Source: a bacterium
Lineage (GTDB): Bacteria; SM23-31; JAUVVT01
Assembly: GCA_030616165.1 (NCBI GenBank)
Contig: JAUWXV010000017.1
Location: forward strand, 1 to 29,305
Reading direction: 5' to 3'
Length of the DNA stretch: 29,305 bases
The notes beneath the pieces are model-generated. The model saw nothing but the letters and a program-made list of their open reading frames with translations, had not been told where the DNA came from and ran no database searches. The position numbers were made by a program, and so were the translations under genes. Positions 1 through 29,305 of this stretch are shown piece after piece. Every line of letters starts with the position of its first letter. Positions within the stretch are counted from its first letter, which is position 1.

Positions 1-233
1 GGTATATCCTCGTATTTTTCCTTTATTTTTTTTAAAAGAGTAATGCCGTCCATACCAGGCATTTTTATGTCAACCGAAATTACGTCTGGTTTGTCTTTCT
101 CTAATAGTTCAAGCGCCTGCATCCCACTTTCAGAAGATAGAGGTTCAAAATTATCCTCTTCGAGCCAGGCCGTAAGAGAATCCCTCATTATCATTTCATC
201 ATCCACTATTAATATTTTTGGCTTTTCAGGCAT
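1..233 (-). CDS. Response regulator, receiver domain (C-terminal part beyond window edge)
   Basis: Read leftwards from ATG at 233, this gives MPEKPKILIVDDEMIMRDSL and continues through DIKMPGMDG to the window edge, about 77 residues. It is the start of a CheY-like receiver domain. The acidic pair in VDDE and the phospho-acceptor aspartate in the DIKMPGMDG segment are present, and the fold is collinear with NtrC-type and other two-component regulators. The output domain lies outside the window, so its DNA target or class is unknown. It follows a histidine kinase on the same strand after about 220 bases, so it is the likely cognate partner. Receiver domain is sure; regulator subclass is not known. 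Confidence 0.9.
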   Translation of the reverse strand, partial: MPEKPKILIVDDEMIMRDSLTAWLEEDNFEPLSSESGMQALELLEKDKPDVISVDIKMPGMDGITLLKKIKEKYEDI

Positions 234-290
234 TTCTTCTCCTGTATTATTGTTTAAAAAGTTACACTGTTTTTTATTTGATTTTTTTTC

Positions 291-432
291 ACCACAGAGA
301 CTCAAAGAAAAAGAGAATGTTAAAAACACATCACCTTGCATACACTGATAATCCTTTCTTCTGCTGGCGAAGGTGTTCTTCACCTTCGCACTTAAACATG
401 TTCATACTGACTCTCTTCGTCTCTGCGGTCCA
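291..432. repeat. Imperfect inverted-repeat element between kinase and regulator genes
   Basis: The left arm, around ACCACAGAGACTCAAAGA at 291, is approximately complementary to the right arm, around CTTCGTCTCTGCGGTCC at 416-432. Between the arms sits a perfect 9-bp stem (see 367-389). Such short ACCACAGAGAC-type intergenic elements are familiar from many environmental bacterial genomes. No coding function is seen. Confidence 0.5.
367..389. repeat. Perfect 9-bp hairpin GCGAAGGTG-ttctt-CACCTTCGC
   Basis: GCGAAGGTG at 367-375 pairs exactly with CACCTTCGC at 381-389 around a 5-base loop. On the minus strand it lies after the kinase stop and before the regulator start. There is no run of T directly after the stem in that direction, so it is a weak terminator candidate. 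It may instead be the core of the surrounding repeat or an mRNA-processing hairpin. Confidence 0.6.
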
Positions 433-454
433 TTTTTTTTCTTTATATTATTTT

Positions 455-1372
455 TTATCCTTTGTTTATTGGGAATTTGATTATAAATGTTGTCCCTTTT
501 CCTTCCTCGCTTTTGACATCAATACTTCCATTATGTCGTTGAATAATGCCGTAAGCCACCGAGAGACCGAGACCTGTTCCTTTTTTATCCTGCTTGGTTG
601 TAAAAAATGGGTCGAATATTTTATTTATTTTTTCTTTTGGAATTCCACAACCTGAATCTGTTATGTAGGTTACTATATTTTTATTATTTTCAGTGTTAAT
701 TTTAATACTAAGTTTTCCACCCTCCGGCATAGCCTGAGCAGAATTTATAAAAAGATTCAAAAATACCTGCTCGATTTGTTTATAATCTGCCATAATCTTA
801 GGAAGAGGGGATTTATATTCCTGAATAATTTCTATATTCTGGAGTTGAATCTGATGTTTGATTAGGGAGAGAGTCTTTTTGATAATTTCTTCTAAATTAG
901 TTAATTCCCTGGCTGATTCTGTGGGTCTTGCAAATTCTAAAAGATTTTTAACGATTTCAGAACATCTTGAAGTTTCAGTTTCCATAGTTTTAACATATTT
1001 ACGTAATTTGTAAAGGTCTGTTGAATCAATATTATCGTATGAAAATTTTTTCTCCATGAGTTTAAGATATGTGAGTATGCCGGTGAGAGGATTATTAATT
1101 TCATGAGCAACACCAGCAGCGAGTTCGCCCATAGATGCGAGTTTTGCTGTCATAATAATCCGTGTCTGTGCCTGGATTAATTCTTGATTAATTTTCTGGA
1201 GCTGGTCAATCAGGTATGGTAAACACATTTCAATTTCTGCCAAATCCTGATATACAGCAACTGCCTTTTCTCTGCGCGAGTTATAACCACAAGACCCGCA
1301 GTTGAGTTCATCTTCTTTTTTGAGTTTATTTACTTTTATTAAAATTTTTGTTATTTCTTCTTCAGATGGCAT
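455..1372 (-). CDS. Sensor histidine kinase, C-terminal part of a hydrogenase-like iron-sulfur sensor kinase
   Basis: This 305-residue protein has a small iron-sulfur module at its N-terminus (C25, C28, C50) and then a full histidine kinase. The kinase has phospho-acceptor H90 in [10 protein letters not shown], the N box [10 protein letters not shown], and the G boxes DSGCGIP and GTGLGLS. The N-terminal module matches the CxxCxxxxC...C cluster domain (PF04060-like) that sits between a hydrogenase-like domain and the kinase in [FeFe]-hydrogenase-type sensor kinases. Its third cysteine is Arg33 here. The frame stays open upstream of ATG 1372 to about 1480 and encodes family-like residues ([21 protein letters not shown]), but that stretch has no start codon. 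ATG 1372 has no clear ribosome site. The gene is therefore probably the 3' half of a damaged gene whose 5' half is at 1455-1724. Kinase activity remains possible. Confidence 0.85.
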
Positions 1373-1454
1373 CGGAAGTTCTATGTTTTCAACTGTAAAT
1401 GACCTCTGAAAATCAATAGATTTATATTCCTCGACATCTTTATTATATTTTTCT

Positions 1455-1724
1455 TTATCTAATATTAAAAGCAGCAGGAAATGAAGGTGCTAATACTGCA
1501 AAAACTCTTTGATATGAATTAATAAGTTCGTATGTTTTTTCTATACCAGACTCTATTTTTTTTGCATTCTGGGAACATATTTTAACGCAGTTTCCGCATC
1601 CTATACAGCGTTCATCCAAAACATATGCCTGACCTTCTTTTATTTTTATCGCTTTGGCAGGACAGTTCCTGACACAGGAATAGCACCTTTTGCAAAGGTC
1701 TTTAATTGTTTCTACTACACCCAA
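1455..1724 (-). pseudogene. N-terminal ferredoxin-domain fragment of the hydrogenase-like sensor kinase
   Basis: Starting at TTG 1724 (AGGT ribosome site upstream), 89 residues carry two [4Fe-4S] motifs, CKRCYSCVRNCP and CIGCGNCVKIC. They are followed by the segment VFAVLAPSFPAAF and then a stop. In full-length hydrogenase-like sensor proteins, LAPSFPAAF opens the large hydrogenase-type (H-cluster-like) domain of roughly 270 residues. Here that domain is absent. Within a few bases of the stop, the downstream frame resumes with sequence that belongs just after that domain. This looks like an internal deletion plus frame change splitting one gene into two. A sequencing or assembly error is possible but would have to remove nearly a kilobase. 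Confidence 0.75.
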
Positions 1725-2040
1725 TTTTATTACCTATTTTTGTTTCATTTATTAGACAATGTAAAAATGTTGACCAGGTCATTGTAATCTTTTTTATACT
1801 TAAATATACGATTAATATTTATTTAAATCAGGGATATTACATAATAGATATACTAAAAATTTACAAATTTTGAATATGCAAAATATAAAGTCATAATAGT
1901 ATTTTAGGTTTTGGAACTAAATATTATTTAATTTGTTTTATATATGGAATTTAATTTTATTTGTTTAAATTATCGTTATTTTTTGATGAGTATTTTATGT
2001 AGCAGACAGTTAAAAATATTTTATAGTAGAGTATTAAAAA
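1725..2040. other. Divergent intergenic region between sensor-kinase remnant and hydG
   Basis: This is a strongly AT-rich gap that must hold promoters for both directions. An 11-bp perfect palindrome TGACCAGGTCA lies at 1771-1781, flanked by ACAATG (1756-1761) and CATTGT (1780-1785). This would suit a dimeric regulator, possibly the neighbouring response regulator. No gene is seen in it. Confidence 0.4.
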
Positions 2041-3432
2041 ATGAACAATATATTTAATAAAAATAAGATAATAAAAATACTTAAAGAAATACATGAACCT
2101 GAATCCAAACAAGTTGAGAGTATTATTTCAAAAGCAAACGAACTTAAAGGATTAAGTTTAACAGATACAGCATATTTGCTAAAAGTAGATGATGAGGATG
2201 ACTTACAAAAAATTTTAAATGAAGCAAAAATCATAAAGCAGAGGATATATGGAAACCGACTTGTTCTATTTGCACCTCTTTATCTGTCGAATGAATGTAT
2301 TAATAATTGTTTGTATTGTGCATTTAGAAGGGATAATAAAGAACTTCTCCGAAAGACACTTGCAGAAGAAGAAATTGAACAAGAGGTTAAAACACTTGAA
2401 GAACAGGGACATAAAAGGCTTCTTCTGGTAACTTCAGACTGCGGACGTAAGACTGATATTAACTTCCTGGAAATGGCTGTGAGAAAAGTTTATGAAACTA
2501 AAGTAGGGAAGGGTGAAATAAGACGTGTTAATGTGAATGCACCAGAAATGGATGTTGACAATTTCAAAAGACTTAAGGCTGTTGGAATAGGAACATATCA
2601 ACTTTTTCAGGAAACATATCACAGAAAAACATTTGAATGGATTCATCCGAATGGTAAAAAGTCAAATTATGATTGGCATATAACTGCTATGAACCGTGCC
2701 CAGAAAGCCGGGATAGACGATGTTGGGATTGGAGTTCTTTTTGGTTTATATGATTATAAATTTGAAGTTTTAGCATTGCTCCAGCATGCAAAACATTTAG
2801 AAGAACAATTTGGTATAGGACCACATACTATCTCTGTGCCGCGTATTGAACCCGCTTTAAATGCCCCTTTGAGTGAAAATATACCTTATTCTGTTTCGGA
2901 TAAAGATTTTATAAAATTGGTTGCAATCTTCAGATTAGCAGTTCCATATACAGGCATAATTCTTACAACAAGAGAAAAACCAGAATTGAGAAATCTACTG
3001 TTTGAACTTGGTGTTTCGCAAATTTCTGCTGGTTCAAGAACCTCACCTAGCGCATATCATACAAAAAAACAACAAATTCCAGAATCAGCGCAGTTTTCCC
3101 TCGGTGACCAAAGAACTCTCGATGAAGTAATTGCCGAAATTTCGAGAAGGGGATATTTCCCGAGTTTCTGCACCGCTTGTTATAGACTGGGAAGAACGGG
3201 TCAGGACTTTATGTCGCTTGCTAAGCCGGGATTGATACAGAATTTTTGTACTCCAAACGCTGTCTTTACTTTCAAGGAATATCTTGAAGATTATGCCTCA
3301 GAAGAAACAAGAAAAATAGGGGAAACAGTAATCGAAAAGTATCAGAATAATATTTCAAATAACGGTGTGTATAAGAAAGTAAAAAGAAACCTCGAAAAAC
3401 TCGAAAAGGGAGAAAGGGATTTGTATTTCTGA
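2041..3432 (+). CDS. hydG: HydG, [FeFe]-hydrogenase maturase (radical SAM tyrosine lyase)
   Basis: HydG cleaves tyrosine with a radical-SAM cluster and makes the CO and cyanide ligands of the [FeFe]-hydrogenase H-cluster. The 463-residue length is typical. The SAM cluster motif is CX3CX2C at C86, C90 and C93. The C-terminal auxiliary cluster motif is CX2CX22C at C377, C380 and C403. This second motif separates HydG from its relative ThiH. HydE, HydF and the hydrogenase are not in the window, so they must be elsewhere. The gene stands alone, divergent from the hydrogenase-like sensor remnant. Start ATG 2041 fits the family N-terminus, although the ribosome site is weak. Confidence 0.95.
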   Translation: MNNIFNKNKIIKILKEIHEPESKQVESIISKANELKGLSLTDTAYLLKVDDEDDLQKILNEAKIIKQRIYGNRLVLFAPLYLSNECINNCLYCAFRRDNKELLRKTLAEEEIEQEVKTLEEQGHKRLLLVTSDCGRKTDINFLEMAVRKVYETKVGKGEIRRVNVNAPEMDVDNFKRLKAVGIGTYQLFQETYHRKTFEWIHPNGKKSNYDWHITAMNRAQKAGIDDVGIGVLFGLYDYKFEVLALLQHAKHLEEQFGIGPHTISVPRIEPALNAPLSENIPYSVSDKDFIKLVAIFRLAVPYTGIILTTREKPELRNLLFELGVSQISAGSRTSPSAYHTKKQQIPESAQFSLGDQRTLDEVIAEISRRGYFPSFCTACYRLGRTGQDFMSLAKPGLIQNFCTPNAVFTFKEYLEDYASEETRKIGETVIEKYQNNISNNGVYKKVKRNLEKLEKGERDLYF

Positions 3433-3508
3433 TTAACTGAAAGTTTAAAATAAATTCTTGGTATTTGCTTCAATTATAAGGAACATTACAAAAAAATAAA
3501 AGTTATAC

Positions 3509-3537
3509 TTGACATTTTGCATTTTTTTTATTAAGAT
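3509..3537 (+). promoter_or_regulatory. Sigma70-type promoter for the kor-hdr operon
   Basis: TTGACA at 3509-3514 and TAAGAT at 3532-3537 are separated by 17 bases, and the spacer is T-rich. It lies about 100 bases before the first gene of the long operon. The same spacing and T-rich spacer recur at 19710 and 21431. Confidence 0.6.
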
Positions 3538-3635
3538 AGTAAATTTATAATGCTAATATAGATTTAAGAATAAGTAAGCCTTGGCATGAATCTATTTTTA
3601 AGTGTAATAATTGAGATTATAACTGAGGAACACTT

Positions 3636-3935
3636 ATGAATCTTTGGCGTAAACCGCTGGATTTACAAGATATTAAGGTAGCTCGTGGTGAAATTCATAT
3701 TATTAAGGATCTATGCAAAGGTTGTGGATTCTGTGTAGAATATTGTCCGAAGGATGTGCTGGAGATATCTGAAGAGTTTAATACAAAGGGTTATCACCCA
3801 CCCTACATAAAAAATCCTGATGAATGTGTTGAGTGTCATTTATGCGAGATGTTATGTCCGGAATTTGCCATCTATGTAACGTTAAAAGAAGATAATAATG
3901 TGGTTAAGTCAGCGTCAGAGGAAGGAGGACAATGA
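3636..3935 (+). CDS. korD: 2-oxoacid:ferredoxin oxidoreductase delta subunit (2x[4Fe-4S] ferredoxin)
   Basis: This 99-residue ferredoxin has two complete cluster motifs, CKGCGFCVEYCP and CVECHLCEMLCP. It carries the insertion NTKGYHPP between them, which is characteristic of delta subunits of four-subunit 2-oxoacid:ferredoxin oxidoreductases. It would take electrons from the catalytic beta subunit and pass them on. It is the first gene of the operon, preceded by GAGGA before ATG 3636, and overlaps the next gene by four bases (ATGA). There is a single delta for two alpha/beta pairs, so both pairs probably share it. Confidence 0.9.
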   Translation: MNLWRKPLDLQDIKVARGEIHIIKDLCKGCGFCVEYCPKDVLEISEEFNTKGYHPPYIKNPDECVECHLCEMLCPEFAIYVTLKEDNNVVKSASEEGGQ

Positions 3936-5125
3936 AGACAGACCCAAAAGGGGTATTGGTCGGTTCTCATTATCTTAGTGGCAACCATGCATGTGCGGAG
4001 GGTGCTCTTTCAGCAGGATGTCGATTCTTGAGTGTCTATCCAATTATGCCTGCGCTTGAAGTATCTGAGAGATTCCTTGCGAGAGCAAAGGAAGTAGGTG
4101 CCACCTTTATTCAGATGGAGGATGAAATCTCGACCCTCGCAGCAGTTTTAGGTGCATCGTGGACAGGAAAAAAATCAATGACAGTAACATCGGGTCCAGG
4201 ATTATCTCTTATGATGGAAAATCTCGGGCTTGGTGTAATGTTAGAGACACCTTGTGTAATCGTTGATATTCAAAGCGTCGGCCCCGGTTTAGGGTTGCCT
4301 AACCGTCCATCTCAGGGTGATATGATGCAGGCACGATGGGGCTCTCATGGAGATTATGAAATCATTGCGCTTGCTCCAAGCTCTCCGCAAGAAATGTTTG
4401 ACTTCACTATTAAGGCATTCAATCTTTCTGAACACTACCGTGTGCCTGTTGCTGTGATGTCAGATGAGTATGTTGCTCATCTGAAAGAGAAAGTAGTAAT
4501 TCCTCCGGCAAATAAGATTGAAATTGAACCCCGCAGATATTATGAAGGTCCTAAGGATAGCTACTTGCCGTTTAAAAGAGACGAAGACCTGGTTCCTCGT
4601 ATGGTTGATATTGGTGAGGGATATAAATTTCATGTTACAGGATTAACCCATGATGACCGTGGCTATCCGATTATGAATGAAGAATGCCAGGAGTATAATG
4701 TTCATCCTCTGGTGTGGAAAATTCGTAACTATGTGGACAATATTATTGAAGTCCAGGAAGTTCACGTTGAAGATGCTGAAGTTATAATTATCTCTTATGG
4801 AGCAACTTCGAGGGCTGCACTCAAAGCGATGGAGCAGGCACGAAACTCCGGGATAAAGGTAGGAAGTCTCAAACTTGATACGGTCTGGCCCTTTCCTGAG
4901 AAACGGGTGGCAGAACTCGCAAAAAAAGTGAAAGCCTTTGCGGTCCCAGAAATGAATTTTGGTCAGATTGTTTTAGAAGTTGAACGATGCAGCTACGGAA
5001 ATGCAAATGTATTCTTTGTTCATCATGGAGAAAAAGGCGTTGAAAACACAGATAATATACTTTCTGCTGTCAAGCAAGCAGCGCAACAGAATTCAGTAAA
5101 AGATGGAATTATTGAGTGTGAATAA
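3932..5125 (+). CDS. korA: 2-oxoacid:ferredoxin oxidoreductase alpha subunit, copy 1 (substrate motif altered)
   Basis: This 397-residue alpha subunit carries the pyrimidine-binding and transketolase-C-like domains of the OFOR family. It is clearly paralogous to the protein at 5993-7234: both share QMEDE, TSGPG, DMMQ(A/S)RWGSHGDYEIIA and the C-terminal FPE/FPD...VPE(M/I)N(F/Y)GQI segments. The near-universal alpha-subunit motif YPITPS reads YPIMPA here (residues 36-41), so the threonine expected next to the TPP/substrate site is Met39. This suggests the copy does not form a normal active site by itself. It overlaps the ferredoxin gene at its start and is followed after 15 bases by an intact beta gene. 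Confidence 0.92.
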   Translation: MKTDPKGVLVGSHYLSGNHACAEGALSAGCRFLSVYPIMPALEVSERFLARAKEVGATFIQMEDEISTLAAVLGASWTGKKSMTVTSGPGLSLMMENLGLGVMLETPCVIVDIQSVGPGLGLPNRPSQGDMMQARWGSHGDYEIIALAPSSPQEMFDFTIKAFNLSEHYRVPVAVMSDEYVAHLKEKVVIPPANKIEIEPRRYYEGPKDSYLPFKRDEDLVPRMVDIGEGYKFHVTGLTHDDRGYPIMNEECQEYNVHPLVWKIRNYVDNIIEVQEVHVEDAEVIIISYGATSRAALKAMEQARNSGIKVGSLKLDTVWPFPEKRVAELAKKVKAFAVPEMNFGQIVLEVERCSYGNANVFFVHHGEKGVENTDNILSAVKQAAQQNSVKDGIIECE

Positions 5126-5140
5126 GCAAGGGAGTGTAGA

Positions 5141-5962
5141 ATGGAGACACTAAAGACCAAAAAGATGAAAGAAGTTCATCCGATGGAGGATGTGCTCCGC
5201 ATGAACAGGATTCCGCATATTTGGTGTCCTGGTTGTGGAATAGGTTTGGCTGTCACTGCTTTTGCCGCTGCTCTTGAAAAAGCAAAAATTGATTTGAACA
5301 AAGTAGCCATCGTTTCTGGTATCGGTTGTACTGGAAGGGTAGCAGGCTATATAAAACTTGATTCATTTCATACCACTCATGGTCGTGCCATTGCTTTTGC
5401 AACCGGGATTAAGGTTGCAAATCCTGACTTGAAAGTTGTCGTTTTTTCCGGCGATGGAGATCTAATTTCAATCGGTGGAAATCATTTCATTCATGCTGCC
5501 CGGAGAAATATTGATATGCTTGTAGTTTGTGTCAATAACTTTATTTATGCAATGACTGGTGGTCAGGTAGCACCAACAACACCACTTGCGGCGTATGCTA
5601 CAACTTGTCCCTTTGGGAGTGTTGAACCACCAATCAATATTCCATACTTAGCAGATTCTTCGGGTGCTGTATATGTGGCAAGGTGGACAACACTTCATAT
5701 TCGCAGACTTACCAATTCTTTTATCGAGGCGCTCGATAAGAAAGGATTTTCAGTAGTTGAGGTTATTTCACCGTGTCCACAGTATTATTCAAGGATTAAT
5801 AGATTAGGAGATGGACTTGATATGATGAAGTTTTATCATGATAATACAGAGATACGACATGGGGAGGATACAAAGAACCTCGATATTGGATTTCAGGGTA
5901 AGATTATAATGGGTAAATTTATTGACAGAGAGAGGCCAAGCTATACGGAACGGTTTGATTAG
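5141..5962 (+). CDS. korB: 2-oxoacid:ferredoxin oxidoreductase beta subunit, copy 1 (catalytically intact)
   Basis: This 273-residue beta subunit binds TPP and the proximal [4Fe-4S] cluster. All expected features are present: CPGC at 29-32 and C63 in GIGCTGR, the Mg-TPP motif GDGD at 104-107 with N132-N133 downstream, and a fourth cluster cysteine, C212, in SPCPQ. It is therefore competent for 2-oxoacid decarboxylation and electron transfer. The acid used cannot be told from sequence; 2-oxoglutarate, pyruvate and branched-chain oxoacids are all handled by close relatives. It sits between the two alpha genes, with GGGAG before ATG 5141. Confidence 0.93.
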   Translation: METLKTKKMKEVHPMEDVLRMNRIPHIWCPGCGIGLAVTAFAAALEKAKIDLNKVAIVSGIGCTGRVAGYIKLDSFHTTHGRAIAFATGIKVANPDLKVVVFSGDGDLISIGGNHFIHAARRNIDMLVVCVNNFIYAMTGGQVAPTTPLAAYATTCPFGSVEPPINIPYLADSSGAVYVARWTTLHIRRLTNSFIEALDKKGFSVVEVISPCPQYYSRINRLGDGLDMMKFYHDNTEIRHGEDTKNLDIGFQGKIIMGKFIDRERPSYTERFD

Positions 5963-5992
5963 TGGTTTTCTCTGAGATTAATGGTGGTGAAA

Positions 5993-7234
5993 ATGAAGGC
6001 TAATCCAAGGGATGTACTTACCGGTGTTCATTATATAGATGGTGATGTTGCCGCTGGGTATGGCGTTTTAGCAGCAGGATGCAAATTTGTTGCTGGCTAT
6101 CCAATTACACCATCTACCGAGGCTGCAGAAACGTTTGCACGCGTGGCTCCAAAAGGTAATGCAATGTTTATTCAAATGGAAGACGAACTTGCTTCAATCT
6201 CAGCTGTAATTGGTGCATCCTTTGCAGGAGTGAAGTCGATGACCATTACTTCTGGACCGGGTTACACTCTTATGATGGAGGCAATTGGATTTGGTGCAAT
6301 GTTAGAAACACCATTTGTTCTGCTCAATATCCAGAGAGGTGGACCCTCTACTGGAGTCCCAACCAAAACTGGGCAAGCTGACATGATGCAATCACGCTGG
6401 GGCTCTCACGGAGACTATGAAATCATAGCAATATCCCCTGATTCTCCTCAAGAATTGTTTGACTATACTATAAAGGCGTTTAATTTGGCAGAAATGTATC
6501 GTTGTCCTGTTATGATTATGTCGGATGAATGTGTTGGTCATATGACTGAAAAAGTAGTTATACCCCCGGCAGAAGAAATTGAACTTGAACCCAGAAGATT
6601 GTATAATGGTCCACCGGGCGAATATTTGCCATTTAAGCCGGATGGTGATTTCATTCCGAAAATGGTAAAAGCAGGTGCTGGCTATAACCTATATATTTCT
6701 GGACATGTGCATGATGAAAGGGGCTACCCGGTTACCAATGAGGAATTTAAATCAGTTTATTTAAGACGCCTTGTCGACAAGATTAGACGCAACAAAGACA
6801 AAATTATTGAACTTAAAGAAGAAAATACAGATGATGCTGAGGTGATTGTTGTATCCTATGGAATTTCGTCGAGGGTTGCTGTAAGAGGAATAGAAAAGGC
6901 ACGAGAAAAAGGCATAAAGATTGGCAATCTGAGACTTGTGACCGTCTGGCCATTTCCTGATGAGAAGATAATTGATCTTGCCAAAACCACGAAAGCATTT
7001 GTCGTACCAGAGATAAATTATGGGCAGATAGCATTTGAGGTTGAGAGATGCTGTCATGGCAGGGCAAATGTTGTACTCGTTCCTCATAGTGGGGCAGGAG
7101 TTCATAATCCAGATGATATATATGATGCAATCGTATTTGCAGCAAAAGAAAAAAAGAAGATTGAAGGAATTGTAGAATATAAAACAAAACTGGAGAAATT
7201 GGTTTTCGAAGGAGGTTTCAAATTAAAGGAATGA
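5993..7234 (+). CDS. korA: 2-oxoacid:ferredoxin oxidoreductase alpha subunit, copy 2 (intact motif)
   Basis: This 413-residue alpha subunit retains the canonical YPITPS at residues 36-41, unlike copy 1. An upstream in-frame ATG at 5981 exists. Start 5993 is preferred because MKANPRDVLTGVHY lines up with the start of copy 1 and GGTGGTGA precedes it. Domain content and length match copy 1 throughout, so the two arose by tandem duplication of an alpha-beta pair. The stop overlaps the next gene's start (ATGA at 7231). It may supply the active alpha half-site to the intact beta subunit encoded just upstream, but pairing cannot be read from the sequence. Confidence 0.92.
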   Translation: MKANPRDVLTGVHYIDGDVAAGYGVLAAGCKFVAGYPITPSTEAAETFARVAPKGNAMFIQMEDELASISAVIGASFAGVKSMTITSGPGYTLMMEAIGFGAMLETPFVLLNIQRGGPSTGVPTKTGQADMMQSRWGSHGDYEIIAISPDSPQELFDYTIKAFNLAEMYRCPVMIMSDECVGHMTEKVVIPPAEEIELEPRRLYNGPPGEYLPFKPDGDFIPKMVKAGAGYNLYISGHVHDERGYPVTNEEFKSVYLRRLVDKIRRNKDKIIELKEENTDDAEVIVVSYGISSRVAVRGIEKAREKGIKIGNLRLVTVWPFPDEKIIDLAKTTKAFVVPEINYGQIAFEVERCCHGRANVVLVPHSGAGVHNPDDIYDAIVFAAKEKKKIEGIVEYKTKLEKLVFEGGFKLKE

Positions 7235-8043
7235 GCCCAATTATCAATGCTTTTGCTCAAGGCATAAAAAAATCGGGGGTCAAACCCGCTGAGGTCTGTG
7301 TCCCCTCAGATATTCCATTTGAACCGAATGTTGTAAAACAATTGGGAGTCGATTATTTCCATACAATTCGGGGCAGGGCTATTGTATTTGGCACTGGGCT
7401 CAAACTGGCTAATCCTGCTTTAAAAGTAGTTCCGGTTGTAGGTGACTTGATGACTCTGGGTGGAAATCATTTTGTGCATGCTAGCAGAAGGAATATGGAA
7501 CTCTTGGTTATATGTGTGAATAGTTTTATCTACAAAAAAATTGGAGGTAAATCTGTTCCTTCGACATCACCTGTATTTTCACTATACTCAACATTTGAGG
7601 AACCGTTTAATATTCCACATCTTGGTAACTCATGTGGTGCAATATATACAGCACGGTGGACAGCCTTGCATACTGATGAACTTGTCAATTCTATCGCCGA
7701 AGCTTTAAATAAACGAGGTTTATCTGTGATTGAGATTTTGGCACCAGGTCCTGATTACTATACTGGAATTAATAATATAGATTCTAACTTGGTGAAGTTC
7801 TACCATAAAAATTCAGAGATAAAAAACAATGAAGATCCAAGGAATGTAGGCATTATGCCTGATGAGAATATTGTAGTGGGTAAATTTACGGATAAGGAGA
7901 GACCAACATTTATTGACGTCTATAATGCTCAATTGAGTAAAGTAATTGGTGATAAATTTACACCGTATGGACCTGTGCCGACATCCCGGACCGGTGCCGG
8001 TCTCGGGACAGGAAAGAATGAGTCAGGAGGCAAAGATGGCTGA
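7231..8043 (+). CDS. Degenerate beta-like subunit of 2-oxoacid:ferredoxin oxidoreductase, copy 2 (predicted inactive)
   Basis: This 270-residue paralogue of the beta subunit at 5141-5962 keeps the fold signature (FHT.RGRAI, GGNHF.HA.RRN, NIPHLGNSCGA.Y.ARWT, YYTGIN, GKFTDKERPT). It lacks the N-terminal WCPGCG. The GIGC segment is replaced by VPSDIP. The TPP motif is reduced from GDGD to a single GD (71-72), the downstream NN is N97-S98, and the fourth cluster cysteine is Gly173. All four cluster ligands and the TPP motif are thus missing, yet the gene is full length and open. A structural or regulatory role is more likely than decay. It has an extra Gly/Ser-rich C-terminal tail overlapping the next gene by 8 bases. 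GGAGG lies 16 bases before ATG 7231. Confidence 0.88.
   Translation: MSPIINAFAQGIKKSGVKPAEVCVPSDIPFEPNVVKQLGVDYFHTIRGRAIVFGTGLKLANPALKVVPVVGDLMTLGGNHFVHASRRNMELLVICVNSFIYKKIGGKSVPSTSPVFSLYSTFEEPFNIPHLGNSCGAIYTARWTALHTDELVNSIAEALNKRGLSVIEILAPGPDYYTGINNIDSNLVKFYHKNSEIKNNEDPRNVGIMPDENIVVGKFTDKERPTFIDVYNAQLSKVIGDKFTPYGPVPTSRTGAGLGTGKNESGGKDG
7984..8008 (+). other. GC-rich stem-loop just before the gamma-subunit gene
   Basis: TCCCG-GACCGG (7984-7994) pairs with CCGGTC-t-CGGGA (7997-8008), with one bulged T. It lies in the 3' end of the inactive beta gene, about 16 bases upstream of the AGGAGG site for the next gene. It is far more GC-rich than its surroundings and encodes the unusual PVPTSRTGAGLG tail. 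It could adjust translation or mRNA stability of the gamma subunit, or be an inserted repeat core. Confidence 0.5.
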
Positions 8044-8581
8044 AATCAGGTTTGCAGGTTATGGAGGTCAGGGCATCATAAAGTCGGGTATAATTGCTGG
8101 AAAGGCTGCCTCTATCTATGACAATAAGTTTTCTACTATGAGTCAATCCTTTGGTCCAGAAGCACGAGGTGGTGCTTGCAGCTCCCAATTAGTTGTGTCG
8201 GAAAGCAAAGTGCTGTATCCCTATGTTACCAAATCAGATGTCCTCGTTGCTATGTCCCAGGAAGGTTATAATAAATTCGAATCCGAATTAAGTGAAGAAG
8301 GAATACTCTTGATTGATGAAGACCTGGTAAAACATAAACCACCTCGTGGCAAAATCAAGATTTACTCTATCCCTACAACACGGTTTGCTGAACAGCTCGG
8401 GAGAAAAATTGTTTCAAATGTCGTAATGCTTGGATTCTTCACTGCGGTTACCAATATTGTAAGCTATGAGGCTATGAAAAAAGCACTTCCTGGATCTGTT
8501 CCTGAAAAGGCGTTAGATTTGAATATGAAGGCATTTGAAAAGGGGTATGAATATGGCAAGCAAAAAGTCAAAATCAAGTAA
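8036..8581 (+). CDS. korC: 2-oxoacid:ferredoxin oxidoreductase gamma subunit
   Basis: This 181-residue gamma subunit begins MAEIRFAGYGGQGI, the family's usual N-terminus. It contains SFGPEARGGACSS, the conserved loop that contacts the alpha/beta core (domain III of one-chain PFOR). Start ATG 8036 is chosen because AGGAGG (8025-8030) lies five bases before it and because it matches the family start; the frame is open further upstream but without similarity. One gamma gene serves both alpha/beta pairs. It overlaps the preceding gene by 8 bases and the following one by 29 bases, so translation is probably coupled. Confidence 0.92.
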   Translation: MAEIRFAGYGGQGIIKSGIIAGKAASIYDNKFSTMSQSFGPEARGGACSSQLVVSESKVLYPYVTKSDVLVAMSQEGYNKFESELSEEGILLIDEDLVKHKPPRGKIKIYSIPTTRFAEQLGRKIVSNVVMLGFFTAVTNIVSYEAMKKALPGSVPEKALDLNMKAFEKGYEYGKQKVKIK

Positions 8582-10508
8582 GACGACCGGTTCAGATAGT
8601 AGTATTCAGGATTTTTTAAATGAGAAAGGTGTCACAATACAATTTCCAGAAATCTGTGATAGTTTTCCTATACAAGAAATAACAATGTCATCATGCCGGG
8701 TTGCATGCCCGGCTGGTGTGAACATAAAAGCCTATCTCGGTGCAATCACGCGGGGTGATTTTCAAAGAGCCCTCGAGATTGTTAAAGAGACTAATCCCTT
8801 GCCTGGTATATGCGGAAGAGTATGTACACACCCTTGCGAATCTGAATGCCGTAGAGGTGAGTTCGAAGATCCACTCGCAATATGTGCACTTAAACGATTC
8901 ATTGCTGATTACGAACTCAAAAACGGCTCAAAAAATATCGAACCCTGTAAAAGAACAAAGAAAGAAAATGTTGCAATAGTAGGTTCAGGTCCAGCAGGTC
9001 TTACCTCAGCTAATGATCTTGTAAGAATGGGATATGGCGTGACTATTTTTGAGGAACTGCCTGTTGCTGGTGGAATGTTGATTACAGGCATTCCTCCCTA
9101 TAGGTTACCGAGAGATATAATTCAGGCTGAGATTGACAATATAGTAAAACTTGGTGTTGAACTGAAGACGAATACAAAAGTCGACAATATCGACGATTTG
9201 TTCAAACAGGGCTATAAAGCGGTGTTTCTTGCAATTGGTGCGCATGAGGGGCTTAAGTTAAAGGTACCTGGTGAAGACGAGTATGAGGGTATTGTTGACT
9301 GTATCAAGTTCCTCAGGAAAGTAAATCGCGGTGAGAGGGATAAACCCGGTGAAAGAATCATTGTCATAGGCGGTGGAAATTCGGCGATTGATTCAGCAAG
9401 GAGTGCACTGAGGTTAGGATGCAGTGAGGTTTATATTGTATACAGAAGGTCGCGAAAAGAAATGCCCGCGAATGAGGATGAGATAAAAGAAGCAGAGGCT
9501 GAGGGTGTGAAGATTAATTATCTTGCTGCGCCTGTCAGGATCATAGGGAAAGATGATAAGGTTACTGGCATGGAGTGCACAAAAATGAAGCTTGGTGAAC
9601 CTGATCAGTCTGGCAGAAGAAGACCAATCCCAATACCTAGTTCAGAATTTGTAGTTGAGGCAGACACCATTTTGTCTGCAATTAGTCAGAAACCATATAT
9701 TTCTTGCTTCAAAGATTGTGGGATTAAAATCACAAAATGGGATACATTTGAGGTTAATGAAAAGACTCTGATGACATCAAAGCCAGGTGTTTTTGCAGGT
9801 GGTGATGCAGTCACTGGTCCAAGCACCGTGATCGATGCAATCGCAGCAGGACATCGTGCCGCGCATGCAATTGATCGATACATATGCGGTAAGCCACTCG
9901 AAAAGGAAAAGTCACCGGAAATAGTTCAGAGAGAGTTAACTCCTGATACGTTTTCTCCAGAGCGAGCAACACGTCTTAAGGCAAAAAAAATACCAATTGA
10001 GAAACGAGAAGACTCATTTGCTGAAGTCGAATTGACGTTAAATGAAGATGAGGCTGTGCGTGAAGCAAAAAGGTGTCTGCGGTGCGGTCCCTGCGTTGAA
10101 TGTATCCACTGTATTAAGGAATGTGAAAAAAGAATGTTTGGTATCTCAACCGACAAAGGAAAAGAATTATTGATGGTGCACGGACTTCCAAAAAATATAA
10201 AGTTAACAGAAGAAGTAAGTGCCATGCTTAATGTAAAAGGCAAAGTTGCTGCAGAAGTAAGGATAGAACCAATTGTATCTGAGGTGTCCGAAGAGATGTG
10301 CCGCGGTTGTGGTCAATGCGAAAGTGTATGCAACTATTCTGCGATTAAAGTTGAGGAAAAAGAGGATGGTTTGAGAATTGCTCATGTTGATGCAGCCATC
10401 TGTAAGGGATGTGGAACTTGCGCTTCAGTGTGTCCAACCGGTGCATCTCACTTAAGCCTTTTCAAGAGCAAAGATATTGAAAAAGAACTGGAGGGCTTTT
10501 TTGGCTAA
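8553..10508 (+). CDS. GltD-like FAD/NAD(P) oxidoreductase with C-terminal ferredoxin domains
   Basis: This 651-residue flavoprotein resembles the glutamate synthase small subunit and NfnB. It has an N-terminal cysteine-rich cluster domain (C48, C52, C87, C91, C95, C99). The FAD-binding GSGPAG is at 144-149, an NAD(P)-binding GGGNSAID at 273-280, and the second FAD motif GVFAGGD at 412-418. The tail has CLRCGPCVECIHCIKEC (508-524) and two ferredoxin motifs, CRGCGQCESVC (583-593) and CKGCGTCASVCP (617-628). It probably exchanges electrons between NAD(P)H and the ferredoxin-type clusters of the neighbouring oxidoreductase/Hdr proteins. ATG 8553 is preferred over TTG 8535 because AGGGG lies at 8541-8545. 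In context it is an electron-input or output module, not glutamate synthase, since no large subunit is present. Confidence 0.9.
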   Translation: MASKKSKSSKTTGSDSSIQDFLNEKGVTIQFPEICDSFPIQEITMSSCRVACPAGVNIKAYLGAITRGDFQRALEIVKETNPLPGICGRVCTHPCESECRRGEFEDPLAICALKRFIADYELKNGSKNIEPCKRTKKENVAIVGSGPAGLTSANDLVRMGYGVTIFEELPVAGGMLITGIPPYRLPRDIIQAEIDNIVKLGVELKTNTKVDNIDDLFKQGYKAVFLAIGAHEGLKLKVPGEDEYEGIVDCIKFLRKVNRGERDKPGERIIVIGGGNSAIDSARSALRLGCSEVYIVYRRSRKEMPANEDEIKEAEAEGVKINYLAAPVRIIGKDDKVTGMECTKMKLGEPDQSGRRRPIPIPSSEFVVEADTILSAISQKPYISCFKDCGIKITKWDTFEVNEKTLMTSKPGVFAGGDAVTGPSTVIDAIAAGHRAAHAIDRYICGKPLEKEKSPEIVQRELTPDTFSPERATRLKAKKIPIEKREDSFAEVELTLNEDEAVREAKRCLRCGPCVECIHCIKECEKRMFGISTDKGKELLMVHGLPKNIKLTEEVSAMLNVKGKVAAEVRIEPIVSEVSEEMCRGCGQCESVCNYSAIKVEEKEDGLRIAHVDAAICKGCGTCASVCPTGASHLSLFKSKDIEKELEGFFG

Positions 10509-10944
10509 AAACTTTATTCCAAAAATTGTTGCTTTTTGCTGCAACTGGAGTACCGCTCCTGTTGTTAATAAAGCAGTAGAATCAGATGCTCAATTTCCGC
10601 CAAATATAAAAATTGTGAAGTTGATGTGCGGTGGAATGGTCACTCTGGCTTTTATTCTGAAGGCATTTGAGTTAGGTGCAGATGGTGTTTTTGTGGCGAC
10701 GTGTCGTGTTGAGGACTGCCACTACGTCACTGGTGCGCGCAGGGCAGTTGATGTCTGCGACAATACTAAGAAACTTATAGATATGCTCGGGTTTGAGCCA
10801 GGTAGGTTTAAACTGGGAAGGTTTTCTTCACTTGAACATAAAGTATTTGAAAAGGCGATAAACGAATTCATTGGTGTAATTAAAAAAATGGGACCTTCTC
10901 CAATCAAAGTGCAGCGCAGAACTACTGCAAGCACAAGTAGGTAA
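10501..10944 (+). CDS. mvhD: MvhD-like [2Fe-2S] electron-transfer protein
   Basis: This 147-residue protein is homologous to MvhD, the small [2Fe-2S] protein that links an electron donor to HdrA. Matching segments are AFCCNW, PPNIKIVKLMCGG, ELGADGVFV and the ATCRVEDCHYVTG cysteine pair. The usual CNWCS motif is CNWST here, so one commonly conserved cysteine is serine (residue 17), with an extra cysteine at 13. A second, canonical MvhD domain is fused to HdrA downstream. TTG 10501 is taken as the start because GGAGGG at 10490-10495 precedes it at good spacing. It overlaps the GltD-like stop by 8 bases. Confidence 0.85.
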   Translation: MAKNFIPKIVAFCCNWSTAPVVNKAVESDAQFPPNIKIVKLMCGGMVTLAFILKAFELGADGVFVATCRVEDCHYVTGARRAVDVCDNTKKLIDMLGFEPGRFKLGRFSSLEHKVFEKAINEFIGVIKKMGPSPIKVQRRTTASTSR

Positions 10945-10946
10945 TC

Positions 10947-12086
10947 ATGATTAGTTTAAAGTCAGCAATAAAGAATTCAAAGGCATATCTGTGCCTTGAA
11001 TGTGGTAAGTGTACCAGTGTCTGTCCGGTTTCAAAATTTAATAAAGGATTTTCACCTCGGGTATTAGTTAACAGAACGTTGCGCTATTCAGAGAATGATA
11101 TCTTGACCAACAAAAATATCTGGGCGTGTCTTACCTGTGCCATGTGTGATCTTCGTTGTCCTGCTGATATAGCATACATTGATTTGACGCAGGCAACACG
11201 TCTTGAGGCGCAAAAACTGGGTGAAGAGGCAATTTGTTCGCACGGTGGTGCGGCACAAGCTATGATGCGCATTATGACTGCAACGAACCTTCAGCAGAAA
11301 CGGATGGACTGGGTCGATAATGATTTGAAAGTAGCAGAGAAAGGTGAGGTTCTATATTTTGTTGGTTGTCTGCCGCATTTTGATATTTTGTTTAGTGATA
11401 AAGGTGTTCACACTATACGGAATGCGAAGTCAAGTGTGAAGATTCTCAATTATCTTGGCATTACACCGGCAGTCATGCCGCAGGAGCGCTGTTGTGGGCA
11501 TGACCTGCTCTGGAGTGGTGATATGGAAAACTTTAAAAAATTGGCAGAGTACAATATTAATGAAATCAAAAAGACCGGAGCAAAAAAGGTCGTATTCTCG
11601 TGTCCAGAAGGCTACAGGACATTTAAGATTGATTATCCAAAATATTTTGATGTGGACTTTGAGGTGCAGCACATTACAGAGTTGCTGAGGGATGCCATAA
11701 ATGAGGGGAAATTAAAGTTCAGGGAAATTGACAAGGTGATAACGTTTCAGGACCCATGCAGATTAGGTAGGCACCTTGGTATATACGATGCACCGAGAAA
11801 GGTCTTGTCATCGATACAAAAGTTAAAACTTACTGAGATGCAAAGAAGTAAAAAACGTGCGGTTTGTTGTGGAGTGAGTGCATGGATGAACTGTTCATTC
11901 TACTCTAAGAGAATCCAGATGCTGAGGTTGAAAGAGGCAAAGGAAACTGGCGCTGAACTATTTGTGTTATCATGTCCAAAGTGTGAAATCCATTTTAATT
12001 GTGCCATGAAAGAAGAAGAGGCAAGAGATGATATCAAAATTCCAACTGAACAATTGGTCACATTTGTTGCAGATGCACTCACGTGA
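10947..12086 (+). CDS. Fused HdrC-HdrB (HdrD-like) iron-sulfur protein with two CCG domains
   Basis: This 379-residue protein joins two functions. Residues 1-90 form an HdrC-type ferredoxin domain with CLECGKCTSVCP (C16-C26) and CLTCAMCDLRCP (C61-C71). Residues 130-379 hold two cysteine-rich CCG domains. The first has C141, C182-C183 and C219. The second has C271, C307-C308, C343 and C346, a complete CXnCCGXnCPKC motif. In heterodisulfide reductases such motifs bind the noncubane [4Fe-4S] clusters that split disulfides. The real substrate in bacteria is usually unknown and may be a thiol/disulfide or a quinone-like carrier. No membrane segment or heme-b partner is seen, so it is likely soluble and bound to HdrA, encoded next. 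Confidence 0.9.
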   Translation: MISLKSAIKNSKAYLCLECGKCTSVCPVSKFNKGFSPRVLVNRTLRYSENDILTNKNIWACLTCAMCDLRCPADIAYIDLTQATRLEAQKLGEEAICSHGGAAQAMMRIMTATNLQQKRMDWVDNDLKVAEKGEVLYFVGCLPHFDILFSDKGVHTIRNAKSSVKILNYLGITPAVMPQERCCGHDLLWSGDMENFKKLAEYNINEIKKTGAKKVVFSCPEGYRTFKIDYPKYFDVDFEVQHITELLRDAINEGKLKFREIDKVITFQDPCRLGRHLGIYDAPRKVLSSIQKLKLTEMQRSKKRAVCCGVSAWMNCSFYSKRIQMLRLKEAKETGAELFVLSCPKCEIHFNCAMKEEEARDDIKIPTEQLVTFVADALT

Positions 12087-12150
12087 TTGTTATGTTAGAG
12101 AAGAATGTTGTTGAAGAATTATAATATTTAGTCAAAAAAAGGAGTCTTTA

Positions 12151-12189
12151 ATGAATATACTGATAGCAATTACAAAGGGGGGTGATTAG
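12151..12189 (+). CDS. Possible 12-codon leader ORF directly abutting hdrA
   Basis: ATG 12151 has a good site (AAAGGAG, about six bases before it) and reads MNILIAITKGGD, then TAG whose last base is immediately followed by the hdrA ATG. hdrA has its own GGGGGGTGA site inside this small ORF. It may be a leader peptide coupling translation to the selenoprotein, or chance. No homology can be claimed. Confidence 0.25.
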   Translation: MNILIAITKGGD

Positions 12190-14613
12190 ATGCCGCAGGA
12201 TGATTTAAGGATAGGTGTTTTTGTTTGCGATTGCGGAACAAATATAGCCGGTTCAGTCGATACAGATGCACTCGTAGAGGAAGCCAGGAAAATGGACAAT
12301 GTTGTCTGTTCCATAAAGAATCGCTATACGTGTGCTGAACCTGGACAGCAGGAAATAAAAAAAGCAATAAAGGAGCACAAGCTTAATAGAGTTGTGGTTG
12401 CTTCTTGTTCGCCGAGGATGCATGAACCAACATTTCGTGGATGTGTTTCTGAAGCCGGTTTGAATCCTTATCTTGTTGATATGGCAAATATCCGTGAGCA
12501 GTGTTCCTGGGTACATATGGGTGACCGTGAGGCAGCTACTAAAAAGGCAGGGGATACTATCAAGGCATATGTTGCACGAGCACGATACCTTGAACCTCAG
12601 GAAGAAAAGGAGATTGCGGTAAAACAATCAGCACTTATTATAGGTGGTGGTGTAGCAGGAATACAGGCAGCGCTCGACTTGGCTGATGCAGGCTATAAAG
12701 TGACATTGGTTGAAAAAGAACCATCGCTGGGTGGATTAATGGCGCAACTTGATAAGACCTATCCAACAATGGATTGTTCGATATGAATTCTCGCACCGAA
12801 GATGATGGATGTCGGTCGACATCCAAACATAAACCTGTTAACATACAGCGAAGTAGAATCAATATCCGGCTATATTGGAAATTTTCACGTTAAGGTACGT
12901 AAGAAGGCAAGGTATGTATATGAAAACGAATGCACTGCTTGCGGCGACTGCACCAAAGTCTGTCCTGTGATTGTGCCTGACGAGTTCCAACAAGGATTCT
13001 CATCGCGTAAGGCTATTTATATTGCATTTCCTCAAGCAGTACCATCTTCATATCTAATCAATATGGACAACTGTCTTGGAACAAATCCAATTGCCTGCGG
13101 TAAATGTGCAGAAAAATGTGAAAAGAAATGTATTGACTATGACATGAAGGATGAGAGCGTTAAGTTCGATGTCGGTGTGGTCATAGTTGCAACCGGAATG
13201 GATGTTTTTGACCCCACACCGTTAGATGAATACGGTTATACAAAATATGAAAATGTAATAACAAGCATGGAGTTTGAACGTCTCATCTCTGCAGGAGGAC
13301 CTTCGGACGGTCACTTCATACGACTAACTGATAGTAAAAGACCCGAGACTGTTGGTTTTATACAATGTGTTGGTAGCAGGTCAGAGAAATATGGTAATCC
13401 ATATTGTAGCAATATCTGTTGTATGAACACGATCAAAGACACGCTCCTGCTTAAAGACCACTATCCTGATATTGAAGCAAAGGTATTCTACATTGACATC
13501 AGGGCATTTGGAAAGGGATTTGAAGATCTGTTCAGGCGCAGTAAAGAGGCTGGCATAACATATATCAGAGGTATTCCGGGTGAGATTTTTGAGGATCCCA
13601 AGACACGCAACTTAAAGGTGATGGTTGAGGACACAACTGCGAATAAGATTGAAGAACATGAATTTGATATGTTCGTGCTCTCTGTGGGTGTAACACCAAG
13701 ATTTGACATGCCGGAAGTCCAGCAGCTTCTCACACTCTCGAAAACTTCCGATGGTTTCTTTATGGAGGCTCATCCGAAACTGAAACCGGTTGATGCTCCA
13801 ACTTCTGGAGTATTCTTTGCCGGCTGTGCTGAAGCACCAAAGGATGTAAAGGATTCAGTGACACAGGCAAGTGCTGCAGCAGCACGTGCTGAAACAGTGC
13901 TCTCAGCAGGCAAGGTTAAACTCGAAGCAATCACGTCAACAATTAATACTGACTTATGCCGTTTCTGTGCAGTCTGTGCTAAGGGATGTCCGTTCAATGC
14001 AATCTCTGTTAATCCAAAGAAGAAGACAATTTCCTATGTTGAGGCATTGTGTAAGGGATGCGGAACTTGTAGTGCTGATTGTCAGTTTAATGCAATAACA
14101 ATGAAACATTTCACTGATGAACAAATCATAGCACAGATTGATGCTTATCTCGAAGAAGACCCATATAGTAAGGTTATTCTATTTACCTGTAATTGGTGTT
14201 CTTATGCTGGTGCTGATACATGCGGACTCGCACGATTGCAATATCCTCCAAATCAACGTTTGATTAGAACAATGTGTAGTGGTCGGGTTGATGAAAAATT
14301 CGTACTGCATGCGTTTAAGAATGGTGCGCCAATGGTAGTTGTATCAGGATGCCACTATGCTGACTGCCACTATATCGATGCAAATCGACAGACACAGAAG
14401 AGAGTTGAGAAACTTTGGGATAAATTTGAGAGACTGGGAATTCGACCGGAGCGGCTATTGCTTGAGTGGATCAGTGCAGCTGAAGGTCAAAGGTTTGCCA
14501 AAATCATGCGGGATAATGAAGAATTAAGAAAGAAAGTAACAAAAAAAGAGATTGAACACACCATTAAAGTATTAACTGAAGAAGAGGAGAAAAAAAAAGC
14601 AAAGAAAAAGTAA
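12190..14613 (+). CDS. hdrA: HdrA-MvhD fusion, selenocysteine-containing (UGA at 12784-12786)
   Basis: This 807-residue flavin and iron-sulfur protein is read through an in-frame TGA as selenocysteine 199. It has an N-terminal HdrA domain (cysteines near 13-15, 48 and 73), the FAD site IIGGGVAGIQAA (150-161), and the Sec segment DCSI-U-ILAPKM, where cysteine homologues have CSxCIL. A central ferredoxin region (CTACGDCTKVC near 251) and two C-terminal [4Fe-4S] motifs (CRFCAVCAKGCP near 590, CKGCGTCSADC near 621) follow. The last part is a canonical MvhD domain (CNWCSYAGAD near 666 and GCHYADCHY). HdrA is the flavin-based electron-bifurcating subunit of heterodisulfide reductase complexes. The sequence on both sides of the UGA is collinear HdrA in one frame, and a SECIS-like hairpin follows. 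If the UGA were a stop, a 198-residue fragment without clusters would result. Confidence 0.93.
12806..12825 (+). promoter_or_regulatory. Bacterial SECIS-like hairpin for HdrA selenocysteine
   Basis: TGGATGTC (12806-12813) and GACATCCA (12818-12825) form a perfect 8-bp stem with loop GGTC (12814-12817). The GGU in the apical loop starts 27 bases after the UGA, within the spacing known for bacterial SECIS elements. It resembles the loop of the formate dehydrogenase SECIS. This would recruit SelB with Sec-tRNA to 12784-12786. Confidence 0.85.
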
Positions 14614-14641
14614 TTTGAATAACCATAGTGAGGAGGTCTTT

Positions 14642-15406
14642 ATGGCTGAAGAGAGAGATTTTAAGTGTATGCGATGTGGGGCAGTACTAAAATTACCCTA
14701 CACAAAGGGAGTCATGGAGGAAAGAAGGTGCCCCAAGTGTGGCTCTAATAGTATTCGATTAATCAAAGATAAAGATAAAGCTCCGAACAATGAAACAAAA
14801 TATATGATTAAGGAATACCCCAAAAAGGTTATATTAAAAGGGGGTGAACAGGTAGTATTAAGACCACTTGTAAAAAATGACAAACAAAAATTAATCGACT
14901 TTTTTTCCAGAATTCCTCTTGAAGACAGAATGTTCCTTAAAGAAGATGTTACCGACGAAAACGTAATAGAATCATGGATAAAAAATCTCGACTATAATCG
15001 GGTTATACCAATTATTGCTGAAACTGAGGATGAAAAAATAATTGGAGACGCTACTTTACATATAAGAACTTTTGGATGGAGAAGACATGTCGGAGAAATC
15101 AGAATAGTTACTGATAGAGAATTCCGAAGACAGCATCTGGGCTTTCTTCTTGCAAAAGAAATCTTCCATCAGGCTTTGAGCCTAAAACTTGAAAAGGTTC
15201 TGGCTGAAATGATGGAAAATCAAATTGCTGCAATAAATGTATTTAAAGCTTTAGGCTTTGTGAAAGAAGCTGTATTAAAAAATCATGTTATGGACCTTAA
15301 TGGAAATAAGCATAGTCTCATTATAATGACTCAGAATGTAGCTTCTCTATGGGAGAAAATTAGTGATATTATTGAGGAAGGTTATAGAGATATGTCTGGT
15401 GCTTAA
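14642..15406 (+). CDS. GNAT N-acetyltransferase with N-terminal zinc ribbon
   Basis: This 254-residue protein starts with a zinc-ribbon-like pair (C9, C12 and C30, C33). After a linker, a GNAT fold begins near VVLRPLVKND and carries the acetyl-CoA loop in DREFRRQHLG. The GNAT family transfers acetyl groups to amines, including protein lysines; the substrate here is unknown. ATG 14642 is chosen over upstream TTG 14615 because AGGAGG at 14631-14636 lies five bases before it. It follows hdrA by 28 bases and is probably the last gene of the operon, so it may acetylate a member of the complex. That is inference from position only. Confidence 0.85.
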   Translation: MAEERDFKCMRCGAVLKLPYTKGVMEERRCPKCGSNSIRLIKDKDKAPNNETKYMIKEYPKKVILKGGEQVVLRPLVKNDKQKLIDFFSRIPLEDRMFLKEDVTDENVIESWIKNLDYNRVIPIIAETEDEKIIGDATLHIRTFGWRRHVGEIRIVTDREFRRQHLGFLLAKEIFHQALSLKLEKVLAEMMENQIAAINVFKALGFVKEAVLKNHVMDLNGNKHSLIIMTQNVASLWEKISDIIEEGYRDMSGA

Positions 15407-15426
15407 TAAAATTTTTCTTTTTTTCC

Positions 15427-15455
15427 TTGACTATAAAATAAAAATATCATATTTT
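15427..15455 (+). promoter_or_regulatory. Candidate sigma70-type promoter for the molybdenum hydroxylase operon
   Basis: TTGACT (15427-15432) and TATTTT (15450-15455) are 17 bases apart, about 50 bases before the start at 15505. The -10 match is only moderate, in a very AT-rich stretch. Confidence 0.4.
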
Positions 15456-15504
15456 CATTTTAAAATGTAAAATATAATTTAATTATCAGTAAATGGAGGG
15501 AATA

Positions 15505-16137
15505 ATGCCCAAAAAAAGAGACAAAAAAATCGACAAAAAGCATCAGCTGTCCAGGCGTAGTTTTCTTAAAGGTGTGGGTAGTGGTGCTGTTACTGCGGCG
15601 GTTATTCCATCTTCAATTGCAGCTATAAAAGCAAAAGAGACTATTTCTTTTCAGGAAACTGGTGTTGAAAAGGAAGTCGTAAACCTTATTATTAATGGCA
15701 GAACTTATAATGTGGAGGTTGAAGCAAGAGAAATCCTTGCAGATACCCTTCGAAAGAGACTGAACCTTACCGGGACGAAAATAATATGTGGTCAAGGTGC
15801 TTGTGGTGCATGTACGGTTTTAGTTGATGGAATACCGATTTATTCTTGTATAACCCTTACTATGGATGTCAACAATAGAGATATTACCACAATTGAAGGA
15901 TTGGCATCTGACGGAAAACTTCATCCCGTTCAGGAGGCGTTCATAGAAAAAGATGGAATGCAGTGCGGATTCTGCACCTCTGGTCAAATTATGTCGGCAG
16001 TTGCCCTGCTGAAAAATAATCCAAATCCTGCCCTTGAAGAGGTTAAACTTGGTATGTCAGGAAATCTATGCAGATGTGGTGCATATCCAAAAATTTTTGA
16101 ATCAGTCCTTGCGGCTGCAGAAAAGGGAAGGAGGTGA
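15505..16137 (+). CDS. Molybdenum hydroxylase [2Fe-2S] subunit, Tat-exported
   Basis: This 210-residue small subunit of the xanthine dehydrogenase/aldehyde oxidoreductase family carries two [2Fe-2S] clusters. The plant-type cluster uses C95, C100, C103 and C115 (CGQGACGACT). The second uses C154, C157, C189 and C191 (CGFC...CRCG). The N-terminus has a twin-arginine signal, SRRSFLKGVG at 16-25, followed by a hydrophobic AVTAAVIPSSIAA stretch, so the assembled enzyme is probably exported folded, with the other subunits carried along. An earlier in-frame ATG at 15493 is less likely because GGAGGG (15495-15500) sits just before 15505. It is the first gene of a three-gene operon. Confidence 0.93.
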   Translation: MPKKRDKKIDKKHQLSRRSFLKGVGSGAVTAAVIPSSIAAIKAKETISFQETGVEKEVVNLIINGRTYNVEVEAREILADTLRKRLNLTGTKIICGQGACGACTVLVDGIPIYSCITLTMDVNNRDITTIEGLASDGKLHPVQEAFIEKDGMQCGFCTSGQIMSAVALLKNNPNPALEEVKLGMSGNLCRCGAYPKIFESVLAAAEKGRR

Positions 16138-16142
16138 TTGTT

Positions 16143-18410
16143 ATGACAAGAGGTTTTAAAATTCCAAAAAGGGTAACAACTGAAATAGATTTTGAAGGTG
16201 AAGTTATCAAAATCGATGCCGAAGTGCCAGAACAAGAACCCGAACCAATTCCCGAAGATAAAAAACTCAATATTATTGGTAAAAAAGTCCCTCGAATTAA
16301 TGGTGAGGAGATAGTTACAGGAAAAGCAAAATATGCATTCGATATAAATTTACCAGGAATGCTCTATGGAAAAGTGCTGCGCAGTCCACACCCACATGCC
16401 AATATTTTAAATATTGATATGAGTAAAGCAGAAAAACACCCGGGAGTCAGGGCTGTTATAAATTTGAATAAAAAAAATGTAAGGTATGTAGGTGAAGAAA
16501 TAGCCGCTGTAGCTGCCGTAAATGAAGAAATAGCAGAAGAGGCTCTTGACTTAATAGAAGTAGAATATGAGAAACTGCCATTTGTTGTAAATATAAACAG
16601 AGCAATGGAGCCTGGTGCACCCAGGGTTAGTCCAGATGGAAATATTTCTAAGCCAAGAACAAGAGAAAGAGGGAATATAGAAGATGGCTTTAAAGAGGCG
16701 GATGTCGTTCTTGAAAGAACATACAAAACACAGGTTGAAGTTCATAACTGTGCAGAAGTTCATGGAAGCGTTGCTAAATGGGATGGAGAAAAAGTAACTG
16801 TCTGGGATACAACGCAGGCAACTCACGGAGTCAGAAGGTCTTTAGCAAAAACACTTCAACTTCCAGAAAGCAATGTAAGAGTGATAAATCATTACATGGG
16901 GGGAGGATTTGGAAGCAAATTGGGTTTAAATGTTCACACTGTTGCTGCAGTAAACTTATCAAAAATAGCTGGGGCGCCCGTGAAAATTATGCTGACCAGA
17001 AAGGAGGAATCATACTGTGTTGGCAATCGTCCTGGTACTATTCAGACTTTAAAAGGAGGAGCAAAAAAAGATGGGACTATTACTGCATTTCATTATAAGT
17101 CACACAACAATGGTGGAGTTGGTAGTGGTGGTTCCAATGCATCGCCAATTTGGGATATGTACCAATGTCCGAACTGCCTGATTGAAGAGTCAAGTGTATA
17201 TACCAATACAGATGCTTCTCGTCCGATGAGGGCTCCCGGATATCCTCAGGGGACATTTTCAGTGGATTTGTTTTTGGATGAACTGGCAGAAAATTTAGGT
17301 ATGGACCCATTGGAATTGAGAAGGAAAAATTATACAACTAAAAATAGGGGAGGGACCGGAACCCCTTATTCAAGTAAAGGGCTTGATAAATGCTACGAAT
17401 TGGGTGCTCAAAGAATAGGGTGGAACAGGAGAAATAAAAAACCTGGTGAAGGAAAAGGACCAATAAAAAGAGGTATAGGAATGGCAAGCGAAATATGGGG
17501 AGGCTCCGGCGGTCCGGGAACACAATTAGATTTCAGACTTATTACGGATGGTGTGGTAGAGATAAGATGTGGTACACAGGATATAGGTACAGGAACATAT
17601 ACTATAATAGCACAGGTCGCAGCCGAAGAACTTGGAATCGACATTAAAGATATAAAAGTTATGATTGGTGATTCTGATTATCCGCGTTCGGGCTCAAGCG
17701 GTGGAAGTAATACTGCTGCATCTGTGTGTCCTGCTATAAGAGCTGCTGCTGCCGATATTAAAGGGAAATTGTTTGCTATTGCTGGTCCTCTTTTAGGAGA
17801 AAATCCTGAAGAACTTGATGTCGGAGAAAGCAAAATTTTTGTCAGAAACAATAAATCAAAAAGTATTAGTTTTAAGGAAGCTTGTAAACAAATTACAGAA
17901 GGTATGCTGACAAGCAATGAAACGAGAGGACCGAATCCTAAGGGATATGCTTTTAGTACATTTGGAGCACACTTTTCCGAAGTAGAGGTCAATACCTTGA
18001 CAGGTAAGGTAAAAGTAATCCGCCATGTTGCAGCACATGAAAGTGGAAGAAGTATAAATATATTGACATCCGAAAATCAAATTCAGGGTGGGACTGTTCA
18101 GGGTTTGAGTTATGCCTTTTTCGAACAGAGAATTATGGATGAACAGACTGGAAAAATGATTAATTCAAATTATTATGATTACAAAACACCAACCGCTATG
18201 GATACTCCGCAGATAGAACCGATTATTATCGATTCAGTTGACCCCGTATTAAACAATCTTGGTATGAAAGGATTGGGTGAACCGCCAAGGATACCATCAC
18301 ATGCCGCTATGGCAAATGCAATTTACAATGCAATTGGGGTTTGGATACGGGAACTTCCTATTACTCCAGATAAAGTGCTTGCGGCTCTTGAAGAAAGAAA
18401 GGAGGGTTGA
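16143..18410 (+). CDS. Molybdenum hydroxylase large (molybdopterin-binding) subunit
   Basis: This 755-residue catalytic subunit hydroxylates an aldehyde or N-heterocycle using water-derived oxygen at a molybdopterin centre. Landmarks are the family start GKKVPRINGEEIVTGKAKYAFD, the cofactor loop YMGGGFGSK, RAPGYPQGTF, and GMKGLGEPP near the C-terminus, which carries the conserved catalytic glutamate (about residue 713). ATG 16143 follows AAGGAGGTGA at 16128-16137. GTG 16134 in the same frame overlaps that site and is rejected. No signal peptide is seen; export would depend on the small subunit. The substrate is not determined; periplasmic aldehyde oxidoreductases are the closest fit by architecture. 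Confidence 0.93.
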   Translation: MTRGFKIPKRVTTEIDFEGEVIKIDAEVPEQEPEPIPEDKKLNIIGKKVPRINGEEIVTGKAKYAFDINLPGMLYGKVLRSPHPHANILNIDMSKAEKHPGVRAVINLNKKNVRYVGEEIAAVAAVNEEIAEEALDLIEVEYEKLPFVVNINRAMEPGAPRVSPDGNISKPRTRERGNIEDGFKEADVVLERTYKTQVEVHNCAEVHGSVAKWDGEKVTVWDTTQATHGVRRSLAKTLQLPESNVRVINHYMGGGFGSKLGLNVHTVAAVNLSKIAGAPVKIMLTRKEESYCVGNRPGTIQTLKGGAKKDGTITAFHYKSHNNGGVGSGGSNASPIWDMYQCPNCLIEESSVYTNTDASRPMRAPGYPQGTFSVDLFLDELAENLGMDPLELRRKNYTTKNRGGTGTPYSSKGLDKCYELGAQRIGWNRRNKKPGEGKGPIKRGIGMASEIWGGSGGPGTQLDFRLITDGVVEIRCGTQDIGTGTYTIIAQVAAEELGIDIKDIKVMIGDSDYPRSGSSGGSNTAASVCPAIRAAAADIKGKLFAIAGPLLGENPEELDVGESKIFVRNNKSKSISFKEACKQITEGMLTSNETRGPNPKGYAFSTFGAHFSEVEVNTLTGKVKVIRHVAAHESGRSINILTSENQIQGGTVQGLSYAFFEQRIMDEQTGKMINSNYYDYKTPTAMDTPQIEPIIIDSVDPVLNNLGMKGLGEPPRIPSHAAMANAIYNAIGVWIRELPITPDKVLAALEERKEG

Positions 18411-18414
18411 TGAT

Positions 18415-19398
18415 ATGAAAAATTTTACTTATATCAATGCAAAATCTATAAAAGATGCGGTTGAATCCCTCGGTAAAAACTGGAATGAATCCGTGGTGAA
18501 AAGTGGCGGGACTGACCTTTTAGGTGAATTGAAAGGTATGATTATATCTCCTGAAAAAGTTATCAATCTTAAAACGATCCCGAATCTTGATTATATAGAA
18601 TCAACACAGGATGGTGGATTGAAAATAGGTGCTGTGACAACTATTACTAAAATATCAGAATCTTCTCTTATTAAAACAAAGTTTCCTGTTATTTCACAGG
18701 CAGCATCGAAAGTAGCGAGTCCACAACTTCGAAATATGGGCACTCTCGGCGGAAATCTTTGCCAGAGACCAAGGTGTTGGTACTATAGGGAAAATAGTAT
18801 CTTATGTTTAAAAAAGGGTGGTTCCCAGTGTTATGCATTTACCGGCGAAAATAAATTTCACTGCATATTTGGAGGTGGACCTTGTTTTATAGTTCATCCA
18901 TCTGATATGGCTGCTTCTCTTATATCATGTGATGCTGAGATTAAAATCTACGGGCGAAAAGGTGAAAGGGAATTAGAATTGAATAATTTTTATCTCTTAC
19001 CCAGGGAAAACGTAAATAGAGAAAATGTTCTAAATCCTGATGAAATCGTTGTTGAAATAATAATTCCCCCTCCCAAAAATAATACAAAAAGTATTTACAT
19101 TAAACAAAGTATTAGAGAAACTTGGGATTTTGCATTATGCAGTGTTGCTGTTTCAATGAGCATGAGCGGTTTGAAATGTGATGATGTCAGGATTGTTTTA
19201 GGAGGAGCGGCACCTAAACCTTGGCGTTCAATTAATGCTGAAAATGAGTTGAGAGGGAAAATGATTACCGAAACGGTTGCAGAATCAGCCGCTAAGGCAG
19301 CAGTTAATAATGCACAGACTATGAGGGATAATAAATATAAAATTAATCTATTCCAGAATATTATTAAAAGTGCAATTCTTGAAGTTATAAAAAGTTGA
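18415..19398 (+). CDS. Molybdenum hydroxylase FAD subunit with predicted [4Fe-4S] site
   Basis: This 327-residue FAD-binding subunit has FAD motifs KSGGTDLLGELK (29-40) and NMGTLGGNLCQRPRCWYYR (108-125). It contains a cysteine-rich insertion (C121, C131, C139, C157 as likely ligands; also C116 and C150). This matches the extra [4Fe-4S] site in PaoB-type periplasmic aldehyde oxidoreductase subunits. Electrons would pass from molybdenum through the two [2Fe-2S] clusters to FAD and then to an unknown acceptor. Start ATG 18415 has GGAGGG at 18401-18406. The upstream open frame overlaps the large subunit and is not coding. It is the last gene of the operon, followed by an AT-only hairpin. Confidence 0.9.
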   Translation: MKNFTYINAKSIKDAVESLGKNWNESVVKSGGTDLLGELKGMIISPEKVINLKTIPNLDYIESTQDGGLKIGAVTTITKISESSLIKTKFPVISQAASKVASPQLRNMGTLGGNLCQRPRCWYYRENSILCLKKGGSQCYAFTGENKFHCIFGGGPCFIVHPSDMAASLISCDAEIKIYGRKGERELELNNFYLLPRENVNRENVLNPDEIVVEIIIPPPKNNTKSIYIKQSIRETWDFALCSVAVSMSMSGLKCDDVRIVLGGAAPKPWRSINAENELRGKMITETVAESAAKAAVNNAQTMRDNKYKINLFQNIIKSAILEVIKS

Positions 19399-19418
19399 TA
19401 AAAATTTACTTTTTTATC
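19397..19418 (+). terminator. AT-only stem-loop after the molybdenum hydroxylase operon
   Basis: GATAAAAA (19397-19404) pairs with TTTTTATC (19411-19418), followed by a T-rich run. Its position directly at the operon end fits a terminator, but the stem has one G-C pair only, so it is weak. Confidence 0.35.
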
Positions 19419-19851
19419 TTCTTTTTATTATCATATTGTATTTAAAGTAAAATTGAAGTGGTATTATCTTCAGAATAATAAAAAATTTAGTCAGAGATTA
19501 ATAAAAATAGTAAAGGAAAGTGCTTCAGAAAAAAATTTTATATAGGAAAATACTCATACGATTTTCTCTTTAATATTATTTGATGATGCAAAATACACCT
19601 CAAGTATAACTTGAAGCAAGATGAAAAAATTTTATAATTCAAACCAAATAGAATATTCTTGCCTGAAATTTCATGAGATATATACCTTTCGTAAATAACA
19701 ATTGTTGTTTTTAGATTTTTCTTTTTTTGTGGTAAAGTCCTTATGTTAATATATTCAATCAATTTAAAATAAATTTTTCTTGATAAATTAAAAATTTAAT
19801 GTTAAATTTATATTTAAAGAAATTATGAAATGTTATACGGAGGTATAAATA
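19419..19851. other. Gene-free AT-rich region
   Basis: No convincing gene is found. It holds a small inverted repeat TCAAGT-ata-ACTTGA at 19600-19614 and a promoter-like stretch at 19710-19738 that probably drives the gene at 19852. Confidence 0.4.
19710..19738 (+). promoter_or_regulatory. Candidate promoter of the unknown membrane-protein gene
   Basis: TTTAGA (19710-19715) and TAAAGT (19733-19738) are 17 bases apart, with a T-rich spacer ending in GTGG. It is nearly identical in layout to 21431-21459. It leaves a leader of about 105 bases before ATG 19852. Confidence 0.45.
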
Positions 19852-21081
19852 ATGGCTGAAGTAGGAATAAATTTTTCTGATATAATTTTCTGGGGAGAAT
19901 TAAATGAGGGGAAGAGTAAATCTCCAATAAAATGGAACCACGACATTCTCATAAATTTCACCTATGAAAATAAATCTATCCCCCTTGATGACCTCGATGA
20001 TGTTATTTCAGTTCTATTAAATGAAGATAAAGAGAATATTGAAAAAAGTTTTCTTTATGAAGGTGTCGATGAATACAAAGTAAAAGGTAAGAAAGGATTT
20101 GCAGAGGTTTCAAAAGGTCTGGAGTACACAATAGTGAAACTGTACGGAAAAGATTTTGATTTAGAAGAAATTACAAGCAGATTAACAGTGTCGGGAGCGA
20201 AAAATAAAAAACCACATTTTGAAATCAAGATACCAGATAGACCTAAATTGCTTGATGGGAATATACTTACAGAATTCCGATATAAATACTCTGAGGAGGA
20301 GAAAGAAAAAGATACATCATTGAGCAGGAAAAAGACAATAATGTCGGTCTTTAAAGGGATTATCTATACAGTTTTTTCTGCACTTATTATAGGATTTATA
20401 GTTTATGAAGCCTTTATTACTAAATATAAAGATATTACACCACCTACAGAGAATTTTATTGCTAAAAAAGGGAATTTATTAGGATATAATGTTGAAGGTA
20501 ATTTGTCACTTTTTTCTTTTGCAAACCCGGTTGAAGAATTAGGCATTGATGAGAACTTAATAATTTTTATCCCCGAAACAGAGGAAGTTACCGATAGAAT
20601 AATAGTTGAAAAAGCTACTGATTCCTTGGGTAATGTTTTATATGAGAAAGGAGTGAAACAGGTTGAATTCGCATCTTCTGTTGAAGGCTATGATTATGCG
20701 AGGGCAAATCAATTTAGGTTTGATACATATAGAAATAAGACTGCTGGTGAAGCAGATTGGTCTCAGTATGGATATTTAGGAACTGGAAAGGCAAAAAAAA
20801 TAGTTATAAGAGGTAGAGTTATAGAAAGGGAGGATGGGTATTTTCTTTCAATCGGACTCGGATATGCTAAACTGGGAGACTTAGCTGATGAAGGTGAAAG
20901 ATTTTATGATAATCTGGTTGATAGTGAAAGTTATATCACTGCATTATTCTCGTTAAAATCAGGCAGACCTGTCTATGTTTATGGACAAATTGAGAAAACG
21001 TTTACTTCCAGAGAGGGAAGAAACAAAACAGATAAAAAATTATTTGCTTTTAGAGCTCTGTATATGAGGTCAAGAACATAA
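19852..21081 (+). CDS. Unrecognised single-pass membrane protein
   Basis: I do not recognise this 409-residue protein. Residues 1-165 are polar and acidic, with alternating strand-like segments. One membrane segment is visible at about 168-188 (KGIIYTVFSALIIGFIVYEA), preceded by SRKK, which by the positive-inside rule places the N-terminal part in the cytoplasm. The remaining 220 residues would be outside. The C-terminal part (about 315-405) has strand-rich runs such as KIVIRGRVIEREDGYF and RPVYVYGQIEKTF that resemble an OB-like barrel, but this is only an impression. GGAGG precedes ATG 19852. It stands alone between a predicted promoter and a strong terminator, so it is monocistronic. Confidence 0.85.
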   Translation: MAEVGINFSDIIFWGELNEGKSKSPIKWNHDILINFTYENKSIPLDDLDDVISVLLNEDKENIEKSFLYEGVDEYKVKGKKGFAEVSKGLEYTIVKLYGKDFDLEEITSRLTVSGAKNKKPHFEIKIPDRPKLLDGNILTEFRYKYSEEEKEKDTSLSRKKTIMSVFKGIIYTVFSALIIGFIVYEAFITKYKDITPPTENFIAKKGNLLGYNVEGNLSLFSFANPVEELGIDENLIIFIPETEEVTDRIIVEKATDSLGNVLYEKGVKQVEFASSVEGYDYARANQFRFDTYRNKTAGEADWSQYGYLGTGKAKKIVIRGRVIEREDGYFLSIGLGYAKLGDLADEGERFYDNLVDSESYITALFSLKSGRPVYVYGQIEKTFTSREGRNKTDKKLFAFRALYMRSRT

Positions 21082-21117
21082 AAATAAATAATAACTTAAA
21101 ATTTTTATAGATATTTT

Positions 21118-21156
21118 GGGAAATAGGAATATATTTTTCTATTTCCCTTTTTATTT
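21118..21156 (+). terminator. Rho-independent terminator
   Basis: GGGAAATAG (21118-21126) pairs perfectly with CTATTTCCC (21139-21147) and is followed by TTTTTATTT. It lies 37 bases after the stop of the membrane-protein gene. Confidence 0.8.
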
Positions 21157-21204
21157 AACAATAATCCTCCATCTATGATTTCAAATTATTTAATAAAACC
21201 ATAG

Positions 21205-21303
21205 GAGATTGCTTCGTCAATTCGTTCCTGACAATGAAATGTATCATTATATTGTCATTGCGAGGAGTCCCCCCGAGTACTCGGGGGACGACGTGGCAAT
21301 CTC
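21205..21303. repeat. Paired palindromic intergenic repeat (GAGATTGC...GGCAATCTC family)
   Basis: The outer arms GAGATTGCTTCGTC (21205-21218) and GACGTGGCAATCTC (end 21303) are inverted copies. Inner arms include CTGACAATGA and TTGTCATTGCGAG. The core is an 18-bp perfect palindrome, CCCCCGAGTACTCGGGGG (21270-21287). The same core and right arm recur at 23495-23537. This is a REP-like, probably non-autonomous intergenic element. Confidence 0.75.
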
Positions 21304-21346
21304 TTCGTGAAAATCTCTATACTAATTACGTTAATGTATATGGTTT

Positions 21347-21388
21347 AAATTCTAAATTCTAAATTCTAAACAAATTCAAAATTCAAAA
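21347..21388. repeat. Short AT tandem repeats (AAATTCT and ATTCAAA units)
   Basis: Three copies of AAATTCT are followed by two ATTCAAA-type units in a gene-free stretch before the amidohydrolase gene. They are low-complexity; no function is claimed. Confidence 0.6.
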
Positions 21389-21430
21389 CGATATAAGTTT
21401 AAATTCACATTAGTATTTATTATTATTGTA

Positions 21431-21459
21431 TTTAGATTTCCCTTTTTTTGTGTTAAAAT
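21431..21459 (+). promoter_or_regulatory. Promoter of the M20 amidohydrolase gene
   Basis: TTTAGA (21431-21436) and TAAAAT (21454-21459) are 17 bases apart, with a T-rich spacer and a TG element before the -10. It ends about 34 bases before ATG 21493. Confidence 0.55.
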
Positions 21460-21492
21460 TAAACAGAACAATAAATACAAATAGGTGCAATA

Positions 21493-22797
21493 ATGAAATA
21501 TTTTAATTTTATAAGACTGCTTTTGACATTTTTATTTATGCTGTATTTTTATTTAGAAACATTACCTGCTGATAGAGCAGTACAAAGTCTGATAGTCCAA
21601 AAAGCCGAACAATCAAGGGATAAAATCATTTCGATAAGGCACTATCTCCATATGTATCCCGAACTTTCTAATAGAGAATACAAAACTTCGGAATATATAG
21701 CACAAACTCTTGAAAAATTAGGACTTGAGGTCAAAAGAGGAGTGGCAAAAACCGGTGTGGTTGGATTGTTAAAAGGAGAGAAGTCAGGATTAACCGTTGG
21801 TATCAGAGCTGATATGGATGCACTGCCCATTCAAGAAGTAAATGATATACCCTATTCATCAAAAAATCCCGGAATAATGCACGCTTGCGGGCATGACATT
21901 CATATGGCTGTTGCACTCGGCACGGCAAAAGTATTAAGTGAAATGAGGGATAAAATAAAAGGTAATGTAAAATTTATATTTCAGCCCGCGGAGGAGGGTG
22001 CTCCTGATGGGGAAGAGGGTGGTGCTGCTCTTATGATTAAGGAGGGAGTTCTCGAAAATCCAGAAGTTTCTGCAATCTTTGGACTGCATATATTTCCAGA
22101 CCTTAAGGTAGGAACTATTGGATATAATCTTACTACAACTATGGCAAGTGTTGATAAATTCGAAGTCATTGTAAAAGGTAAGAGGGCTCATGGCGCATAT
22201 CCTTGGGAAAGCATTGACCCTGTTGTGACTGCTTCACAAATAATTTTAGGCTGGCAGACTATAATAAGCAGGCAGATAGACATACGCAACCCTGCGGTTC
22301 TTACTGTCGGGATTTTTGAAATTTACGGAGAAACCGGCAGATTCAATATCATCCCGGAAAAAGTAAGACTAATCGGAACAGTAAGAAGTTTAAGTGATGG
22401 AACAAGAAAACAGGTTGAAGAAAAAATGAGGAGAATCAGTCAGAATATCGCCCGGGCAAATGGTGCTGAAATTAATCTATTTAAATATGTCCACTCCACG
22501 CCTGTTGTCGTAAATAATCCGGAACTTGTACAAAAAACTCTCCCAGGGATAAAAGAAGTTGTTGGCAGTGAAAATGTAATATCTGTAAAACCATCAATGG
22601 GAGGCGAAGACTTTGAATTTTTTATGGAAAAAATCCCCGGATTCTTTTTCAGACTGGGAATAAGAAATGAAGAAAAGGGAATTTCTCCCTCAGCATTACA
22701 TACTGCTGACCTTATGGTGGATGAAGATGCCATAATAATTGGTGTAAAGGTAATGGCTAATATCCTTGTCGATTATTTGGAAAGAGAGGGAAATTAA
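21493..22797 (+). CDS. M20-family amidohydrolase with N-terminal signal or anchor
   Basis: This 434-residue metal-dependent amidohydrolase is of the hippurate/indole-acetyl-amino-acid hydrolase type, which cleaves N-acyl amino acids or small amides. Metal-site motifs are HACGHDIHMA (C132, H134), PAEEG (E167, E168) and GLHIFP (H199), with GGEDFEFF and ALHTADL near the C-terminus. The dimerisation domain lies roughly at 205-320. The N-terminus (FIRLLLTFLFMLYFYLETLPA, residues 6-26) is a hydrophobic signal or anchor, unusual for this mostly cytoplasmic family, so it probably acts outside the membrane. AGGTG precedes ATG 21493. It is convergent with the cupin gene, 40 bases downstream. The substrate is unknown. 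Confidence 0.92.
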   Translation: MKYFNFIRLLLTFLFMLYFYLETLPADRAVQSLIVQKAEQSRDKIISIRHYLHMYPELSNREYKTSEYIAQTLEKLGLEVKRGVAKTGVVGLLKGEKSGLTVGIRADMDALPIQEVNDIPYSSKNPGIMHACGHDIHMAVALGTAKVLSEMRDKIKGNVKFIFQPAEEGAPDGEEGGAALMIKEGVLENPEVSAIFGLHIFPDLKVGTIGYNLTTTMASVDKFEVIVKGKRAHGAYPWESIDPVVTASQIILGWQTIISRQIDIRNPAVLTVGIFEIYGETGRFNIIPEKVRLIGTVRSLSDGTRKQVEEKMRRISQNIARANGAEINLFKYVHSTPVVVNNPELVQKTLPGIKEVVGSENVISVKPSMGGEDFEFFMEKIPGFFFRLGIRNEEKGISPSALHTADLMVDEDAIIIGVKVMANILVDYLEREGN

Positions 22798-22836
22798 CTT
22801 TTTAATTCTTTTAAGCATTTATCAGAAATAATAACT

Positions 22837-23175
22837 TTAACAAGAAATTTTATCCTTTGGAAGAGAAGGAGTCTTTATAAATATAATTTCAAATGCATTG
22901 TTTGTTTTATTAAAGATATTATGTTTTTCACTTGGTTCGATTCGAAAAGCGTCCCCGTTTTTTACCTGGTATGCATTATCATCGATTTCTATAATTAGTC
23001 CCTCTCCTTCGGGAAAATAAAATGTTTCTTCAACTTGATTATGATAATGTGCACCTAATGATTCTTCGGGCTTCAATTTTAAAACACCCCAGTCTATTTT
23101 GGGTCCTGTAAAGAAATATTTAGGACCAGTATCTCCTTTACGATATTCTTTCTCATTTTCATTTACTCTTTCCAT
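22837..23175 (-). CDS. Small single-domain cupin protein
   Basis: This 112-residue cupin has motif 1 as GAHYHNQVEETFYFPEGEG (metal ligands H43, H45 and E49/E50) and motif 2 around GDAFRIEPSEKHNI (H85). Such small cupins act as isomerases, epimerases or dioxygenases, or simply bind sugars; the fold alone does not say which. ATG 23175 is chosen because AGGAG (23182-23186) lies six bases before it; TTG 23178 directly upstream is less likely. It is the same strand as the alcohol dehydrogenase but 400 bases away with repeats between, so it is probably transcribed separately. Confidence 0.85.
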   Translation of the reverse strand: MERVNENEKEYRKGDTGPKYFFTGPKIDWGVLKLKPEESLGAHYHNQVEETFYFPEGEGLIIEIDDNAYQVKNGDAFRIEPSEKHNIFNKTNNAFEIIFIKTPSLPKDKISC

Positions 23176-23296
23176 CAAATTCTCCTTTTTTATCTATTTA
23201 TTCCGTAGATTTTTAAATATCAGTAAATAGGGTCTATTGAAAAAAGAAATTATTTATATTAAATCCCTTTTCGCATAAATTATCAATTCCAAATCC

Positions 23297-23356
23297 GTAG
23301 GGGCGGGCCTGTCCGCCTCTGGTGGGCTTGTCCGCCTCTGGTGGGTTTATCCGCCC
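23297..23356. repeat. GTAGGGGCGG-type element with 19-bp tandem units
   Basis: After GTAGGGGC come GGGCCTGTCCGCCTCTGGT (23305-23323), GGGCTTGTCCGCCTCTGGT (23324-23342) and a partial GGGTTTATCCGCCC (23343-23356). The GC-rich units stand out sharply in AT-rich surroundings and share their GTAGGGGCG opening with the element at 25942. There is no coding sequence here. Confidence 0.7.
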
Positions 23357-23494
23357 TTCTTGTTGAATAATTAATGAATACGGTCTAAAGCATAACAGCA
23401 CAATGAATTCGGGCTATTTTTTACTTTTATTTAATTTATTAGGGTTCCATAAAAATACTTTTTTAGAAATAATCAAAACATCATTAACACAAGA

Positions 23495-23537
23495 TGTCAT
23501 TACCCCGAGTACTCGGGAGACGAAGCGTGGCAATCTC
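23495..23537. repeat. Second copy of the TGTCATT...GGCAATCTC palindromic repeat
   Basis: TGTCATTACCCCGAGTACTCGGG followed by AGACGAAGCGTGGCAATCTC shares the CCCCGAGTACTCGGG core and the right arm with 21253-21303. It lies before the convergent end of the alcohol dehydrogenase gene. The rest of the 23176-23585 gap shows nothing else. Confidence 0.7.
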
Positions 23538-23585
23538 AACAATTAAATATATTAGTGATTTCAGAACTTGACAAATTTCTTTAAT

Positions 23586-24737
23586 TTATATTATTTTTTC
23601 TAATAAATTTTCTAATTCTTCTTCAGTAAAAGATTTTGGATTTGCCCGCATATTACTCTTTCCTGCATTCTTTATAACTTCAGGAATTAAATTTTTTTGA
23701 ATATTATATTCTTTTAGGTTTTCAGGAATCCCGAGTGCTTTACAGAGATTATAAATGTAATCTAATCCAGCATAAGCGGAAGATTTATCCGAATTGAAAT
23801 GCTTTTTTGTAATAGCAATTCCTATTTTAGCAAATTTTTCAATATCGTGTGGTAAGTTCTCTTTCATAATGATAGGCAGAAGTATAGCACAAACTTTACC
23901 ATGTGGTATAGAAAGCGCTCCTAAAGAGGATGATAGACCGTGAACCGCTCCGAGACCGGCATTTGCAAGTGCAAGTCCGCTTAAAAGACTCGCAAGAATC
24001 ATATCTTCTCTTGCCTTTATATCACCCCCGTCATTATATGCTCTAATCAATGATTTTCCTGCCAGTTCTATTCCATAGATTGACAGTGCCGAAGTAATTG
24101 GCTGTGCTTTTTTTGACACGTAGGCTTCAATCAACTGCGTTAAAGCATCCATCCCGCTGAAGGCTGTTTGTTCCCTTGAAAGATTGACTGTCAATTCAGG
24201 GTCAACAAGTGCTATATTCGGTATCAAATATGGGCTTCGCATACTTCTTTTGACATTTTTTTCTCTTGAATATATTACAGCGTTTTTAGTTACTTCGGCA
24301 CCAGTTCCGGCTGTTGTGGGAACAGCAATATACCGAAGAGAAGGTTTTGATATGGGGAGCCCCTTTCCTATACCCTCCATATAATCTGAAACCTTACCTT
24401 TATTTGTTAAAATTCCTGAAACTGCTTTTCCTGTATCTATAACACTACCTCCACCAATGCCAATTACCATATCAACCCTGTTTGTGATTCCAATTTCTGC
24501 AGCCTTATCCACGGTTTCGGTATCTGGTTCAGTAGATACACCTTCGTATAAGATATACTCTACATCATTATTTTTAAGTTCATATAACAGGAGTTCAAAT
24601 TTGTTTGTTGCTCTGAAAGATTTTTTACCAGGTATTATAAGTGCTTTTTTACCGAAGGCAGATGAGAGTTTCCCGATTTCCGAAAAAACACCTGAACCAA
24701 AAATGATTCTTCCTGCAGAATAAAATTCAAATCTCAT
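23586..24737 (-). CDS. Iron-type (group III) alcohol dehydrogenase
   Basis: This 383-residue NAD(P)-dependent dehydrogenase is of the FucO/1,3-propanediol dehydrogenase superfamily. It has the nucleotide-binding GIGGGSVIDTGKA (93-105) and TTAGTGAEVT (141-150). Of the four classical metal ligands, D197, H266 (AVHG) and H279 (PHG) are present. The first histidine (DALTH) is Gln201 in MDALTQLIEAY, so metal binding may differ. Likely substrates are short alcohols or aldehydes such as lactaldehyde, which would fit the neighbouring aldolase. It is divergent from the aldolase gene with about 435 bases between. Confidence 0.92.
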   Translation of the reverse strand: MRFEFYSAGRIIFGSGVFSEIGKLSSAFGKKALIIPGKKSFRATNKFELLLYELKNNDVEYILYEGVSTEPDTETVDKAAEIGITNRVDMVIGIGGGSVIDTGKAVSGILTNKGKVSDYMEGIGKGLPISKPSLRYIAVPTTAGTGAEVTKNAVIYSREKNVKRSMRSPYLIPNIALVDPELTVNLSREQTAFSGMDALTQLIEAYVSKKAQPITSALSIYGIELAGKSLIRAYNDGGDIKAREDMILASLLSGLALANAGLGAVHGLSSSLGALSIPHGKVCAILLPIIMKENLPHDIEKFAKIGIAITKKHFNSDKSSAYAGLDYIYNLCKALGIPENLKEYNIQKNLIPEVIKNAGKSNMRANPKSFTEEELENLLEKII

Positions 24738-25172
24738 ATTTTAAGTTTTTTATGACTTGCTTATAATCTGAATTATTTAAAACTATTTATATTTTAATAT
24801 CAGAACCTTTGAAAAAATGAAAATAATTTTAATTTTTTTACAAATGCTCCATTCACAAATTAAAATAAATGATTTTCCGAAAATTGCAATAATTAATTTA
24901 ACTTTAATATTTAATGGATTAAAATTATATTATTACTTGCAAATAAGACATTATTTATTTGCTAAAATAATTTGCAAATTTTTTTATTGAATTTATATTG
25001 AAAATTGATTATTGTAAACATTAGTAGACTTGAATATTTTTAAGCATAAGTCATTGATTGATAAAAATTATCTTCAAAGCGTAATCTAAATAGGTAAAAA
25101 TGGGAGAAAAATTAATTACAGAACTTTGGTAAACAATGAAGAATCATAATTAAAAATTAAACAGGGACATCT
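24738..25172. promoter_or_regulatory. Divergent promoter region with TTTGCAAA-type operator-like sites
   Basis: No gene is seen in this very AT-rich gap. GCAAATAA (24939-24946) and TTATTTGC (24955-24962) form a perfect inverted repeat with an 8-base spacer. Seven bases on is the 12-bp palindrome AATTTGCAAATT (24969-24980). Repeated ATTTGC/GCAAAT half-sites between two catabolic genes suggest operators of one regulator. Confidence 0.4.
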
Positions 25173-25937
25173 ATGAAAATAAATAAACTCAAAAAGAATC
25201 TACAATCTGGAAAAGTAGTTATCGGACCTTTTTTGAAATTAGCCGATCCAGCCATAGTCGAGATTGCTGGATTGGCTGGCTTTGATTTTGTAATCATTGA
25301 TACCGAACACGCTCCAATCTCCTTTGAAACTGCCCAAAATTTAATAAGGTCAGCAGAAATTGCAGGAATTACTCCTATTATCAGGGTCTCTGAGAACAGT
25401 CCGAGCCTTATTCTCCGTTCTCTTGATATAGGTGCCCAGGGAGTTCAGGTTCCTCAAATCTCTACAAAAGATGATGCAGTAAAAGCTGTAGAAGCAGCTA
25501 AATTTTTTCCTCAAGGCAGTCGGGGTGTTTGCAGATTTGTTCGTTCAGCAGGATATTCATCGAAAAATCAAAATGAATATTTTAAAATATCTAACCAGGA
25601 AACCATCGTTATTGTTCATATTGAAGGTGTGGAAGGTATTGATAATTTATCAGAAATCTTAACAGTAAAAGGTTTAGATATTATTTTTCTTGGTCCTTAT
25701 GACTTATCACAGTCTTGCGGAGTTCCTGGGCAGGTAAATCATCCAACCGTGATTGAAAAGATGGAAAAGTCTGTTAATCTTTCTAAAAAAATGAATGTTG
25801 CTGTTGGAACTTTCGTCGATAATATAGAAAGTGCCAAAAAATGGCTCGCTTTAGGCGTGCAGTATATCTCTTTTTCTGTGGATGTAGGAATATTTTTTAA
25901 TGCCTGCTCCAATATTGTAAAAGGTTTACGTGGTTGA
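25173..25937 (+). CDS. HpcH/HpaI-family class II aldolase
   Basis: This 254-residue metal-dependent aldolase cleaves 2-keto-3-deoxy sugar acids or 4-hydroxy-2-oxo acids to pyruvate and an aldehyde. Expected residues are visible: catalytic H46 in DTEHAP, R71 in IIRV, FPQGSRGV (111-119), E151 in HIEGVEG and D177 in GPYDLS for the metal. Length is typical and there is no signal peptide, so it acts in the cytoplasm. It is the first of three same-strand genes (aldolase, sulfatase, enolase-superfamily enzyme), though gaps of 235 and 109 bases leave room for separate promoters. Relatives include YfaU/RhmA (2-keto-3-deoxy-L-rhamnonate) and GarL; I cannot choose between them. Confidence 0.92.
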   Translation: MKINKLKKNLQSGKVVIGPFLKLADPAIVEIAGLAGFDFVIIDTEHAPISFETAQNLIRSAEIAGITPIIRVSENSPSLILRSLDIGAQGVQVPQISTKDDAVKAVEAAKFFPQGSRGVCRFVRSAGYSSKNQNEYFKISNQETIVIVHIEGVEGIDNLSEILTVKGLDIIFLGPYDLSQSCGVPGQVNHPTVIEKMEKSVNLSKKMNVAVGTFVDNIESAKKWLALGVQYISFSVDVGIFFNACSNIVKGLRG

Positions 25938-25941
25938 GACC

Positions 25942-25968
25942 GTAGGGGCGACCCGCCGGGTCGCCCTA
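25942..25968 (+). repeat. GTAGGGGCGACCC hairpin repeat (possible terminator)
   Basis: GGCGACCC (25947-25954) and GGGTCGCC (25958-25965) form a perfect 8-bp stem around GCC, five bases after the aldolase stop. There is no T-run, so termination is uncertain. The GTAGGGGCG opening is shared with 23297. Confidence 0.7.
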
Positions 25969-25994
25969 TCTAAGGTTTATTATTAGAAGACCCA

Positions 25995-26129
25995 TCAATG
26001 AATAATTTGATTAGTGAGGAGAATGGTAACTCCATCTTCAATTGTGTCATCGATGCTCGGTGCACTAAATCTTTCTCCTGAAATGGGTGAGGTAAAATAT
26101 AATTCTTGAAATAAAAATTTATCAGGATT
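25995..26129 (-). pseudogene. Possible decayed coding remnant (about 44 codons, no start)
   Basis: On the minus strand an open stretch reads ...ELYFTSPISGERFSAPSIDD and then TIEDGVTILLTNQIIH, stop. Base composition here is less AT-rich than true spacer and the peptide looks protein-like. It has no start codon and is cut by an upstream TAG. I do not recognise it; it may be a tail of a lost gene or chance. Confidence 0.25.
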
Positions 26130-26172
26130 CTAATTTTAAATATTAATGAAAACGTGAATAAATGAGGCAGTT

Positions 26173-27657
26173 ATGAAAAACAATAAATATCCGAATCGCA
26201 GAGAATTTTTAAAGACAACCGGCAATGTTATAAGTGGTGCTGTATTATTTTCGTCAGCACCTTTTGTATTGAGAGGGGGGATGTCGAACAGGATGCCCAA
26301 TGTTGTTTTTATCATAACAGATCAGATGCGCGGGGATGCTTTAAGTTGTTTGGGTAGTCAAAATGCTCGCACTCCAAACCTTGACAATATGGCTGAAGAG
26401 GGAGTTATTTTTGAGAATGGGTTTTCTAACAATCCAATCTGCGTGCCGTCAAGAATATCGATGTTCACCGGTCTTTATCCTAACCAGCACGGAGCGTTAA
26501 ATAATCGGGGACCTCTTTTAAATTCTCTCGGAAATACACTTTTTCATTTGCTCCGAAAGAAGGGATATAGAATTGGATTTATTGGTAAAAACCACATGAT
26601 TCAGCCATCTTTGCTAAAAAAATCTCTTGACACCTGCATAATTCGGGGTCGCGAACCATTCAGGGCTTATTCAGAATATGTTCCTCCGTTCTGGCACTGT
26701 GATACATACTGGTCAAGCGAGAAATGCTACACCGCCCTTAACACAAATGATGCAGTACAATTTATCAATAATAAGAATTCAGATAAACCTTTCTTTTTAG
26801 GGATAAGTTATTTTGACCCTCATCCTCCATATATGGCACCATCTGAATATACAAGCAGGTTTTCATCAAAGGATATGGTTTTGCCTGAGTATATTCCCGC
26901 ATCAGATTTGAGTACGAAACTTGATGAATTTTTCAGAGCAATGAAATTTGACCAAATCAACGACTCTGACTTAATAGAGACTTTTCGGTATTATTATGCA
27001 TCAATTTCATATATTGACGATATGGTTGGGAGAGTGATTGATGTTTTGAAGAGAAAAGGAATACTTGATAATACTATAGTGATATTTACTTCTGACCATG
27101 GTGATTTTATGGGTGAACATCGGATGGTCAGGAAGGGGATGTGTCATTATGATGCCCTTTTACACGTTCCAAATATTTGGTATGCTCCTGGGTTTATAGA
27201 GAATCGTTTCAGAGTAAAAAATCTGGCACAATCTGTAGATTTTCTGCCGACAATTGCTGATTTTTTAGGTGTAAATCTTTCAGGCTCTCTCCCTGGACGT
27301 TCATTAAAACCTTTTCTTCAGGGTGATAAAAGGCTAAATGAGGAACATAGTCTCTTTGCCGCAGGAATGTTTGGTGAGATATTTAGCTATTTATTAGGAG
27401 AGGGTAAAATGCCTGAAAATCATAAGGATATTCCTTTGCACACACGTGTCTTGAGGAACCTGCACAATGGTTTAGGTAAAAAAACCGCAATGATTAGAAC
27501 AATAAAATGGAAATTTATAAAAACTGAGGGATATCCAGACGAACTTTATAAAATGGATGGAGGTTGGATTGAAAGAGAAAATCTTGCCAGAAAACCCGAA
27601 TATGCTAATTTGATTTCATCGCTTAAGAGAAAGATTGAACAGATATGGACTATGTGA
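26173..27657 (+). CDS. Tat-type sulfatase (formylglycine-dependent)
   Basis: This 494-residue sulfatase of the alkaline-phosphatase superfamily removes sulfate esters, typically from sulfated sugars. The maturation motif CVPSR (C90-R94) is the site converted to formylglycine. Other active-site landmarks are DQMRGD (50-55, metal), GKNH (138-141), DPHPPY and TSDHGD (metal) followed by the VRKG lysine. The N-terminus carries a twin-arginine-like NRREFLKTTG then a hydrophobic stretch, so it is exported. No sulfatase-maturing enzyme is in the window; an anaerobe would need the radical-SAM type elsewhere. GAGG lies before ATG 26173. The natural substrate is unknown. Confidence 0.93.
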   Translation: MKNNKYPNRREFLKTTGNVISGAVLFSSAPFVLRGGMSNRMPNVVFIITDQMRGDALSCLGSQNARTPNLDNMAEEGVIFENGFSNNPICVPSRISMFTGLYPNQHGALNNRGPLLNSLGNTLFHLLRKKGYRIGFIGKNHMIQPSLLKKSLDTCIIRGREPFRAYSEYVPPFWHCDTYWSSEKCYTALNTNDAVQFINNKNSDKPFFLGISYFDPHPPYMAPSEYTSRFSSKDMVLPEYIPASDLSTKLDEFFRAMKFDQINDSDLIETFRYYYASISYIDDMVGRVIDVLKRKGILDNTIVIFTSDHGDFMGEHRMVRKGMCHYDALLHVPNIWYAPGFIENRFRVKNLAQSVDFLPTIADFLGVNLSGSLPGRSLKPFLQGDKRLNEEHSLFAAGMFGEIFSYLLGEGKMPENHKDIPLHTRVLRNLHNGLGKKTAMIRTIKWKFIKTEGYPDELYKMDGGWIERENLARKPEYANLISSLKRKIEQIWTM

Positions 27658-27689
27658 AATTACCATAATTCAGCGAAAGATGTATTTAA

Positions 27690-27708
27690 ATGAAATTAAA
27701 AATTTCAT
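27690..27708 (+). repeat. Perfect inverted repeat ATGAAATT-aaa-AATTTCAT
   Basis: Eight base pairs around three A, 33 bases after the sulfatase stop. It is AT-rich with no clean T-run, so it may be a weak terminator or operator for the next gene. Confidence 0.35.
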
Positions 27709-27766
27709 ATTATTCAATTATATTAATTCTTAAATCTTTCATAACCTAAAAAAAAGGGGAAAAAAT

Positions 27767-28999
27767 ATGGATAAAATTAATAAGGAAAATAATAGAAAAA
27801 TAAGCAGAAGGAAGTTTTTTTATCTGGGAGGAGCAGGAATAATTTTATCAGCGTTATTCAATAAAAATTCAATTATGGGTAATATACAATCACCCTCCGA
27901 TTTTACCGACATTAAAATAACAGCAGTTGAACCGTGGATATTAAAAGCAGGTTCTCTTTTTATTCTTGTTAGGACGAATGCTGGTATTACTGGTATCGGG
28001 GAATGCAGCCCGATGAATATAAGGGTAAACGCAGGAATGATTGAAAATGCCATTGCACCGAGAATAATCGGGAAAAATCCTCTTGATATTAATATACTCT
28101 GGGAAAGTATGTACTTTGGCACATATAAACTCGGCACGATGGGCAGTCAGCCTGAATCAATTGCAGGAATTGATATTGCCCTGTGGGATATCCTCGGAAA
28201 AATAGTTAATCTTCCATTATACAAACTCCTTGGCGGAAGAAGGAGAGAAAAGATAAGGATGTATTCAAGCATAGGCAATGGCTCAAGGAGAACTGTCGAT
28301 GAAATGGTTCGACTGGCAGTTGATTCTGTCGAAAAAGGTTTTACTGCTTTGAAAATCAGGATGGACTGGGGGAATAATAGGGTCGATGTTAATCCTGAAC
28401 ATGACTGGAAAATTATCAGCCAGGTCCGTAAAACTGTTGGCGACAATATCGAACTTGGTTTTGATGCGAATAATGGTTTTTCGGTATCAACAGCCATAGG
28501 AATGGGAAAGCGAATGTATGAAGAACTGGGAATAATCCACTATGAGGAACCAATTGCACAATATGATTACGAAGGAATTGCACAGGTCGTAGAAGCGGTG
28601 GATGTTCCAATTGCCGCAGGAGAACATGAATATACACGATGGCAGTTCAGAGACCTCATAAATATAGCAAAGGTTGATATCCTTCAGCCCGATTTGGTTA
28701 AATGTGCAGGAGTTACAGAGGCAGTTAAAATCGCTGCTTTAGCATCTGCTCATAATAAAATCCTTGTCCCGCATCAGACTCAGCCGACTATAGGAAATGC
28801 TGTTAATCTCCATTTTATATCCTGTTTTGCTAAAGCAGAAGTAGCACAGGAATTCAATAAATCAGATAAAAAAACAGGAACACTGAATAGGGTTTTCAAA
28901 AATCCTCTTGTCTTTGATAATGGATATTTTTCTGTTCCAGAGGGAGCAGGAATTGGTCTTGAACTTGATGAAAATGAATTGAAAAAAATTAGAATTTAA
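27767..28999 (+). CDS. Enolase-superfamily (mandelate racemase-like) sugar-acid dehydratase, Tat signal
   Basis: This 410-residue protein has the muconate/mandelate racemase N-terminal cap and a barrel domain. Likely catalytic and metal residues are K196 (ALKIR), D233 (GFDANNGF), E260 (YEEP), E286 (GEHE), D309 (QPDL) and H336 (PHQ). This set suits an acid-sugar dehydratase of the galactonate/rhamnonate type, giving a 2-keto-3-deoxy acid for the nearby aldolase. The N-terminus has a twin-arginine motif, SRRKFFYLGG (13-22), with a hydrophobic stretch after it, which is unusual for a dehydratase and predicts export. AGGGG precedes ATG 27767. The precise substrate cannot be told. Confidence 0.9.
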   Translation: MDKINKENNRKISRRKFFYLGGAGIILSALFNKNSIMGNIQSPSDFTDIKITAVEPWILKAGSLFILVRTNAGITGIGECSPMNIRVNAGMIENAIAPRIIGKNPLDINILWESMYFGTYKLGTMGSQPESIAGIDIALWDILGKIVNLPLYKLLGGRRREKIRMYSSIGNGSRRTVDEMVRLAVDSVEKGFTALKIRMDWGNNRVDVNPEHDWKIISQVRKTVGDNIELGFDANNGFSVSTAIGMGKRMYEELGIIHYEEPIAQYDYEGIAQVVEAVDVPIAAGEHEYTRWQFRDLINIAKVDILQPDLVKCAGVTEAVKIAALASAHNKILVPHQTQPTIGNAVNLHFISCFAKAEVAQEFNKSDKKTGTLNRVFKNPLVFDNGYFSVPEGAGIGLELDENELKKIRI

Positions 29000-29035
29000 C
29001 TTGACCTATTCATAAGGTTTTAGAGTACAATAATT

Positions 29036-29120
29036 TGTCATTTCGACCGGAGTCCCTCCGCCGACAGCGGGGGGACGGAGTGGAGAAATCTCGTCCCGAC
29101 GGTTCGGGATCGACATGACA
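29036..29120. repeat. Compound palindromic repeat with terminal TGTCAT inverted repeats
   Basis: The ends TGTCATTTCGA and TCGACATGACA are inverted copies (10 of 11 match). Inside are stems GTCCCTCCGC-cgaca-GCGGGGGGAC (29052-29076) and TCCCGA-cggt-TCGGGA. GC-rich in AT-rich spacer, it may also slow transcription after the enolase-superfamily gene. The remaining bases to 29305 are AT-rich with no gene visible. Confidence 0.7.
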
Positions 29121-29305
29121 TAATAGTGTTTCTTTCGCTCAAGACAAATTAAGAGATACTTTAACTAATGCCATGTTAAATAACATATGTTCTTTTTTGT
29201 AATTTTTACAAAAAAATTTGACTGGAGTTAAGCATTTTTTTAATGAGAAAATAAAAAAAGTTCCTTAATTTTTATATTTGTATAATTTTCAAAAATATGT
29301 TAACG

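Follow-up and report, generated by a model that had tools for sequence, protein, structure and literature searches.

Gene content of the locus

The window, the whole stretch of 29,305 nucleotides that was analysed, carries four full-length, collinear genes of a 2-oxoacid:ferredoxin oxidoreductase (OFOR), two alphas and two betas, in the order delta-alpha1-beta1-alpha2-beta2-gamma. All of them, like the redox genes that follow, lie on the forward strand. The delta gene (3636..3935) encodes 99 aa with a two [4Fe-4S] ferredoxin domain (Pfam Fer4, Fer4_7), and its best NCBIfam model is the OGOR delta, at a score below that model's cut-off. Alpha1 (3932..5125, 397 aa) is a PYR-type alpha subunit. 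It and alpha2 (5981..7234, 417 aa) both have the POR_N and PFOR_II domains of a KorDABC-type enzyme and both pass PRK08659, with 503 and 510 bits respectively against a cut-off of 411. Beta1 (5141..5962, 273 aa) has the Mg-TPP motif and the four cluster cysteines expected of a KorDABC-type beta; its paralogue beta2 (7231..8043, 270 aa), a domain VI protein, lacks the Mg-TPP loop, the cluster cysteines and the CoA/substrate loop. No family-specific beta model scored above its cut-off in the NCBIfam profile search. Gamma, 187 aa from the ATG at 8018 (about 8018..8581), matches Pfam POR (PF01558, E 3e-33) and passes TIGR02175 with 84.4 bits against 81.1, so the gamma (POR) subunit of the KorDABC type is present, as is the delta with its 2x[4Fe-4S]. 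The Pfam and NCBIfam searches agree on the family of every subunit, and the duplicated four-gene set that a first-pass annotation had described is confirmed. The locus is a KorDABC-type OFOR with its alpha-beta unit duplicated once.

Downstream lie a GltD-like NAD(P)/FAD protein with two extra [4Fe-4S] clusters (8535..10508; PRK12771, 528 bits, cut-off 516), an MvhD/FlpD-like [2Fe-2S] subunit (10477..10944; PF02662, E 3e-36), an HdrC/B-like protein with a [4Fe-4S] and a CCG domain (10947..12086) and HdrA (12190..14613), whose in-frame TGA at 12784 is probably read as selenocysteine. The GltD-like protein is the likely electron partner of the OFOR.

Complementary losses in the betas and alphas

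The betas are the simpler case. Beta1 of the window has WCPGCG, GIGC, GDGD, NN and SPC, its GDGD Mg-TPP motif (residues 104-107, 5450..5461) being present in 32/32 beta1 and 25/25 single-copy betas. Beta2 starts past the position of WCPGCG, has VPSDIP in place of GIGC, NS and APG, and keeps a single GD (7441..7446), two residues of GDGD having been deleted in 32/32 copies. The four cluster cysteines, GDGD and NN together are kept by all 32 beta1 and by none of the 32 beta2, which supports the proposal of one working and one dead TPP site. The motif changes first noticed in beta2 were all confirmed, but they are not limited to cofactor sites, as beta2 differs at 47 of the 103 columns conserved in single-copy relatives. 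In the vacated pocket Gly60 has become Asp and His80 has become Arg, again in 32/32. The predicted model of beta2 (pLDDT 85.5) finds OFOR beta subunits as its best PDB matches, so beta2 appears to retain the OFOR beta fold.

For the alphas we used the substrate contacts of StOFOR1 from Sulfolobus, which are Thr256, Arg344 and Thr349 in cis and Asp468' from the other protomer (PMC5020499). These align to alpha1 positions 39, 115, 120 and 238, with the trans-donor assignment depending on a single structure, from an archaeon, and on an alignment of low identity. Alpha1 of the window has YPIMPA and alpha2 YPITPS. The alteration of alpha1 at this motif had been reported correctly, but it is not confined to YPITP: Met39 (4046..4048) stands at the equivalent of Thr256 (Thr31 of DaPFOR), Ser115 (4274..4276) at that of the carboxylate-binding Arg344 (Arg114), and the Thr349 equivalent is gone too. 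Alpha2 keeps its cis substrate and TPP residues, and Thr43 of its YPITPS (6107..6109) is present in 32/32 copies. It had been called intact, which it is not, having lost conserved residues of the loop that OFORs donate to the active site of the partner protomer. At that loop alpha1 has Leu238-Thr239 (4643..4648), the position of Asp468', invariant in 31 alpha1. The corresponding His242-Val243 of alpha2 (6704..6709) lies at a relaxed position that varies in the alpha2 clade only.

The same crossed pattern, which the first-pass annotation had missed, appears when changes are counted by Fitch parsimony in alpha1, alpha2 and single-copy alphas. The cis positions give 12/0/0 for Thr256, 6/0/0 for Arg344 and 4/0/0 for Thr349; the trans position Asp468' gives 0/9/0 and the residue adjoining it 0/12/0. 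Among 131 alpha columns invariant in single-copy relatives, 13 vary in alpha1 only and 8 in alpha2 only, so the chance of the four-residue pattern is about 5e-5. We believe this crossed conservation points to one active site built from beta1, alpha2 (in cis) and the alpha1 loop (in trans). It supports the earlier pairing of beta1 with alpha2, and the residue evidence argues against a symmetric tetramer with two active sites.

YPIRP occurs in the alpha1 of sets L025 and L109.

It could be argued that the original pairing was retained, with alpha1beta1 active on a new substrate and alpha2beta2 dead or regulatory. The ancestral gene order does place alpha1 with beta1, essentially all alpha1 copies retain the TPP-activating Glu (E65), and the YPIRP of the two sets just mentioned is the oxalate oxidoreductase motif (PMC5020499). 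However, the Thr position of alpha1 has changed at least 12 times, to V, Q, M, A, P, E or R across the sets, which is unlike a selected substrate pocket. With a beta2 partner unable to hold TPP, moreover, nothing would keep the Thr, Arg and Thr of alpha2 unchanged. We consider this pairing very unlikely.

Descent, selection and neighbouring genes

The doubled set was found in about 35 genomes of at least four phylum groups. The residue pattern is repeated in more than 30 doubled sets, which excludes chance or a single broken genome; the combination of altered and intact copies is identical in all sets examined, and no doubled set has YPITP in both alphas. In trees each of the four genes forms one clade and alpha1 and alpha2 are sisters, which indicates that an alpha-beta unit was duplicated a single time. 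No motif has been lost in the single-copy relatives, and the nearest of them (L104) has the same neighbour genes. The window copies are nested among WOR-3 copies. For another gene of the window contig, a genome of the same family holds a match of 72% across 163 residues; this disfavours a contaminant contig and makes transfer of the cluster, although not proven, more likely than misbinning.

The dN/dS ratios (alpha1 0.117, alpha2 0.124, beta1 0.083, beta2 0.137) show purifying selection on all four genes, beta2 included, for which such a test had been suggested. Together with the recurrence of the set they rule out a pseudogene or an assembly artefact, the beta2 of L112 and L135 being exceptions. 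In these two metagenome assemblies beta2 is damaged, by two internal deletions with frameshifts in L112 and by one TAG in L135. This weakens, but does not overturn, the idea that beta2 is always retained.

These data also bear on whether there are two separate enzymes here, a catalytic (alpha2beta1)2 and an alpha1beta2 that is either a separate complex or a decaying leftover. Such a division would fit the damage to beta2 and the rates of evolution, since the slowly evolving pair, alpha2 and beta1, is also the one that is complete for catalysis. But (alpha2beta1)2 would need its trans loop from alpha2, which has lost it, while alpha1 keeps it. Selection on beta2 (about 0.14) and alpha1 (0.12) and the adjacency of the four genes in nearly all contigs of sufficient length also speak against it, and in our opinion two enzymes are unlikely. 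Whole-gene distance co-variation (mirror tree) favoured alpha1-beta2 and alpha2-beta1. We do not use it for the pairing because the signal disappears without the five sets outside the WOR-3 group.

The neighbouring genes had suggested that the dead half is mainly a docking surface for the GltD/Hdr proteins. The gltD and hdr genes do adjoin the OFOR in the window and in many relatives. However, the single-copy relatives L104, L126 and L128 share the gltD-hdrC-hdrA neighbours (L104 also mvhD), and the doubled sets L026, L109 and L111 have no adjacent gltD. Docking therefore neither requires nor explains the duplication and is ruled out as its cause. It may have come afterwards, but as the main role of the dead half we give it very little credence.

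A probable composite active site and its relation to known enzymes

We think it quite likely that the four proteins form an obligate alpha2beta1-alpha1beta2 tetramer with one active site, the other half being dead. The alpha-beta unit would have duplicated once, after which the copies lost complementary functions and came to assemble, with gamma and delta, as this single heterotetramer. In that site beta1 would bind Mg-TPP and hold the proximal [4Fe-4S] cluster, the Thr, Arg and Glu in cis would come from alpha2, and alpha1 would insert the loop that the partner protomer provides in homodimeric OFORs. The other half, alpha1beta2, would carry neither Mg-TPP nor a cluster; we propose that it persists because the tetramer is incomplete without it and because it presents the trans loop. 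In keeping with this, alpha1 and beta2 are the pair that evolves fast, at 1.3 and 1.9 times the rate of their paralogues. Electrons from the oxidation of a 2-oxoacid and CoA would exit via the beta1 cluster, pass through delta and reach the GltD/HdrABC-type proteins encoded next to the OFOR. Besides the damaged beta2 of two assemblies, what alpha1 retains counts against this proposal, since Glu65 and YPI.P, present in essentially all copies, exceed the needs of a dead site. Because alpha1 keeps these residues and the Asp and Arg replacements of beta2 are fixed, the alpha1beta2 pocket might have been repurposed, for example to bind a regulator or other ligand that controls the working site across the dimer interface. 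We regard this as improbable.

OFOR-type thiamine enzymes have been studied as symmetric dimers, and it has long been asked whether their two sites communicate (alternating sites). A natural enzyme in which one site works and the other is dead, kept across several phyla, would allow a direct test of this. Such an enzyme would also show clearly how duplication can make an obligate heteromer out of a homodimer, one paralogue holding the cis half of a site and another the trans half. Single-copy relatives flanked by the same genes still exist and can be compared with it. By automatic annotation (KorA, KorB) both copies would be labelled functional, when in these little-known anaerobes four different subunits most likely share one working site.

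We found no description of a doubled KorA/KorB or of an inactive OFOR paralogue in the open-licence papers searched. Among solved structures, OorDABC of H. pylori (PDB 8ys5) is the best match for beta1 (OorB, 8ys5_C, E 4e-57) and the second best for both alphas. It shares the delta, alpha, beta and gamma subunits and, apart from the doubling, a similar gene order. Known forms of this kind, however, have a single type of alpha and of beta, arranged as a symmetric dimer that contains two active sites, whereas the window has two of each with complementary losses. The two-subunit OFOR of Sulfolobus tokodaii (PDB 5b46-5b48), the source of our residue map including the substrate residue from the other protomer (PMC5020499), differs in having gamma fused to alpha, no delta, and a homodimer of heterodimers. 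The Moorella oxalate oxidoreductase (PDB 5c4i) shares the OFOR fold and also has an altered YPITP Thr (YPIRP), but this is a fixed, specialised motif in an enzyme with a single alpha and beta. The window has YPIMP and YPITP, not YPIRP, and its alphas reach 68 and 58 bits on the oxalate oxidoreductase model, whose cut-off is 500, ruling out that identity.

Phenylglyoxylate dehydrogenase, PadEFGHI, is an OFOR whose subunits include a GltD-like flavoprotein. It has one alpha and one beta in contrast to the doubled set, and it is ruled out by models far under their cut-offs (PadG 83 against 700, PadI 45 against 700, PadE 53 against 300). The 2-oxoglutarate-specific models were not passed either (NF007206, 340 against 579; NF007207, 243 against 364). 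Outside the family, paralogous heteromers can arise from duplicated homomers, as in the fungal V-ATPase ring, and there, as proposed here, complementary degeneration makes both paralogues necessary. The OFOR set differs in that the losses fall in a TPP/Fe-S enzyme and would leave a single composite site to which three subunits contribute.

The doubled gene set

The subunit genes of this 2-oxoacid:ferredoxin oxidoreductase (OFOR) lie almost without gaps on the plus strand of the window: delta (3636-3935), alpha1 (3932-5125), beta1 (5141-5962), alpha2 (5981-7234), beta2 (7231-8043) and gamma (about 8018-8581). Downstream of gamma, on the same strand, come a GltD-like flavoprotein, then an MvhD-like subunit, an HdrC/B-like protein and HdrA. 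The first-pass annotation had described motif losses in alpha1 and beta2, and every alpha and beta motif it named is found in the window exactly as it said. A three-subunit molybdenum hydroxylase of the xanthine dehydrogenase/CoxSLM type sits directly downstream (15493-19398), with a Tat-like leader on its small subunit. Fragments of a histidine kinase and a ferredoxin-like protein lie on the minus strand at 455-1724 and have the appearance of a single interrupted sensor gene.

Conservation of the beta and alpha copies

We compared 31-33 copies of each gene. Every beta1 copy keeps CxxC, GIGC, GDGD, NN and the fourth cysteine, with no exception. None of the cluster cysteines is kept in beta2, and an identical two-residue deletion in GDGD occurs in 32 of 32 beta2 copies. 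Of the 103 beta columns that reach 90% conservation among 25 single-copy relatives, that is, OFORs with one alpha and one beta, beta2 has lost 47 and beta1 has lost 3. Beta2 is predicted to fold: its model has a pLDDT of 85.5 and its top structural matches are OFOR beta chains.

By the same threshold and the same 25 relatives, alpha1 has lost 19 and alpha2 11 of 162 columns. In Sulfolobus structures (PMC5020499), Thr256 and Arg344 of alpha hold the substrate carboxylate; Thr349 of that alpha holds the substrate tail, together with Asp468, which the other protomer's alpha supplies. These residues align with alpha1 positions 39, 115, 120 and 238, a mapping that for the trans residue depends on a low-identity match to a single archaeal structure, and all four equivalents are invariant in the single-copy relatives. 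The cis positions 39, 115 and 120 show 12, 6 and 4 changes in alpha1 and none in alpha2. The trans positions 238 and 239 show 9 and 12 changes in alpha2 and none in alpha1. The chance of the four mapped positions falling in this crossed pattern is about 5e-5 if columns are taken as independent draws.

We believe the arrangement most consistent with these data would be a heterotetramer with beta1-alpha2 as its active protomer and alpha1-beta2 as the partner of that protomer. It is important to consider what the other pairings would demand. If alpha2 and beta1 formed a homodimer of their own, alpha2 would be forced to keep the trans loop, but it varies at 238 and 239. If alpha1 and beta1 were the active pair, alpha1 would be forced to keep the cis residues, but these are the ones at which it varies. 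We infer from these sequence patterns that only the heterotetramer of an active beta1-alpha2 and a partner alpha1-beta2 would predict the crossed pattern. A co-variation test of subunit pairing gave a result that is not robust.

Alpha1 does keep the TPP-activating Glu, which a dead alpha1 site would not obviously need; this residue may have a structural role or help the sites communicate. The oxalate oxidoreductase motif YPIRP is present in alpha1 of two related loci, L025 (821-1987) and L109 (8825-9994). In the remaining alpha1 copies the position of its R is occupied by V, Q, M, A, P or E.

Distribution and origin of the doubled set

A scan of GTDB species genomes found 21 loci matched by beta2, nearly all labelled WOR-3/Stahlbacteria or unclassified and one labelled Latescibacterota. 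Wherever the contig is long enough the same doubled set is present. At one locus, L015, the upstream part is fragmented and beta1 sits elsewhere in the genome. In the doubled sets of L102 and L110 the delta gene has moved and now separates beta1 from alpha2. On whole genomes the beta2 profile gives undamaged beta2 316-490 bits versus about 250-290 for beta1, and other OFOR betas are separated as well. These searches place beta2 in 26 of 147 WOR-3 group genomes, 4 of 80 Latescibacterota group genomes, 3 of 82 genomes from the group of locus L026, the single genome G007 and 1 of 6 genomes of the window's own small phylum. Visible damage to beta2 is confined to 2 of these genomes, which total about 35: at L112 (3000-4400) there are two internal deletions and frameshifts, and at L135 (4800-6300) there is one in-frame TAG. 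Either could be sequencing error or real decay.

In the protein trees each of the four genes forms one clade. Alpha1 is sister to alpha2 (SH-aLRT 94), and beta1 and beta2 group with the single-copy relative L104 (SH-aLRT 92). The beta2 stem has a length of 0.69 changes per column, versus 0.12 for beta1. The single-copy OFOR of L104 is adjoined by gltD, mvhD, hdrC and hdrA, so this neighbourhood is older than the duplication. A simple counting method over 16 close pairs, which overlap, gives dN/dS of 0.117 for alpha1, 0.124 for alpha2, 0.083 for beta1 and 0.137 for beta2; by this measure selection is still strong on all four genes. The window's cluster (3636-14613) was probably acquired horizontally, since it falls inside the WOR-3 copies, and single-copy relatives are what other members of its own small phylum carry.

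Function and electron partners

No substrate-specific model reaches its own cut-off with the window's subunits. By family, the predicted activity is CoA-dependent oxidation of a 2-oxoacid, which yields acyl-CoA and CO2, or the opposite reaction. Electrons would pass through the beta1 cluster and delta, and, given the GltD/Hdr genes alongside, the enzyme may be coupled to NAD(P) and to Hdr-type flavin chemistry. HdrA (12190-14613) contains an in-frame TGA at 12784-12786 (DCSI-U-ILAPKM). Because the window's genome has a selB gene over cut-off and HdrA is split likewise in relatives, the window's HdrA is probably a selenoprotein of a known kind.
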